From positions 930,001 to 994,000 of the forward strand of contig NZ_JAMXLX010000001.1 of assembly GCF_024055605.1 (NCBI RefSeq): a stretch of 64,000 bases of DNA, given 5' to 3'. The stretch comes from Ciceribacter sichuanensis (GTDB lineage Bacteria > Pseudomonadota > Alphaproteobacteria > Rhizobiales > Rhizobiaceae). The notes beneath the pieces were generated by a model, which saw only the letters and a program-made list of their open reading frames with translations, ran no database searches and was not told the origin of the DNA. The position numbers and the translations under genes were made by a program. This document shows positions 1-64,000 of the stretch, one piece after another (within the stretch, counting starts at the first letter, position 1; the number at the start of each line of letters is the position of its first letter).

Positions 1-118
1 GGGGGTGCCTTTTGCCGCCCCTGCTTTCTTGTTTTTTCCGAGCCTGTACAATGGCTGCCAAAGGGTGACTGGCATGCCATGCCTTGTCGTGTTCATGCCA
101 AGATTGGGATGCGCTTAG

Positions 119-217
119 CGCATCGGCCCGAAAATCGGAATCGATTTTCGGAAAAGCTCGATGCGTAGATTCAAGATATTAGAGCGCCGTGCGTCCAAAT
201 GGACGCACGGCGCTCTA
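119..217. repeat. compound intergenic palindrome (rhizobial type)
   Basis: Two consecutive stem-loops. The first has outer arms CGCATCG (119-125) and CGATGCG (159-165) around inner arms CCGAAAATCG (128-137) and CGATTTTCGG (142-151). The second is a perfect 17-bp hairpin, 180-196 with 201-217, with a 4-nt AAAT loop. The arrangement looks like the short mosaic palindromes dispersed between genes in Rhizobiaceae. Assigning it to a named family such as RIME would need a genome-wide copy search. It contains no ORF. Confidence 0.75.
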
Positions 218-267
218 GCTCTCTCCGGCTGTGTTCCCGTTGCATTCATTATCAAGGTTTTTTTTGG

Positions 268-296
268 TTGACATGTGAACATAGGTTGAACAAAAT
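268..296 (+). promoter_or_regulatory. sigma70-type promoter with embedded LexA operator
   Basis: A consensus -35 TTGACA (268-273) is followed after 17 nt by a weaker -10 CAAAAT (291-296). The spacer carries GAAC-N7-GAAC (277-291), the direct-repeat LexA box known from Rhizobiales. A repressor bound there would block RNA polymerase, so the downstream micro-ORF at 324 is predicted to be DNA-damage inducible. The promoter may also contribute to dnaE, which begins about 230 nt downstream. Confidence 0.75.
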
Positions 297-323
297 GGAA
301 ACATAAAGAGTAAGGGGAGAGCC

Positions 324-410
324 ATGACTGAAATTCTTCGTGATGTCGCCGCATTCGCCTCCATTACCATGTTCGTCGCCAGCGTATCGGTGCTTGTGCT
401 GGCTCTTTGA
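324..410 (+). CDS. SOS-controlled single-span membrane microprotein (SidA-like)
   Basis: A 28-codon ORF. A strong ribosome-binding site (AAGGGGAGAG) ends 3 nt before the ATG. The protein has a short charged N-terminus (MTEILRDVAAFAS) and an uninterrupted hydrophobic run to the last residue, ending VLVLAL, as expected for one inner-membrane helix. It lies directly behind a promoter whose spacer contains a LexA box. Size, topology and control recall SidA, the 29-aa LexA-regulated membrane peptide of Caulobacter that delays division by acting on FtsW/FtsN. The functional match is inference, since I cannot align the two. The ORF is too short for most gene callers and sits 113 nt before dnaE. Confidence 0.7.
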   Translation: MTEILRDVAAFASITMFVASVSVLVLAL

Positions 411-523
411 CAGCTGTCGCATTTCTGTAGAGATCATCTCGGCATTGCCAATGCGGTCTGGACTTCGTTGCTCGGTCGGTCGAGAATTGAGCCGAGTCCT
501 TGCAGGTTGGAGATCGTACGGGA

Positions 524-3500
524 ATGGGTGATATGGCAACTGCGGAAGCCGGATCGGGTGTCTTCGAGGAGGGCCCGGGCTTTGTCCATCTGAGGATGCA
601 CTCGGCCTATTCGCTGCTTGAAGGTGCCTTGCCGCTCAAGAAGATACTGGGCAAGGCAGTTTCCGACAATCAGCCCGCCATCGCGATCACGGATACTAAC
701 AATCTGTTCGTGGCGCTCGAATTTTCCCAAAAGGCGATCGGGGACGGCATTCAGCCGATCATCGGCTGCCAGATGTCGATCGATATGGAGGATGCCGAGG
801 GCGAAAGACGCCCCGGACAACTCGCCGGCTATCCCGCCATCGTTTTACTTGCCGCCGACGATGAAGGGGCGGAACGCCTCGTCGATCTCGTCAGCCGCGC
901 CTACCTCGGCGGGGATTCGAGCCAGGCGGTGCATATCAGCGTTTCTTGGCTGGAGGAGCGTGGAACCGAAGGCTTGATTGCACTGACGGGTGCCTCCAAG
1001 GGTCCCGTGGACGTCGCTCTGAGGGAAGGGCATCGGCCGCAGGCCGAGGCTCGCCTTTTGACGTTGAAGCGCCTGTTCGGCGATCGGCTTTATGTCGAAC
1101 TGCAGCGTCACGGCGAATATGATCGGGGTCACGAACGCCGCATGGTGGCGCTTGCCTATGAGCACGATCTCCCGCTGGTCGCGACGAACGAGGCCTTCTT
1201 CCCGACCAAGGCCGATTACGAAGCCCATGACGCCCTGATGGCTGTCGCCCATAACGCAATCGTCTCGGATGACAGCCGTTTCCGTCTGACGCCGGATCAT
1301 TATCTCAAGAGCCGGAAGGAGATGTGCGAGCTTTTCGCCGATCTGCCGGAGGCGCTGGAAAACACGATCGAGATTGCGAAGCGTTGCTCGTTCTTCGTCG
1401 ATACTCGCAAACCCATCCTGCCGCGCTTCGCCGGCGTCGGCTCCGACCCGGAAGAGGCGGAGAGGGCCGAGGCCGAAGAGATGCGTCGGCAGGCGGTCGA
1501 AGGCCTCGACCGGCGATTGGCAGCCCTCGGCATGGCCGAAGGGTTCGAGGAGAAGGACTATCGCGAGCGACTGGAGTTCGAGCTTTCGATCATCGAGCGC
1601 ATGAAGTTCCCGGGTTACTTCCTGATCGTTGCGGACTTCATCAAATGGGCGAAGCAGCATGACATTCCGGTCGGTCCCGGTCGTGGTTCGGGTGCGGGGT
1701 CGCTGGTTGCCTATGCACTGACCATTACCGACGTCGATCCGCTGCGTTTTTCGTTGCTGTTCGAACGCTTCCTCAATCCGGAACGCGTCTCGATGCCCGA
1801 CTTCGATATCGACTTCTGCCAGGACCGCCGTGAAGAGGTGATCCGCTACGTGCAGCAGAAGTACGGGCGGGAGCAGGTGGCGCAGATCATTACCTTCGGT
1901 TCGCTGCAGGCACGCGCGGCGTTGCGCGATGTCGGTCGCGTGCTTGAAATGCCCTATGGTCAGGTCGATAAGATCTGCAAGCTGGTGCCGAACAATCCGG
2001 CCAACCCGACACCGCTTTCCAAGGCGATCGAGGAGGAGCCGAAGCTGCAGGAAGCGGCCGAGGAAGAGCCGGTGGTTGCCCGTCTTCTCGATATCGCCCA
2101 GAAGATCGAGGGTCTTTATCGCCACGCCTCGACGCACGCAGCCGGCATCGTGATCGGCGACCGTCCGCTGTCGAAGCTCGTGCCGATGTATCGCGATCCT
2201 CGTTCCGACATGCCGGTTACCCAGTTCAACATGAAGTGGGTCGAGCAGGCAGGCCTCGTCAAGTTCGACTTCCTTGGTCTGAAGACGCTGACGGTCCTGA
2301 AGACCGCGGTCGATTTTGTTCGCCGCCTCGGCATCGAGGTCGATCTCTCGGCGATCCCGCTTGACGACAAGAAGACCTACGAGATGCTGTCGCGCGGCGA
2401 GACGGTCGGCGTGTTTCAGGTGGAAAGTGCCGGCATGCGCAAGGCGCTGATCGGCATGAAACCCGACTGCATCGAGGACATCATTGCGCTCGTGGCGCTC
2501 TATCGTCCCGGTCCGATGGAAAACATTCCGGTCTACAACGCACGCAAGCATGGCGAAGAGGAAATCGAGTCGGTCCATCCGAAGATCGATTACCTGCTCA
2601 AGGAAACCCAGGGCGTTATCGTCTACCAGGAACAGGTCATGCAGATCGCGCAGGTGTTGTCGGGCTATTCGCTCGGCGAAGCCGACCTGCTGCGCCGTGC
2701 CATGGGTAAGAAGATCAAGGAGGAGATGGACAAGCAGCGCGCCCGTTTTGTCGATGGCGCCGTCAAGAACGGCGTGTCGAAGAACCAGGCGGATGTCATC
2801 TTCGATCTCCTGGCCAAGTTCGCGAACTACGGCTTCAACAAGTCGCATGCGGCCGCCTACGCCATTGTTTCCTATCAGACAGCCTATCTGAAGGCGCACT
2901 ATCCGGTCGAATTCCTCGCCGCGACCATGACCTACGATATGGCCAACAGCGAAAAGCTGAACGACTTCCGGCAGGACGCCGGTCGTCTCGGTATCACTGT
3001 CGTTCCGCCATCGGTCCAGACGTCCTACCGCCGTTTCGAGGTGGGCGAGAACCGCATCTATTACGCTCTGGCCGCCATCAAGGGCGTGGGCGATTCCGCC
3101 GCCGAGCACATCGTCGAAGTCCGGGGCGACAGGCCTTTCGCCTCGATCGAGGATTTCTGCCTGCGCATCGATCCCAAGCAGATCAACCGTCGCGTCTTCG
3201 AAAGCCTGATTTCGGCCGGCGCCTTCGATTGCTTCGGTCATGATCGCGCCGAACTGGTCAACGGTCTCGACCGTGTTCTCGGTTATGCCCAGCGCGCGCA
3301 GGAGAACGCCGTTAGCGGACAGTCCGACATGTTTGGATCAGGCGGGGCCAGCGGGCCGGAGAAGATCGCCTTCCCCACCTATAACGCCTGGCTACCCTCG
3401 GAAAAACTGCTGCGCGAATTTCAGGTTCTCGGCTTCTACCTGACCGCCCATCCGCTCGATTCCTATCGCTCGCTGTTGGAAAAGATGCGGGTGCAGACCT

Positions 3501-4015
3501 TCGCTGATTTCGCCCAGTCGGTGCGGCAGGGAGCGACCGCCGGACGTCTGGCAGGCACGGTCACGTCGCGTCAGGAGCGCAAGACCCGCACCGGCAACAA
3601 GATGGGCATCGTCACGCTGTCGGACTCCTCCGGCCAGTATGAAGCCGTGCTCTTTTCCGAGGGGCTCAATCAGTACCGCGATCTGCTCGAAGCCGGAAAG
3701 TCGCTGGTCATCACCGTTCAGGCGGATGAACGCCCCGAGGGCATCGGCCTGCGCATCCAGACGGCACAGTCGCTTGAGGAGAAGTCGGTCCAGATGCAGA
3801 AGGCGTTGCGCGTCTATGTGCGCGACAGCGGGCCCCTGAAAACGGTCGCCGCTCACCTCAATACGCGTGGTGACGGTCTCGTCTCGTTCATCGTCATCAA
3901 GGAGGACGGCAAGCGGGAGATCGAGGTCGAACTCACCGAGAAATACCGGATCTCGCCCGAGATTGCGGCTGCCATGCGGGCCGCCCCGGGTGTGGTGGAT
4001 GTCGAACTGGTGTGA
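524..4015 (+). CDS. dnaE: DNA polymerase III subunit alpha
   Basis: Catalytic subunit of the replicative polymerase, 1163 aa from the ATG at 524. A TTG at 500 and an ATG at 533 are alternative starts. The order is the N-terminal PHP domain (FVHLRMHSAYSLLEGAL), the polymerase core with GPGRGSGAGS and the metal-binding PDFDIDF near residue 425, the third acidic site in VKFDFLGLKTLT, helix-hairpin-helix repeats, and a C-terminal OB fold. The length and the PHP motif fit DnaE1, the essential enzyme. The SOS-induced DnaE2 is shorter and is usually found with imuA/imuB, which are absent here. A weak hairpin follows the stop. Confidence 0.97.
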   Translation: MGDMATAEAGSGVFEEGPGFVHLRMHSAYSLLEGALPLKKILGKAVSDNQPAIAITDTNNLFVALEFSQKAIGDGIQPIIGCQMSIDMEDAEGERRPGQLAGYPAIVLLAADDEGAERLVDLVSRAYLGGDSSQAVHISVSWLEERGTEGLIALTGASKGPVDVALREGHRPQAEARLLTLKRLFGDRLYVELQRHGEYDRGHERRMVALAYEHDLPLVATNEAFFPTKADYEAHDALMAVAHNAIVSDDSRFRLTPDHYLKSRKEMCELFADLPEALENTIEIAKRCSFFVDTRKPILPRFAGVGSDPEEAERAEAEEMRRQAVEGLDRRLAALGMAEGFEEKDYRERLEFELSIIERMKFPGYFLIVADFIKWAKQHDIPVGPGRGSGAGSLVAYALTITDVDPLRFSLLFERFLNPERVSMPDFDIDFCQDRREEVIRYVQQKYGREQVAQIITFGSLQARAALRDVGRVLEMPYGQVDKICKLVPNNPANPTPLSKAIEEEPKLQEAAEEEPVVARLLDIAQKIEGLYRHASTHAAGIVIGDRPLSKLVPMYRDPRSDMPVTQFNMKWVEQAGLVKFDFLGLKTLTVLKTAVDFVRRLGIEVDLSAIPLDDKKTYEMLSRGETVGVFQVESAGMRKALIGMKPDCIEDIIALVALYRPGPMENIPVYNARKHGEEEIESVHPKIDYLLKETQGVIVYQEQVMQIAQVLSGYSLGEADLLRRAMGKKIKEEMDKQRARFVDGAVKNGVSKNQADVIFDLLAKFANYGFNKSHAAAYAIVSYQTAYLKAHYPVEFLAATMTYDMANSEKLNDFRQDAGRLGITVVPPSVQTSYRRFEVGENRIYYALAAIKGVGDSAAEHIVEVRGDRPFASIEDFCLRIDPKQINRRVFESLISAGAFDCFGHDRAELVNGLDRVLGYAQRAQENAVSGQSDMFGSGGASGPEKIAFPTYNAWLPSEKLLREFQVLGFYLTAHPLDSYRSLLEKMRVQTFADFAQSVRQGATAGRLAGTVTSRQERKTRTGNKMGIVTLSDSSGQYEAVLFSEGLNQYRDLLEAGKSLVITVQADERPEGIGLRIQTAQSLEEKSVQMQKALRVYVRDSGPLKTVAAHLNTRGDGLVSFIVIKEDGKREIEVELTEKYRISPEIAAAMRAAPGVVDVELV

Positions 4016-4105
4016 TCGGCCCGTGGCGGGCGGATAGCTCGTCAATTCACGATCATGATTGAGGGCGCGTTCAGTCGGTGAAGGGCCGCTATTGGTTTCC
4101 TATGG

Positions 4106-4136
4106 CGCCGGCAGGCTGAGAGCATGCCGGCGATTT
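4106..4136 (+). terminator. probable dnaE terminator hairpin
   Basis: Perfect 8-bp stem CGCCGGCA (4106-4113) / TGCCGGCG (4125-4132) followed by only three T residues. It sits between the convergent dnaE and L,D-transpeptidase genes. The short T-run makes intrinsic termination uncertain. Confidence 0.4.
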
Positions 4137-4141
4137 CCGTG

Positions 4142-5404
4142 TCAGCCCTTCCGTGACCGATGGGTGAGTGTGATGAAGTCGGTGCCTTGGCCGGTTTCCA
4201 TGCTGATGCCATTGTCGGAAATGGTGATCGAACTGCCTTCGCTCAGCATTCCTTCGATGCGGTGGCGAATGTCTTCCGGGATATGGATGCGGTCAAGCGC
4301 GCTTGCGGCATCGTGAAGTGCGGGATCTCCGGCCGGTTCGGTGATGCCGAGGCGCTTCATCATTTTCGACGGCAGGTCGTTTTCCAACGTCACCGCAAGC
4401 CACTCGGCCTTGCCCGAGAGACGGCTGACATCGGTAGCCTCGAGGAAATGCGTACCGAGAGCAATCTCCGGGTTGGAGATGTCGATCGGAGCCTCGAAGA
4501 CCGGTTTGAAATCCTGCCGGACCATGATCTGGCCGCGTGGCGGTTCGCCGCGACCGGCGCTCTTGTAAAGCGCCTCCACGAATTCCGGCGTAATCAGTTC
4601 GCCCTTGGTGGATATCTCCTTCCAGCGCTTGAAGCCGTTGACGGCGGAAATGGTCAAGGCGCCGATGTGGCCATCCGGTACGCCTGCGTCGAAGCCGAGT
4701 TCCGCCAGCACTTGCTGCACATCGAGAATGGTTTCGCGCATGCCGCGGCGCGTGATGAGGATCCGCAGGGGTGAAGGCTCTTCGAGAATGACCTTGGCGG
4801 AAGCGCCTGCCTTGGGCATAACATCCACCATCGCCACCTGGACCGACTTGAAGGAGGCGTCGATAGTGGTCGGGCGGAGCTGTGCATCGGAAAGCAGCAT
4901 GCCATCCGGCGTCGGTATGCGCGGTGAAAACAGCGTGCGGTGGCTGATGCTCGTCGGGCGCACGGGATCATCCGTGATGATCACATGCGCGCCACGTTCG
5001 GTCATGGAGAATAGCGCCTTGGCAAAGTCGCCCGGCAGACGCACGCAGCCATGAGAGGCCGGGTAGTTCGGCACGCTGTTCGATTCATGAAGGGCGACAC
5101 CCGACCATGTAATGCGCTGCATCCAGGGCATGGGCGCATTCGAATAGAGATTGGACTCGTGATATTTGCGCTTTTCGAGGATCGAGAAGATGCCGGAAGG
5201 GGTCGTGTGTCCCTGTTTGCCTGTCGAGACCTTCGAAGTCGCCACGATCTGTTCGCCGTCATAGACGACAAGTGACTGGTCGGTCTTGGAGACGAAGATC
5301 TGGAGGGTGCCGCCATTGCCTGCAAGGGCAGGGGAAGCGAGTGAGGTCGCAGAAAGAAGGCCGAGGGAAACGGCAAGGGACTTGAACATACTAAACGATC
5401 CCAT
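4142..5404 (-). CDS. L,D-transpeptidase (YkuD domain) with peptidoglycan-binding domain
   Basis: Secreted or periplasmic enzyme expected to make 3-3 peptide cross-links in peptidoglycan or to anchor proteins to it. About 420 aa from the ATG at 5404; an ATG at 5389 (MFKSLAVS) is equally possible. A signal peptide ends near ASPALAG. The YkuD domain follows, with the catalytic signature ASHGCVRLPGDF including the active-site Cys. A peptidoglycan-binding-like segment (VQQVLAELGFDAGVPDGHIG) lies in the second half. The closest functional group is the rhizobial YkuD enzymes, which shape polar growth in Agrobacterium-type cells. It is monocistronic and convergent with dnaE. Confidence 0.9.
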   Translation of the reverse strand: MGSFSMFKSLAVSLGLLSATSLASPALAGNGGTLQIFVSKTDQSLVVYDGEQIVATSKVSTGKQGHTTPSGIFSILEKRKYHESNLYSNAPMPWMQRITWSGVALHESNSVPNYPASHGCVRLPGDFAKALFSMTERGAHVIITDDPVRPTSISHRTLFSPRIPTPDGMLLSDAQLRPTTIDASFKSVQVAMVDVMPKAGASAKVILEEPSPLRILITRRGMRETILDVQQVLAELGFDAGVPDGHIGALTISAVNGFKRWKEISTKGELITPEFVEALYKSAGRGEPPRGQIMVRQDFKPVFEAPIDISNPEIALGTHFLEATDVSRLSGKAEWLAVTLENDLPSKMMKRLGITEPAGDPALHDAASALDRIHIPEDIRHRIEGMLSEGSSITISDNGISMETGQGTDFITLTHRSRKG

Positions 5405-5547
5405 ACGCAATACAGATACGGCTAAAATAGTCGCCGAAGTTTAAGGAAAGTTTGAAGAGGTATGGCTCATCACAACCTTGTGTTTGACCAGCCGTGCCAG
5501 CCCGTATCTTGCCGGCACGATCTCAACGATTGTCTGCGAGATTGATT

Positions 5548-6321
5548 TCAGGCGATTTTTCCGCGTCGGTTGTTCGCGAAAAAGAGCTGGGGGCTTGCGA
5601 GCGCCAGAAGAAGGGCTGCAAGCGGCATGCTGAAGCCGTAGCCGAGATGTTTGAAGCCGAGAGCGCCGACAAGGCCACCGAGCAGGAACATGCCGACAAC
5701 GCGCAGAAGGATCTTCAGCTTGCGCATGTCAGGCTGCACGGGCGGCTGTATGGATTGCCGGTCGAATAGCCGGTACACGAGCTTGCCGAGTTCGATGCCG
5801 ATATCTGTTACCATGCCCGTCATGTGCGTGGTGCGGATACGCGCGCCGGAGATCTTGGTGATCGTCGCGTTTTGTAGGCCCATGATGAAGCAGAGCAGGG
5901 CGGCCACCCACACGCCCGCCTGCGGGATGTGGCTGATGACAGAGCCTATGGCCCCGAAATTCAGCAGTAGCACCGCTTCCAGCGCTATCGGGTAGGCATA
6001 TTGCTTTCGACGGGCGTTCCTGCGGCCCCAGTTGATCAGGATTGCCGAACTGCCGGCTCCGGCGGTGAAACTCAGGAGCATCACCAATCCGGCTCCGACC
6101 AAGGCGAACAGGCCGAGTGCCAGATTGTCGGCGACGGACGAGATGATGCCCGACATATGCGAGGTGTATTGCCCGATTGCGAGAAAGCCGCCGGCATTGG
6201 TGGCACCGGCCACGAAAGCCAGGAGCACCCCGAGAAGAAGATCGTTCGGTCCTGTGCGGGCATGGGCGACGACGGTTCGGAAAATACGAAACTGCGGATG
6301 GCGATGCATGGGCTGGTTCAT
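5548..6321 (-). CDS. YoaK family (DUF1275) membrane protein
   Basis: 257-aa integral membrane protein. The hydrophobic profile suggests about six helices. Family features are GATNAGGFLAIGQYTSHMSG near the N-terminus and GLQNATITKISGARIRTTHMTGMVTDIG in the middle, which identify DUF1275/YoaK. Physiological role and substrate are unknown for the family, which is often called a putative transporter. The ATG at 6321 lacks a clear ribosome-binding site. It stands alone between the transpeptidase and the acetyltransferase-TPR gene. Confidence 0.85.
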   Translation of the reverse strand: MNQPMHRHPQFRIFRTVVAHARTGPNDLLLGVLLAFVAGATNAGGFLAIGQYTSHMSGIISSVADNLALGLFALVGAGLVMLLSFTAGAGSSAILINWGRRNARRKQYAYPIALEAVLLLNFGAIGSVISHIPQAGVWVAALLCFIMGLQNATITKISGARIRTTHMTGMVTDIGIELGKLVYRLFDRQSIQPPVQPDMRKLKILLRVVGMFLLGGLVGALGFKHLGYGFSMPLAALLLALASPQLFFANNRRGKIA

Positions 6322-6612
6322 GGGATCAGGTTATCGACTCAGGCGTGTCGATGAAACGGTTGGAGGATGGCCTTCACGATATACGACGAGAGCCATTGTA
6401 CGAAATTCAAGTTTTGACCTTCGTCGTGTCGTACCGTTCTGAATCCAGGCGAAGTAACCGTTGGCTGCCGCGGAAGCCGTTCAGGTAATTGGCAATCCCG
6501 ATAGGTAACTTCGTGTTATGCTGATGGAGTAGTGGCCGTCGGCTGCTCCCGCTTGCCGTAAACTCAGGTGCGTGCAATCTTCTGCCGGCAGGCGTCGAGG
6601 GGGAGCGATGGC

Positions 6613-8358
6613 ATGCAGGTTGAGGTGATCGATACACCGTCGGATTTCGAGGGCGTCAAGGACGCGTGGGACGCGCTGTTCGCGCGTGATCCCGATGCGC
6701 ATTGCTTTCTGTCGTGGATCTGGATGGCGCACTGGTTCGAACGCGCCGGCGCATGGAGCGTCCTTGCGGTCAGGCAAAAGACAGATGGACGCTATATCGC
6801 GTTTCTCCCGCTTCGCCGTCGCACGGATTTTTCCGAGGAATTGGGCTTTTCCACCAGCCTCCTTATGGGCGGGGCCTATTTCGCTGTTTACACGGGATTT
6901 CTCTGCGATCCGCAGGAAGAGGAGGCGGCAATCTCGGCGTTGGCAGAGGCCTTGTGTCTCGCACCGTGGCGGCAGCTGGATTTTCACGATGTCTTCATGT
7001 CCTCAAGACGTATCGAACTGTTGTTCAGGCATCTGCTGCAGAGGGGATATGCCATCGACAAGGTCGTGCGCCCGCGACATGTCACGGACAATGGCGACCG
7101 GATCGATCATGATGTCTATGCCTATGTTGACCTTCCGCAGGATTTCGAGACCTACCTCGCGACCTCGCTTGGCAGTCGCACGCGCCAGGATGTGCGTCGC
7201 GCTCTCAGGGATCTCGATGATCCGGTCAATGATCTTCGTGTGACGGAGGCGGATGCCGACACGATCGATACTCACCTTGCGTTCTTCAACGATCTCTGGG
7301 GCAAACAATGGATGGCCGGTCAGCCGAAATATGCGACCTGGCTGCTGGAATGCGCGCGTCACATGCTTCCGAATAGCTTTCGCGCCGGTGTTCTGCGGGT
7401 CTTCGCATTGTGGCAGGGCGGCAGGCCGCTCGCTGTCCATATCTATCTCATCGACGAAGCTCGACGGCAATTTGTCTGCTTTCTGGTGAGCCGGGATCTG
7501 TCGTTTCGAAAACCCTCTCCGGGTCTGCTGCTGCATGCCTGCGTCATCCGGCAGGCGATTGCGGAGGGTTTCATTTCCTACGATCTCGGCACCGGCGATT
7601 TTGCTTACAAATTCAGGCTGGGGGCGGGGCGACGGATTATCGAGCGTTTTCGCATCCTGTCACCTGTGAACGATGACCTTGAGCGTGTGCTGGACAATGC
7701 AAGTCTGTCGGCAGTCCAAAAGCAGGTGGAGACTTTCCTGAAGTCAGGCGACATCGCAAAGGCTGGATTGGGCCTGCGGCAGGCAAGGCAGAGATGGCCC
7801 GGTGAGACCGCATTCAGGGAGCAGGCGGAGCGGCTGGAGGCTCTGAAACGTCATGCCAGTGACTTTGCCAATGCCTCGGCCCGGCATCGTGCAGGCCATC
7901 TCGACGCTGCCGAGCGCGAGTATCGGAATATCCTCTCACTGGTTCCCCGCCATTTCGGCGCCATGCATCAGCTGGGTCTGGTGTGCCTGCAGCGCGGCGA
8001 GGCGCATGTGGCGAGGGACTGGATCAGGCAGGCGCTCGATATCCGGCCGGATTCGGTGCCGGCACTCTGCAATTATGCCAATGCCCTGATGGCTCTGAAG
8101 GATTTTCCGGCCGCGATAAAGACCTATGATCGCGCACTTTCCATCGATCCCGCACATGCCGCTTCCCTGTTTGGGCGCGGTGGCCTTCTAAAGAGCATCG
8201 GCCGGTTCGACGAGGCGTTACGGGACTTTCGAGCGTTGCTGTCGCATCAGCCGTCTCATCCGGGCGCGGTTGCCGCTTGCGCTGCACTGGTGGAGCAGGT
8301 CGTTGCGACGCAGCGGAGCGAGGAACCTGCCATGGCTGTCGAGCCGGGGCCCGCGTGA
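6613..8358 (+). CDS. CelD/BcsL-type acyltransferase fused to TPR repeats
   Basis: 581-aa two-part protein. The N-terminal part of about 370 residues is a FemAB-like GNAT fold of the CelD/BcsL type. Supporting motifs are LSWIWMAHWFE near the start and YDLGTGDFAYKFRLGAG, the usual late motif of this family, which acts in cellulose and other exopolysaccharide loci. The C-terminal part holds tetratricopeptide repeats (HFGAMHQLGLVCLQRGE, VPALCNYANALMALKDF, AASLFGRGGLLKSIGRF). The start at 6613 is chosen because GGGGGAG lies about 7 nt upstream. No polysaccharide genes are adjacent, so the acceptor is unknown. The TPR half suggests a docking role. Confidence 0.8.
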   Translation: MQVEVIDTPSDFEGVKDAWDALFARDPDAHCFLSWIWMAHWFERAGAWSVLAVRQKTDGRYIAFLPLRRRTDFSEELGFSTSLLMGGAYFAVYTGFLCDPQEEEAAISALAEALCLAPWRQLDFHDVFMSSRRIELLFRHLLQRGYAIDKVVRPRHVTDNGDRIDHDVYAYVDLPQDFETYLATSLGSRTRQDVRRALRDLDDPVNDLRVTEADADTIDTHLAFFNDLWGKQWMAGQPKYATWLLECARHMLPNSFRAGVLRVFALWQGGRPLAVHIYLIDEARRQFVCFLVSRDLSFRKPSPGLLLHACVIRQAIAEGFISYDLGTGDFAYKFRLGAGRRIIERFRILSPVNDDLERVLDNASLSAVQKQVETFLKSGDIAKAGLGLRQARQRWPGETAFREQAERLEALKRHASDFANASARHRAGHLDAAEREYRNILSLVPRHFGAMHQLGLVCLQRGEAHVARDWIRQALDIRPDSVPALCNYANALMALKDFPAAIKTYDRALSIDPAHAASLFGRGGLLKSIGRFDEALRDFRALLSHQPSHPGAVAACAALVEQVVATQRSEEPAMAVEPGPA

Positions 8359-8432
8359 TTTTCATCCGATCCGAATCGAAAAGAATTCCTTCTCTACGCC
8401 AAGATACGGTCGAAGACTGCTGGCATGCGCAG

Positions 8433-9719
8433 CTACTTGTTTCCACGGTCGAAGGTGTAGCCCGTTTGCACGGTTCCCTTGCCGAATTTGTCGCGAAGCT
8501 TATCCATGGCGGCCTCTGCCCTGGCGCGCCGGCCGGCCTGTTCATCGATCAGGTCGGGTGGATCGGCGGTTGCTGCATCTGTCAGGTCCGTGACGCCGAT
8601 GCCGATCAGGCGGTAACGCGTACCATCGGTTTCCTTCTCGAGCAGCGAAAGCCCGGTGCGAAAGATCCTGTCAGCAAGCTGGGTCGGATCATCAAGCCGG
8701 CGGTTACGCGTGCGTCCCTTGAAGTCGGCGGTCTTCAGCTTCAGCACCACCGTCTGGCCTGCAATCCCGCTTTTTTTGAGACGCCATGCGACCTTCTCGG
8801 ACAATGAGCGCAGATGCACGACGAGGTCGTCGTAGCGCCAGATATCCTCGAAGAAGGTGGTTTCGGCTGAAACGCTCTTTGCGGGGTCGTTGAGGTGGAC
8901 TTCCCGGTCGTCGATACCGCGTGAGAGGCGCGAAAGCCGCTGGCCTATCGTGCCGTAGCGGCGCATCAGGTCGGTCTCGTCCATTTCCTGCAACTGGCCT
9001 ATGGTGCGGATGCCGTCCTTTTCCAGCGTGGCAGCAAAGGCCTTGCCGACGCCCCAGATCGTCGTCACCGGCCTCGGTGCCAGGAAGGAGACCGCTTCCT
9101 CCTCGCCGATCACCGAGAAACCACGCGGCTTCTGCAGGTCGGAGGCGACCTTCGCCAGAAACTTGCAGTAGGAGAGGCCGACCGAAACGGTAATTCCGAT
9201 TTCCTGCTCGATCTTGCGGGCGAAGCGGGCGAGCACGCGTGCGGGCGGGTCGTGATGAAGCCGTTCGGTACCCTTGAGCTCAAGGAAGGCTTCGTCGATC
9301 GACAGCGGCTGCACGAGCGGAGTCAGTTCCTCCATCATTGCCCGGATCTGCCGGCCGACGCGGGCATATTTCTCCATGTCTGGTTTGATGACCACAGCCT
9401 GCGGACAGGCCTCCAATGCCTTGAACATCGGCATCGCGGAGCGTACGCCATGAATGCGGGCGATATAGCAGCAGGTCGAAACGACGCCGCGCTTGCCCCC
9501 ACCGACGATCACCGGCTTGTCCGCGAGTTCCGGGTTGTCGCGTTTCTCCACCGACGCGTAGAAGGCATCGCAGTCGATATGGGCGAGCGTCAGGTTGTAG
9601 AGTTCTCGATGATAGACGAGCCTCGGGCTGCCGCAGGCCTTGCAACGCCTCAATCCCTCCGGCTGCCCACGCAGGCAGTCGCGACAAAAGCCCGGAAATT
9701 CTGCGTTTTCAGTCGTCAT
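8433..9719 (-). CDS. dinB: DNA polymerase IV (Y family)
   Basis: 428-aa translesion polymerase that copies damaged templates with low fidelity. A short N-terminal extension carries four cysteines, C12xxC15 and C26xxC29, a possible zinc ribbon absent from E. coli DinB. The palm starts with [12 protein letters not shown] (D49) and the second catalytic motif is [10 protein letters not shown]. Helix-hairpin-helix and little-finger regions follow. The start is the ATG at 9719, with a LexA box only 6 nt upstream and no recognisable ribosome-binding site between them. An in-frame TTG at 9731 overlaps the operator and is less likely. SOS induction is predicted. Confidence 0.95.
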
Positions 9720-9725
9720 GATTGA

Positions 9726-9740
9726 GAACAAAGGTTGAAC
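9726..9740. promoter_or_regulatory. LexA operator, GAAC-N7-GAAC
   Basis: GAACAAAGGTTGAAC. It differs from the box at 277 at one position. It covers the predicted dinB transcription start on the minus strand, and its right half GAAC forms most of a possible -35 (TTGAAC, 9735-9740) for the divergent acetyltransferase gene at 9792. One bound repressor could therefore control both directions. Confidence 0.85.
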
Positions 9741-9746
9741 ATAGCG

Positions 9747-9775
9747 ACATTAGGCGCTAGCTTTCCTCCTGACAA
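9747..9775 (-). promoter_or_regulatory. predicted dinB promoter
   Basis: Read on the minus strand: -35 TTGTCA (9775-9770), 17-nt spacer, -10 TAATGT (9752-9747). Transcription would begin near 9740, inside the LexA box, leaving a leader of about 20 nt with no ribosome-binding site before the dinB ATG. Confidence 0.55.
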
Positions 9776-9791
9776 GTGAGGGGAATGACAT

Positions 9792-10385
9792 ATGCAGGGG
9801 GAATTCTTCGCCCGTCCATTGACGCCGGATCTCTGGGCGGATTTCGAGGTCGTTATGGGGCCGCAGGGTGCCTGTTATGGCTGTTGGTGCACCTATTTCA
9901 GGATGTCGGCGGCGGAACGAAAAGAGGCATCGGCTGCGGAAAAGAAGGCCTTCATGCAGGCCAGGGTCGAGAGGCAGCCACCGCCCGGTGTCATCGGCTA
10001 TATTGATGGCGAGCCTTTCGGCTGGGTACAGGTCGGTCCGAGGGCCGATGTGCCGAATTGGAATTCACCGCGTACCGTGTCCCGGCCGTTGAACGAGGCG
10101 GATGCGAACGATCCCCAAGTATGGGCCGTAAGCTGCTTCATGATGACGAACAGAAGGAGAGGGCAGGGCTTGAGCCATGCCCTGTTGGGCGCCGCCGTTG
10201 ACTTTGCCAGGCAGAGCGGTGCCCGACTTGTCGAGGCCTGTCCCATGGAGCGGGCGAAGCAATCGAAATCGGTCAGTCTCTTTGTGGGGCCGGTCAATAT
10301 CTTCGCTGCCGCAGGCTTTGAGGAGGTGGCGCAACGCAAGGCCGGGCGTCCGCTGATGCGGCTTGTGCTCGACGTTGCGGCTTAG
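9792..10385 (+). CDS. GNAT family N-acetyltransferase
   Basis: 197 aa, starting at an ATG preceded by GAGGGG. The acetyl-CoA-binding segment is NRRRGQGLSHALLGAAVDFAR, matching the R/Q-x-x-G-x-G/A loop, followed by VNIFAAAGFEEV. The N-terminal part holds a Cys-Trp-Cys cluster (ACYGCWCTYF), typical of one subgroup of small GNAT proteins. The acceptor cannot be inferred. It diverges from dinB, and a LexA box overlaps its most plausible -35, so damage-linked expression is possible. The last 4 nt overlap the converging HAD gene. Confidence 0.8.
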   Translation: MQGEFFARPLTPDLWADFEVVMGPQGACYGCWCTYFRMSAAERKEASAAEKKAFMQARVERQPPPGVIGYIDGEPFGWVQVGPRADVPNWNSPRTVSRPLNEADANDPQVWAVSCFMMTNRRRGQGLSHALLGAAVDFARQSGARLVEACPMERAKQSKSVSLFVGPVNIFAAAGFEEVAQRKAGRPLMRLVLDVAA

Positions 10386-11017
10386 CCGGTGATGTGAGCG
10401 CCGATGAGGGCGCGGGCTTCCGTCCACCCTTGCGCCTTGCGCACATGATCGCCGGCAGCAGGCGCGAATTTGTGAATTTCAACTGGTGGGGGCAGATGAA
10501 CGAGAAGACATTCCGGAACATGCTCGCCGACAGAATGGAGGTTGGACACCATATCGTCGATAAAGGCGACCGGGAGCGAGCGTCCGCCATGAAGGCGGTT
10601 GACGAGAGGCCCCTTGGCCTGATCCGCCGCGATCATCGGATAGTGCAGGCCGAACCGGTCGAGCAGCCGACGGCGGGCGGCGGCATGTTTCGGCGGCATG
10701 GCGGTGAGAAACACGAGGTCTGCTTCGATGCTTATCGCTTCAAGCGCTTCCGCAGCCTCGGCGAACGGGGTTTGCCACTCTTCCTGAACGGCGAAGAAGG
10801 TTTCGATCAAGGAGGTGACGACGTCGGCCTCGAGGACTGTCTCGTCTTCAACATTGACGATATTTCCATGCAGGCGGAAGGACCGGGGAATGAGGCGATG
10901 CCCACGGCTCTCGAGAAAGGCCCCGAACGGGGTGACGAATTCAAGCACGACATCGTCCACATCGCAGACGACGAGCGGGCGGCCGGTGAGGGGTATTGTC
11001 CCGAGGTCCGGATCCAT
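10382..11017 (-). CDS. HAD-like conserved protein
   Basis: 211 aa. The N-terminal VVCDVDDVVLEF carries the Asp-x-Asp pattern of haloacid dehalogenase motif I (D19, D21). VFLTAMPP resembles motif II and VAFIDDMVSNL resembles motif IV with two acidic residues. A phosphohydrolase fold is likely and the substrate is unknown. The ATG at 11017 directly follows the stop of the DUF3572 gene, so the two are probably translated together. Confidence 0.65.
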   Translation of the reverse strand: MDPDLGTIPLTGRPLVVCDVDDVVLEFVTPFGAFLESRGHRLIPRSFRLHGNIVNVEDETVLEADVVTSLIETFFAVQEEWQTPFAEAAEALEAISIEADLVFLTAMPPKHAAARRRLLDRFGLHYPMIAADQAKGPLVNRLHGGRSLPVAFIDDMVSNLHSVGEHVPECLLVHLPPPVEIHKFAPAAGDHVRKAQGWTEARALIGAHITG

Positions 11018-11314
11018 TCAATATTCTCCCGAGCCGAGGGTCGGACCGGTGTAGTGATGCGCGGCACTTACCACATCTTCCGGCGCGGTTCCTGTCGCCT
11101 CGCAGAAGGCGAGCAGCGTCGGTTCGTGCGCCATCAGGAAATCCAGCATGCCGGCGAGAAAGGCGGGGTCGGACATCGACGGGCGCAGCTGGTCGGGCCT
11201 TGTGCCGGAAAGCGCGAGAAACCGGCCGAGCATATCGGGCTCGTTGGCAAGCCAGGCGAGCACCGAGACGGCGGTTTCTTCGGCGTTTGCGCCTATATTA
11301 CTGTTTTTCATCAT
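11018..11314 (-). CDS. DUF3572 domain protein
   Basis: 98-aa small protein with the DUF3572 pattern (EETAVSVLAWLANEPDMLGRFLALSG, then FLDFLMAHEPTLLAFCEATG-like helices). It is confined to alphaproteobacteria and no function is known. It is mostly helical and acidic, without a signal or membrane segment. It diverges from divK across a 134-nt gap, a conserved arrangement in rhizobia as far as I recall, and abuts the HAD-like gene downstream. Confidence 0.85.
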   Translation of the reverse strand: MMKNSNIGANAEETAVSVLAWLANEPDMLGRFLALSGTRPDQLRPSMSDPAFLAGMLDFLMAHEPTLLAFCEATGTAPEDVVSAAHHYTGPTLGSGEY

Positions 11315-11448
11315 GGCTTTCCGTATTTCCGTGCCGAGTTACCTATTTCTCAACCAAATCACCTTAGCATGCCATGACACGGAAAGTGCAGACTGCTGTC
11401 GGTAATTGACCTTCTGCAGGGCGCCGGACGGGATCGAAGGACTGGTTT

Positions 11449-11820
11449 ATGCCCAAGAAGGTAATGATTGTCGAAGACAATGAGCTGAACATGAAGCTCT
11501 TCCGCGATCTTATCGAAGCCTCCGGGTACGAGACGATCCAGACGCGCAATGGCATGGAAGCGCTCGATCTCGCCCGCAAGCACCGTCCCGACCTGATCCT
11601 GATGGACATTCAGCTTCCGGAGGTTTCCGGACTGGAAGTGACCAAGTGGTTGAAGGAAGATCCGGAACTGCATGTGATCCCTGTCATTGCGGTCACGGCC
11701 TTTGCCATGAAAGGTGACGAGGAACGCATTCGTCAGGGTGGCTGCGAGGCCTATGTCTCCAAGCCCATATCGGTGCCGAAATTCATCGAGACGATCAAGA
11801 CCTATCTCGGCGACGCTTGA
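11449..11820 (+). CDS. divK: single-domain response regulator DivK
   Basis: 123 aa, a bare receiver domain. The phosphoacceptor is D53 in LILMDIQLP, with acidic pocket ED (9-10), the switch Thr in AVTAF and Lys in YVSKPIS. In alphaproteobacteria DivK is phosphorylated by DivJ, dephosphorylated by PleC, and acts through DivL-CckA to lower CtrA activity and set cell polarity. The position directly before pleD, 14 nt away, is the hallmark that separates it from generic CheY-like regulators. I found no convincing CtrA box in the 134-nt upstream gap. Confidence 0.95.
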
Positions 11821-11834
11821 GGGAAGGGTGAGGG

Positions 11835-13208
11835 ATGACTGCGAGAATTCTTGTCGTCGACGACATTCCAGCAAACGTCAAGCTGCTGGAAGCCCGACTG
11901 CTTGCCGAGTATTTCGACGTCCTGACGGCCGATAACGGCCATGATGCCCTCGACATCTGCGACCGTACCCAGGTCGACGTCATTCTTCTCGATATTATGA
12001 TGCCAGGAATGGACGGCTTCGAGGTTTGCGAGCGGCTGAAGGCCAATCCGCGCACAGCCCATATTCCCGTTGTGATGGTCACTGCGCTTGATCAGCCCTC
12101 CGATCGCGTTCGCGGCCTGAAAGCCGGTGCCGACGATTTTCTGACGAAGCCCGTCAACGACCTGCAACTCATCTCCCGCGTGAAGAGCCTTGTGCGCCTG
12201 AAGACGCTCAGCGATGAACTCAGGATACGTGCCGAAGCCGCCCACAACATCGGTGTCGAAGACCCGATACGCTTGACCGACGGACGGCTGGACGAGCCGG
12301 CGCAGGTCCTGCTGGTCGACAGCCGCGCCGCATCCCAGGAACGCATCATTAAGACGCTGAAGCCGATTGCCGTCGTTAGCGCCATGTCTGACCCGCAGGC
12401 GGCCGTCTTCGAGGCTGCGGAAAATCCTTTCGACCTCGTGATCGTCAATGGAAACCTAGATGATTACGATCCTTTGCGCCTTTGCTCGCAGCTTCGCTCG
12501 CTGGAGCGCACCCGTTTCATCCCGCTGCTGCTCATCACCGAGCACAACGATGAGGCGACTGTCATTCGGGCGCTCGATCTCGGTGTGAACGATTACATCA
12601 TGCGTCCGCTGGACCCGAACGAACTCGTGGCCCGCGCGCTGACCCAGATCCGCCGCAAGCGCCTGAACGACCGGCTTCGCAACAGCGTGAAGCAGACGAT
12701 CGAACTGGCCGTGACCGATGGTCTGACCGGGCTTCATAACCGGCGCTATCTCGACAATCATCTGAAGATACTCTTCGCGCGGGCGAAAGCGCGTGGTCGC
12801 CCGCTTTCCGTCTGCATGGTCGATATCGATCGCTTCAAGCAGGTAAACGACAGCAATGGCCACGACGCCGGCGATGACGTATTGAAGGAATTCGCGACAA
12901 GAATTCGTTCAACCGTTCGCGGCGCCGATCTCGCCTGCCGTTATGGCGGTGAGGAATTCGTCGTGGTTATGCCGGATACGCCGGCTGATATCGCCGCGAT
13001 GATTGCCGAGCGGTTGCGTGGCATTATCGAATCCCGGCCGTTCGTCCTGAGATCCGCCGAGGGAAGCCTTGAAGTTACCGCCTCCATGGGGATCGCAACG
13101 CTCGGACCTGATATCGACACCCCGGAGCAATTGATGAAGCAGGCCGACAGGGCTCTTTATCAGGCAAAGGCGAGTGGTCGAAACCGTGTGGTGGCATCCG
13201 CGGCCTGA
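11835..13208 (+). CDS. pleD: response regulator / diguanylate cyclase PleD
   Basis: 457 aa that makes cyclic di-GMP when phosphorylated. The first receiver has phosphoacceptor D53 (ILLDIMMPGMDG). The second receiver lacks the usual Asp at the corresponding position (LVIVNGNLDDYD) and serves as a dimerisation adaptor in the family. The C-terminal GGDEF domain has RYGGEEF as active site and an RGAD allosteric inhibition site five residues before it. AGGGTGAGGG is a strong ribosome-binding site. It is co-transcribed with divK, linking polarity signalling to the motile-to-sessile switch. Confidence 0.95.
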   Translation: MTARILVVDDIPANVKLLEARLLAEYFDVLTADNGHDALDICDRTQVDVILLDIMMPGMDGFEVCERLKANPRTAHIPVVMVTALDQPSDRVRGLKAGADDFLTKPVNDLQLISRVKSLVRLKTLSDELRIRAEAAHNIGVEDPIRLTDGRLDEPAQVLLVDSRAASQERIIKTLKPIAVVSAMSDPQAAVFEAAENPFDLVIVNGNLDDYDPLRLCSQLRSLERTRFIPLLLITEHNDEATVIRALDLGVNDYIMRPLDPNELVARALTQIRRKRLNDRLRNSVKQTIELAVTDGLTGLHNRRYLDNHLKILFARAKARGRPLSVCMVDIDRFKQVNDSNGHDAGDDVLKEFATRIRSTVRGADLACRYGGEEFVVVMPDTPADIAAMIAERLRGIIESRPFVLRSAEGSLEVTASMGIATLGPDIDTPEQLMKQADRALYQAKASGRNRVVASAA

Positions 13209-13740
13209 TCGACAGAGTACCGGCGTTCCTAGATTCTGTTGGATTTGACTTCTGGGCAGCTGTCAACCTCCCGTATTGGGGGATTGCGCCTGATCGAAGC
13301 CTGAAACACTATCCAGACCAATGTTGGTTCCGCGGTTCACAGTTTTCGCTGCCGCGTATGAGAACCTGTCGGCAATAGTAATATTGAGCCGTTCCAAGGT
13401 CGTATTGCGACCTGAAATTGTAGTTTTTAGCCGCGCTGAAGTGTTTTCATGTTGTGCCTCTGAGGCGCTGGTCATCTGTACATGCCGATGGCTATGCGAA
13501 TCGGGCTTCGGGCGATTCAAATGCTGCCGGGCATGTGCGTTTCCGTCCATGAAGCCATTTTTTTCTAATACTCAAATCGAAGTAATTTTGAGAGTATTTA
13601 AAATTTTTGCAAATATACCCGTACTTTCGATTTGGAAGGAACAAGGCGTTTGACGGTGATCTTAACCATAGGCGCAACGGATCTGCGAAACGGTTAAGAA
13701 AATGTTGATTTTCAATTCGTTTTGAGGGAAGTTGTACTCA
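13209..13740. other. intergenic stretch without convincing gene
   Basis: About 530 nt between pleD and the candidate small RNA. Open frames on both strands (13321-13653 plus, 13263-13550 minus) have atypical composition and no ribosome-binding site, so I do not call them. A small hairpin GAATCG/CGATTC lies near 13499-13520. TTAACCAT at 13662-13669 equals the alphaproteobacterial CtrA half-site and lies about 80 nt before the RNA. Confidence 0.5.
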
Positions 13741-13925
13741 ATAAAGAAAACGCCTTCGAGAGAGGCAAGTGATACCCCATGATGCTCAGGTCCGCCGCAT
13801 CTCCTGGGTCGTGGGGTCGGTCGGTTGACATGCAATATTTAGCGGTTCCTCGTGCCGTTTTTGCATGTTGACCGGCCCCCGAACACAAGAAGGCACCGCT
13901 GCCGGGCAGGCGCGGTGCCTTTTTT
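13741..13925 (+). ncRNA. candidate structured small RNA downstream of pleD
   Basis: The segment folds into consecutive stems with no ORF. The first has arms 13774-13782 / 13809-13817 (9 bp, one G-U) continued by CTCAGG (13785-13790) / CCTGGG (13803-13808), with the 12-nt loop TCCGCCGCATCT. The second is a 17-bp hairpin, 13819-13835 / 13861-13877, with three G-U pairs. The third is a Rho-independent terminator at 13890-13925. G-U pairs suggest selection on RNA rather than DNA, and the T-run fixes the plus strand. The 5' end is approximate. It could belong to a known alphaproteobacterial family such as the suhB-type motif, which I cannot verify. Confidence 0.7.
13890..13925 (+). terminator. Rho-independent terminator of the candidate RNA
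   Basis: AAGGCACCGC (13890-13899) pairs perfectly with GCGGTGCCTT (13912-13921), followed by a run of T to 13925. It could also terminate read-through from pleD. Confidence 0.85.
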
Positions 13926-14006
13926 GTTGCGAGCATTTCGAGGATGGTCCGGAACGAGAAGTCTCGTTGCCGTAGATGCCGACTTGATTTTTAAACCGCG
14001 CAAACG

Positions 14007-14034
14007 AAAAAAGCGCGCTGCATTGGCAACGCGC
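14007..14034 (-). terminator. rpmG terminator
   Basis: On the minus strand GCGCG (14034-14030) pairs with CGCGC (14017-14013). TTGC/GCAG extends the stem inside, and it is followed by TTTTTT (14012-14007). It lies 31 nt after the rpmG stop. Confidence 0.8.
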
Positions 14035-14064
14035 CTGTTCCGCCGAAACCGGTCAGACCAAGGA

Positions 14065-14232
14065 TTACTTGATCTTGGTTTCCTTGAATTCGACGTGCTT
14101 CTTAGCGACCGGGTCGTACTTGGTCTTCGTCATCTTTTCCGTCATCGTACGGCTGTTCTTCGTGGTGACGTAAAAGAAGCCCGTGTCGGCCGTCGACAGC
14201 AGCTTGATCTTGATGGTTGTAGCCTTGGCCAT
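14065..14232 (-). CDS. rpmG: 50S ribosomal protein L33
   Basis: 55 aa, from the ATG at 14232 to the TAA at 14065. It begins [18 protein letters not shown] and ends VEFKETKIK, with the L33 core [16 protein letters not shown] and [14 protein letters not shown]. This is the cysteine-free form that does not bind zinc. It is a small basic protein of the large subunit near the E site. An intrinsic terminator follows. It is convergent with pleD and the candidate RNA. Confidence 0.95.
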
Positions 14233-14319
14233 GGTCGTCCTGCCTTTAATAAACGAAGCCGCGGACGATCAAAGGCCCACGGCAAATCTGGCGCGAAACT
14301 ACAAATCGCGCCCGAAAAG

Positions 14320-15504
14320 TCAAGTCCGTTTGGGTTTAAAAAACAATCTGCCCAGCGAAACAAGCACATAGAGTGCAAAGAAACCTGCAATCGCCCATGC
14401 AAATCCGTGATTGCCCGAAATATCGATGGCAGCGCCGATGGCTTGCGGCCCGGCTACGGTGCCCACTGCATAGCAGAAAACGAAGGCCGCATTGGCGGCT
14501 GCGAGATCCGAGCCGGTGAGTCGCGAGCCGAGATGGCTGAGACCCACGGTATAGAGCCCCGAGACACTGCCGCCCCAGAAGAACAGGACAGCGGCCATCA
14601 GCAGCCAGCTTTGCGAGAGCCAGGGAAGGGCAAGCGAGCCGGCGAGGCCGACGGTGGCCATGACGCCGAGCAGGACGCGGCGATCCTTCATGTGGTCGGA
14701 CAGCATGCCGAGCGGGATCTGGAAGACCATGTTGCCGATGCCCATGACGGTCAGCAGCAGTGCTGCCTGCGACTCGGTGAAGCCGGAGCGCGTGGCGTAG
14801 ATGGGAAAGAGCGAAAGGCCGCCGGCCTCCACCGCGCCGAAGACGAAGACGGCTGCCGTCGCGGTGGGCACGAGAAGGATATAGCGGAAGAAGTGCCGCT
14901 CCGGCTTGGTGTCGAGGGCAGGGCTTTCCCCTCGCGCAATGAAGATCGGTACCGCCGCCGCCAGGATCGCGATAGCGGCCACCAGGAACGGCAGGACACC
15001 CTCGCTGCCGATCAATGAGAAGAGCAGGGGCCCGGCGGCGAAGCCGACGGAGAGCACGGTGGCGTAGATCCCGAGAACGAGGCCTCGCCGTCGGGGCGGG
15101 GCCGCGGCGTTGATCCAGAATTCGGAAAGAATGAAGAGGGTGGTGGTGGAGCCATGAAAGGCAAGCCGCAATGGGAACCACATCCAGAACTGGTCCGCGT
15201 AATAGAAGCCGAGGCCGCTCAGCGCCGATATGAGGACTGCCCAGAGCATTGTCTTGGCAACGCCATAGCTATGGGCGAGCTTCATGGTCACTGGCGCGGC
15301 AACCATGGCCGCGATGCCTGCCATGGCGGAATTAAGCCCGATCATCGTGGACGAGATCCCGCGCTTTTCGAGAATGATCGAAAGCAGGGGCAGTCCGAGA
15401 CCGATGGCGATGCCGACCGAGGAAATGGAGACGACAGCAGCGATGAGAGACGGCCAGTGAATCTCTTCGCGATGGCAGTTATCGCCGTTGGACGGCTTTG
15501 TCAT
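14320..15504 (-). CDS. MFS transporter
   Basis: 394 aa with about twelve hydrophobic segments. Start at the ATG 15504 (MTKPSNGDN), 8 nt after the upstream NUDIX stop; a longer frame reaching 15576 would overlap that gene. The pattern (SVGIAIGLGLPLLSIILEKRG, LRLAFHGSTTTLFILSEFWIN, GLVLGIYATVLSVGFAAGPLLF) fits the drug/sugar-efflux-like major facilitator branch common in alphaproteobacteria. The substrate cannot be predicted. It is the last gene of a run transcribed with NUDIX, DUF983, rnr and topA. Confidence 0.85.
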   Translation of the reverse strand: MTKPSNGDNCHREEIHWPSLIAAVVSISSVGIAIGLGLPLLSIILEKRGISSTMIGLNSAMAGIAAMVAAPVTMKLAHSYGVAKTMLWAVLISALSGLGFYYADQFWMWFPLRLAFHGSTTTLFILSEFWINAAAPPRRRGLVLGIYATVLSVGFAAGPLLFSLIGSEGVLPFLVAAIAILAAAVPIFIARGESPALDTKPERHFFRYILLVPTATAAVFVFGAVEAGGLSLFPIYATRSGFTESQAALLLTVMGIGNMVFQIPLGMLSDHMKDRRVLLGVMATVGLAGSLALPWLSQSWLLMAAVLFFWGGSVSGLYTVGLSHLGSRLTGSDLAAANAAFVFCYAVGTVAGPQAIGAAIDISGNHGFAWAIAGFFALYVLVSLGRLFFKPKRT

Positions 15505-15514
15505 GAGTCGGCCC

Positions 15515-16219
15515 TTAAATCGTATCGCGGAAGAATCGGCCGCGCCGGGAGAAGTAGAACGGTCCGTCGCTTCCAAAAGGTAAAGACGGATCGTCTTTCA
15601 TCTGCGTCCTGACATCTTCCAGGATCGTCCTGGTGATGGCCGGCATGTTCAGACCGGAAACATCGTGCATGTCAAGCCATTGCAGGTCCTGCAACTCGGC
15701 GGAATCCCGGATCGCGCCGGGATCGACGCCGGTCTCGTCGCAGAAAGTCAGGAAGAAACGGGTGTCGAAGCGGCGCACATTGCCGGGCGGCGTGATCGCA
15801 CGCGCCACGTAGCGCAGGGCGCCGAGATCGGCGCTGAAGCGGCTGTGCTGGTTTCCGCCGGTTTCGAGGGTTCCGATGATGAGGCCTGTCTCTTCATCGA
15901 GTTCACGCAACGCAGCCAGCGCAAGCGCACGGCAGCGCCCGGCAAGCGAGGGGTCGTCGAGGCCGCCCGTCAGCCGTGCCAGCACGGTCGGGTGAAGGTC
16001 GCGCCTGAAGGGAAGGTTGCGGTCCTGCCGGTCTCGCCTGCCGCCGGGAAACACGTAGAGATCCGGCATGAAGGCATGCTTGCTGCCGCGCTTGCCGACC
16101 AGCACCCGGGGGCGACTGCCGGCACGATCGATGAGGATCAGCGATGCTGCATCCCTGGGTCGCAGCTTCGCTTTCGAAGCGGAAGCCTTGTCCTGCGCCT
16201 CGAAGGGATGGGATGTCAT
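15515..16219 (-). CDS. NUDIX hydrolase
   Basis: 234 aa. The NUDIX signature core ALAALRELDEETG retains the REL-EE catalytic helix, with a degenerate first half. The N-terminal SLILIDRAGSRPRVLVGKRGSKHAFMPDLYVFPGG matches the branch of larger proteins typified by human NUDT19 and CoA-diphosphatase relatives. It probably cleaves a nucleoside diphosphate-X or CoA compound. The start ATG overlaps the DUF983 stop by 4 nt, indicating translational coupling. Confidence 0.85.
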   Translation of the reverse strand: MTSHPFEAQDKASASKAKLRPRDAASLILIDRAGSRPRVLVGKRGSKHAFMPDLYVFPGGRRDRQDRNLPFRRDLHPTVLARLTGGLDDPSLAGRCRALALAALRELDEETGLIIGTLETGGNQHSRFSADLGALRYVARAITPPGNVRRFDTRFFLTFCDETGVDPGAIRDSAELQDLQWLDMHDVSGLNMPAITRTILEDVRTQMKDDPSLPFGSDGPFYFSRRGRFFRDTI

Positions 16220-16683
16220 GAGCCGGTCTTCTGGTGGAATTCTCCCGGCTCGCCTGCATCACCGCCAAAGCCGTGCATCCTCAGTGCCCATTGCAGGCCG
16301 ATGACTCCACCCTTGATCGGCTGGATGGTGATCAGCGAGGTGATGATTGCAATCGGCACCCAGATCGCCAGATGCACCCAGTCGGATGCCGGGAATATGA
16401 GGTCCGTCATCATGAAGCCGCCGAGAAGGACATGGCCGAGAACGATGATGACGAGATAGGGCGGCAGGTCGTCGGCGCGGTGATGGAAGATCTCCTCGCC
16501 ACAGGCAGCACAGGTATCGACCGGTTTCAGGTAGGCGCGGAACAGCTTGCCGCTGCCGCAGGCCGGACATGTGTTGAGAAGGCCGCGTTTTATCGACTGC
16601 CCGAGACGACGCTCCGGCAATTCCTCTCCGCCGAACCGTGTCGGCTCCTGCGTGTTTCCGGCCTCCATCCTCACACCCTCCAT
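16216..16683 (-). CDS. DUF983 membrane protein
   Basis: 155 aa. The N-terminal zinc-ribbon-like part (CPACGSGKLFRAYLKPVDTCAACGEE) holds two CxxC pairs, followed by two hydrophobic segments (LVIIVLGHVLLGGFMMTDLIF and AIWVPIAIITSLITI). This is the standard DUF983 arrangement. Function is unknown in general; some relatives neighbour cytochrome oxidase assembly genes. GGAGG at the end of rnr is its ribosome-binding site. It overlaps the NUDIX start. Confidence 0.88.
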   Translation of the reverse strand: MEGVRMEAGNTQEPTRFGGEELPERRLGQSIKRGLLNTCPACGSGKLFRAYLKPVDTCAACGEEIFHHRADDLPPYLVIIVLGHVLLGGFMMTDLIFPASDWVHLAIWVPIAIITSLITIQPIKGGVIGLQWALRMHGFGGDAGEPGEFHQKTGS

Positions 16684-16687
16684 GTGT

Positions 16688-19051
16688 TTACCTCCGTGGC
16701 CGGTTGGGCCTTGTCCCGGGCTTCTTCATCGCGCCGCGCCGTGTCGACTTGTGGAAGGAGCGCACCGCGACGGGCATGGGCCGACCTTCGCTCAGCATTT
16801 CGAAGCGCAGGGCGCCGGCGAGCGGAATGGCTTCCACAAGTCGCACCTCGACGGAATCGCCGAGACGGTATCCCGTGCCCGTCTTCTCTCCGGACAGAGC
16901 CTGGTGGGCCTCGTCATAGATGTAGTAGTCGCGTCCAAGCGTCGAGACGGGAATGAAGCCGTCGGCGCCGAACTGCGGCAGGGCAATGAACAGACCGGCC
17001 TTGGTGACACCGGAAACCTGACCGGCGAACTCATCGCCGATACGACCGGCCAGATGGTGGGCGATCAGGCGGTTGATGGTATCCCGCTCTGCCGCCATGG
17101 CGCGGCGCTCGAATGTCGAAATCTCCGCTGCGATATCGTCGAGTGCAGCTTCTTCCTCGGGCGTGATGCCGCCTTCGCCAAGCCCGAGAGAGCCCACCAG
17201 CGCCCGGTGCACGATCAGGTCGGCATAACGGCGGATCGGCGAGGTAAAGTGGGCGTATTTCAAGAGGTTCAGGCCGAAATGGCCGATGTTTTCGGGGCTG
17301 TAGATCGCCTGGCTCTGGGAGCGCAACACCATCTCGTTGACCATGGTCTGGTGCGGCGTGTCTAGAGCCTTGGCGAGGATGCCGTTGAACGAATTGGAGC
17401 GCAGGTTGCCCTTGGCGAGCGAGAGCCCGATGGTCCCCAGAAACTCGCGCAGCGCTTCCTGCTTGGAGAGCGTCGGTGCGTCGTGGACGCGGTAGACCAG
17501 CGGCTGGCGTTTCTTTTCCAGCGTCTCGGCGGCGGCGACGTTCGCCTGGATCATCATCTCCTCGATCAGCTTGTGGGCATCGAGTCTGTCAGGCACATGC
17601 ACCCGGTCGACGGTGCCGTCTTCCTTGAGGATGATCTTGCGTTCCGGCATGTCTAGTTCCAGCGGCTGGCGCCGGTCGCGCCCGCGCTTCAGGATCTCGT
17701 AGGCATGCCACAGCGGCTTGAGGATCGGTTCCAGCAAAGGTCCCGTCTTGTCGTCCGTCTTGCCGTCGATGGCGGCCTGCGCCTGCTGGTAGGAGAGCTT
17801 GGCCGCGCTCTTCATCATGATACGATGGAAGGTGTGGCCCGCCTTGCGGCCTTCCTTCGAGAAGATCATGCGGGCGGCGAGCGCCGGCCGGTCCACGCCT
17901 TCACGCAGGGAGCAGAGATCGTTGGAAATCCGCTCCGGCAGCATCGGCACGACGCGATCCGGGAAATAAACGGAATTGCCACGCTTCACCGCTTCCCGGT
18001 CGAGCGCGGATTTTGACCGCACATACCAGGAGACGTCGGCAATCGCGACGGTGACGATTACGCCACCCGGATTGTCGGGAGAGGGGTCCAGTTCGGCATA
18101 GACGGCGTCGTCGTGGTCCTTGGCGTCCGCCGGGTCGATGGTGATCAGCGGCAGGTCGCGCCAGTCTTCACGATGCGACATGGATGCGGGCTTCGCATCC
18201 TCCGCCTCGGAAATGACCGATTGCGGGAAGATGTAGGGAATGCCATGCGCATGGATGGCGATCATCGAGATCGCCTTCTCGGACGCGACCGAGCCGATCA
18301 CCGAAAGCACGCGGGCACGGGTCAAGCCGAAGCGGCCGGAACGCAGCACTTCCGCTTCGACGAGATCGCCGTCCTTGGCGTCCCCGAGATCGGCTGCATC
18401 GATCTGCAACTCCTCGCCACGCCGTTCGATCGGCATCAGCCGTCCGCCACTGGTGCCGGGCATTTCGCGGTAGACGCCGAGCAGGGCGTTACGATGCTTG
18501 TCGATGACCTTGATGATCCGCGCGGTATAGGCGGGGCCGGCCCGATCCTTCGACGGGAATATCTTGGCGAGAACGCGGTCACCTAGACCACCGACCGGGG
18601 CCTTGCCCTTGGCACGGTCCGCGCTCGATTGGCGGATCGCAACGGCAGGTGCAACACCCAGCTCCTCGTCCCACTCCGCAGGTCGGCCGATCAGTTCGCC
18701 GTCCTTGTCACGGGTGGTGATGTCGAGAACGGTGACGGGCGGCAGCGCGCCGGGACGTGCCAGCGACTTGCGGCTCTTCTGGAGAAGGCCGTCATCTTCC
18801 ATCGCGCGCAACAGGTCCTTGAGCTCGACGCGTGCATCGCCCTTCAGGCCGAACGCCTTGGCGATTTCGCGCTTGGAGGCGCGGTCGGGATTGTCGGCGA
18901 TGAATTCCAGAAGCACTTCGCGCGGCGGAACAGCCCCATGGATGATGGGTTGCTTGCCGCTCTTTGCAGCGCCTGCTGCCCTTTCCGCGCGCCGCTCCCG
19001 CCGGTTGCGGGGGGCGGTGTCAGTGTCGGTATCGCGCGGTGGTCTTGTCAA
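16688..19051 (-). CDS. rnr: ribonuclease R
   Basis: 787 aa, a processive 3'-5' exoribonuclease able to degrade structured RNA. N-terminal winged-helix and cold-shock OB domains precede the RNB catalytic domain with ITIDPADAKDHDDAVYAE, which holds the metal-binding aspartates. A C-terminal S1 domain (GDEFAGQVSGVTKAGLFIALPQFGADGFIP) and a basic tail follow. The start is a TTG at 19051, beginning 2 nt after the topA stop, consistent with coupling. The topA-rnr-DUF983-NUDIX order is typical for Rhizobiales. Confidence 0.96.
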   Translation of the reverse strand: MTRPPRDTDTDTAPRNRRERRAERAAGAAKSGKQPIIHGAVPPREVLLEFIADNPDRASKREIAKAFGLKGDARVELKDLLRAMEDDGLLQKSRKSLARPGALPPVTVLDITTRDKDGELIGRPAEWDEELGVAPAVAIRQSSADRAKGKAPVGGLGDRVLAKIFPSKDRAGPAYTARIIKVIDKHRNALLGVYREMPGTSGGRLMPIERRGEELQIDAADLGDAKDGDLVEAEVLRSGRFGLTRARVLSVIGSVASEKAISMIAIHAHGIPYIFPQSVISEAEDAKPASMSHREDWRDLPLITIDPADAKDHDDAVYAELDPSPDNPGGVIVTVAIADVSWYVRSKSALDREAVKRGNSVYFPDRVVPMLPERISNDLCSLREGVDRPALAARMIFSKEGRKAGHTFHRIMMKSAAKLSYQQAQAAIDGKTDDKTGPLLEPILKPLWHAYEILKRGRDRRQPLELDMPERKIILKEDGTVDRVHVPDRLDAHKLIEEMMIQANVAAAETLEKKRQPLVYRVHDAPTLSKQEALREFLGTIGLSLAKGNLRSNSFNGILAKALDTPHQTMVNEMVLRSQSQAIYSPENIGHFGLNLLKYAHFTSPIRRYADLIVHRALVGSLGLGEGGITPEEEAALDDIAAEISTFERRAMAAERDTINRLIAHHLAGRIGDEFAGQVSGVTKAGLFIALPQFGADGFIPVSTLGRDYYIYDEAHQALSGEKTGTGYRLGDSVEVRLVEAIPLAGALRFEMLSEGRPMPVAVRSFHKSTRRGAMKKPGTRPNRPRR

Positions 19052-19053
19052 TT

Positions 19054-21717
<2,664 letters not shown>

Positions 21718-21985
21718 TGTTTTTCTCTGCACCTCAATCAGTGCTTCTAATTCGGCAGCGTTCTTGCGGCCTCGTCTCAAGGACTGCGCCTCGAAAACCG
21801 GTTCCCCGAAATGGACAGGGATTCGGTCGCGGTCAAGGGGTAACGCATATTTTCTGCAGTATGCAACGTAATGCAACCTTTGAGAGATTAACTTGAGATT
21901 GCAATTTAAGATAAATGAGCTATCGTTTTTTCCAGATGATTTGAGGGTGTTCGGTGTGCTCCGGACACAAATTGCGAGCGATGGA

Positions 21986-22213
21986 ATGGTTTCGAAAATA
22001 AACGGTGCAGGCGGCGCCGATACACTGGAAAATATAGCTTATATTCGGCAGATGCTCGGCGAGTTGCGCTCGGTCGCCGAAAGCGAGGGTGCCGAGATGC
22101 TCTGCTATCTTATCGAGATGGCCTATGTGGAGGCAGGTGACGTGCAGGCCGGCCGCCGTTCGCTGTCAATCCATCATGGAAATGGAAACAAGGCCACCCG
22201 CATGCCGGTGTAG
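21986..22213 (+). CDS. small conserved-looking protein of unknown function
   Basis: 75 aa from the ATG at 21986 (MVSKINGAGGADTLENIAYI). A longer frame back to a TTG at 21893 is possible but less protein-like. The middle (YIRQMLGELRSVAESEGAEMLCYLIEMAYVEAGDV) reads as two amphipathic helices. It diverges from topA, and its last 48 nt overlap the 3' end of dprA on the other strand. I do not recognise a named domain. The coding composition supports a real gene. Confidence 0.6.
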   Translation: MVSKINGAGGADTLENIAYIRQMLGELRSVAESEGAEMLCYLIEMAYVEAGDVQAGRRSLSIHHGNGNKATRMPV

Positions 22214-23320
22214 GCGGCCTGCAATATCAAGTTCCAGAAGCACCAGATAGACGGACTGGGCGGCCAGTCCAGTATGACGAATGATGTCATCCACCTCCAC
22301 CGGGGTCGGTCCGAGCGCATCGATGATGCGTGTCCGATCGCTTTCGCTGGGTGGCGGCGTCATGGGGCGGTCATGCTCTCCATTATCGGGCTCATTTGCC
22401 TGCGGTGGCGTAAACAGATCGATTTCCGAAATCGGGGCGAGTGCCTGCAATACATCCTCCGGGCGCGTCGTCACCGTGGCGCCGTCTTTCAGCAGGCCGT
22501 TGGTGCCTTCGCATCGCGGGTCGAGCGGTGAACCGGGAACGGCGAAAACCAGCCGCCCGAACTCGCCGGCCAGACGCGCCGTGATGAGCGATCCCGAGCG
22601 TGCCGCGGCCTCAATTACGACGACACCCAGGGCAACTCCGGCAATAAGCCGGTTGCGCCGGGGAAAATCCCGCGCGCGGGCCTCCCATCCGAACGGCATT
22701 TCGGAAATCGCCAGTCCGCGACCATCGCAGATTTCCCGAAATAGGGCGAGATTTTCGGGAGGATAGGGCTGATCGAGTCCGCCGGCCATGGCGGCAATCG
22801 TTCCGGTATCGAGACTTGCGCGATGGGCGGCCGTGTCTATGCCGCGCGCCAGACCTGAAATGACGGAGTAACCTGCACGGCCGATATCGCGGGATATCAT
22901 CGCGGCGAATTTCGCCCCGCTGATCGATGCGTTGCGGGAACCGACCACACCGACGCTCGGCAGAGAAGCCGTCGTCAGATCGCCTTTAACCGCGAGAAGG
23001 GGAGGTGCCGCGTCGATCTGCCTCAGGGCGGAAGGGTAGTCCGGTTCGCCGATACCGAGAAAACGGGCGCCGAAGCGGGTGGCCGTCTCGAGTTCCCGAA
23101 TGGCTTCGCCTTCCGAGGCGATCCGGATCGAACGGGTCGATCCTCCCCGGCGGGAAAGTTCCGGTAGCGCCTCTATTGCTGCTTCGGCCGAACCGAAATG
23201 GTTGATGAGGTCGCGAAAGGTAGCGGGGCCGACATTGTCGCTGCGGATCAGCCTTAACCAGGCGATCCTTTGCCGGTCTGTCAGCGCAATCCCCTTTCGT
23301 CTTGCGCTGCCTGCCGGCAT
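22166..23320 (-). CDS. dprA: DNA-processing protein DprA
   Basis: 384 aa. DprA binds incoming single-stranded DNA and loads RecA in natural transformation. It is also conserved in species not known to be transformable. The extended Rossmann fold is clear (VGVVGSRNASISGAKFAAMI, GYSVISGLARGIDTAAHRASL, RNRLIAGVALGVVVIEAAARSGSLITA). The C-terminal winged-helix domain (PVEVDDIIRHTGLAAQSVYLVLLELDIAGRL) is also present. plsY follows upstream on the same strand, 4 nt away, as one operon. Confidence 0.95.
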   Translation of the reverse strand: MPAGSARRKGIALTDRQRIAWLRLIRSDNVGPATFRDLINHFGSAEAAIEALPELSRRGGSTRSIRIASEGEAIRELETATRFGARFLGIGEPDYPSALRQIDAAPPLLAVKGDLTTASLPSVGVVGSRNASISGAKFAAMISRDIGRAGYSVISGLARGIDTAAHRASLDTGTIAAMAGGLDQPYPPENLALFREICDGRGLAISEMPFGWEARARDFPRRNRLIAGVALGVVVIEAAARSGSLITARLAGEFGRLVFAVPGSPLDPRCEGTNGLLKDGATVTTRPEDVLQALAPISEIDLFTPPQANEPDNGEHDRPMTPPPSESDRTRIIDALGPTPVEVDDIIRHTGLAAQSVYLVLLELDIAGRLHRHAGGLVSISMMD

Positions 23321-23324
23321 GCAG

Positions 23325-23942
23325 TCATCCCTTTTGCCCGATCTTGCTTTCCGTCCCGGCGATCAGCCGCTCGATATTCGGCTTGTGCCGCCAGTAAGTA
23401 ATGACGGTCATGGCCGAGGTGACGAGGGAAGCTTCCTGCGCACCCAGTATCCACAGGACAACCGGAATGACAAGGGTTGCAACCAGAGCGGACAGCGATG
23501 AGTAGCGGGAGAGGTAGGCGATCGACAGCCAGACGATGGCGAATACCAGCACCATCAGCGGGGCGACCCCGAGCAGCGTGCCGATATAGGTGGCGACGCC
23601 CTTGCCGCCCTTGAAGCCGAGCCAGACGGGGAAGAGGTGGCCGATGAAGGCGGCAAAGCCCGCCAGCAGCCCGGCATTGTGACCGAACACCGCCTGCGCG
23701 ATCACCGCGGCTGCGGTCGCCTTCAGCGCGTCGAGCAGCAGCGTTGCGGCGGCAAGTTTCTTGTTGCCGGTTCTGAGCACATTGGTCGCACCGATATTGC
23801 CCGAGCCGATCGAGCGCAGGTCGCCCAGGCCGGCGAGCCGCGTCAGGACGAGGCCGAAGGGAATGGAACCGAGGAGATAGCCGAGGCTGAGCACCGCGAT
23901 CAGCGCCGGCCAGCCGATGGAGAGGTAGTTCACTTCAGGCAC
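23325..23942 (-). CDS. plsY: glycerol-3-phosphate acyltransferase PlsY
   Basis: 205-aa integral membrane acyltransferase that uses acyl-phosphate made by PlsX to form lysophosphatidate, the first step of phospholipid synthesis. The three PlsY motifs are visible: [68 protein letters not shown], and [16 protein letters not shown] with the C-terminal [14 protein letters not shown]. The start is a GTG at 23942. It lies between pyrC-like and dprA on the same strand. Confidence 0.95.
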
Positions 23943-23966
23943 GTCTTTCTTCCCCTTGGCTACGTC

Positions 23967-25259
23967 TTAGAGCGAATGCACACACTTTCCGGCGACATAG
24001 GTCGCAACGGCCCGACCCGAGAAACGGGCGTCCTCGAACGGCGTGTTCTTGGAGCGCGACAACAGCAGATCCTTGGACACCAGCCAAGGCTCGTCGAGAT
24101 CGACGAGGGTGATATCAGCGGGCGCGCCGGGCTTCAATGTGCCGGCATCGAGGCCGAAAATCTCGGCGGGTCGGGTCGACATTGCGTCAATCAGCCGCAT
24201 CAGCGAAACCTGTCCGCTGTGATGCAGCCGCAGCGCAGCCGACAGCATGGTTTCGAGGCCGATGGCGCCATCTTCCGCTTCACCGAAGGGAAGGCGCTTG
24301 GTATCGACGCCCTGCGGATCGTGCGACGAGACGATGATGTCGACCTTGCCTTCGGCCAGCGCCTGAACCATGCTCACCCGGTCGTCCTCGGAGCGAAGCG
24401 GCGGATAGAGCTTGAAGAAGGTGCGGTATTCGCCGATGTCGTTTTCGTTGAGCGTCAGGTGGTTGATCGAGACCGCGCAGGTGACGTTCGTGCCGCGCTT
24501 GCGGGCCGTCTCTATCGCCTCGACCGATTCCGGCACGGAAATCTGGGCCGCATGATATTTCGCGCGGGTAAGGCCGGCGATCCGCAGATCACGCTCCAGC
24601 GGAATGACCTCGGTTTCCTTCGGTACGCCCGAAAGGCCGAGCCAGCTCGCCAGCAGGCCCTCGTTCATCACGCCATTCGCGGCGAGATACTTCTCGCGCG
24701 TTTCAAGCGCGATGATGGCGCCGAATTCCCGCGAATAGGTCATGGCACGACGCAGGACCTGCGTGTCGTGAAGGCCGTGGCGGCCGTTGGTGAAGACGAC
24801 GGCGCCGGCTTCGCTGAGCAGGCCCATTTCCGTCATCTCGTTGCTGGTGAGCCCCTTGGTCAGGGCCGCTGCCGGATAGACGTTGACGATGGCCTTGTCG
24901 CGGGCTGTCTTGCGAACGAATTCCACCAGCGCGATGTCATCGATGACCGGATCGGTTTCGGGCATCATGATGAAGGAGGTGACGCCGCCGGCTGCGGCGG
25001 CGCGGCTGGCTGACGCGATGGTCTCGCGGTGTTCGGCTCCCGGTTCTCCAACGAAGACGCGGGCATCGACAAGACCGGGAATGGCAGTGAGGCCGGCGCA
25101 ATCCCGGACTTCAGCGCCCGTGGGCACGCCCTGGTTCTGTGCGTCGCGGCCCGCTGTCACGATGCGGCCGTCGGCATCGACGATGATCGTGCCGGTTTCG
25201 TCGAGATTGCGCGAAGGATCGACGATCCGGACATTCTTCAAGACGAGAGGCCTGCTCAT
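23967..25259 (-). CDS. dihydroorotase-like pseudoenzyme (PyrC'/PyrX type)
   Basis: 430-aa amidohydrolase-fold protein, colinear with class I dihydroorotases. Key residues are missing. The canonical DxHxH after PGLVD reads D65-A-R67-V-F69, so both zinc-binding histidines are gone. The catalytic Asp of the DHAPH motif is replaced in VSSHDPQ (S311-S312-H313). Such non-catalytic homologues are needed structurally by class A aspartate carbamoyltransferase in Pseudomonas. The 4-nt overlap with pyrB supports that partnership. A functional dihydroorotase must lie elsewhere in the genome. Calling it pyrC would overstate its activity. Confidence 0.88.
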
Positions 25260-26212
25260 GCACCCATTCCTTCCGTACGTGGGCCTTGGTTCTGCGAGAC
25301 GAGCAGCACTTCCATGACGGCCATGCGCACGGCGACCCCCATCTCGACCTGCTGTTCGATCACGCTCTGCGGGCCGTCGGCCACTTCGGAGGCGATTTCG
25401 ACGCCGCGGTTCATCGGCCCCGGATGCATGACCAGCGCATCGTCCTTCGCAGCCTTCAGTTTCTCGGCGTCGAGGCCGTAGAAGTGGAAGTATTCGCGTA
25501 CAGATGGCACGAAGGCGCCGGACATTCGTTCGCGCTGAAGGCGCAGCATCATCACGACATCAGCGTCCTTCAGGCCTTCCTTCATGTCGTGGAAGACTTC
25601 CACGCCCATGTGTGCGATGCCGGCCGGAAGCAGGGTCGGCGGCGCAACCACCCGCACCCGCGCGCCCATGGCGTTCAGCAGCAGGATGTTGGAGCGCGCG
25701 ACGCGCGAATGCAGCACGTCGCCGCAAATCGCCACGATTATGCGCGAGAGTTTGCCCTTGGCGCGGCGGATCGTCAGCGCATCGAGCAGCGCCTGGGTCG
25801 GGTGCTCGTGCTGTCCGTCGCCGGCATTGACGACCGAGCAGGCGACCTTCTGCGCGAGAAGAGCCGCAGCGCCGGCCGAGGAGTGCCTGACGACCAGAAC
25901 ATCCGGTCGCATGGCGTTGAGCGTCATGGCCGTGTCGATCAGCGTCTCGCCCTTTTTGACGGACGAATTGCCGACCGACATGTTCATCACGTCGGCGCCA
26001 AGACGTTTACCCGCCAGTTCGAACGAGGATTGCGTTCGCGTGGAGGCTTCGAAAAAGAGATTGATCTGGGTGAGACCGCGAAGCGTGGAAGTCTTCTTCT
26101 CGCGCTGGCGGCTGATTTTGACGGCTTCGTCGGCCTTGTCGAGCAGGTAGGTAATATCCTGTTCAGTAAGGCCCTTGATGCCAAGAAGGTGGCGGTGAGG
26201 AAAGAAGACCAT
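25256..26212 (-). CDS. pyrB: aspartate carbamoyltransferase catalytic subunit
   Basis: 318 aa. It joins carbamoyl phosphate and aspartate, the committed step of pyrimidine synthesis. The carbamoyl-phosphate site [20 protein letters not shown] and [11 protein letters not shown] are intact, as are MMLRLQRER and [18 protein letters not shown] precedes the ATG at 26212. No pyrI regulatory gene is present. The coupled partner is the dihydroorotase-like protein, as in dodecameric class A complexes. I saw no pyrimidine attenuator hairpin in the 120-nt upstream region. Confidence 0.96.
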
Positions 26213-26334
26213 GGACGTCCTCCTGAGATGTCACGGGGTCTATAAAGATTGCCGGGCCAAGGGGCAAGCATATGCTATGTGGATAGTCACGCCCTCCCCA
26301 TGTTAAACGAGCGCATTTCCGCTAGAAGATCGAC

Positions 26335-27987
26335 ATGAGCTCAATGAACCGGACTGAAGAAAAACTCGCTGCCCTGAACCAGCCGAAACCCTGGTCCGGT
26401 GTAAACGCCTATCGTTCCGACCCGCTGCTTGTCGATCTGACGGCCAGCCTGTCGCGCGGGCTGCGCGAGGAATACGACGTCATCGGCAAATATGTGACCT
26501 CGCACGAGGCGCAGGAACTCGCCCGCATGGCGAACCAGAGCCCGCCGGTGCTGCGCACCCACGGCGTTCGTGGCGAGCGGCTCGATGTGGTGGAGTTCCA
26601 TCCGGCCTGGCATGCGCTGATGCGCCGCTCCATGTCCGTCGGCCTGCATTCTTCCGTCTGGGAAAACCTGCCGGATGCCCGCGGCCACGAACACAAGGCC
26701 CGCGCCACCCGCTTCTTCCTCACCGCCCAGCTCGAAACCGGCCATCTCGGAGCGTTGACGACCACCAGCGCATCGGTTGCCGCTCTCGTGACCGCGCCGC
26801 ATATACAAAAGGAATGGGCGCCGAAGATCCTGTCACGGAAGTATGATTCGTCGAACAAGCCACCGTTGCAGAAGACGGCCGTGACGCTCGGCATCGGCAT
26901 GACGGAAAAGCAGGCCGGCACCGATGTGCGGGCGATCTCTACTTCCGGCGAACGGGTGGGCGAGGGGATTTACCGCCTTTCCGGCCACAAGTGGTTCATG
27001 TCCGCTCCGATGAGCGACGGTTTCGTTATGCTGGCCCAGACGAAGGACGGCATGGGCTGCTTCCTCGTGCCGCGCCTGCTCGAAGACGGTTCTGGAAACG
27101 GCCTCGAATTCCAGCGGCTGAAGGACAAGATCGGCAACCGCTCGAATGCGACGGCGGAAGTCGAGTTCTCGGATGCATTCGGCTATCTGCTCGGCACGCC
27201 GGGTGATGGTATCCGCACCATCCTCGACATGGTGACGCTGACCCGGCTCGACTGCGCACTGGCCTCGGCCGGCATCATGCGCGCCTCGATGGCGGAAGCC
27301 GTGCATCATGTCCGGGGGCGTTCGGCCTTCGGCAAGAAACTGATCGATCAGCCGATCATGACGCGCGTGCTGGCCGATATGGCTCTTGACGTCGCCGCCG
27401 CTACGACGCTTGCCTTCAAGCTTGCCGACACCTTCGACCGCGCCCGGGAAAACCCTGTTGACGCGGCCTATGCCCGCGTCATGACGCCGGTGGTGAAATA
27501 CTGGATCTGCAAGATCGCGCCGGCGCTGATCTACGAGGCGATGGAATGCATCGGCGGCAGCGGATACATTGAGGAACGGCCGATCGCCCGTCATTATCGG
27601 GAGGCACCGGCGGCGGCGCTCTGGGAAGGCTCGGGCAATGTCATGGCGCTGGACGTCCTGCGCGTTCTCGAGCGTGGCAAGGATCTGATCGACACGCTCT
27701 TTGCGGGTTTCGAACGGGATCTCGGCCCCTCCGGCAAGAAGACCGTCGAAGTCCTGCGCGCGGCGACCGCTCTTGCCGAACGCGACGAAGGGGCGGCACG
27801 CCTGCTGATCGAACAGATGGCGCTGGTTGCTTCGGCGGCCGAACTCTACCGGCTGGGCGCCGGCAAAATTGCCGACGCCTTCCTCGAATCACGGCTCGCG
27901 GGCGGCTGGCGTCATACCTACGGCGTGCTCGATGCCCGTTTCGACGCGCGCTACGTCCTCGATCTTCTCTACCCGGCAGCGACCTGA
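26335..27987 (+). CDS. AidB-like acyl-CoA dehydrogenase family flavoprotein
   Basis: 550 aa with the acyl-CoA dehydrogenase fold and the extra length and arrangement of E. coli AidB, an alkylation-response FAD protein that binds DNA. Supporting segments are TGHLGALTTTSASVAALVTAP, GIGMTEKQAGTDVRAISTSGE, YRLSGHKWFMSAPMSDGF and the C-terminal YEAMECIGGSGYIEERPIARHYREAPAAALWEGSGNVMALDVLR. Start ATG 26335; the ATG at 26344 is an alternative. It stands alone, diverging from pyrB. I saw no LexA box or obvious Ada site upstream. Confidence 0.87.
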   Translation: MSSMNRTEEKLAALNQPKPWSGVNAYRSDPLLVDLTASLSRGLREEYDVIGKYVTSHEAQELARMANQSPPVLRTHGVRGERLDVVEFHPAWHALMRRSMSVGLHSSVWENLPDARGHEHKARATRFFLTAQLETGHLGALTTTSASVAALVTAPHIQKEWAPKILSRKYDSSNKPPLQKTAVTLGIGMTEKQAGTDVRAISTSGERVGEGIYRLSGHKWFMSAPMSDGFVMLAQTKDGMGCFLVPRLLEDGSGNGLEFQRLKDKIGNRSNATAEVEFSDAFGYLLGTPGDGIRTILDMVTLTRLDCALASAGIMRASMAEAVHHVRGRSAFGKKLIDQPIMTRVLADMALDVAAATTLAFKLADTFDRARENPVDAAYARVMTPVVKYWICKIAPALIYEAMECIGGSGYIEERPIARHYREAPAAALWEGSGNVMALDVLRVLERGKDLIDTLFAGFERDLGPSGKKTVEVLRAATALAERDEGAARLLIEQMALVASAAELYRLGAGKIADAFLESRLAGGWRHTYGVLDARFDARYVLDLLYPAAT

Positions 27988-28156
27988 TCGCCTTCCAGGC
28001 CAACTGAGCGTTCTGATCTTGAGTCCATGGTAAGCCGGGGGTAGTCTCCCCGGTGTCGACGCATATGCGCCGTTTCCGGCCCTCTTCGCGCGTTTCTTCC
28101 CCCTCATGATGACCCGATCCCACTCACCTGTTGCCGTGCCGGCAAAGGAGACCTTC

Positions 28157-28759
28157 ATGAATCATGTTCTGAACGAAGGCGAATATCGCCTTGAAAATAT
28201 TGCTGCCCGTCGCGACGATCTCGTCATGATTTCCGGCTGCTCCGGCGGGGGCAAGTCGACCTTGCTCGAGGAATTGTCGCGGCGAGGCTTTGCGACATGC
28301 GAGGAACCCGGGCGGCAGGTGGTTCGCGAACAGCTTTTCATCGATGGCGAAGCGCTGCCATGGGCGAACCTGCCGCTCTTTGTCGAACTGACCATCTCCC
28401 GCTCGATCAATTTCATGACGGAGGCGGCGTGCAGGGGAGGACGAACCTTCTTCGACCGGGGAATCGTCGATCAGATCGCCGGGTTGGAACAGGCGGGCCA
28501 TATCGTTCCCCCGGTTTATCTCCGGGCAGCGGAAAGGCTGCGCTATCACCGGCAGGTCTTCCTGCTGCCGCCATGGCCGGAAATCTACAGGAACGACGCC
28601 GAGCGACGCCATGGGCTGGAGACGGCCATCGAAGCGTTTCGATACCTCGAAAACGCTTATAGGCGCTTTGGTTATGAACTTGTCGAGGTGCCCAGGGCCG
28701 GTGTCGGGGAGAGGGCGGACTTCATTCTCTCGACGCTTGCGCAACAAGAGCCGGGCTGA
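28157..28759 (+). CDS. AAA family ATPase (AAA_28 type)
   Basis: 200 aa. The start at 28157 is set by AAGGAG 8 nt upstream; a longer frame begins at 28106. The Walker A motif is ISGCSGGGKSTLLEEL (K33). The pattern CEEPGRQVVREQ and the acidic FDRGIVDQIAG resemble small predicted nucleotide or metabolite kinases of the AAA_28 group. The substrate is unknown. A short hairpin CCGGGG/CCCCGG (28035-28053) without a T-run separates it from the aidB-like gene. Confidence 0.75.
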   Translation: MNHVLNEGEYRLENIAARRDDLVMISGCSGGGKSTLLEELSRRGFATCEEPGRQVVREQLFIDGEALPWANLPLFVELTISRSINFMTEAACRGGRTFFDRGIVDQIAGLEQAGHIVPPVYLRAAERLRYHRQVFLLPPWPEIYRNDAERRHGLETAIEAFRYLENAYRRFGYELVEVPRAGVGERADFILSTLAQQEPG

Positions 28760-28926
28760 GGTCGGACGGCGTCTTCTGGCGGGTTTTGGTGCTTTCCGGA
28801 TGCTCGCTCTTGCGTTATCCCCAACGCCCGTTAACCTTAACAAATGGTTTACGTTGCGTCGCTCCTGTTAAGGGGTCAGTTTCCCGCACAGGGACAGACC
28901 GGATCAGCGGGGCGCAAAAAACCAGA

Positions 28927-29085
28927 ATGACAAGAATGACTTTGGTTTTGGTCATGATGGCGTTTTTCGCGGTACTTGCGTTGGATATCGCCGTTCCGGC
29001 CACGGTCCTGAGCGCCATGGCTCTGCTTCGGTGGACGGTGCGCTACTGGCCATCGACAGGTATGTATGAGGAGAGGGCGGCATGA
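28927..29085 (+). CDS. small membrane protein coupled to DUF6105-like gene
   Basis: 52 aa from the ATG at 28927. A basic N-terminus (MTRMT) is followed by one or two hydrophobic stretches (LVLVMMAFFAVLALDIAVPATVLSAMALL-type) and a short charged tail ending YEERAA. Its TGA overlaps the next start as ATGA, typical of translational coupling. There is no recognisable domain. A degenerate CtrA-like box lies about 80 nt upstream. A longer in-frame extension to 28786 lacks a ribosome-binding site. Confidence 0.5.
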   Translation: MTRMTLVLVMMAFFAVLALDIAVPATVLSAMALLRWTVRYWPSTGMYEERAA

Positions 29086-29411
29086 AGACCTTCCTGATTT
29101 TGTGGGCTGCCCCCATCGCCCTGCTCGGAAGCTGGTACGGGCTCTCCTATTACGATATGAGCTTCGGTATCTTCATGCTCACGCGGCAGGCGCATGATCT
29201 GGTATTCCAGATTTACGGCCACATCCTCGGCATTCCCCCGGAAACGATTCCGCCGCTGGTGGCGCGCGCCATCGCCTTCGACAGCCTTCTGGTTTTCGCG
29301 ATCATCGGCTTTCGCCGCCGTCGAAAGATCATCGCGTGGTGGAAAGCCCGTCAGGCACCCTCGGTATCAGAAGATCTGCGCAGCGTCGACAACCTGTCGA
29401 GTGCGCCCTGA
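29082..29411 (+). CDS. small inner-membrane protein, resembles DUF6105
   Basis: 109 aa. An N-terminal hydrophobic anchor ([20 protein letters not shown]) and a second one ([15 protein letters not shown]) are followed by a basic stretch [13 protein letters not shown] on the presumed cytoplasmic side. From memory this fits the rhizobial DUF6105 proteins of unknown role. The final 61 nt overlap the 3' end of ruvX on the opposite strand. It is coupled to the 52-aa gene upstream. Confidence 0.65.
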
Positions 29412-29842
29412 AGGATAAAGCTGGCCGCGGCCGAGTCGATCCGCTCGCTGCGCTTGGCCCTGGAAACGTCCATTTCCAGAAGCGCCCGTTCCGCTGCTAC
29501 CGTCGATAGCCGCTCGTCCCAGAAGACGAAGGGGATATCGGTTTTTTCCGACATCGAACGCACGAAGGCGCGAGTGGCCTGAACGCGCGGCCCGGCCGAA
29601 CCGTCCATATTCATCGGCAGGCCGATGACGAAGGCAGCGATCTTTTCCCGGGCGGCGAAATCGAGCAGGACCTCTGCATCCTTCGTGAATTTTATCCGTT
29701 TGATCACCGGGCGCGGGCTTGCGAAACGCAGGCCAATATCAGACATGGAAAGGCCGATCGTCTTGGTGCCGAGGTCAAGCCCAGCGACCGGCTGCAGGGG
29801 CGCAAGGGTCTCCGCCAGTTCCTCGATCGTCAGTGTCGTCAT
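29351..29842 (-). CDS. ruvX: Holliday junction resolvase-like protein RuvX/YqgF
   Basis: 163-aa RNase H-like nuclease, essential in many bacteria and linked to processing of the 16S rRNA 5' end. The family signatures are [17 protein letters not shown] with the first catalytic Asp, [21 protein letters not shown], and [17 protein letters not shown] with the second acidic residue. [15 protein letters not shown] supplies the third. Start ATG 29842. The 3' end overlaps the converging small membrane gene. Confidence 0.94.
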
Positions 29843-29950
29843 CGTGATTTCCTCACTGGTGGCCGTGGTCGCTACTTTCCGTTACGGCCATATGCCATAT
29901 TTTTATCCGACGAAACAATTTCGCCTTCCTGTCCCCCAAAGGAGTCTTCC

Positions 29951-30655
29951 ATGAAAATCACCTGGCTCGGCCATTCCGCTTTTCGTCTGGACACGGCCAA
30001 AGCGAGCATCCTGATCGACCCGTTTCTCACCCATAACCCGGGTTTTGCGGGTCTTGACCTCAAGGATGCCGCGGCCGGCGTCACCCATATCCTTCTGACC
30101 CATGGCCATGGCGACCATGTCGGCGATACCATCCGTCTCGCCAATGAAACCGGCGCAACCGTGCTCGCCAACGCCGATCTGGCCGCCTGGCTCGGTTCCA
30201 AGGGGGTTTCGAAGATCGAGATGGGCAATACCGGCGGCACCGTTGCCTTCGACGGCTTCACGGTGACCTTCACCAATGCGCTGCATTCGTCCGCGCAGAT
30301 CACCGAGGACGGCGTCTCCCATGCGCTCGGCAATGCCAACGGCCTGATGCTGCACATCGACGATGAACCCTCGCTCCTGCACATGGGTGACACCGACATC
30401 TTCTCGGACATGAAGCTCATCAACGAACTGCACCAGCCGGATATCGGCCTCGTGCCGATCGGCGACCGCTTCACAATGGGCGGCGCGGTGGCGGCATTGG
30501 CCTGCCAGCGATTCTTCGAGTTCCAGACGGCCATCCCCTGCCACTACGGTTCCTTCCCGATCATCGACCATACGCCGGAGAAATTCGTGGCCGGCATGGA
30601 GGGGACGAAGACCAAGGTAGAGACGCCGAAGCCCGGCCATAGCCTGGAAGTCTGA
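29951..30655 (+). CDS. UPF0173 metal-dependent hydrolase
   Basis: 234 aa of the metallo-beta-lactamase superfamily. It starts [29 protein letters not shown] and carries the zinc motif [10 protein letters not shown]. Further ligands are in [11 protein letters not shown] and [11 protein letters not shown]. The family is named UPF0173 (YtkL-like) and its physiological substrate is not settled. AAAGGAG precedes the ATG. It sits just before gatC on the same strand with a 68-nt gap. Confidence 0.92.
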
Positions 30656-30723
30656 GAAATCCCCGTTGCGCCATGGCCTGACGGCCATTATAGCGAAGGA
30701 AACATAAGACCTGGAGAATACCG

Positions 30724-31011
30724 ATGTCCGTTGATCTCAAGACCGTCAAGCGTGTGGCACATCTGGCCCGCATCGCCCTCAACGAGGAAGAAGCACAGCG
30801 CATGATGGGAGAGCTCAACGGCATCCTCGGCTTCGTCGAGCAGCTTTCCGAGGTCGACGTGACGGGCATCGAACCCATGACGTCCGTCACGCCCATGGCG
30901 ATGAAAAAGCGCGCCGACGTGGTCACCGACGGCAACAAGGCCGATGACATCGTCGCCAACGCGCCGGAAACGGACCGCAACTTCTTCCTGGTGCCGAAGG
31001 TCGTCGAATAA
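30724..31011 (+). CDS. gatC: Asp-tRNA(Asn)/Glu-tRNA(Gln) amidotransferase subunit C
   Basis: 95 aa. The small subunit that stabilises GatA-GatB. It shows the family pattern [48 protein letters not shown] and the C-terminal [30 protein letters not shown]. Like most alphaproteobacteria, this organism probably charges tRNA-Gln, and possibly tRNA-Asn, by the indirect route. It lies 87 nt before gatA. Confidence 0.96.
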
Positions 31012-31098
31012 GCCTTTCGGCTTCGCGACGCCGCATCCGTCCTGCATTCCCTCTCTGGCCGCCTCCCGGGCGCCGCTATTTTGAAGTGAACCGACATC

Positions 31099-32580
31099 AT
31101 GAGCGAACTGACAAGCCTCACCATTGCCGAAGCCCGCGCCAAACTGGCGGCGAAGGAGATCAAGGCCGTCGAGCTGACCGACGCCTATATCCAGGCGATC
31201 GAGGCGGCCAATGACGCGATCAATGCCTATGTCACCGTCACGCCGGAAAAGGCCCGCGAGATGGCCAAGGCTTCCGACGAGCGAATCGAGGCCGGCAAGG
31301 CTGGCGCGCTGGAGGGCATTCCACTCGGCATCAAGGACCTGTTCGCCACCCGCGACATCCACACCCAAGCCTGCTCCGACATCCTGAACCGCTTCAAGCC
31401 GAAATACGAATCGACCGTGACCCAGAACCTCTGGGATGACGGCGCGGTCATGCTCGGCAAGCTGAACATGGACGAATTCGCCATGGGTTCGTCCAACGAG
31501 ACGTCCCATTACGGCCCTGTGGTCAACCCTTGGAAGGCGAAGGGCTCTAACGAAAATCTGGTTCCCGGCGGTTCGTCGGGCGGTTCGGCTGCTGCCGTTG
31601 CCGCACATCTGTGCGCCGGCGCCACCGCAACCGATACCGGCGGTTCGATCCGCCAGCCAGCCGCCTTTACCGGCACCGTCGGCATCAAGCCGACCTATGG
31701 CCGTTGCTCTCGCTGGGGCACGATCGCTTTCGCGTCCTCGCTCGATCAGGCTGGCCCGATCGCTCGAGACGTTCGCGACGCTGCCATCCTCTTGAAGTCC
31801 ATGGCGTCGGTCGACGCCAAGGATACGACCTCTGTCGATCTGCCGGTGCCGGATTACGAAGCCGCGCTCGGTCAGTCCCTGAAGGGCATGAAGATCGGTA
31901 TCCCGAAGGAATACCGTGTCGAGGGCATGCCGGCCGAGATCGAGACGCTCTGGCAGCAGGGCATCGCATGGTTGAAGGAAGCCGGTGCCGAGATCGTCGA
32001 CATCTCCCTGCCGCACACGAAGTATGCGCTTCCAGCTTACTACATCGTCGCTCCGGCTGAGGCTTCGTCGAACCTTGCCCGTTACGACGGCGTTCGCTAC
32101 GGCCTGCGGGTCGACGGCAAGGACATTGCCGACATGTACGAGAAGAGCCGCGCCGAAGGCTTCGGCACCGAAGTCAAGCGCCGTATCATGATCGGCACTT
32201 ACGTGCTGTCGGCTGGTTACTACGATGCCTATTATCTGCAGGCGCAGAAGGTCCGCACGCTGATCAAGCGCGACTTCGAAATCGCCTTCCACGCCGGCGT
32301 CGACGCCATCCTGACGCCCGCAACGCCGTCTTCCGCCTTTGCCATCGGCGATAAGGAGCTCGCTGCCGATCCGGTGAAGATGTACCTGAACGACATCTTC
32401 ACGGTAACGGTCAACATGGCCGGACTGCCGGGCCTCTCCGTTCCGGCCGGTCTCGACAGCAAGGGACTGCCGCTCGGCCTCCAGCTTATCGGCAAGCCTT
32501 TCGAGGAAGAAACGCTGTTCAAGACTGCCCACGTCATCGAACAGGCCGCCGGCAAGTTCACGCCCGCCAAGTGGTGGTAG
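31099..32580 (+). CDS. gatA: Asp-tRNA(Asn)/Glu-tRNA(Gln) amidotransferase subunit A
   Basis: 493-aa amidase-signature enzyme that releases ammonia from glutamine. The Ser-cisSer-Lys triad is visible: the Lys in GIKDLFAT and the serines in [36 protein letters not shown]. The C-terminal [29 protein letters not shown] is typical. An intrinsic terminator follows, so gatB at 33934 is transcribed separately. Confidence 0.97.
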
Positions 32581-32952
32581 GCGAACTGAAAATTCGGACA
32601 ATGATTGTCGCCGGTCACATCGTGGCCGGCGAAGTCATTTTTGCAGGTTGAAATTCATTCCTCTTCCCGGGCGGGCGTCCTTCGTGGAAGCCCTCGGACG
32701 GAACAGTCTTCATCAACGCGGGGACTGATGGTTCTCTTCTGCATCCGGCGGAATATCTCGCCCCGGTTCACATTCAGGCGAGTCGATCAACGAGATCGTT
32801 TGCTGGTTCAGTATGCGAGAACGAGAAACCCGGTCATTCCTGATTTAAAATATTGAAAATAAACAGAAATGCTGTTTTTCTCGTTTGATGTAATACAACC
32901 TCTGGCCAAACCTTGTTGCGGGTGTTCTACTCCGCGAAACACGGGAGAGGGC
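32581..32952. other. intergenic stretch after gatA
   Basis: 372 nt. It holds the gatA terminator at 32608-32642, then about 300 nt in which I see only a weak hairpin CTCGCC/GGCGAG near 32757-32782 and an AT-richer tract (32840-32885) that probably carries the promoter of the following acetyltransferase gene. No ORF is supported. Confidence 0.5.
32608..32642 (+). terminator. gatA terminator
   Basis: Stem TCGCCGGTCA (32608-32617) / TGGCCGGCGA (32623-32632), 10 bp with one G-U, loop CATCG. A five-T run at 32638-32642 follows after a short spacer. Confidence 0.65.
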
Positions 32953-33459
32953 ATGGCAAATATTCGCACCGCACGACAGGAAGAGGCCGATCTGCTTGCA
33001 GATATCGGTATTCGTTCCTGGGAACAGGCGATGATTCCGGTCGGCGAGACGAGCCCGATGCTGGAAAATGCCCGTCAGGCCTTCCAGAACTTCACCCGTA
33101 GCCGCTGGATCACGATTTCCGTCGTGGAAAGCGGCGGTGCCGTAGTCGGATGGGCAGCCCGCGAACAGCTTGATGAGAACATCACCGACTTCTGGATCGA
33201 TCCTCAACATCAGGGGCAGGGGCTGGGTTCGGTTCTGCTGGAAGAGGTGGAGGACGAGATCCGCAAACAGGGCTTCGAGAAGGCGTCGCTGGAAACACAC
33301 GCTCTCAATCGGGACGCTGTCGGTTTTTTCGAGAAACATGGCTATTCGGTCCACTGGCTGACCATTGCCTATAACCCGAAGCTCGACCGCGACGTCCAGA
33401 CCGTTGGCATGTCCAAGCAGCTCGTGGAGCCGGCCGGCACTGGTTATGCGGAATTCTAG
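32953..33459 (+). CDS. GNAT family N-acetyltransferase
   Basis: 168 aa from the ATG at 32953, with GGGAGAGGGC just upstream. The fold begins NIRTARQEEADLLADIGIRSWEQAM. The acetyl-CoA loop is DPQHQGQGLGSVLLEEVEDEIRKQG, followed by LNRDAVGFFEKHGY. This is a compact RimI/PhnO-like protein and the acceptor is unknown. It overlaps the converging DUF1294 gene by 4 nt and lies between gatA and gatB. Confidence 0.85.
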   Translation: MANIRTARQEEADLLADIGIRSWEQAMIPVGETSPMLENARQAFQNFTRSRWITISVVESGGAVVGWAAREQLDENITDFWIDPQHQGQGLGSVLLEEVEDEIRKQGFEKASLETHALNRDAVGFFEKHGYSVHWLTIAYNPKLDRDVQTVGMSKQLVEPAGTGYAEF

Positions 33460-33884
33460 TTTCCTGCGAAGGAGCGGAGCACCGCATCCAATGCGGCTGC
33501 GGCCCTTTCGGGAGCGATGAGGACGGCTGACGCGGCCGTAATCTGCACGACGAAGAATGTCGGCAAGGCGACGGGAAACGGCTGTTTGCGCGTTTTGTGG
33601 CGGAGAAGCCTCTGGGCAAGTAATGCGCCCACACCGCCGCCGAACAGGGCGAGGGAGAGCAATGTGGTTTCCCGTATGCGCCATTCGCCATTGCGGGCCG
33701 CGTCCTTGTCCAGCCAATAGACACAGAACACCACGACATTGTAGAGCGCAGCGATGGCGAGAAGCGTAAGGGTCCCGGGAGCCATCCACCCATGCTGCAT
33801 GAAGCGGATTAACGATTGATGAGCCTCTTGCGGGCTTGATGTCTTGCCCCGCAAGGCTGGACAAGCCTTGCGCCACCGCGACAT
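33456..33884 (-). CDS. DUF1294 membrane protein
   Basis: 142 aa from the ATG at 33884, supported by GAGG 8 nt upstream; the frame itself opens at 34010, inside gatB territory. DUF1294 is recognised by LTLLAIAALYNVVVFCVYWLDKDAARNGEWRIRETTLLSLALFGGGVGALLAQRLLRHKT, in which the Asp-Lys-x2-Ala pattern and RHKT are diagnostic. Three hydrophobic segments are predicted. Function is unknown. It diverges from gatB. Confidence 0.85.
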   Translation of the reverse strand: MSRWRKACPALRGKTSSPQEAHQSLIRFMQHGWMAPGTLTLLAIAALYNVVVFCVYWLDKDAARNGEWRIRETTLLSLALFGGGVGALLAQRLLRHKTRKQPFPVALPTFFVVQITAASAVLIAPERAAAALDAVLRSFAGN

Positions 33885-33933
33885 TTGTTCTACCTCACGG
33901 GCTTGAAAACTCCACGCATGACACGAGCATCTG

Positions 33934-35436
33934 ATGACCCTAGTTGACACGCGCACGCCTGACCCGAAACGTTTCATTCCCGGCGCCACCGGCGATTGGG
34001 AAGTGATCATCGGTATGGAGGTTCACGCGCAGGTGACGAGCAATTCGAAGCTCTTCTCCGGCGCCTCGACCACCTTCGGTAATGCGCCGAATGCCAACGT
34101 TTCACTGGTGGATGCGGCCATGCCCGGCATGCTGCCGGTCATCAACGAGGAATGCGTCAAGCAGGCGGTCCGCACCGGACTGGGCCTGAAGGCGCAGATC
34201 AACAAGCGTTCGATCTTCGACCGCAAGAACTACTTCTATCCGGACCTGCCGCAGGGCTACCAGATCTCCCAGTTCAAGGACCCGATCGTAGGAGAGGGCA
34301 AGATCATCATCTCACTTGGCCCCGACCGTCAGGGCCAGTTTGAGGATATCGAGATTGGCATCGAGCGTCTGCACCTCGAGCAGGACGCCGGCAAGTCGAT
34401 GCACGACCAGCATCCGACGATGTCCTATGTCGACCTGAACCGTTCGGGCGTCGCGCTGATGGAAATCGTCTCCAAGCCGGACATGCGCTCGTCTGACGAG
34501 GCCAAGGCCTACATGACCAAGCTGCGCTCCATCGTGCGCTATCTCGGCACTTGCGACGGCAACATGGACGAAGGCTCCATGCGCGCCGACGTCAACGTTT
34601 CCGTACGCAGGCCGGGCGGCGAGTTCGGAACGCGTTGCGAGATCAAGAACGTCAACTCCATCCGCTTCATCGGCCAGGCTATCGAATACGAGGCACGCCG
34701 CCAGATCGGCATTCTGGAGGATGGCGGTTCGATCGATCAGGAAACCCGCCTCTTCGACCCGAACAAGGGCGAGACCCGGTCCATGCGCTCGAAGGAAGAC
34801 GCGCATGATTATCGCTATTTCCCCGATCCGGACCTGCTGCCGCTCGAATTCGACGATGCCTTCATCGAGGAACTGAAGAAGGACCTGCCGGAGCTGCCTG
34901 ACGACAAGAAGGCTCGTTTCGTCCGAGATCTCGGCCTGTCGATCTACGACGCCTCCGTTCTGGTGTCGGAGAAGGCAATTGCCGACTACTTCGAGGAAGT
35001 CGCGGCCGGTCGCGATGGCAAGACGGCTGCGAACTGGGTTATCAACGATCTGCTCGGAGCGCTCAACCGCACCGGCAAGAGCATCGAGGAAACGCCGGTC
35101 TCTCCGGCCCAGCTCGGCGCGATCATCGACCTCATCAAGGCTGAAACCATTTCGGGCAAGATCGCCAAGGATCTGTTCGAGATCGTTCTGACCGAAGGTG
35201 GCGATCCGGCAGAGATCGTCGAAGCTCGTGGCATGAAGCAGGTGACCGACACCGGCGCCATCGAAAAGGCTGTCGACGAGATCATCGCCGCAAACCCGGA
35301 TCAGGTCGAGAAGGTCAAGGCCAAGCCCACGCTTGCCGGCTGGTTCGTCGGTCAGGTGATGAAGGCGACGGGCGGCAAGGCCAACCCGCAGGCCGTGCAG
35401 GCGCTGGTCAAGGCCAAGCTCGGCATCGAGGAGTAA
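33934..35436 (+). CDS. gatB: Asp-tRNA(Asn)/Glu-tRNA(Gln) amidotransferase subunit B
   Basis: 500-aa subunit that binds the mischarged tRNA and activates the glutamate or aspartate side chain with ATP. The signatures are [58 protein letters not shown] and [10 protein letters not shown]. The C-terminal helical and YqeY-like tail ([33 protein letters not shown]) is complete. It is coupled to the downstream acetyltransferase gene. Confidence 0.97.
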
Positions 35437-35440
35437 TCCC

Positions 35441-35941
35441 TTGTATTTCGTTCGCACCGCGAGCGAGCGTGACGTCGGGCAGGTGAAGACCCTGCTCGAC
35501 GAAACCTTCCACTCAACCTACGATCCGTTCTACGGTGCAGACAAGGTGCGCCAGATGGTCGATGGCTGGCATTCCGCAAACGCCATCAAGGCACGCATCG
35601 GAAAGCGTGGCGCCGAGTTTCTTGTTGCCGATAGCGGACGGGAAATCGGTGGTCTCGGTTATGCCGCCATGTATCCCAAGATGGCGAAGACGGTGATGCT
35701 GCATCAGCTCTACGTCCGACCGTCCTGCCAGAACGAGGGGATCGGCCGCGATATCTTCGCGGAGCTGGAGACCTGCTTCCCCGATGCCGAGATCATGCGG
35801 GTCGAAGTGGCGCTTCCGAACGTTCGCGCGATGTCTTTCTACGAGCGTCTCGGCTTCACCGAAGTCGACCGTATGGAGGAATGGGGCGCGCCGAATTCCG
35901 GCCTGCCGGCGATCATCATGGAAAAACGGCTGGAGTTCTAA
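35441..35941 (+). CDS. GNAT family N-acetyltransferase
   Basis: 166 aa. The start is taken as the TTG at 35441 because GAGGAG lies 8 nt upstream at the end of gatB, and because the N-terminal beta strand YFVRTASERDVGQV would otherwise be lost. The acetyl-CoA motif is VRPSCQNEGIGRDIFAELE, followed by NVRAMSFYERLGF. Translational coupling to gatB is likely. This position after gatB is common in Rhizobiaceae. The substrate is unknown. Confidence 0.85.
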   Translation: MYFVRTASERDVGQVKTLLDETFHSTYDPFYGADKVRQMVDGWHSANAIKARIGKRGAEFLVADSGREIGGLGYAAMYPKMAKTVMLHQLYVRPSCQNEGIGRDIFAELETCFPDAEIMRVEVALPNVRAMSFYERLGFTEVDRMEEWGAPNSGLPAIIMEKRLEF

Positions 35942-36061
35942 GCCGCCCTTTCCCTCGCCGTTTGGCGTGTACGAAAATTCCCGTGCAAAATCTCCAGTCG
36001 TCACACGACCGTCCTGTCGTACTTTGTAGGTTCCGCTGAAAACAGACGGGAAGGGAAAAGC

Positions 36062-36529
36062 ATGCAAGGATCGGATATCGTCATCAGGGAAGCACTGAGG
36101 GAGGATGTGGCAGCCATCGCAGCCATTCTGGCGGGCGACACCGTCGGCGGTCACGGGGATACGACGGATCCGGCGGCTCTTCCTGGCTATCTTGCCGCCT
36201 TCGACAGCATCTCCGCATCTCCCAATGAAACGCTCTATGTTGCCGAGCGGGGCGGAGAGGTCGTCGCTACCTGCCAGACCCTTGTCACGACGACGCTTTC
36301 CGGCCGCGGCGGGTCCTCGATGATTGTCGAAACCGTCTTTACCCGCCGGGATTGCCGGGGGCAGGGCATCGGCGCGACGATGATCCGTCATTGCATCGAA
36401 GAGGCGAAAAGAAAGGGCATGCGGGCCGTCCAACTGACCTCCAATGCTGCGCGCAAGGATGCTCATCGCTTCTATGAGAGGCTCGGTTTTGCCCAGAGTC
36501 ACCTTGGCTTCAAGTTGAAGCTGAAATGA
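36062..36529 (+). CDS. GNAT family N-acetyltransferase
   Basis: 155 aa. Classical short GNAT: IVIREALREDVAAIAAILAGD at the N-terminus, then VETVFTRRDCRGQGIGATMIRHCIEEAKRKG as motif A, and NAARKDAHRFYERLGFAQSHLGF as motif B. GGGAAGGGAAAAGC precedes the ATG. It is separated from the previous acetyltransferase by 120 nt, so it may have its own promoter. Acceptor unknown. Confidence 0.87.
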   Translation: MQGSDIVIREALREDVAAIAAILAGDTVGGHGDTTDPAALPGYLAAFDSISASPNETLYVAERGGEVVATCQTLVTTTLSGRGGSSMIVETVFTRRDCRGQGIGATMIRHCIEEAKRKGMRAVQLTSNAARKDAHRFYERLGFAQSHLGFKLKLK

Positions 36530-36634
36530 CCTCCGGGCGGCGCGAATCACTAGACAACGGCGCTGCAAGGCTGCATAAGCGGAAGACGTTTTTAGCAAGT
36601 GCATTGCCTTTTCGGCAAAGCCCAAGGAAAAGAC

Positions 36635-37033
36635 ATGAAGCAGCTTCTTTTGCAGGTTTTCACCTGGTGGAACGGCCAGACCATGGGAACGCGATTCTTC
36701 ACCTGGCGCAACGGTAAGCGCGTCGGCGAAGACGAAATGGGCAATGTCTATTATGAGGGCGGCACCACGTCTTTCGGCCTTCCGCGCCGCTGGGTGATCT
36801 ACAAGGGCTACGCTGACGCTTCGAAAATCCCGACCGGCTGGCACGGCTGGATGCACTACCGCACCGACGTTCCGCCGAGCAAGGAAGACTACAAGGCGCG
36901 CGAATGGCAAAAGCCGCACCGCGAAAACCAGACCGGTACCGCGCTTGCCTATCGTCCCCCTGGCTCTCTTGCCGTCGTGGGCGAGCGTCCGCGGGTTACC
37001 GGCGACTACGACGCCTGGACGCCCGGCAACTGA
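36635..37033 (+). CDS. NADH:ubiquinone oxidoreductase accessory subunit NDUFA12
   Basis: 132 aa from the ATG at 36635, with AAGGAAAAG upstream. It is homologous to the mitochondrial complex I subunit NDUFA12 (B17.2), which in bacteria is confined to alphaproteobacteria. The diagnostic stretch is TWWNGQTMGTRFFTWRNGKRVGEDEMGNVYYEGG, then RRWVIYKGYADASKIPTGWHGWMHY. It assembles at the peripheral arm of complex I. It is far from the nuo operon, as is usual, and an intrinsic terminator follows. Confidence 0.95.
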   Translation: MKQLLLQVFTWWNGQTMGTRFFTWRNGKRVGEDEMGNVYYEGGTTSFGLPRRWVIYKGYADASKIPTGWHGWMHYRTDVPPSKEDYKAREWQKPHRENQTGTALAYRPPGSLAVVGERPRVTGDYDAWTPGN

Positions 37034-37060
37034 CACCCGATTTGGCCACAATTGGACTAT

Positions 37061-37090
37061 AGGGCCAAGGTAACGAGGCCCTTTTTCTTT
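37061..37090 (+). terminator. intrinsic terminator after the NDUFA12 gene
   Basis: Stem AGGGCC (37061-37066) / GGCCCT (37077-37082) followed by a T-rich run (CTTTTTCTTT) to 37090. Confidence 0.7.
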
Positions 37091-37119
37091 ATGGGCCGTC
37101 GGAAAACAAAAGCGGGAGA

Positions 37120-37566
37120 ATGGCGGATATGAAGCGTTCCGGGTTGGGCTCGGCCACTGGTATCGTCTGTGCAGCGGTCATGGCTGTCGGTATCGTTGCT
37201 CTGGTCGGAAACGAGCCTGCAAAGGCGGCCCGCATCTCCAATCCCGTGGCTGAATTTGCCGGTATCGACAAGATCACCGGCCGCATCACTTCCTTCGACG
37301 TCTATATCGACGAGACCGTCCAGTTCGGCGCGCTACAGGTGACGCCGAAAGTCTGCTACTCGCGTGACGAAACCGAAGCGCAGAAGGTCGATGGCTTCGT
37401 AGAAGTCGATGAAATCACACTCGATCGCAAGATTCGTCGGATCTTTTCCGGATGGATGTTTGCCGACAGCCCGGCGCTCAACGCCGTTGAACACGCGATC
37501 TATGACGTCTGGCTGACCGGCTGCAAGCAGGCTTCCGACGTTCCAGCGCCCGCCAAGACCAATTAA
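37120..37566 (+). CDS. DUF2155 exported protein
   Basis: 148 aa. A signal peptide ends near NEPAKAA. The mature part carries the whole DUF2155 pattern (AGIDKITGRITSFDVYIDETVQFGALQVTPKVCYSRDETE, then FSGWMFADSPALNAVEHAIYDVWLTGC) with conserved cysteines. It is periplasmic with unknown function, and restricted to alphaproteobacteria. GGGAG is too close to the ATG at 37120, so the ATG at 37129 may be the true start. Its position after the complex I accessory gene is conserved in rhizobia to my knowledge. Confidence 0.9.
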   Translation: MADMKRSGLGSATGIVCAAVMAVGIVALVGNEPAKAARISNPVAEFAGIDKITGRITSFDVYIDETVQFGALQVTPKVCYSRDETEAQKVDGFVEVDEITLDRKIRRIFSGWMFADSPALNAVEHAIYDVWLTGCKQASDVPAPAKTN

Positions 37567-37621
37567 TTCAGGTATTTTGCCAAACTATAAGTCGACCAAC
37601 TGCCAGCAGGTCCCGAATCTG

Positions 37622-37656
37622 TTGACATTTGCTTCCGGTTTGAACAAATAGGGAAC
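37622..37656 (+). promoter_or_regulatory. promoter with LexA operator before the 79-aa gene
   Basis: TTGACA (37622-37627) is a perfect -35. The LexA-type direct repeat GAAC-N7-GAAC occupies 37642-37656, overlapping the likely -10 (CAAATA, 37645-37650, at 17 nt). The start codon lies 16 nt after the box. Confidence 0.75.
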
Positions 37657-37672
37657 AAATAGGAGTTCCGAT

Positions 37673-37912
37673 ATGTCCCTGTCCGAGAAGTTCATCGTAT
37701 TGCCGTTCAAGAAAAATCGTGGAAATCTGGTGCCGGGTGAGATGCGTCAGGCGTCGAATGCCGCTTCCGCCGAGAAGATCGCGACGGCCATGGCCGGTCG
37801 TCATATAGGGGTCGCCGCCTACGCGATCCAGGTGGACGAGGAGTCCGGGGATATGACGAGCCCGCGTCTGCTGATCCAGTTTGGCGAAACAACGGACCTC
37901 AACGCCGCTTAG
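37673..37912 (+). CDS. LexA-box-linked protein of unknown function
   Basis: 79 aa, with AGGAG 7 nt before the ATG. It is soluble, has no cysteine and no signal peptide. It starts MSLSEKFIVLPFKKNRGNLV and has a mixed alpha/beta look (SAEKIATAMAGRHIGVAAYAIQVDE, PRLLIQFGETTDL). I do not recognise the family. The promoter carries a GAAC-N7-GAAC box, so it is predicted to be repressed by LexA and induced by DNA damage. A role in the damage response, for example as an inhibitor or checkpoint factor, is inference only. It stands alone between DUF2155 and the converging aat gene. Confidence 0.82.
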   Translation: MSLSEKFIVLPFKKNRGNLVPGEMRQASNAASAEKIATAMAGRHIGVAAYAIQVDEESGDMTSPRLLIQFGETTDLNAA

Positions 37913-37966
37913 CTACGCTGGATTTCGCCCAATGGCGGCTTTTGGTGACATATGAGAGGTTGAAGC

Positions 37967-38067
37967 ATGTCGCGCAAAAGTGTGCGGAGGTTTTGTGACA
38001 ACGGCATGCGACAAGACAATGACCTAAAGCGCTGGGAGCGAACCTGAAACATCGAGATGCGCTTTAG
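37967..38067. repeat. intergenic palindromic repeat element
   Basis: About 100 nt between the LexA-linked gene and aat. It contains perfect 9-bp arms CTAAAGCGC (38024-38032) and GCGCTTTAG (38059-38067), preceded by a second imperfect inverted repeat (CGCGCAAAA with TTTTGTGAC). Sequences of this kind (ATGTCGCGCAAAAG...CTAAAGCGC) are familiar as dispersed intergenic elements in Agrobacterium/Rhizobium genomes. It may double as the terminator region for the two converging genes. Confidence 0.65.
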
Positions 38068-38074
38068 CCGCCTC

Positions 38075-38689
38075 TCAGAAGGGCAGGGTGTCCGACTGCA
38101 TCGCCTTGTCCAAGAGCTTCAGATAGCCTTCCTTCGGGATATCGATCGCGCCGAAGGTTTTCAGGTGTTCGGTCGTGAACTGGGTATCGAGCAGAGTGAA
38201 GCCGCGTGCCTTCAGGCGTTCCACCAGATAGACCAGGCAGATCTTCGAGGCATTGGTCCGGCGGGAGAACATGCTTTCGCCGAAGAAGGCCGAACCCAGC
38301 GAAACGCCGTAAAGACCGCCGACCAGTTCATCACCTTCCCAGGCTTCCACCGAATGAGCATGGCCGAGACGGTGTAGCGCGCCGTAGAGTTCGCGAATCG
38401 TTTCGTTGATCCATGTGCTGGGACGGTTTTCGACTTCTTCCGCACACTTCGCGATCACCGCGTCGAACGCCGTGTCGAAGCGGATGTCGAAAGGCTTTTG
38501 TCGAATGGCCTTGGCGAGACTTTTGGAAACATGGAACTGATCGAGCGGCAGGATGCCGCGCAGTTCGGGCTCGACCCAGAATATTTCCGGATCGTCGGCC
38601 GCGTCCGACATGGGGAAGAGGCCTATGGAATAGGCGCGCAACAGGAGTTCGGGTGTGATCCTCTGATCCCTGCTGCGGCGCCCTGCCAT
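38075..38689 (-). CDS. aat: leucyl/phenylalanyl-tRNA-protein transferase
   Basis: 204 aa. It adds Leu or Phe to N-terminal Arg or Lys, creating N-degrons for ClpS/ClpAP. Family motifs are [47 protein letters not shown]-type N-terminus, [44 protein letters not shown], and [14 protein letters not shown]. It is the last gene of the aroQ-accB-accC-aat run, 12 nt after accC. Confidence 0.96.
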
Positions 38690-38701
38690 TCTTCATTCAC
38701 C

Positions 38702-40051
38702 TCATGCGGAGGTTCTGGCCAGATAGTCTTCCAGCCAGTGGATGTCGTAGTCGCCGTTGGCGATGTCCTGGTTTGCAACCAGATCCTGGAACAGCGGCAG
38801 CGTGGTCTTGATGCCGTCCACGACGAACTCGTCGAGCACGCGACGCAGGCGCATCATGCATTCGACGCGGGTGCGCCCATGCACGATCAGCTTGCCAATC
38901 AGGCTGTCGTAGTAGGGCGGGATCTTGTAGCCGGCATAAGCGCCTGAATCGACGCGAACGCCTAGGCCGCCCGGAGCGTGAAAATGCGTGATCGTGCCCG
39001 GTGAGGGAACGAAGGTACGCGGATCCTCGGCATTGATGCGGCACTCGATGGCGTGGCCATGGAAAGCGATCTCGTCCTGCGTGACCGACAGGCCGGCGCC
39101 GGAGGCGACACGGATCTGCTCATGCACGAGGTCGATGCCGGTGATGGCTTCGGTGATCGGGTGTTCCACCTGCAGGCGGGTGTTCATTTCGATGAAATAG
39201 AACTCGCCGTTTTCGTAGAGGAACTCGACCGTGCCGGCGCCCCGGTACTTCATCTTCTTCATGGCGTCGGCGCAGATCTGGCCGATCCGCATGCGCTGCT
39301 CGACGTTGAGGGCGGGGGAGTTGGCCTCTTCCCAGACCTTCTGGTGGCGGCGCTGCAGCGAGCAGTCGCGTTCACCGAGATGGATCGCATTGCCGGCACC
39401 ATCGCCGACCACCTGCACTTCGATGTGCCGCGGCTTGCCGAGATACTTTTCCATGTAGACGGCCGGGTTGCCGAAGGCGGCAGCCGCTTCAGTCCGGGCG
39501 GTGTTGAAGGCTTCTTCCAGATCGCTTTCGGTCTTGGCGACCTTCATGCCGCGACCACCGCCGCCGGCGGTTGCCTTGATGAGAACCGGGAAGCCGATCT
39601 GCCGTGCGGTTTCCAGCACGTTCTCAGAAGTGACCTCGCCATCGGAGCCCGGAACGACCGGGATGCCGAGTTCGACAGCTGTCTGCTTGGCGGTGATCTT
39701 GTCACCCATCAGGCGGATATGCTCGGCGGTTGGTCCGATGAAGGTGATGCCGTGGGCTTCCAGAATATCTGCAAACTTCGCGTTCTCGGACAGGAAGCCG
39801 TAGCCCGGATGCACGGCATCGGCGCCGGTGATCTCGCAGGCAGCAACGATCTGATGGATGTTCAGATAGCTGTCGCGCGACGGCGGCGGGCCGATGCACA
39901 CGCTTTCATCGGCCAGCCGGACATGCATTGCATCGGCGTCGGCCGTGGAATGAACGGCAACGGTGGCGATGCCGAGTTCCTTGCAGGCACGCAGGACGCG
40001 CAGCGCAATCTCGCCGCGGTTGGCTATGAGGATCTTGGAAATGGTGCTCAT
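38702..40051 (-). CDS. accC: acetyl-CoA carboxylase, biotin carboxylase subunit
   Basis: 449 aa from the ATG at 40051 ([23 protein letters not shown]). The ATP-grasp enzyme carboxylates the biotin on AccB as the first half-reaction of malonyl-CoA synthesis. Key elements are the glycine-rich loop [13 protein letters not shown], the metal and bicarbonate residues in [22 protein letters not shown], and the C-terminal carboxylase domain starting [15 protein letters not shown]. It lies 4 nt after accB. Confidence 0.97.
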
Positions 40052-40055
40052 CGGC

Positions 40056-40526
40056 TTACTCGACGATGACCAGCGGCTCGCCATATTCGACCGGGCGCCC
40101 ATCTTCCACGAGGATCTCCACGACCTTGCCGGAGCGCGGCGCCGGGATCTGGTTCATGGTCTTCATGGCTTCGATAATCAGGAGGGTCTGGCCTTCCTTG
40201 ACGATGGAGCCGACTTCGATGAAGGGGCGGGCGCCGGGAGCTGGAGCGAGGTAGGCGGTGCCGACCATCGGGGCCGCCACGGCATTGGCGAGATTGCGGG
40301 CCGGCTCTGCGGCGGCAACCGGCACTGCAGCGACGGCCGGTGCAACCGGAGCTGCGACCTGATAGGCCGGCATCTGCGGCATTGCCATCATCTGCGGCGC
40401 TGCCCGCGAAACGCGGATGCGCAGATCTTCCTGCTCGACTTCGATCTCGCTGAGATCCGTCTCGTTGAGGATGTTGGCCAGATCACGGATCAGAGCCTGA
40501 TCGATTCCCGATTTCTTTTCAGCCAT
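40056..40526 (-). CDS. accB: acetyl-CoA carboxylase, biotin carboxyl carrier protein
   Basis: 156 aa. An N-terminal helical part ([23 protein letters not shown]) and a flexible Ala/Pro linker rich in Met and Val (about residues 42-85) precede the biotinyl domain. The biotin attachment site is K122 in [11 protein letters not shown]. It is co-transcribed with accC and aroQ, the usual rhizobial order. Confidence 0.97.
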
Positions 40527-40548
40527 GGAATGGGGTCCTGTATTCTTG

Positions 40549-40986
40549 TTATTGCGTGATGTTCTTCAGCGCGTGCAGCGCCAGGATGTAGCTATGAGGG
40601 CCGAAGCCGCAGATCATGCCTTTCGCGGCGGGCGCTATCATCGATTTATGGCGAAATTCCTCGCGCGCATGGATGTTGGAGATATGGACCTCCACCACCG
40701 GTATCGAAATGGCCCGGATCGCATCATGCAGCGCGATCGATGTATGGCCGTAGGCGCCAGGATTGATCGCGACACCTGCGGCCCTGTCTCCTGCTTCGTG
40801 AAGCCAGTCGACGAGCACGCCTTCATGGTTCGATTGACGGAAATCGACGGAAAAACCAAGATCGCCACCGACCGTTTTGCAGTCCGTCTCGATATCGGCG
40901 AGCGTCTTGCCGCCGTAAATCCCTGGCTCCCGTTTGCCGAGGGCATTGAGATTGGGGCCGTTCAGGACGTAAATGATCTTGCTCAT
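40549..40986 (-). CDS. aroQ: 3-dehydroquinate dehydratase, type II
   Basis: 145 aa. It catalyses the third step of the shikimate pathway. The active-site loop and Tyr lie in [28 protein letters not shown]. The conserved [16 protein letters not shown] and [32 protein letters not shown] segments are complete. The coupling of aroQ with accB-accC is widely conserved in bacteria. Confidence 0.97.
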
Positions 40987-41118
40987 ATGCGGTTCCGTCG
41001 ACTTTCAACCGCCTCCTATAGACTGGCAGGCCCGCAAGGGAAAGCCCCTTGCGGACAAACGACGGAGCGTTCCCCCGGAAATCGCGGGATGTGAAGGTGA
41101 CGGCGGCGTTGATGCCTC

Positions 41119-41880
41119 TCAGCAGGTCGCCTTGCCGCAGGTGCGGACGTTGGCGAGCTTCTGTTCGATCGCTTCAGAGCCGATGGCGCCGAACACGGCC
41201 TCGTTGCCGACGATGTAGGAAGGCGTGCCGGTGATGCCGAGGCTGGTGGCAAGCTGGTAGGCTTCCTTGACCTGGGCATCGTTCGGGCTGGCCTTCATCT
41301 TGGCGCGGATCTGATCCTCGCTCACGCCCAGAGACGACGCGACGTCGAGGGCCGCCTGTTCATCGGCGCGTCCCTTGCCGCCGAGGAGGGCGCGGTGGAA
41401 CTCGCCATATTTTTCAGGCGCGATCTGGCGGAATGCGTAGGAAACCTTGTGGGCCGCAAGCGAGTCGGGGCCGAGGATCGGGAATTCCTTGAGCACGAAG
41501 CGTACATTCTTGTCCTCGGAAAGGATCTTGTCCATGTCCGACAGCGCCCGCTTGCAGTAGCCGCAGTTGTAGTCGAAAAATTCGACGACGGTGACGTCCC
41601 CCTTCGGATTGCCGAGCGAAATGTCGTGTTCGGAGGAGAACAGTGCGCCCTTGTTGTCGCCGACGGCCGCCGATGCCTGCTGCTGGCGGGCCTCGTACTG
41701 CTTCTTCTCGAGAGCGTCCTGCACGTCCAGCATGATTTCCGGATTGGCGATCAGGTATTCCTTGATGAACTCGCCGATTTCCTTCTTCTGCACCTCGTCG
41801 AGCGCGAGTGCGGCCGTCGGCAGTATCGCCGGCAGGATGACGAGCGCCGTCGCGGCGAGCTTCCTGAACGTCAGGGTCAT
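41119..41880 (-). CDS. DsbA family (Com1-like) disulfide oxidoreductase
   Basis: 253 aa from the ATG at 41880, with GAGGAAAGAC just upstream. A signal peptide ends near AALAL. The redox motif is C106-G-Y-C109 in VVEFFDYNCGYCKRAL, followed by the inserted helical domain and the cis-Pro loop GITGTPSYIVGNE. The N-terminal helical extension before the thioredoxin fold (EIGEFIKEYLIANPEIMLDVQDALEKK) is typical of the Com1/27-kDa outer-membrane-antigen group. It probably forms or isomerises disulfides in the periplasm. Confidence 0.9.
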   Translation of the reverse strand: MTLTFRKLAATALVILPAILPTAALALDEVQKKEIGEFIKEYLIANPEIMLDVQDALEKKQYEARQQQASAAVGDNKGALFSSEHDISLGNPKGDVTVVEFFDYNCGYCKRALSDMDKILSEDKNVRFVLKEFPILGPDSLAAHKVSYAFRQIAPEKYGEFHRALLGGKGRADEQAALDVASSLGVSEDQIRAKMKASPNDAQVKEAYQLATSLGITGTPSYIVGNEAVFGAIGSEAIEQKLANVRTCGKATC

Positions 41881-42082
41881 GTCTTTCCTCTTGATCCTTT
41901 TCCGCCGAAGCGGTGTCTGGCTGTCGGCACGCATTGTCGGTGCGGCGCTGCTTCGTGCAATAGCGTAGCGGCGGCCCATGGCAAGGGAAATCGGAAAAAT
42001 GGCCGCAGCGTCGCGCTCTCGCCATTGTGAACACCGGAATAATACGGCAAATGTCTGGCGCCCAGAAGAAAGAGTTTAAGCC

Positions 42083-43240
42083 GTGGTATCCATATCAAGA
42101 CGCAGTGCAGTCGAACCCTTCCACGCCATGGACGTCCTCGCCGAAGCGACCAAACGCCGTCAGGCCGGCGCGCCGGTAATTTCCATGGCCGTCGGCCAGC
42201 CTGGTCATCCGGCGCCGCAGGCGGCGCTCGCTGCAGCCCGTGACGCACTCGCCCATGGCCGTATCGGTTACACCGACGCCCTCGGTCTCGTCGAACTCAG
42301 ACAGAGGCTCGCGGGCTATTACAGGGAGCGCCACAGGGTTTCGATCGATCCGGTCCGTATCGCCGTGACTACGGGTTCGTCGGCAGGTTTCAATCTGGCT
42401 TTCCTAACGCTGTTCGATGCTGGCGATGCCGTGGCGATTGCAAGGCCCGGCTATCCCGCTTATCGGGCCATCCTTTCTGCGCTCGGCCTCAAGGTGGTGG
42501 AGGTGTCGGTCAATGCCGGAACCGGTTTCACTCTGACTCCGGAAAGCCTGGAAGCTGCCCAGACACAGGCGGGCGTGCGGCTGAAGGGCGTTCTGTTGGC
42601 GAGCCCCGCCAACCCCACGGGCACGGTCACCGGCCGGGAGCAATTGCGCGCGGTTTATGACTACTGCAAGGGGCAGGGTATCAGCCTCATCTCCGACGAG
42701 ATCTATCACGGCCTGACCTATGCCGGCGAGGAGGCGACCGCGCTCGAATTCGGCGACGATGTTGTCATCATCAATTCCTTCTCGAAATACTATTGCATGA
42801 CTGGCTGGCGGGTCGGCTGGATGGTTCTTCCCGAAGAGGCCGTCAGGCCGATGGAATGCCTGGCGCAGAGCCTCTACATCTCGGCCCCGGAGCTTTCGCA
42901 AGTTGCGGCAATTGCCGCCTTGGGGGCGGGGGAGGAACTGGAGCACTACAAGGCGAGTTGTGCGGCCAATCGCGAATTTCTACTGAAGCGACTGCCGCAA
43001 CTCGGCATGCCCCTGCTTTCGCCCATGGATGGCGCTTTCTACGCCTATGTCGACGTGTCCCGCTTCACCAACGACAGCATGGCTTTCGCGAGGCGCATGC
43101 TGGCCGAGATCAATGTGGCCGCAACGCCCGGCATGGATTTCGATCCCGTCGATGGTCACCTTGCGCTTCGCATGTCCTATGCCGGAACCATGTCGGAAAT
43201 GTTCGAGGCGACGGATCGCATCGCCCGCTGGATCGTCTGA
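42083..43240 (+). CDS. PLP-dependent aminotransferase, class I
   Basis: 385 aa. The start is a GTG at 42083 with AAGAAAGAG upstream. Fold-type I features are GQPGHPAPQAALAAARDAL, ASPANPTGTVTGREQLRAVYDYCKGQGISLISDEIYHGL, the PLP lysine in SFSKYYCMTGWRVGWMVLPEE, and the substrate Arg in LRMSYAGT. The donor and acceptor are not fixed by sequence; aspartate- or aromatic-type transaminases are closest. It is monocistronic and ends at a bidirectional terminator shared with rne. Confidence 0.92.
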   Translation: MVSISRRSAVEPFHAMDVLAEATKRRQAGAPVISMAVGQPGHPAPQAALAAARDALAHGRIGYTDALGLVELRQRLAGYYRERHRVSIDPVRIAVTTGSSAGFNLAFLTLFDAGDAVAIARPGYPAYRAILSALGLKVVEVSVNAGTGFTLTPESLEAAQTQAGVRLKGVLLASPANPTGTVTGREQLRAVYDYCKGQGISLISDEIYHGLTYAGEEATALEFGDDVVIINSFSKYYCMTGWRVGWMVLPEEAVRPMECLAQSLYISAPELSQVAAIAALGAGEELEHYKASCAANREFLLKRLPQLGMPLLSPMDGAFYAYVDVSRFTNDSMAFARRMLAEINVAATPGMDFDPVDGHLALRMSYAGTMSEMFEATDRIARWIV

Positions 43241-43320
43241 AAGAATCCATAATCAAGGGATTACAGCCGTTTCCGGACTCATTTTCTGAGGCGGAACTTC
43301 CCGCAATCTGATGTCCAAAC

Positions 43321-43353
43321 AAAGAAAAGGCCCCGCATTGCAGGGCCTTTCTT
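43321..43353. terminator. bidirectional terminator between aminotransferase and rne
   Basis: AAAGGCCC (43326-43333) pairs with GGGCCTTT (43343-43350). T-rich tails occur in both directions, CTTTCTTG on plus and CCTTTTCTTTG on minus, so it can serve both converging genes. The minus-strand tail is better. Confidence 0.75.
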
Positions 43354-43380
43354 GTTTCGGGTTCCGTTGGAAGTAGCGGC

Positions 43381-46269
43381 TCAGAAGAAGCCGCGCTTCT
43401 GCCACCAGCCACCCTTTTTCGGCTTGGTCGGCTCGTCGCCTTCCTCGGATGTCTTGTTGGAGGTCACTACCGGTTCGGAGGAAACCACGTTCGAGCCGCG
43501 ATTGGCGCGAGTGGTCTTCGCCTCTTCGGCGCTGTCTACCGGCTCCACCGCTTCTTCGACGGCGATGCTCGCGACGGCATCCTGTTCCTCGATGATTTCC
43601 GGCAGGGGAGCCGGCGTCTCTTCCGCGATGACGGGTTCTTCCACCGGCGAAACGGCGGCCTTTGGTTTGCGGGTTCGGCGCGGCTTCGGCGTAACCGGTT
43701 CTTCGGCGGATTCGATGGTTGCCTGAGCGGCCGGTTCTTCCGCAACGCTTTGCTCGGCGATCACTTCGATCAGAGCAGCTTCGGTGTCGGAGTCGTCAGA
43801 CTCGTTTTCGCCATCACTCTCGTCATCGCCGGAAGCTTCCGCGTTTTCCGTGCCTTCTTCGTCCGGACGGTTGCGACGTCCACCGCGCTTTCCGCGACGA
43901 CGGCGCTTGCGCTTCTGGCTGTCGTCGCCCGATGCTTCTCCTTCAGCTTCAACAGCTTCGCCGGCAGCCTCTACAGCGCCTTCATCGTCGCCTTCGCCTT
44001 CGCCTTCGATGTCGTCGCCTTCGTCGGAGATGCCGTCCTCGTCGCCGTCAGTCGAGGCAGCAGCATTGCCCTGACCCTGACCGTTCTTGTTCCGCCGGCG
44101 GCGGCGGCGCTTGCGCTTGCGATTACCCTGCTCCTCGCCATTGCCGCTGGCGGCAGGCTGGGCAGCCGGTGCAGCCGCTACAACGACTTCCTCTTCTTCC
44201 TCGTCCTCGGGCTCCGGAACGTAGTCGTCCTCTTCCGGCTCGGGCAGAAGCTGCATCAGACTTTCGATCTTCACCGGATTGGCGACGGCTTCGCCGCGAT
44301 CGATAGCGAAATGCTGGTGTCCGACAGATTCGTCGGAATCAATGGTGATCGTCACACCGAAGCGGCGCTCGTAATCGACGATCGTGCCGCGCTTCTGGTT
44401 GAGCAGGTAAAGAGCCGTCTCCGGCGTCGTGCGCACGGTGATGTCGTGCAGGGTGCTCTTGAGCAGGAATTCCTCGATGCCGCGCAGGACATGCAGGGCA
44501 ACGGATGACTGCGAACGGATGAGACCCGTGCCGCCGCAATGCGGGCAAAGCTGCGTCGTCGATTCCAGCACCGAGGCGCGAATGCGCTGGCGCGACATTT
44601 CGAGCAGGCCGAAATGCGAGATCCGGCCGACCTGGATGCGGGCGCGGTCGTTCTTCAGGCAATCCTTGAGCTTCTTCTCGACAGCGCGGTTGTTGCGCTT
44701 TTCTTCCATGTCGATGAAGTCGATGACGATCAGGCCGGCGAGGTCGCGCAGTCGCAGCTGGCGCGCAACTTCTTCCGCTGCTTCAAGATTCGTCTGCAAG
44801 GCAGTGTCTTCGATCGAGTATTCCCGCGTCGAGCGACCCGAGTTGACGTCGATCGCAACCAGCGCTTCCGTCTGGTTGATGATGATGTAGCCACCGGACT
44901 TCAGCGTCACCTGCGGCTGCAACATGCGGTCAAGCTGGGCCTCGATGCCGGAGCGCGAGAAGATCGGATGAAGATCGCGATAGGGCTGAACCACCTTGGC
45001 GTGGCTCGGCATCAGCATCTTCATGAAGTCTTTCGCTTCGCGATAGCCTTCCTCGCCGGCAACGATGACCTCGCTGATGTCCTTGTTATAGAGGTCGCGG
45101 ATCGAGCGCTTGATCAGCGATCCCTCCTCGTAGACGAGGCAGGGGGCCGTGGAGTTGAGCGTCAGCGTACGGACGTTCTCCCACAGGCGCATCAGGTATT
45201 CGAAGTCGCGCTTGATCTCGACCTTGGTGCGGTTGGCGCCTGCGGTGCGCAGGATGACGCCCATGCCCTGCGGCACGTCGAGGCCGCGGGCGATTTCCTT
45301 CAGGCGCTTGCGGTCCTGCGGATTGGTGATCTTGCGGGAGATGCCGCCGCCACGCGCGGTGTTCGGCATCAGCACCGAATAACGGCCAGCCAGCGACAGA
45401 TAGGTGGTCAGAGCCGCGCCCTTGTTGCCGCGCTCTTCCTTGGCAACCTGAACCAGCAGGATCTGCCGGCGCTTGATGACTTCCTGGATGCGATACTGTT
45501 TGCGCGGCTTGCGAACGATCCGGTCCGGAACCTCTTCCATGGCGTCTTCTGCGCCAACGGATTCGATCTCTTCCTTCTCTTCGACGTGATCGTCGTCGTC
45601 ATCTTCGAAATCGTCGTCGCGGCCGCGGCGGCCGTCGGCATCCTCGGAGATTTCGTCCATGTCGACCATAGCCGCCATGGTGTCGCTGCCGCCTTCATCC
45701 TCGGAGGCGGCTTCTGCAGCCTGTGCTTCCGGTTCGACTGTCTTCTTGGCGCGCGGCTTGCGGGTGCGCTTCGGCTTCGCCTTTGGTTCCGGCGCTTCCT
45801 CGGCAGCTTCGGTAACAACCTCCGCCGCAACCTCTTCCGTCTTGGCTTCAGGAGCTTCGTCCTCGACGGTCTCTATCGTCTCCATAATCGAAACGATGCC
45901 GGTGTCGGGTTGGTCCCGGGTGGAAAGATCCACGGGTGCGGAGAGCGGTTCGTCACTTTCGACGTCGTTTTCCTTGCGGTGCTCTTCCGCTTCTGCATGC
46001 AGCAGCGCCTGCCTGTCGGCGAGCGGGATCTGGTAATAGTCGGGATGGATTTCGGCGAAAGCCAGGAAGCCGTGGCGGTTACCGCCGTAATCGACAAAAG
46101 CCGCCTGAAGAGAGGGTTCGACCCGGGTTACCTTGGCAAGGTAGATATTGCCCCTGATCTGCTTCTTGTGTTGCGACTCGAAATCGAATTCTTCGATGCG
46201 GTTACCGCGTACGACTACGACGCGCGTCTCTTCTTCGTGAGACGCGTCTATCAGCATTTTGTCTGCCAT
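43381..46269 (-). CDS. rne: ribonuclease E/G
   Basis: 962-aa endoribonuclease, the core of the RNA degradosome. The S1 domain is split by an acidic, Glu/Asp/Lys-rich insertion (about residues 88-275), then resumes at EVIKRRQILLVQVAKEERGNKGAALTTYLSLAGRY. The catalytic DNase I-like domain has VAIDVNSGRST and GLIVIDFIDMEEKRNN. The Zn-link is CPHCGGTG. The C-terminal third alternates acidic and Arg/Lys tracts (KRKRRRRRR), a disordered scaffold expected to bind RNA and partner proteins. The final WWQKRGFF may be a partner-binding peptide. Confidence 0.96.
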   Translation of the reverse strand: MADKMLIDASHEEETRVVVVRGNRIEEFDFESQHKKQIRGNIYLAKVTRVEPSLQAAFVDYGGNRHGFLAFAEIHPDYYQIPLADRQALLHAEAEEHRKENDVESDEPLSAPVDLSTRDQPDTGIVSIMETIETVEDEAPEAKTEEVAAEVVTEAAEEAPEPKAKPKRTRKPRAKKTVEPEAQAAEAASEDEGGSDTMAAMVDMDEISEDADGRRGRDDDFEDDDDDHVEEKEEIESVGAEDAMEEVPDRIVRKPRKQYRIQEVIKRRQILLVQVAKEERGNKGAALTTYLSLAGRYSVLMPNTARGGGISRKITNPQDRKRLKEIARGLDVPQGMGVILRTAGANRTKVEIKRDFEYLMRLWENVRTLTLNSTAPCLVYEEGSLIKRSIRDLYNKDISEVIVAGEEGYREAKDFMKMLMPSHAKVVQPYRDLHPIFSRSGIEAQLDRMLQPQVTLKSGGYIIINQTEALVAIDVNSGRSTREYSIEDTALQTNLEAAEEVARQLRLRDLAGLIVIDFIDMEEKRNNRAVEKKLKDCLKNDRARIQVGRISHFGLLEMSRQRIRASVLESTTQLCPHCGGTGLIRSQSSVALHVLRGIEEFLLKSTLHDITVRTTPETALYLLNQKRGTIVDYERRFGVTITIDSDESVGHQHFAIDRGEAVANPVKIESLMQLLPEPEEDDYVPEPEDEEEEEVVVAAAPAAQPAASGNGEEQGNRKRKRRRRRRNKNGQGQGNAAASTDGDEDGISDEGDDIEGEGEGDDEGAVEAAGEAVEAEGEASGDDSQKRKRRRRGKRGGRRNRPDEEGTENAEASGDDESDGENESDDSDTEAALIEVIAEQSVAEEPAAQATIESAEEPVTPKPRRTRKPKAAVSPVEEPVIAEETPAPLPEIIEEQDAVASIAVEEAVEPVDSAEEAKTTRANRGSNVVSSEPVVTSNKTSEEGDEPTKPKKGGWWQKRGFF

Positions 46270-46945
46270 TTAAGCTGTGCTCCTCGGCGCTGCCTAAAAG
46301 GAGATCACCCGCTCGCTGTACAATGGTGCGGGTGGTGCTCTGCGGGCCTTGCGCCGGATATATAGGTCTCCATTCGGGGGAGTTCGCTGCCAGCAATCGA
46401 ACGGCATTCGGGAGACTGAAGTGTCCCGGCTCGCCCAATTTGTTCAATCCCTGCTGCAACGACATTAATGACCGAACGAAAACGACAATGACATAGGCCC
46501 CTCGGGACCCGATGAGTGCTCTGTTGAAGAGCTTTTGGTGGAAACCACCTGTTACTAATGCCGGCCGGGCCGGCGTGTTAAACCAGTTTCAGGACAAAAG
46601 TGCAGAAACGGCGGATGAATGTCCGGCTAACTGGGCGCCAGTCCTTGCAAGGTTGGCAGCCGCTGCGGCGATTCTATCCCGTGGGCACTTTTAACCCTCA
46701 TGTGCGTTGTATGTTTTCTGTGTCACAATAGCAAGGGGAAACGAATTTACGCCATAATATCGATTGATTAGCGGGCAAGACTGCGTATCGGTCGATTCAT
46801 CGTCCGGACGGGGTTGCGCGCATTGCTGGGGACACTGCCGGCATATCCGCGGTCCGGTTGAAAGCCGGTCGATATTGATGGTTTACAGGTTTGTGGCGGA
46901 TCGCAGCGGCAAAGCGATACGGTGCGATCGTTACGGGGAAACGGA
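46270..46945. other. long intergenic region with multi-hairpin leader of rne
   Basis: About 670 nt between the divergent rne and amidase genes. The rne-proximal hairpin CACCCGC/GCGGGTG (46306-46312, 46328-46334) lies just upstream of the rne ribosome-binding site. Between 46518 and 46666 there is a row of small perfect hairpins: GCTCT/AGAGC, GGTGG/CCACC, GCCGGC/GCCGGC, ACTGG/CCAGT, the palindrome CCTTGCAAGG, and GCAG/CTGC. RNase E autoregulates through its folded leader in enterobacteria, so a long rne 5' UTR is the likeliest reading. An independent RNA is not excluded. Confidence 0.5.
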
Positions 46946-48217
46946 TTGTCTGTCATTCGAAGCTTTGTGGCTCGGGTTCTGCCCAATGCCGGTCTTCCAT
47001 GGGCCGCACGGCTTTTTGCCATATCGATGCTGATTGCCATCCCCGCAACGGAAGTGACCGCGGTACAGGCCGAGCAGGAGGGGCCTTTGCTCGCTTATTC
47101 GGCGCGCATTGCCGGTGACCGCGCCCGCACCCGCATCGTCATCGATTTCGACCGCAAGCCCGAGGTCGAGGTCCGCTATATGGCCAAGCCGGACCGGATC
47201 GTCGTCGATATGCCGGCAACCGCCTTCACCTTTCCGAACGCCGACCTGAAACCCACGGGTCTATTCAAGGAGATCCGCTTCGGCGCGATGGATGCCAATT
47301 CGGCGCGGCTGGTGCTCACCGCCGAGCGCCCTGCAAAGCTCGCTTCCGCCGAGGTCAAGGAAGACGAGGGTGGCAATGGCTACCGTCTCGTGCTCGACGC
47401 CGAGATGGTGTCGCGACCGGATTTCGATACGCTCGTCGCCACCCAGACCTGGGGTGGGGGAGCATCCGCTGCGGTCGATCTGCGCGGCGATCGTGTTGCG
47501 GCCACCGATCCGGCCAAGGATGACGAATTCGTGATCGCGATTGATGCGGGCCATGGTGGCATCGATGCGGGCGCCGCCGGTGCGGAGACGAAGACGCCGG
47601 AAAAGGAAATCACGCTGGCCTTCGCCAGGGCGCTGGCCGAGCGTCTGAAGAATGAAAAGGGAATCACGGCGTTCCTGACGAGAGAAGGGGACGAGTTTCT
47701 CTCTCTCTCCGAGCGCGTGACCATCGCCCGGCAGCATCGGGCTGATCTCCTGATCTCCTTCCACGCCGATACCCTGCGCCAGAGCGGTATCCGGGGCGCC
47801 ACCGTTTATACGATCTCCGACACCGCTTCCGACCATATGGCGGCTGATCTCGCCGAGCGCGAAAACCTCTCGGATGCCGTTGCGGGCGTGGATCTCGCCA
47901 GCGAGCCGACCGAAGTCACCGACATCCTGCTCGATCTGACGCGGCGCGAAACGCAGGCCTTTTCCGTATCCATGGCGAATGCGGTTATCGGCTCCTTCAA
48001 TGGGCAGGTCCAGTTGATCAATAATCCGCATCGCTCTGCCGGCTTCAGGGTTTTGCAGGCCCATGACGTGCCGTCGATCCTGCTGGAACTGGGTTTCCTT
48101 TCCAACAAAGATGACGAAAAGCTGCTGCTCGACCCGCAGTGGCGCGAAAAGATCGCGTCGCTGCTCGCCGATGCGATCAAACGCTATCGTTCTCCGGTCG
48201 TTGCGAACGGTGGATAG
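46946..48217 (+). CDS. N-acetylmuramoyl-L-alanine amidase (AmiC-like)
   Basis: About 423 aa. The start is chosen as the TTG at 46946 because GGGGAA lies 5 nt upstream; a GTG at 46922 is the alternative. A signal sequence (LFAISMLIAIPATEVTAVQA) leads to an AMIN domain (TRIVIDFDRKPEVEVRYMAKPDRIVVDMPATAF). The Amidase_3 catalytic domain follows, with zinc motifs AIDAGHGGIDAGA, SFHADTL and ELGFLSNKDDEK. It splits septal peptidoglycan during cell separation and probably needs an EnvC-type activator. It lies 220 nt before the PBP1A gene. Confidence 0.92.
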   Translation: MSVIRSFVARVLPNAGLPWAARLFAISMLIAIPATEVTAVQAEQEGPLLAYSARIAGDRARTRIVIDFDRKPEVEVRYMAKPDRIVVDMPATAFTFPNADLKPTGLFKEIRFGAMDANSARLVLTAERPAKLASAEVKEDEGGNGYRLVLDAEMVSRPDFDTLVATQTWGGGASAAVDLRGDRVAATDPAKDDEFVIAIDAGHGGIDAGAAGAETKTPEKEITLAFARALAERLKNEKGITAFLTREGDEFLSLSERVTIARQHRADLLISFHADTLRQSGIRGATVYTISDTASDHMAADLAERENLSDAVAGVDLASEPTEVTDILLDLTRRETQAFSVSMANAVIGSFNGQVQLINNPHRSAGFRVLQAHDVPSILLELGFLSNKDDEKLLLDPQWREKIASLLADAIKRYRSPVVANGG

Positions 48218-48437
48218 ACGGGGATTGGCCTGTGGGTGAAGTTCGGGAGGCCGCATGCGGCCCTATTTTCCTCACAATCCGGCCGTTACTCCGGAATGAA
48301 GCGGTTGATGCTTTGATGCATTGGAATCAATGCTTGCCGCCGCGTCTTGCCAAGCAGGGCCTGACGTGCAAAACGCCACGGTATGTGCGATGCTTGCCAT
48401 TGCGCGCCGAACCGAAAGCCATCGCGGTAGCTCGATT

Positions 48438-50894
48438 ATGATCAGACTGATTGGATATTTCTTCGGATTGGCATCCGTTCTCGCCCTTGGCGTTGCGGTT
48501 GTCGCTGCCGTCTATCTGGCGGGCGTGACGAAGGATCTTCCCGACTACGAGGTTCTGTCGAGCTATGCCCCGCCGGTAACGACGCGTTTCCACGCCGGCA
48601 ACGGCGCCCTGATGGCGGAATATGCCCGCGAACGCCGCCTGTTCCTGCCGATCCAGGCAATTCCGGACCGTGTGAAGGCCGCATTCCTTTCCGCCGAAGA
48701 CAAGAACTTCTACAATCACCCCGGCGTCGATGTTTACGGCCTCGCTCGCGCCGTCCTGGTCAACCTGCAGAACTTCGGCTCGGGTCGCCGCCCGGTCGGT
48801 GCCTCGACGATTACCCAGCAGGTGGCGAAGAATTTCCTTCTCTCGGCGGACCAGACGATGGACCGCAAGGTGAAGGAAGCCATCCTCTCCTTCCGCATCG
48901 AACAGACCTATTCCAAGGACAAGATCCTTGAGCTTTATCTGAACGAGATCTTCTTCGGCATGAATGCCTATGGCATCGCCGGCGCGGCGCTGACCTATTT
49001 CGACAAGTCGGTGACGGAACTGACGATCGCCGAGACCGCCTATCTCGCCTCACTGCCCAAGGGACCGTCCAACTACCATCCCTTCCGTCACACCGAAGCT
49101 GCGCTGGAGCGCCGCAACTGGGTCATTGACCGTATGGTCGAGAACGGTTTCGTCGCTCATGACGATGGCGAGGAAGCCAAGAAGCAGCCGCTCGGTGTGA
49201 CGCTTCGCCGCTCGGGTTCCTATCTCTTCGCGTCGGACTACTTTTCCGAGGAAGTCCGTCGCCAGATCATCGAGAAGTATGGTGACAAGGCGCTTTACGA
49301 AGGCGGTCTTTCGGTTCGCACTTCGCTCGATCCCAATATCCAGATTGCGGCCCGCAAGGCCCTTCAGGATGGCCTCATTACGTATGACGAGCGGCGCGGC
49401 TATCGTGGCCCGATCAAGAATATCAGCGTTGCCGGCGACTGGGGTGTCGAGCTTGGCAAGGTCGATGGCCTGAGCGATGTTCCCGAATGGAAGGTTGCCG
49501 TCGTGCTGGATACGTCTGCCAGCCGGGTCGATATCGGCCTGCAGCCCGCCAAGGGCGGTGACGGCAAGGTTGGCGCTGAACGCGAGACCGGCCGTATTGC
49601 CGCCGAGGACATGGACTGGGCCTATCGTTCCGCCTCCAGCGACCGCAAGTCGGCAAAATCGCCCGATGGCGTCCTGAAGCCGGGCGACGTCGTTTATGTC
49701 CAGGCTCTGGGGGATTCCAGGCCGGGCAGCTATCGCCTGCGCCAGCCGCCGAAGGTTCAGGGCGGCCTTGTCGCCATGGATCCCCATACCGGCCGCGTGC
49801 TCGCAATGGTCGGCGGCTTCTCCTACGCCCAGTCGGAATTCAACCGCGCAACACAGGCCATGCGTCAGCCGGGCTCGTCCTTCAAGCCCTTCGTCTACGC
49901 CGCCGCGCTGGATAACGGCTATACTCCGGCTTCGGTTATCATGGACGCGCCGATCGAATTCGTTTCCGGCGGCCAGGTCTGGAGACCGCAGAACTATGGC
50001 GGCGGTTCCGCCGGTCCCTCGACGCTTCGTCTTGGCATCGAGAAGTCGCGTAACCTGATGACGGTTCGCCTTGCCAATGACATGGGCATGAACCTCGTTG
50101 CCGAATATGCGGAGCGCTTTGGCATCTACGACAAGATGAATCCGGTTCTCGCGATGTCGCTCGGTTCCGGCGAGACGACGGTGTTGCGCATGGTTTCGGC
50201 CTATGCCGTGCTTGCCAACGGCGGCAAGCAGATCCAGCCGACCCTGATCGACCGCATTCAGGACCGCTACGGCAAGACCATCTTCCGTCACGAGGAACGC
50301 ACCTGCGAGGGCTGCAATGCCGATGAATGGCAGGGGCAGGAAGAGCCCACCGTGGTTGATAATCGCGAGCAGGTTCTCGATCCGATGACCGCCTACCAGA
50401 TCACCTCGATCATGGAAGGCGTCATCCAGCGCGGTACCGCTGCCGGCAAGGTGAAGCTCGACCGTCCCGTGGCAGGCAAGACCGGCACGACCAACGACGA
50501 AAAGGACGCCTGGTTCGTCGGTTATACTCCCGACCTCGTCGCCGGTCTTTATGTCGGCATGGACAACCCGGCTCCGCTTGGTCGCGGTGCGACCGGTGGT
50601 TCGATGTCCGCTCCGATCTTCAACGAGTTCATGCAGGCGGCCGTCGTCGGCACGCCGCCGGGCATGTTCCACATTCCGGAGGGCATGAGCCTCATTCCGA
50701 TCAACCGGAAGACCGGCATGCTCGCGGCAGAAGGCGATCCCGATACGATCGTCGAGGCCTTCAAGCCCGGCACCGGCCCGGCCGACAGCTTCTCGGTCAT
50801 CGGCATGGATGGCTATGCGGCGCCGGAAGAAATTCTCAGGGATTCGCCGCAGGCCAATCAGGCCGTGACATCCGGCGCCGGCGGTCTTTTCTGA
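48438..50894 (+). CDS. mrcA: penicillin-binding protein 1A
   Basis: 818-aa bifunctional peptidoglycan synthase. The start is the ATG at 48438 (MIRLIGYFFGLASVLALGV), which gives the N-terminal anchor. The GT51 glycosyltransferase domain has the catalytic Glu in FLSAEDKNFYNHPGVDVYG and GASTITQQVAKN. The transpeptidase motifs are SSFK (RQPGSSFKPFVYA), S-R-N (KSRNLMTVRLA) and KTG (AGKTGTTNDEKDAWFVGY). An OB/ODP-like insertion lies between them. PBP1A is the essential pole-growth enzyme in Agrobacterium. Confidence 0.96.
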   Translation: MIRLIGYFFGLASVLALGVAVVAAVYLAGVTKDLPDYEVLSSYAPPVTTRFHAGNGALMAEYARERRLFLPIQAIPDRVKAAFLSAEDKNFYNHPGVDVYGLARAVLVNLQNFGSGRRPVGASTITQQVAKNFLLSADQTMDRKVKEAILSFRIEQTYSKDKILELYLNEIFFGMNAYGIAGAALTYFDKSVTELTIAETAYLASLPKGPSNYHPFRHTEAALERRNWVIDRMVENGFVAHDDGEEAKKQPLGVTLRRSGSYLFASDYFSEEVRRQIIEKYGDKALYEGGLSVRTSLDPNIQIAARKALQDGLITYDERRGYRGPIKNISVAGDWGVELGKVDGLSDVPEWKVAVVLDTSASRVDIGLQPAKGGDGKVGAERETGRIAAEDMDWAYRSASSDRKSAKSPDGVLKPGDVVYVQALGDSRPGSYRLRQPPKVQGGLVAMDPHTGRVLAMVGGFSYAQSEFNRATQAMRQPGSSFKPFVYAAALDNGYTPASVIMDAPIEFVSGGQVWRPQNYGGGSAGPSTLRLGIEKSRNLMTVRLANDMGMNLVAEYAERFGIYDKMNPVLAMSLGSGETTVLRMVSAYAVLANGGKQIQPTLIDRIQDRYGKTIFRHEERTCEGCNADEWQGQEEPTVVDNREQVLDPMTAYQITSIMEGVIQRGTAAGKVKLDRPVAGKTGTTNDEKDAWFVGYTPDLVAGLYVGMDNPAPLGRGATGGSMSAPIFNEFMQAAVVGTPPGMFHIPEGMSLIPINRKTGMLAAEGDPDTIVEAFKPGTGPADSFSVIGMDGYAAPEEILRDSPQANQAVTSGAGGLF

Positions 50895-50917
50895 GCCGCT
50901 CCTGAAATCCTGAATGC

Positions 50918-50952
50918 TGTCGGCCGCCCCTTTACATCGGGGGCGGCCGACA
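50918..50952. terminator. 13-bp perfect hairpin between mrcA and prfB
   Basis: TGTCGGCCGCCCC (50918-50930) pairs with GGGGCGGCCGACA (50940-50952) around a 9-nt loop. There is no T-run behind it (CTATTCACCC). It may stabilise the mrcA 3' end or terminate with Rho, rather than act as an intrinsic terminator. Confidence 0.5.
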
Positions 50953-50996
50953 CTATTCACCCCTCAGCAATTCGATCCGAGGTGAAAACAAGCGAA

Positions 50997-52125
50997 ATGC
51001 GTGCAGAAATCGAGAACGTAGTCGACGAAATCAAGCAGGCCATAAGCCTGCTGAGGAGGCATCTTTGACTGGGACCAGGCGATAAGGCGACTGGACTGGT
51101 TGAATAACAGGGCAGAGGATCCGAACCTCTGGAACGATGCCCAGGAAGCGCAGAAACTCATGCGCGAACGCCAGCAGCTCGATGAGAGCATTGCGGGCGT
51201 GAAGCGTCTCGAACAGCAGATGAAGGATAACATCGAGCTGATCGAGATGGGCGAGGAAGAGGGCGACGAGGCGGTCGTCAAGGAGGCAGAGGAAGGCCTA
51301 AAGGCGTTGAAGGCCGAATCCGGCCGTCTTCAGGTCGAGGCCATGCTCTCTGGCGAAGCCGACGGCAACGATACCTATCTGGAAGTTCATTCCGGCGCCG
51401 GTGGTACCGAGTCCCAGGACTGGGCGAATATGCTGCTGCGCATGTATATCCGCTGGGCCGAAAAACAGGGCTTCAAGGTCGAGGTGCTGGAAGTGCATGA
51501 CGGCGAAGAAGCCGGCATCAAATCCGCGACCGTTCTGATCAAGGGCCACAATGCCTATGGCTGGACAAAGACCGAATCCGGTGTTCACCGCCTCGTGCGC
51601 ATTTCACCCTATGACTCGAACGCGCGTCGGCACACGTCCTTCTCGTCGGTCTGGGTCTATCCGGTCGTTGACGACTCGATCAACATCGAGATCAACGAAA
51701 GCGACTGCCGCATCGATACCTATCGTTCGTCGGGCGCTGGCGGTCAGCACGTCAACACCACCGACTCGGCTGTGCGTATCACGCACATTCCGACCGGCAT
51801 CGTGGTCGCCTGCCAGCAGGAGCGTTCGCAGCACAAGAACCGCGCCAAGGCGTGGGAAATGCTGCGCGCCCGCATGTACGAGGCCGAATTGATGAAGCGG
51901 GAGGCTGCAGCCAATGCAGAAGCCGCATCCAAGACGGATATCGGCTGGGGTCACCAGATCCGCTCCTACGTGCTGCAGCCCTACCAGCTGGTGAAGGACC
52001 TGCGCACCGGCGTCGAAAGCACCGATCCGGATACCGTATTGAACGGTGACCTGAACGAGTTCATGGAAGCGGCACTTGCCCACCGCATCAGCGGCAAGGC
52101 GGATGCGGTCGCCGACATCGACTGA
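50997..52125 (+). CDS. prfB: peptide chain release factor 2 with programmed +1 frameshift
   Basis: 375 aa, read as 50997-51065 joined to 51067-52125. The first 23 codons end at CTT followed by an in-frame TGA at 51066-51068. The classical frameshift site is intact: an internal AGGAGG, then CAT CTT TGA C. Slippage is favoured when RF2 is scarce, giving autoregulation. The GGQ catalytic motif is at 248-250 (GAGGQHVNT). The codon-recognition tripeptide is S203-P-Y205 rather than the SPF of E. coli. A gene caller ignoring the shift would start at 51100 and lose the N-terminus. Confidence 0.97.
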
Positions 52126-52150
52126 TCGATAGTTCATGGACAAAAGAGAT

Positions 52151-52178
52151 ACGGCGGGGCCAAGACCCCGCCGTTTTT
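52151..52178 (+). terminator. prfB terminator
   Basis: Perfect stem CGGCGGGG (52152-52159) / CCCCGCCG (52166-52173) followed by TTTTT. It also lies at the 3' end of the converging efflux gene, 4 nt away. Confidence 0.9.
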
Positions 52179-52181
52179 CGT

Positions 52182-53420
52182 TCAGGAGCGCTTTTCTGCC
52201 GGCTCGGTTCGCGGTTCTGCGGCGGGTGATCGGAGCGTGGCCGTTGCGAGCAGCAGCACCGTCAGCGAGCAGGCGGCTATCGTCGCGACCATCGGCAACG
52301 CCGTGCCGTTGAAGAACAGGCTGGCAACGCCGATCACGCTGGAGGCGGTGACGAATTGCAGCGTGCCCATCAGTGCCGACGCCGTGCCTGCTATCCGACC
52401 ATGGGCCTCGAGTGCAAGGACGGCAGAGGTCGGAATAACCATGCCGAGGAAGCCGTAGGCCACAAACAACAGGGCTGCCATGAGCGGCAGGCTGCCGAGA
52501 CCGAATTCGAACAGGAGGAAGAGCGTGGTTGCCGCTGCTGCAAAGCCGCAGACGGCAAAGCGAATCAGCCGTTGCAGGCCGAAGCGGCGGGAGAGGCGAC
52601 CATTCATCTGTGAAGCACCGATGAAGGAAACGGCATTCAGCGAGAACAGCACGCTGTAATATCCCGGCGTCAGTCCATAGTGCTCGATCAGGATGAAGGA
52701 CGAGTTGGCCACATAGATCATGTAGCTCGACATGCCGAAGGAGGCGATCAGCACCAGGCCGAGATAATGAGGATCGCGCAACAGCGTGCCGTAAGAGGCA
52801 AGAGCGCTGCCGACGCTGCTTTCGCTGCGGGCCTCCGGTGAGCGCGTTTCCGGAAGCAGCGTGGCGGCGAGAATGACACCGAGTGCTGCGGTCGCGACCA
52901 TGACCCAGAAGATCACGCGCCAGCTTCCGAACGCCGTAATCATGCTGCCGACAAGCGGGGCGAGGATAGGCGATACGCTGAAGACCAGCATCAGACGCGA
53001 CATCAGGTGCGCGGCGGCGATGCCGGTGAAGAGATCGCGCACGATTGCCCGACAGAGCACCGTGCCGGCGCAAGCGCCGACGCCCTGCAGCGCCCGAAAG
53101 GCGATCAGCCATTCCACCGATGGCGATAGCGCGCAGCCGACCGCCCCGATGGCGAAAAGGGCGAGGCCGAAGAACAGCGGCTTTTTGCGCCCGACCATGT
53201 CGGAGACGGGACCATAGACGAGCTGGGACAATCCCATCGCGACGAAGAAGGAAATGAGGCTGGCCTGCACGGCACCGCTGTCGGCGTTCAATCCCGCACC
53301 GATTTCCGGCAAGGATGGCAGATACATGTCGATTGCGAAGAGCCCGATTGCCGTCAGCAGGCCCAGGACGATCGGCAATGAGGCGGGGTTTCTGGAGAGA
53401 GGCGGAGATTTCTGCAGCAT
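52182..53420 (-). CDS. Bcr/CflA family drug-resistance MFS transporter
   Basis: 412 aa from the ATG at 53420 (MLQKSPPLSRNPASLPIVLGLLTA), with AAAGG 6 nt upstream; the open frame extends to 53504 with a low-complexity Ser/Pro/Ala stretch. Twelve membrane segments. The family signature includes IDMYLPSLPEIGAGL, QLVYGPVSDMVGRKKPLFFGL and the DHA1 motif CRAIVRDLF. It probably exports amphiphilic drugs such as bicyclomycin-like or chloramphenicol-like compounds. The divergent TetR gene is its likely regulator. Confidence 0.9.
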   Translation of the reverse strand: MLQKSPPLSRNPASLPIVLGLLTAIGLFAIDMYLPSLPEIGAGLNADSGAVQASLISFFVAMGLSQLVYGPVSDMVGRKKPLFFGLALFAIGAVGCALSPSVEWLIAFRALQGVGACAGTVLCRAIVRDLFTGIAAAHLMSRLMLVFSVSPILAPLVGSMITAFGSWRVIFWVMVATAALGVILAATLLPETRSPEARSESSVGSALASYGTLLRDPHYLGLVLIASFGMSSYMIYVANSSFILIEHYGLTPGYYSVLFSLNAVSFIGASQMNGRLSRRFGLQRLIRFAVCGFAAAATTLFLLFEFGLGSLPLMAALLFVAYGFLGMVIPTSAVLALEAHGRIAGTASALMGTLQFVTASSVIGVASLFFNGTALPMVATIAACSLTVLLLATATLRSPAAEPRTEPAEKRS

Positions 53421-53524
53421 GAAATACCTTTGCGTCACCGGGGCAGCTGCCGCGGAGGGAGAGGAAGACGGAAAAGGGTTTGGCAACGAGCGGGACAAGG
53501 TCACGCGATGATTTGACTATGTAT

Positions 53525-53552
53525 GTCTAAAATTTTGGACACAATTGTCCAA
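53525..53552. promoter_or_regulatory. overlapping palindromes, candidate TetR operator
   Basis: TTGGACA (53535-53541) / TGTCCAA (53546-53552) form a perfect 7-bp inverted repeat with a 4-nt spacer. A second, nearly perfect 16-bp palindrome GTCtAAAATTTTgGAC (53525-53540) overlaps it. Both lie between the divergent efflux and TetR genes, 27-54 nt before the TetR start. Confidence 0.6.
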
Positions 53553-53578
53553 TTAGTCAAGTCCCTCTATGGTGAGGC

Positions 53579-54232
53579 ATGGATCAGACACATCAGGCCC
53601 CGAATCTCCCGCAAAGCAACGACACTGGCAACCGCACCAAACGCGACGCCATCATCGATGCCGCTGCAGCCATTTTTTCCGAGAGCGGTTATTCCGGCGC
53701 AAGTATCGACGCGATTGCCGTGCGAGCGAATGTATCGCGCCAGACGGTCTACAATCAGATCGGCGACAAGGAAAAAGTGTTCCGGGCGGTTGTCACCGAA
53801 ATCACCCAGCGTTCCAGCGCCGGATTTTTTTCGGTGCTCGAGACCTTTCCGGATGCGCCAGCGGACCTTGAAGCCGATCTTTGCGCTTTTGCCGCCCGTC
53901 TCCTGAAGGTTGCCGTATGCGAGCCGAGCGGCCGCTGGCTTCTGCGTCTGCTGTCGCTCGAAGGCGCACGCCATCCTGAGCTGTTTACGACGTGGCGGGA
54001 ATATGGTCCCGGTCGCAAGCACCCGGCCATGGCGGCCCGATTCGCGCAGCTCGCCCTTGGCGGCTACCTCGATATCGAGGATCCGTCGCTGGCGGCTCGC
54101 CAGTTCATGGCGTTGGTCATGTCGGATGTGCGAAGCGACCTGCAGCTTGGCATCCCGATCCCGGAGAGCGAACTTGAAGGATTGGCAAGGAACGCCGTTC
54201 ACACCTTCCTGAAGGCGTTCGGCAAACGCTGA
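53579..54232 (+). CDS. TetR/AcrR family transcriptional regulator
   Basis: 217 aa. The N-terminal helix-turn-helix (RDAIIDAAAAIFSESGYSGASIDAIAVRANVSRQTVYNQIGDKEKVFRAVV) is typical of TetR/AcrR. The C-terminal ligand domain resembles the AefR-like group (ARQFMALVMSDVRSDLQLGIP). It presumably represses the divergent Bcr/CflA gene and itself through the palindromes in the shared promoter, being released by the pump substrate. GTGAGG precedes the ATG. Confidence 0.9.
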   Translation: MDQTHQAPNLPQSNDTGNRTKRDAIIDAAAAIFSESGYSGASIDAIAVRANVSRQTVYNQIGDKEKVFRAVVTEITQRSSAGFFSVLETFPDAPADLEADLCAFAARLLKVAVCEPSGRWLLRLLSLEGARHPELFTTWREYGPGRKHPAMAARFAQLALGGYLDIEDPSLAARQFMALVMSDVRSDLQLGIPIPESELEGLARNAVHTFLKAFGKR

Positions 54233-54262
54233 TGCCTGTTCCTGGCAAGCAAGTGAGCGCCG

Positions 54263-54820
54263 TCAGTTCGTCTCGCGCTCGACCCTGATGTCGCCGAACT
54301 CATCGATCAGCACGGTCCAGCCTTCCGGCTCCATCTGCTGCGGGTCGGTCTTGAGGTAGACGGTGGCGAAGAGGCCTGGCTGGCGACTGACTCCGGTCGA
54401 ATCCTCCGGCCGGATATCTGTGACATAGGCCTTGATCGCCGAGAATTCCTCAAGTTCCACGCTTTCCAGAACCTTCGGGCCGCTTTCGGCCGAGAGGATC
54501 TGCTGCAGGTAGATCTTTGCGGTGCGGTCCGGCTGACGAATGGCGATGAGCTTGTAATAGCCGCGCTGCATCTCGGTCTTCTCACCGACCTGTGGTGCGG
54601 TCGGCTGGGTTGGCGCAGGCGTTGCCGTGCCGTTGCCTGCGACATCCGGGGCCGATTCGATTTCCCCGACATCGCCCTCCCAGAAGCCGCCGCTGATCAC
54701 GAAGGTGGCTGTCACCGGCAGCTGGTCGATATCGTCAGCATGGGCGGCGACGCTGGAAAGGAGCAGGGTGGCAAGGCCGGCGCGAAGAAGCGGGGTGCGA
54801 AAAGGCAGGGAAGGGCTCAT
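54263..54820 (-). CDS. exported protein of unknown function
   Basis: 185 aa. A signal peptide ends near SSVAAHA. The mature protein has a Pro/Thr-rich linker (TATPAPTQPTAPQ) splitting two predicted beta-rich parts (QLPVTATFVISGGFWEG; GYYKLIAIRQPDRTAKIYLQQI). I do not recognise a named domain. It lies 10 nt after nadK on the same strand, so the two are probably co-transcribed. There are no cysteines or lipobox. Confidence 0.7.
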   Translation of the reverse strand: MSPSLPFRTPLLRAGLATLLLSSVAAHADDIDQLPVTATFVISGGFWEGDVGEIESAPDVAGNGTATPAPTQPTAPQVGEKTEMQRGYYKLIAIRQPDRTAKIYLQQILSAESGPKVLESVELEEFSAIKAYVTDIRPEDSTGVSRQPGLFATVYLKTDPQQMEPEGWTVLIDEFGDIRVERETN

Positions 54821-54830
54821 GGGATTTCCC

Positions 54831-55604
54831 TCAATTCGAAAACTGTTCGGCGAGGATGCGGTCGGACCAGGATCTGTCCGGATCGGACAGGATACTGGCG
54901 GTGGTATCCTCTGACTGGGCGATCTGCACGCGGATGACGGACTTCACCTCCGTATGGTCGGCGACGGCGTTGACCGGCCGCTTCTCGACCTCCAGCACGA
55001 TTATGTCGACGTTGACCTTGTTCGGTAGAAGTGCGCCGCGCCAGCGGCGGGGTCTGTAGGGGCTGACCGGGGTGAGCGCGAGAAGCGGCGCTTCCAGCGG
55101 CAGGATGGGGCCGTGAGCAGACAGATTGTAGGCGGTGGAGCCTGCGGGGGTGGCCACCATCACCCCATCGCAGATCAGTTCTTCCAGCCGCACCTGACCG
55201 TCGATGATCACCTTGAGCTTCGCGGCCTGATAGGATTGTCGCAGCAGCGACACTTCATTCAAGGCAAGCGCGATAGAGGTGGTCCCGTCGGCATTGGTCG
55301 TTGTCATCTTGAGCGGATGGAAATCGTTCTCGACGGCGGCGGCGATCCGGTCCGTTAGATTCTCGGTCGAATAGTCGTTCATCAGGAAGCCGACCGAGCC
55401 GCGGTTCATACCATAGACCAGCTTGCCGGAATTCATGGTCTCGTGCAGCGTCTGCAGCATGAAACCGTCCCCGCCCAGCGCCACGATGACATCGGCATCG
55501 GCCGGTGCGACATCGCCATAAAGGCGAATCAACTCCTTGCGGGAGGCCTGTGCCTCTTCGGTATTGGAGGCGAGGAAGGAAAGCGACCGGAACGAACGAG
55601 ACAT
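54831..55604 (-). CDS. nadK: NAD kinase
   Basis: 257 aa from the ATG at 55604, supported by AGGG 6 nt upstream; the frame itself opens at 55721. It phosphorylates NAD+ to NADP+. The GGDG motif is VIVALGGDGFMLQTLHE. The NE/D-type and substrate loops are ALNEVSLLRQ and GVMVATPAGSTAYNLSAHGPILPLEAPLLALTPVSP. Length and arrangement fit the short alphaproteobacterial NadK, which uses ATP. It is followed by the small exported-protein gene. Confidence 0.95.
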   Translation of the reverse strand: MSRSFRSLSFLASNTEEAQASRKELIRLYGDVAPADADVIVALGGDGFMLQTLHETMNSGKLVYGMNRGSVGFLMNDYSTENLTDRIAAAVENDFHPLKMTTTNADGTTSIALALNEVSLLRQSYQAAKLKVIIDGQVRLEELICDGVMVATPAGSTAYNLSAHGPILPLEAPLLALTPVSPYRPRRWRGALLPNKVNVDIIVLEVEKRPVNAVADHTEVKSVIRVQIAQSEDTTASILSDPDRSWSDRILAEQFSN

Positions 55605-55771
55605 GGGTAGCCCTTTGAAACTGCTCCTGTCGTACATGATAAAGGCTGGAAGCGACAAGGCGTTTTGCCGTCCCTTTGGTCGCTCGGGCGGGAGAGACTG
55701 TGGGCTATCGCGACTGCTCACCGAAATTTTTCTTTACCGCCGCAAGAAATACGCTTATTGACGCCTCCACT

Positions 55772-55847
<76 letters not shown>

Positions 55848-56299
55848 TTCATTTTCAATGGCTTAGCGAGAGTTTGGCGGCGTTGCGCCTCGACGGCAAT
55901 CCGGCAGGTCTGTGCTTGAGTTGCCTTTCCCGGAGCGGGAGGCGGTCCACAAAACTTTTGCCAGATCGCTTTTCTCCCAGCGCATTCCGATTGTCCGCCG
56001 GCTTCGCCTTCTCGTTCCTGTGGTAGGAATGATGTTCCATCGGTAACGGGTCCTTTTCTGAAAAGGCGTGATGATCGAAAACTCTGGGGCAGGGGCGGCC
56101 TATGGGGATAAACGTTTGGTTGGATAAAAGATTTTAAGTTTGTGTATTTAGGAAATTAGGTGTGTAGCTAAATGTAGGTGAGGACTTGTGGGAACTTTGC
56201 TGCGGCTCCAGCGGCTTCGGCATTTCTCGCCCGTGGCGCTGGACATAGGCGCTTCGCCCGGATAAGCCCGCCGCATGGTCACGGACAGGGGAAACCATC
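55848..56299. other. intergenic stretch after tRNA-Thr
   Basis: 452 nt with no supported gene. A 61-codon minus-strand frame (55855-56040, starting MEHHSYHRNEKAK) has AAAGGA upstream but no recognisable homology. The segment 56105-56170 is clearly AT-richer than its surroundings. I found no repeat of the tRNA 3' end that would mark an integrated element. Confidence 0.5.
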
Positions 56300-56512
56300 A
56301 TGGAAGTCAGGGATTCGAACGGTACGGTGCTTAACGAGGGCGATAACGTCACTCTCATCAAGGATCTGAAGGTCAAGGGGACGTCGGAGACGCTGAAGCG
56401 CGGCACGATGATCAAGGGCATTCATCTGACCGACGATCCGGCGGAAGTCGAATGCCGTCATGCCAAGATCAAGGGGCTGGTTCTGCGCACCGAGTTTCTG
56501 AAGAAGGCCTGA
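56300..56512 (+). CDS. PhnA-like domain protein (alkylphosphonate utilisation type)
   Basis: 70 aa, matching the C-terminal YjdM/PhnA domain: VRDSNGTVLNEGDNVTLIKDLKVKGTSETLKRGTMIKGIHLTDDPAEVECRHAKIKGLVLRTEFLKKA-type pattern, an SH3-like beta barrel. The N-terminal zinc ribbon of full PhnA proteins is absent. Despite the historical name, a role in phosphonate use is unproven. GGGGAAACC precedes the ATG. No phn genes are nearby. Confidence 0.85.
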   Translation: MEVRDSNGTVLNEGDNVTLIKDLKVKGTSETLKRGTMIKGIHLTDDPAEVECRHAKIKGLVLRTEFLKKA

Positions 56513-56628
56513 TCGCCTGTTTTTCGGCAGTATTGCCGGGAGAAACTTGCGTTAAGGCAAGAAATCGTAATTTACAGGCGGCATAGTTGTGCGTCTACTG
56601 AAGCTACGGCAATTGATGACGGAGCTTC

Positions 56629-57117
56629 ATGATGATCTTCGCAATGACGCCTTTCACACTTTTTCATGTGCTGTTGAGCCTCGTCGGTATCGCGACGGGG
56701 CTTGTCGTTCTTTATGGCTGGCTGAAATCGGATCGCATGTCCGGCTGGACCGCGGTTTTCCTGATCAGCACGCTGGCGACGGTAATTACCGGCTTCCTCT
56801 TTCCCTTCGGCGGGTTCACGCCGGCGATCGGGGTGGGCATCATTACATTGGCAACGCTGGTCGGCGCGCTCTCCGCCCTCTATCGATTTCATCTGGCGGG
56901 CCGCTGGCGGATCGTCTTCCTTCTCTGTTCCACCGCCTCTCTTTATCTCAACGTCTTCGTGCTGGTGGTGCAGGCCTTCCTCAAGGTGCCGGCGCTGAAT
57001 ACGCTGGCCCCGACCGGCTCGGAGCCGCCCTTCGCAGCAGTGCAGGGCGTTGTGCTCCTTGCCTTTCTCGCCGCCGGCTATCTGGCGGTCAATCGCTTCC
57101 ATCCGGCGACAGCCTGA
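56629..57117 (+). CDS. membrane protein of unknown function
   Basis: 162 aa with four or five hydrophobic helices (TPFTLFHVLLSLVGIATGLVVL, WTAVFLISTLATVITGFLFPFG, TPAIGVGIITLATLVGALSALY, WRIVFLLCSTASLYLNVFVLVVQAFL, AVQGVVLLAFLAAGYLAVNRF) in order. The layout resembles small DUF2306/DoxX-like membrane proteins, but I do not assign a family. Either of two adjacent ATG codons may be used (56629 or 56632). It converges on the GT81 gene with a 21-nt gap. Confidence 0.75.
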   Translation: MMIFAMTPFTLFHVLLSLVGIATGLVVLYGWLKSDRMSGWTAVFLISTLATVITGFLFPFGGFTPAIGVGIITLATLVGALSALYRFHLAGRWRIVFLLCSTASLYLNVFVLVVQAFLKVPALNTLAPTGSEPPFAAVQGVVLLAFLAAGYLAVNRFHPATA

Positions 57118-57138
57118 ACTCCGGGCGGGCGAGGCTGG

Positions 57139-58356
57139 TCAGTCTTCGTCCTTGTCTGCCCGGACGGCTTCGTGCATCTGGCGGATGAGGTCGGGCAGGG
57201 CGCTTTGCACCCGGTTCCAGCTCGGCATGAACGGTGTTGCGTTCGGAATGTCGAGAAAGGCGTTGCCGGCCTCCATGAGATTGGCGGCAAACAGCTCGAC
57301 AGCAAGTTCTTCCCGGTGCCGGTCGGTGGTCAATCCGTTCATGCGCGCGTCGTTGTGATAGATCTCGACGAGATCGAGTGCATTGCGGAAATAGGTAGCC
57401 TTCAGTGTTCTCAGGCTCTCCTGACTGAATACGACGCCATCCGTTGCGAGCTTGCGCAACAGTGCTTTTGTGATGTCGATCGACATGCGCGAAAGGCCGG
57501 CTGTCGCATCGTCGGCCGAAAGCGGCTGATGCTTGTGGTCATAGCTGTCAGCGATATCCACCTGGCAAATCTTGTTGTTTGAAAAGCTGCGCCAGAGCTC
57601 TGACAGAACACCGATTTCCAGACCCCAGTCCGAAGGGATGCGGATGTCCGGCAGCAAATGCGTGCGCATGGCGAACTCGCCGGCCAGCGGATAGCGGAAT
57701 GCCTTGAGATAATCGATGTAGGGGTGATGACCAATCACGCGTTCGAGGCTGAGAAGCAGCGGAGTGACCAGGAGCCGCGTAACACGTCCGTTCAGGGAGT
57801 GGTCGGAGACGCGCGGATAATAGCCTTTGGAGAAAACGTAGGGGAAACTCGGATTGGTGACGGGATAGATGAGACGTGCAAGCATTTCGCGGGAATAAGT
57901 GACGATATCGGCATCATGCAGCGCAACAACCCCGGAATTGTGGCCGCCCAGAACATATCCAATGCAGTACCACACATTGCGTCCCTTGCCGGGCTGGTCG
58001 GGCGCGAGGTCGGCCTCGGCCAGCTGCGCATCTATGGCGCTGAGTCGTGGCCCGTCATGCCAGAGGATAGAATGGTTTTGCGGCAGCCGGGAAAAATAGG
58101 CCTTAGCCTGCGCAAACTGCTCGCGGTCGGCCTGATCGAGGCCGATGACGATCTCGGAGATATAGGGAACCTGAGAAAGTTCGCCGACGATATGGTCGAG
58201 AGCCGGCGCATCGAGTTCGGAGTAGAGGGAGGGGATGATCAGGGTGACGGGTCGATTGGCTGAGAAAAGCTCGAGTTCCCGTTCCATGCGCTCGATCGAG
58301 CGTTCGCGCAGATTGTGCAGGGTGGCGACCACCCCGTTCTGATGAAAATCCGCCAT
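57139..58356 (-). CDS. glucosyl-3-phosphoglycerate synthase-like glycosyltransferase (GT81)
   Basis: 405 aa from the ATG at 58356, with AGAAAGGA upstream. The GT-A fold has the nucleotide-sugar DxD-type site in VVALHDADIVTYSREM. GT81 features are IPSLYSELDAPALDHIVGEL, FVFSKGYYPRVSD-like YVFSKGYYPRVSDHSLNGRVTRLLV, YPLAGEFAMRTHLL and IPSDWGLEIGVLSEL. These enzymes join UDP- or GDP-glucose to 3-phosphoglycerate. With the adjacent phosphatase this predicts the compatible solute glucosylglycerate. Mannosylglycerate is the alternative. Confidence 0.82.
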   Translation of the reverse strand: MADFHQNGVVATLHNLRERSIERMERELELFSANRPVTLIIPSLYSELDAPALDHIVGELSQVPYISEIVIGLDQADREQFAQAKAYFSRLPQNHSILWHDGPRLSAIDAQLAEADLAPDQPGKGRNVWYCIGYVLGGHNSGVVALHDADIVTYSREMLARLIYPVTNPSFPYVFSKGYYPRVSDHSLNGRVTRLLVTPLLLSLERVIGHHPYIDYLKAFRYPLAGEFAMRTHLLPDIRIPSDWGLEIGVLSELWRSFSNNKICQVDIADSYDHKHQPLSADDATAGLSRMSIDITKALLRKLATDGVVFSQESLRTLKATYFRNALDLVEIYHNDARMNGLTTDRHREELAVELFAANLMEAGNAFLDIPNATPFMPSWNRVQSALPDLIRQMHEAVRADKDED

Positions 58357-58370
58357 ATCTAGTCCTTTCT

Positions 58371-58395
58371 GAAAAGGCACGGTTGCGGCCGTGCG
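58371..58395 (-). terminator. attenuator-like hairpin before the GT81 gene
   Basis: On the minus strand GCACGG (58394-58389) pairs with CCGTGC (58382-58377), followed by CTTTTC. It sits between the phosphatase stop and the GT81 start, so it could reduce read-through into the synthase gene. Confidence 0.5.
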
Positions 58396-58396
58396 T

Positions 58397-59173
58397 CTAA
58401 AACCCCGTTTCAACGAGCGTGTGGATCATGTGATTCCAGCCTGCGGGACCCGGTATGGGCGAACGCAGGATAATACCGTGTGTTTCCCGTTCCGTGACAG
58501 GAAGCGGTGTGTGCGACGGATTGGCGATGATGACGCCGGTATCCGCCGCCTGCAGCATGGCGAGGTCGTTCGGTGCATCGCCAAGCGCGATGGTGCGTAC
58601 GTCCTCGCCCAGAGTGTCGCGGTAATATGCAACGATCTCGGCCATCCGTTCGGCCTTGGATGTCCTGGGCATCAGGGTGAGGAAACGCCCTCCCTGTGCC
58701 GCATCGTATCCGGCCGCTTCGATGTGCGCGATGAATTCCGCCTTCTGCCGGTCGGTGCCGGAGAATAGGCCGGGCTCGGAGAATCGGCGTTTCCGGGCAA
58801 GCCTTGCAGCCGCGAGCGAAAGGCCGGTGCGCGAAGCCACCTCGTCGTCGCTCCAATCGCCGAATCCCTGAAACAGCCCGGAGATTTCCTCAGGCAGGCT
58901 CTGAAGAAACGCGCGCAATGATTCGTAATGATTCGCGACTTCGGATTTGCGCCCGGGAAGGTCGACGATTCCAGCACCGTTTTCGACGATCATGGGAGAG
59001 GCGATACCGATCGCGTCAGCGATCGGCCGCATTTCGGCTTCCGTCTTGCTGCTGGCGAGAATGAGCGGGATGCCCCGCTCGGCAAGCAGATGAAGTGCAG
59101 GCTTTGCCGGCTCGAAGGAGTAGCTGTCGTGGTCGAGCAGCGTTCCGTCGAGGTCGGTAAAGACGACGATCAT
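58397..59173 (-). CDS. mannosyl/glucosyl-3-phosphoglycerate phosphatase (HAD-IIB)
   Basis: 258 aa. HAD motif I is VVFTDLDGTLLDHDSYSFEPAKP, motif II is LILASSKTEAEM, and the late acidic motif is ALGDAPNDLAMLQAAD. The MPGP family pattern MIVENGAGIVDLPG is present. It removes phosphate from the glycosyl-3-phosphoglycerate made by the downstream GT81 enzyme. The ATG overlaps the rlmB stop (ATGA), so an osmolyte pathway is carried in an operon headed by an rRNA methylase gene. Confidence 0.87.
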   Translation of the reverse strand: MIVVFTDLDGTLLDHDSYSFEPAKPALHLLAERGIPLILASSKTEAEMRPIADAIGIASPMIVENGAGIVDLPGRKSEVANHYESLRAFLQSLPEEISGLFQGFGDWSDDEVASRTGLSLAAARLARKRRFSEPGLFSGTDRQKAEFIAHIEAAGYDAAQGGRFLTLMPRTSKAERMAEIVAYYRDTLGEDVRTIALGDAPNDLAMLQAADTGVIIANPSHTPLPVTERETHGIILRSPIPGPAGWNHMIHTLVETGF

Positions 59174-60054
59174 GCCTTCCGCTTCACGAGATGCTGACGG
59201 GTGGCATAAAGTGCGATGGCGGCCGCGTTCGATACGTTGAGCGATTTGATCGCGCCCGGCATGTCGAGACGGGCAAGAGCGCTGACGGTATCGCGGGTTT
59301 TCTGGCGAAGACCCTTGCCCTCCGACCCGAGCACTAGGGCGATCCGGTCGCCGGAAAGGGTTTCCTCCATCGGAGCAGGTCCCTCCGAATCAAGGCCGAC
59401 GGAGAAGAAGCCGAGCTTGTGCAATTCTTCGAGTGCATCGGCGAGATTGGTGATCTGGATATAAGGAATAAGTTCCAGCGCACCGGAGGCCGATTTCGCG
59501 AGAACGCCCGACTCGGTCGGGCTGTGGCGCATGGTGGTGATGACTGCGCCGGCGCCGAAGGCGACAGCCGAGCGCATGATGGCGCCGACATTATGCGGAT
59601 CGGTCACCTGATCGAGAACGAGCAGAAGGGGGCTGTCCTTCAGCGCATCGAGCCGGCGGGCGGGCAAGGGCCTCGTCTCCAGCATCACGCCCTGATGGAT
59701 GGCATCGGGTCCGAGCACCTTGTCGAGATCCTGCGGGCTGACGATTTCCACAGGAAAGCCGAGCTGGTCGACCGGGCCGATGTCGAGTCGCACCAGCGCG
59801 TTCTGCGTAACCGAAAGCTTGATCAGCTTGCGCTCGGGGTTTTCGATCGCGGCTCGCACGGTATGCAGGCCATAAAGCTGTACCTGATCCGGCGCCAGCT
59901 GCGGCGGCGTCCAGTCGGCCGCGGACTTGCGGTGCTTCTGCGGCTGCGGCGTCGGAATTTCGCCCCTTTCGCGCTTGCTGTCGCGAACCTGGCGGCGCAG
60001 GGTCGCGTAGTGACTGTCGCGGGCGGATTTGTCGTTTTTCGGATCTTTTGCCAT
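59170..60054 (-). CDS. rlmB: 23S rRNA 2'-O-methyltransferase, TrmH/RlmB family
   Basis: 294 aa of the SPOUT class. A basic N-terminal extension (about 45 residues) leads to the substrate-binding domain (VQLYGLHTVRAAIENPERKLIKL). The knotted methyltransferase domain carries LLVLDQVTDPHNVGAIMRSAVAFGAGAVI, LVLGSEGKGLRQKTRD and IKSLNVSNAAAIALYATR. RlmB methylates G2251 in E. coli 23S rRNA. Its placement close to tRNA genes and tuf is common in rhizobia. Confidence 0.9.
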   Translation of the reverse strand: MAKDPKNDKSARDSHYATLRRQVRDSKRERGEIPTPQPQKHRKSAADWTPPQLAPDQVQLYGLHTVRAAIENPERKLIKLSVTQNALVRLDIGPVDQLGFPVEIVSPQDLDKVLGPDAIHQGVMLETRPLPARRLDALKDSPLLLVLDQVTDPHNVGAIMRSAVAFGAGAVITTMRHSPTESGVLAKSASGALELIPYIQITNLADALEELHKLGFFSVGLDSEGPAPMEETLSGDRIALVLGSEGKGLRQKTRDTVSALARLDMPGAIKSLNVSNAAAIALYATRQHLVKRKA

Positions 60055-60157
60055 GCGCCCTTATAACGGCAGGAGAACGTGGGCGATAGACCTGCGCTGG
60101 CGCCGGTCGTCCACAGGCTCGATGAAAAAAATTCGGAAATTTTCGTCATTCATCGTG

Positions 60158-60186
60158 TTGACATGAGAAGGAGGGGCGGTCATATA
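60158..60186 (+). promoter_or_regulatory. promoter of the tRNA-Tyr/tRNA-Gly/tuf unit
   Basis: Consensus -35 TTGACA (60158-60163), 17-nt spacer, -10 CATATA (60181-60186), GC-rich stretch behind it. It lies about 70 nt before tRNA-Tyr, and no other strong promoter is visible before tuf. Confidence 0.65.
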
Positions 60187-60261
60187 GCCGCCACAGATCG
60201 CGGGGCCAACGCCTCGACGGTCTCGACTGAAAAGCTTGGTCGCTGATCCGGACGAATAACT

Positions 60262-60346
60262 GGAGAGATGCCCGAGTGGTTAAAGGGGACGGACTGTAAA
60301 TCCGTTGGCTTCGCCTACGTTGGTTCAAATCCAACTCTCTCCACCA
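60262..60346 (+). tRNA. tRNA-Tyr (anticodon GTA)
   Basis: 85 nt with encoded CCA. Class II tRNA with a long variable arm (TTGGCTTCGCCTACG). Acceptor GGAGAGA pairs with TCTCTCC, anticodon loop CTGTAAA, T-arm TTGGTTCAAATCCAA. Confidence 0.96.
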
Positions 60347-60369
60347 TTCGTTCTCGGATCGAACATGCC

Positions 60370-60443
60370 GCGGGTATAGCTCAATGGTAGAGCAGCAGCC
60401 TTCCAAGCTGAATACGCGGGTTCGATTCCCGCTACCCGCTCCA
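60370..60443 (+). tRNA. tRNA-Gly (anticodon TCC)
   Basis: 74 nt with encoded CCA. Acceptor GCGGGTA pairs with TACCCGC, anticodon loop CTTCCAA, T-arm GCGGGTTCGATTCCCGC. It is separated from tRNA-Tyr by 23 nt, so both are probably cut from the tuf precursor transcript. Confidence 0.96.
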
Positions 60444-60663
60444 TTCTCATCTATCTAGCAAGCTGTTGTTTTTGCACGGAATATTTCGTTCGTGTGATTT
60501 GCTGTCTCTTCGTCGCGCATGTGCGCTGGCGCTATTGCGCGGTGATTCGGAGGCGCCTCCAAGCGAAAACAATTAAGTCTTGCGCAATTCCCGCGAAAGC
60601 CTTAAACGGCGGGACCAAACCGGTTCGCCGGGGCAACCCATTTCGATCATAGGAAGCATTCAA

Positions 60664-61839
<1,176 letters not shown>

Positions 61840-61884
61840 TGATGGACGGGGCGATGGCGTAAGCTGCTGACGACACTAGAAGTG

Positions 61885-61912
61885 TTCAAATGGCGCGCAA
61901 GCGCGATTTGAA
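61885..61912. repeat. inverted repeat inside the tuf 3' duplication
   Basis: TTCAAATGGCGC (61885-61896) and GCGCGATTTGAA (61901-61912) form a 12-bp stem with one mismatch and a GCAA loop. The duplicated tuf end starts 2 nt behind it. Confidence 0.7.
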
Positions 61913-61913
61913 T

Positions 61914-61950
61914 GTCGGCGCAGGCATCGTTGCATCCATCATCGAGTGAT
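61914..61950 (+). pseudogene. duplicated remnant of the tuf 3' end
   Basis: 37 nt matching the last codons of tuf (61804-61840) at 35 of 37 positions, including the stop codon. It would encode [11 protein letters not shown]. The two differences (61922 and 61931) are synonymous third-position changes. It lacks a start and is not expected to be translated. The origin may be a collapsed tandem tuf copy or gene conversion between the two tuf loci. Confidence 0.85.
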
Positions 61951-61975
61951 TGTTCTCCCTAACGGGATTGCAGAG

Positions 61976-62002
61976 AACCCCGCTGGAAACAGCGGGGTTT
62001 TT
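61976..62002 (+). terminator. tuf terminator
   Basis: Perfect 10-bp stem AACCCCGCTG (61976-61985) / CAGCGGGGTT (61990-61999), GAAA tetraloop, and a T-run to 62002. It lies behind the duplicated tuf fragment. Confidence 0.95.
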
Positions 62003-62036
62003 CGTTTGTAGGTACATGGAAAAGGACGGGGATGTT

Positions 62037-62528
62037 ATGAGCGAGGTGGTGATCTGCCGGTTTACCGAAGGGGATGTGCAGGGTGTGATCGATGTCATTC
62101 TGCCGATTCAGCGCGAAGAGTTTGAAATTCCGATCTCAGCAGCCGATCAGCCGGACCTGAGCGATATTCCCGGCTTCTATCAGGTCGGAAGCGGCGACTT
62201 CTGGGTCGCGAAGATCGATGGTGTGATCGTTGGGACCATTGGCCTCAAGGACATAGGCGAGGGGCAGGCGGCGCTTCGGAAGATGTTTGTTGCCGAAGCA
62301 TGGCGTGGCCGGGAATTCGGCGTGGCGACTGCGCTGCTCCAAGGACTGCTCGCCGAGGCGAAGGGTAGGGGTTTTGGGGAAGTCTATCTGGGGACGACCG
62401 CGAAATTCCTGGCAGCACACCGATTCTACGAGAAGAACGGGTTTTTGGAGATAGGTGAAAATGCCCTGCCGGAGCGCTTTCCGCGCATGGCTGTGGATAC
62501 CAAATTCTACCGGATTGCGCTGGCGTAA
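62037..62528 (+). CDS. GNAT family N-acetyltransferase
   Basis: 163 aa from the ATG at 62037, with GGACGGGGATG upstream. The N-terminus is VVICRFTEGDVQGVIDVILPIQREEFEIPISAADQPDL. The acetyl-CoA motif is MFVAEAWRGREFGVATALLQGLLAEAKGRGF, followed by AAHRFYEKNGFLEI. It resembles the small GNAT proteins acting on amino acids or small amines. It is an insertion between tuf and tRNA-Trp, which are usually adjacent. GC content at third positions looks slightly lower than in neighbouring genes. Confidence 0.85.
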   Translation: MSEVVICRFTEGDVQGVIDVILPIQREEFEIPISAADQPDLSDIPGFYQVGSGDFWVAKIDGVIVGTIGLKDIGEGQAALRKMFVAEAWRGREFGVATALLQGLLAEAKGRGFGEVYLGTTAKFLAAHRFYEKNGFLEIGENALPERFPRMAVDTKFYRIALA

Positions 62529-62647
62529 TAAGATGTTTCGCCAGGTCTCTGCCTTTTACGTGGCCGAAGAAGGTGGATCGGCTGACCTCCGGAAACGGCG
62601 CGCGACGAAAATTCGTTGCAGGTGATTGGGAAAAAACAAAAACCTGC

Positions 62648-62676
62648 TTGCCATTCTCGTCGGGGCACCTTAAAGA
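62648..62676 (+). promoter_or_regulatory. predicted promoter of tRNA-Trp/secE/nusG
   Basis: -35 TTGCCA (62648-62653), 17-nt spacer, -10 TAAAGA (62671-62676), about 50 nt before tRNA-Trp. Confidence 0.45.
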
Positions 62677-62728
62677 GCGCCAAGCTCGAAAGCGGCGGTT
62701 CAGAATCGAAGCTTGTCGGGAACGGCCT

Positions 62729-62804
<76 letters not shown>

Positions 62805-62825
62805 TGTCCGGTTCGGCGCTAGTAT

Positions 62826-62912
62826 TTCAGCGACGATAGGCTATAAGTCTGCGGATGGGCGCTGGCCGAAATGTCGCTGAAGGTCGGATTCCCTCTTGTT
62901 AAATCGGGAATC
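62826..62912 (+). promoter_or_regulatory. folded leader between tRNA-Trp and secE
   Basis: TTCAGCGAC (62826-62834) pairs perfectly with GTCGCTGAA (62873-62881) over 38 nt. It is followed by GATTCCC/GGGAATC with a 12-nt loop (about 62887-62912). There is no T-run. These are candidates for processing or attenuation of the tRNA-Trp-secE transcript. Confidence 0.4.
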
Positions 62913-62996
62913 GATCTTTATGTAGGGTTTAAACAGACACGCGGTGCGTGGGGCTGATTAGTTCGGCTTTACGCGCCGTAAATGCGTGGGCATTAA

Positions 62997-63197
62997 ATGG
63001 CATCCAAGGCAAATCCATTCGCGTTTCTGCAGCAGGTCCGCTCCGAGACGTCCAAGGTCACGTGGCCGTCGCGTCGCGAGACCATGATTTCGACCGCTAT
63101 GGTTCTGGCCATGGTTGTCTTTGCCTCGCTGTTTTTCTTTGCCGCCGACCAGCTGATCGGTTGGCTGCTCAGACTCGTTCTGAGCCTCGGCAACTAA
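62997..63197 (+). CDS. secE: preprotein translocase subunit SecE
   Basis: 66 aa. The short alphaproteobacterial form has one membrane helix (STAMVLAMVVFASLFFFAADQLIGWLLRLVL) preceded by the conserved amphipathic segment FLQQVRSETSKVTWPSRRET. It clamps SecY in the SecYEG channel. It is followed after 18 nt by nusG, with which it is always paired. Confidence 0.96.
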   Translation: MASKANPFAFLQQVRSETSKVTWPSRRETMISTAMVLAMVVFASLFFFAADQLIGWLLRLVLSLGN

Positions 63198-63215
63198 TTA
63201 AGGGCGGACACGGAC

Positions 63216-63746
63216 ATGGCGGCACGTTGGTATATCGTCCACGCGTATTCGAATTTTGAGAAAAAGGTCGCGGAAGACATCGAGAACAAGGCTCGGCAGA
63301 AGGGTCTTGAGCATCTCTTTGAGAAGATCCTCGTTCCGACCGAGAAGGTTGTTGAGGTCCGTCGCGGTCGCAAGGTCGATAGCGAGCGCAAGTTCTTTCC
63401 CGGCTATGTGCTGGTGCGGGCGAACCTGACGGATGAGGCCTATCATCTGATCAAGAATACTCCGAAGGTTACGGGCTTCCTCGGTTCCGACAATAAGCCG
63501 GTTCCGATTCCGGATTATGAAGCTGACCGTATTCTTGGTCAGGTTCAGGAAGGTGTCGAGCGGCCGAAGTCGTCCGTCTCCTTCGAGATCGGCGAACAGG
63601 TCCGTGTTTCCGATGGTCCGTTCGCCTCGTTCAACGGCATTGTTCAGGATGTCGACGAGGAGCGGTCGCGTCTCAAGGTCGAGGTTTCGATCTTCGGCCG
63701 TGCGACCCCTGTCGAGCTGGAATACGGTCAGGTCGAAAAGGTCTGA
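63216..63746 (+). CDS. nusG: transcription termination/antitermination factor NusG
   Basis: 176 aa. The NGN domain (ARWYIVHAYSNFEKKVAEDIENKARQKG; FFPGYVLVRANLTDEAYHLIKNTPKVTGFLG) binds RNA polymerase. A C-terminal KOW domain (FEIGEQVRVSDGPFASFNGIVQDVDEERSRLKVEVSIFGRATPVELEYGQV) binds Rho or NusE. It is co-transcribed with secE and probably with the ribosomal protein genes downstream. Confidence 0.97.
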   Translation: MAARWYIVHAYSNFEKKVAEDIENKARQKGLEHLFEKILVPTEKVVEVRRGRKVDSERKFFPGYVLVRANLTDEAYHLIKNTPKVTGFLGSDNKPVPIPDYEADRILGQVQEGVERPKSSVSFEIGEQVRVSDGPFASFNGIVQDVDEERSRLKVEVSIFGRATPVELEYGQVEKV

Positions 63747-63775
63747 TCGGACAAGGGGAGGTGACTCCCTGATCC

Positions 63776-63825
63776 GCGTGGGAGGATGGTGGCCTAGTAA
63801 GCCGGGCTTTCCAGACGTACCACGC
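63776..63825 (+). promoter_or_regulatory. rplK leader stem, possible L1-binding autoregulatory site
   Basis: GCGTGG (63776-63781) pairs with CCACGC (63820-63825), enclosing GAGGATGGTGGCC and further partial pairing (AAGCCGGGCTTT). It lies about 70 nt upstream of rplK, where L1 represses the L11-L1 operon in other bacteria. The assignment rests on position and rough shape only. Confidence 0.4.
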
Positions 63826-63895
63826 AACCGCAGCCGCCGGACTTGTTTCGGCATATTGAGCCGGGCAACCGGTTCGCAATGAAAGGCAGAGAGAT

Positions 63896-64000
63896 ATGGC
63901 TAAGAAAGTTGCAGGCCAGCTCAAGCTCCAGGTCAAGGCAGGATCGGCTAACCCGTCCCCGCCGATCGGCCCGGCACTTGGTCAGCGTGGCATTAACATC
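63896..64000 (+). CDS. rplK: 50S ribosomal protein L11 (partial, runs off the window)
   Basis: The first 35 codons are present, starting [20 protein letters not shown] and continuing into the diagnostic [15 protein letters not shown]11 binds the GTPase-associated centre of 23S rRNA and is needed for stringent-response sensing. AAAGGCAGAGAG precedes the ATG. The 3' part lies beyond position 64000. Confidence 0.96.

Follow-up and report, generated by a model that had tools for sequence, protein, structure and literature searches.

SOS-controlled division inhibitors such as SidA of Caulobacter have mostly been found species by species, as they are tiny and evolve quickly. In Gram-positive bacteria, YneA, SosA and others are likewise LexA-controlled single-helix division inhibitors, although the YneA-type proteins are larger and have extracellular parts. 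TisB and DinQ of E. coli are also SOS-controlled membrane peptides of a similar size, in their case type I toxins with antisense RNAs; TisB is a 29-aa LexA-controlled membrane toxin with a charged, amphipathic helix. According to a published report, YneA acts on FtsW (PMC13396833), as does SidA itself, a 29-aa SOS-induced inner-membrane inhibitor which, in a model that includes DidA, holds FtsW/I/N in an inactive state (PMC4211646). DidA is likewise a single-helix inhibitor acting on the FtsW/I/N complex, but is 71 aa long and SOS-independent (PMC4211646). Constitutive sidA expression has been given as the explanation for filamentation of a lexA deletion (PMC12700426). The window analyzed here (the whole 64,000-nt stretch of Ciceribacter sichuanensis DNA) carries a 28-aa ORF that is likely, in our judgment, a rhizobial SidA homologue, probably the syntenic orthologue: a peptide that would be repressed by LexA, derepressed upon DNA damage, and hold the late divisome inactive. 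Supporting this reading in the sequence are the ORF itself, the selection upon it, a conserved operator, a position before dnaE1 that is shared with SidA, and profile homology.

A preliminary description of this DNA had listed a promoter with GAAC-N7-GAAC in its spacer, a Shine-Dalgarno sequence, and a 28-codon ORF encoding one helix. All of these are present, and the features concerned are as follows (window coordinates):

268–296, + strand: sigma-70-like promoter, TTGACA (268–273), 17-nt spacer, CAAAAT (291–296)
277–291, + strand: LexA-type operator GAAC-N7-GAAC, GAACATAGGTTGAAC, between the promoter hexamers (by sequence pattern and family conservation)
299–302, + strand: third operator half-site, AAAC, keeping the 11-nt period
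about 312–320, + strand: Shine-Dalgarno sequence, AAGGGGAGA
324–410, + strand: 28-codon ORF, MTEILRDVAAFASITMFVASVSVLVLAL, ATG at 324 and stop codon ending at 410; predicted membrane peptide, assigned to the SidA family
524–4015, + strand: dnaE1, DNA polymerase III alpha (NF004226, 1523 bits), the next gene on the strand
8433–9731, − strand: dinB, DNA polymerase IV (NF002751, 732.9 bits), an SOS comparison gene outside the microORF unit

The CAAAAT hexamer is a weak −10, and 268–296 was the sole match in a promoter scan of window positions 150–700 (shuffle mean 0.3). The ORF product has one hydrophobic helix and no charged residue C-terminal to D7. The dnaE1 start (ATG at 524) is our choice inside an ORF spanning 500–4015.

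Taken alone, GAAC-N7-GAAC does not exceed chance in the window, with four matches against 2.15 expected and at least four in 16 of 100 shuffles. The three-half-site pattern GAAC-N7-GAAC-N7-RAAC, formulated after the site had been seen, has a single occurrence in the window and appeared in none of 100 shuffles. Genome-wide, the box pattern gave 189 matches compared to 71 for a reversed-pattern control, and a LexA-type box (GAACACAAATGGAAC) lies just 5′ of the lexA gene, the only LexA_DNA_bind match in the genome. Another box (GAACAAAGGTTGAAC, 9726–9740) overlaps the start of dinB. Given that dinB of C. crescentus is reported to lie outside SOS control (PMC1839093), the regulon may differ here. 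We consider the 277–291 box meaningful because of its third half-site, the boxes at lexA and dinB, and the near-fixed spacing before the ORF family-wide (see below). About 97% of Caulobacter SOS promoters are reported to have a single box (PMC12700426), while the half-sites at the microORF promoter are repeated in both Caulobacter and rhizobia, which suggests unusually tight silencing of this promoter, as would fit a division-blocking peptide. The box at dinB stands between that gene and a GNAT-like ORF (9792–10385, recognized by eye), and two more GAAC-N7-GAAC sites occur in the window, at 21631–21645 and 37642–37656.

The ORF was found in all 36 genus genomes searched (E 8e-11 to 1.7e-4), compared to matches in only 4 of 24 genomes from other families in the same search, all with E of 0.25 or worse. 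Among 30 genus sequences (30 of the 36 genomes; 28 distinct DNAs), none had lost the ATG or the codon-29 stop, and the variable columns at codon positions 1, 2, and 3 numbered 16, 5, and 25 of 28. The pN/pS of the ORF in this set was 0.318, with column shuffles averaging 0.89 (minimum 0.47) and none of 300 as low. On this evidence we regard the ORF as a real gene under protein-level purifying selection. Residues D7, A9, A10, F11, S13, and F17 are invariant across 32 sequences, and the conservation moment computed for a conserved helix face was not significant in any of three ranges (1504, 877, and 1974 of 5000 shuffles).

The family search covered 297 genomes, with matches at E≤1 in 197 of them; beyond an E of about 0.001 these include chance matches. 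From the genus and family searches we assembled 78 Rhizobiaceae loci on the basis of their ORF match (the top 30 from the genus search, a further 28 from the family search, and 20 more hand-picked to E of about 5e-6), all exceeding the Kyte-Doolittle hydropathy filter that was itself used in picking them. The ORF is 28 codons long in 76 of these, and a Shine-Dalgarno-like motif is found in 77. The box is exact in 66 loci, with one mismatch in 11 and two in 1, and starts 45–53 nt before the ATG in 74 and 36–37 nt before it in 4, figures that carry a mild bias, as the scripts favored box-preceded starts in choosing the ATG. At the third half-site, 66 of 78 loci have GAAC or a single mismatch to it, compared to 6.2% of nearby 4-mers. 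Where the box is exact and 45–53 nt before the ATG (63 family loci), TTGAC lies 4 nt 5′ of the box in 54 and 5 nt in 5, and was not found in 4. The check put forward in the preliminary description, conservation of start, stop, and LexA box in relatives, was thus borne out for all three. Three loci of one genus (L038, L045, and L046 of g54) have an extra exact box 224–262 nt before the ATG, besides the usual one.

For the converse case, we turned to 28 family genomes, of which 26 had no profile match and two (G063 and G064) only chance-level ones, and read the sequence preceding dnaE1, which could be located in 27. An exact box was present in 4 of these 27 upstream regions, each time followed by a diverged membrane ORF, and in 2 further regions a box with one mismatch accompanied a hydrophobic ORF, one of these two cases being doubtful. 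Neither box nor ORF was found in the other 21. A LexA box kept where the ORF had been lost, which the preliminary description had named as evidence against its reading, was seen in none of these 27 family loci. Since box and ORF vanish together while dnaE1 stays, the LexA-type box appears to serve the microORF rather than dnaE1.

The regions upstream of dnaE1 were also read in 14 named genomes (six Caulobacter, three Phenylobacterium, two Brevundimonas, Maricaulis, Robiginitomaculum, and Microvirga). In 13 of these, a script returned a 29–34-aa membrane ORF behind GAAC repeats; in the fourteenth, a Brevundimonas (L284), the ORF fell below the hydropathy filter and was read by eye. The Caulobacter ORF is 29 aa (e.g., in the record labelled Caulobacter vibrioides T5M6, L283) and has dnaE1 on one side and a divergent nucleoside hydrolase on the other, with an IU_nuc_hydro protein identified in two loci. 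This arrangement fits that of C. crescentus, where sidA is CCNA_02004 (PMC11034885), CCNA_02005 is a nucleoside hydrolase (PMC3667746), and dnaE is CC1926 (PMC1839093). The NCBIfam model for the cell division inhibitor SidA (NF033228; cut-off 35 bits) matched all nine Caulobacter and Phenylobacterium ORFs at 54.1–73.6 bits; the two Brevundimonas ORFs scored under the cut-off (25.6 and 27.1 bits), and among the other peptides tried no match was obtained for those of Maricaulis, Robiginitomaculum, Microvirga, four Hyphomicrobiales, and one Sinorhizobium. Exact-box pattern hunts for sidA in Caulobacter (in three and in six genomes) did not show the gene, because each repeat pair before it carries one mismatch; it came to light through its position next to dnaE1. 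The window locus resembles that of SidA in its dnaE1-proximal position, directly upstream of the polymerase gene, in its GAAC-repeat operator in the promoter (as judged from sequence), and in encoding a very small protein with a single predicted hydrophobic helix. It differs in that the peptide is 28 aa, lacks the tryptophan found in the Caulobacter core (FVWM), and is below NF033228 detection, and in that its GAAC pair is exact and a lolD-like gene, rather than a divergent nucleoside hydrolase, lies upstream.

NF033228 gave no match at E≤10 to the window peptide or anywhere in its genome. A profile built from 11 Caulobacter-group ORFs (Caulobacter, Phenylobacterium, Brevundimonas, Maricaulis, and Robiginitomaculum) did detect the window peptide, at 17.5 bits with 0 of 200 shuffles as good. 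Against 32 Rhizobiaceae peptides the same profile scored 8.1–24.8 bits, with 31 of the 32 beating all 200 of their own shuffles; in the controls, 2 of 6400 shuffles were as good and reversed peptides reached at most 3.5 bits. The window's own family was excluded from the “other” sequences in these final tests. The window peptide scored 16.6 bits (0 of 200 shuffles) with a profile built solely from 10 ORFs of other orders, and adding 17 Hyphomicrobiales sequences to the Caulobacter-group profile raised its score to 34.5 bits. The reverse test was weak, as only 2 of 11 Caulobacter-group ORFs beat all their shuffles with a Rhizobiaceae-only profile (107 of 2200 shuffles as good); with Hyphomicrobiales added, 9 of 11 did so (4 of 2200). 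We read the weak result as that of one family whose narrow rhizobial profile is too specialized to detect Caulobacter. The register R/K-D/E-xx-A-F/L-x-S is common to rhizobia and Caulobacter cores. Given that the window peptide falls outside NF033228, we do not file it under that equivalog and instead place it in a wider SidA homology family, to which its profile matches assign it, well outside the known range. The preliminary interpretation accordingly stands in part: the LexA-box microprotein is under selection and related to SidA, with profile homology and shared gene position carrying the comparison beyond mere resemblance, but the peptide falls short of the NCBIfam SidA equivalog.

Its homology, position, and control make a SidA-like role the most likely one for the rhizobial peptide. 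We infer that LexA would occupy the promoter via the GAAC direct repeats and leave the gene nearly silent, and that DNA damage, through the RecA filament and LexA self-cleavage, would derepress it. The strong ribosome site would then give a burst of a single-helix peptide inserted into the inner membrane, which would keep the late divisome (FtsW/FtsI/FtsN) inactive, and division delayed, until LexA returns. As the polar growth of rhizobia differs from the growth mode of the SidA host, the divisome target may differ as well; with a defined gene in hand, a rhizobial damage checkpoint becomes testable in this different setting.

The microORF could instead be a leader peptide or uORF regulating dnaE1 translation or transcription, with the operator there for dnaE1. 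Such a role would suit the neighborhood, as in 77 of the 78 loci dnaE1 follows in the same orientation, at a median gap of about 165 nt, and an sORF in the dnaE1 5′-UTR of S. meliloti has been published (PMC10117765). We nevertheless consider it improbable, since selection acts on the amino acids, box and ORF are lost together where dnaE1 is retained, and no intrinsic terminator was found between the ORF and dnaE1 in the window. The gap is also variable, at 131–578 nt in 76 loci and 1.8 kb in another (L173). In the one remaining locus (L180; G272:C1:1714100-1718500), box and ORF are present with no dnaE1 within 3.9 kb downstream, a natural separation of the candidate checkpoint gene from dnaE1, so the linkage expected of a dnaE1 leader peptide is not obligate. 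The L180 microORF adjoins gamma-glutamyltransferase-like and peptidase-like ORFs (by eye).

A SOS membrane toxin resembling TisB, which would depolarize the inner membrane and bring about dormancy with no divisome binding, would fit the size, SOS-type control, and single helix equally well. It has little probability in our view, as the absence of charge after D7 departs from the charged amphipathic TisB helix, and the short leader with an open, strong Shine-Dalgarno sequence appears unlike a long structured leader paired with an antisense RNA. Rfam (E≤1) found no known antitoxin RNA in window positions 1–1000, with only a sub-threshold BASRCI27 match at 108–251, although an undescribed antisense RNA may be present. 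Homology and position, moreover, tie the peptide to SidA, and six invariant residues in 32 sequences are more specific than a pore former needs. We regard as very improbable that the peptide is a SidA-related SOS peptide retargeted in Rhizobiaceae, for example to polar-growth or lipoprotein-export machinery rather than FtsW. The Rhizobiaceae peptides are indeed shorter at the C-terminus (28 aa, compared to 29–38 aa in other families) and have no tryptophan, unlike the Caulobacter and other Hyphomicrobiales forms, and lolD is upstream in the window's genome; yet the core register is kept from rhizobia to Caulobacter, and a lolD neighbor, being common to non-rhizobial genomes too, is uninformative on the target. 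The SidA-like division checkpoint remains our preferred reading.

The same gene order extends beyond Rhizobiaceae. When 297 genomes of the order were searched with a wider profile (A2, 32 sequences), 83 had matches at E≤0.5, the weakest of which are chance matches. Among 25 new loci that were read, dnaE1 lies just downstream in 22 and an exact box is present in 15 (within the scanned stretch, which was misplaced for L265); the ORFs are about 29–38 aa, with a core like RDxAAF...FVA...W.D. The first rhizobial profile, applied class-wide (385 genomes), gave 15 matches besides the window, at E 0.016–0.099, which we treated as chance. In a peptide-blind survey, we further scanned 900 nt of sequence 5′ of dnaE1 in 89 out of a set of 202 genomes of the class that excluded the window's own. 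Exact boxes occurred in 21 of the 89 regions, and in 16 the box was followed within 70 nt by a hydrophobic ORF of 24–42 aa, 2 of these being from the window's order and 14 from other orders. Ten scrambled or respaced box controls gave 0 such regions in nine cases and 1 in the tenth, and the opposite strand gave 0. Allowing one mismatch (Hamming count) added no regions of the 89, and with controls reaching 0–6 of 89 at that tolerance, only exact boxes were counted. The remaining 73 regions did not show the arrangement in this test; as far as these patterns go, it is found widely yet by no means universally, or else has diverged.

On balance, we lean towards SidA being an ancient alphaproteobacterial SOS division checkpoint, encoded beside dnaE1 under a LexA operator not only in rhizobia but in several other orders, rather than a peculiarity of the Caulobacter group. 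If so, it would have been missed because the peptides are only 26–39 aa long. To our knowledge, SulA is lacking in rhizobia and their relatives, and an ancient checkpoint of this kind, if true, would answer how these bacteria halt division after DNA damage without it. The shared order of LexA box, microORF, and dnaE1 provides a rule for finding such genes without sequence similarity.

The preliminary description had also held that the ORF was overlooked by gene callers, which is only partly right. Hadjeras et al. (2023) detected by Ribo-seq a novel sORF, sORF25, in the dnaE1 5′-UTR of S. meliloti and suggested a regulatory role, in a report whose main text makes no mention of SOS, LexA, or SidA (PMC10117765); translation of an sORF at this place was thus already in print. 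From gene position, rather than a comparison of sequences, we infer that sORF25 is the same gene as the rhizobial microORF. Sinorhizobium sojae (G196) has a 28-aa orthologue (MTDFVRDLAAFASMTLFIVSVSVIALGM) with an exact box before dnaE1. Among the literature matches listed, none linked SidA to rhizobia, which does not establish that such a link is absent in print. Our reading offers a candidate role for sORF25, so far seen as a possible dnaE1 regulator.

The lolD-like gene upstream of the microORF was matched over a fragment, its 248.5 bits falling short of the full-length cut-off. A long, perfect-looking inverted repeat without a T-run, agagcgccgtgcgtcc-aaat-ggacgcacggcgctct, was noted by eye at 181–216 and is perhaps the end of the lolD transcript. 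The sub-threshold match to Brucella sRNA CI27 (RF02600, BASRCI27; 45.5 bits, gathering threshold 59.8, E 2e-8) at 108–251 lies just 5′ of the promoter and is possibly a dispersed intergenic element; the one core 19-mer tried from this region occurs a single time in the window.
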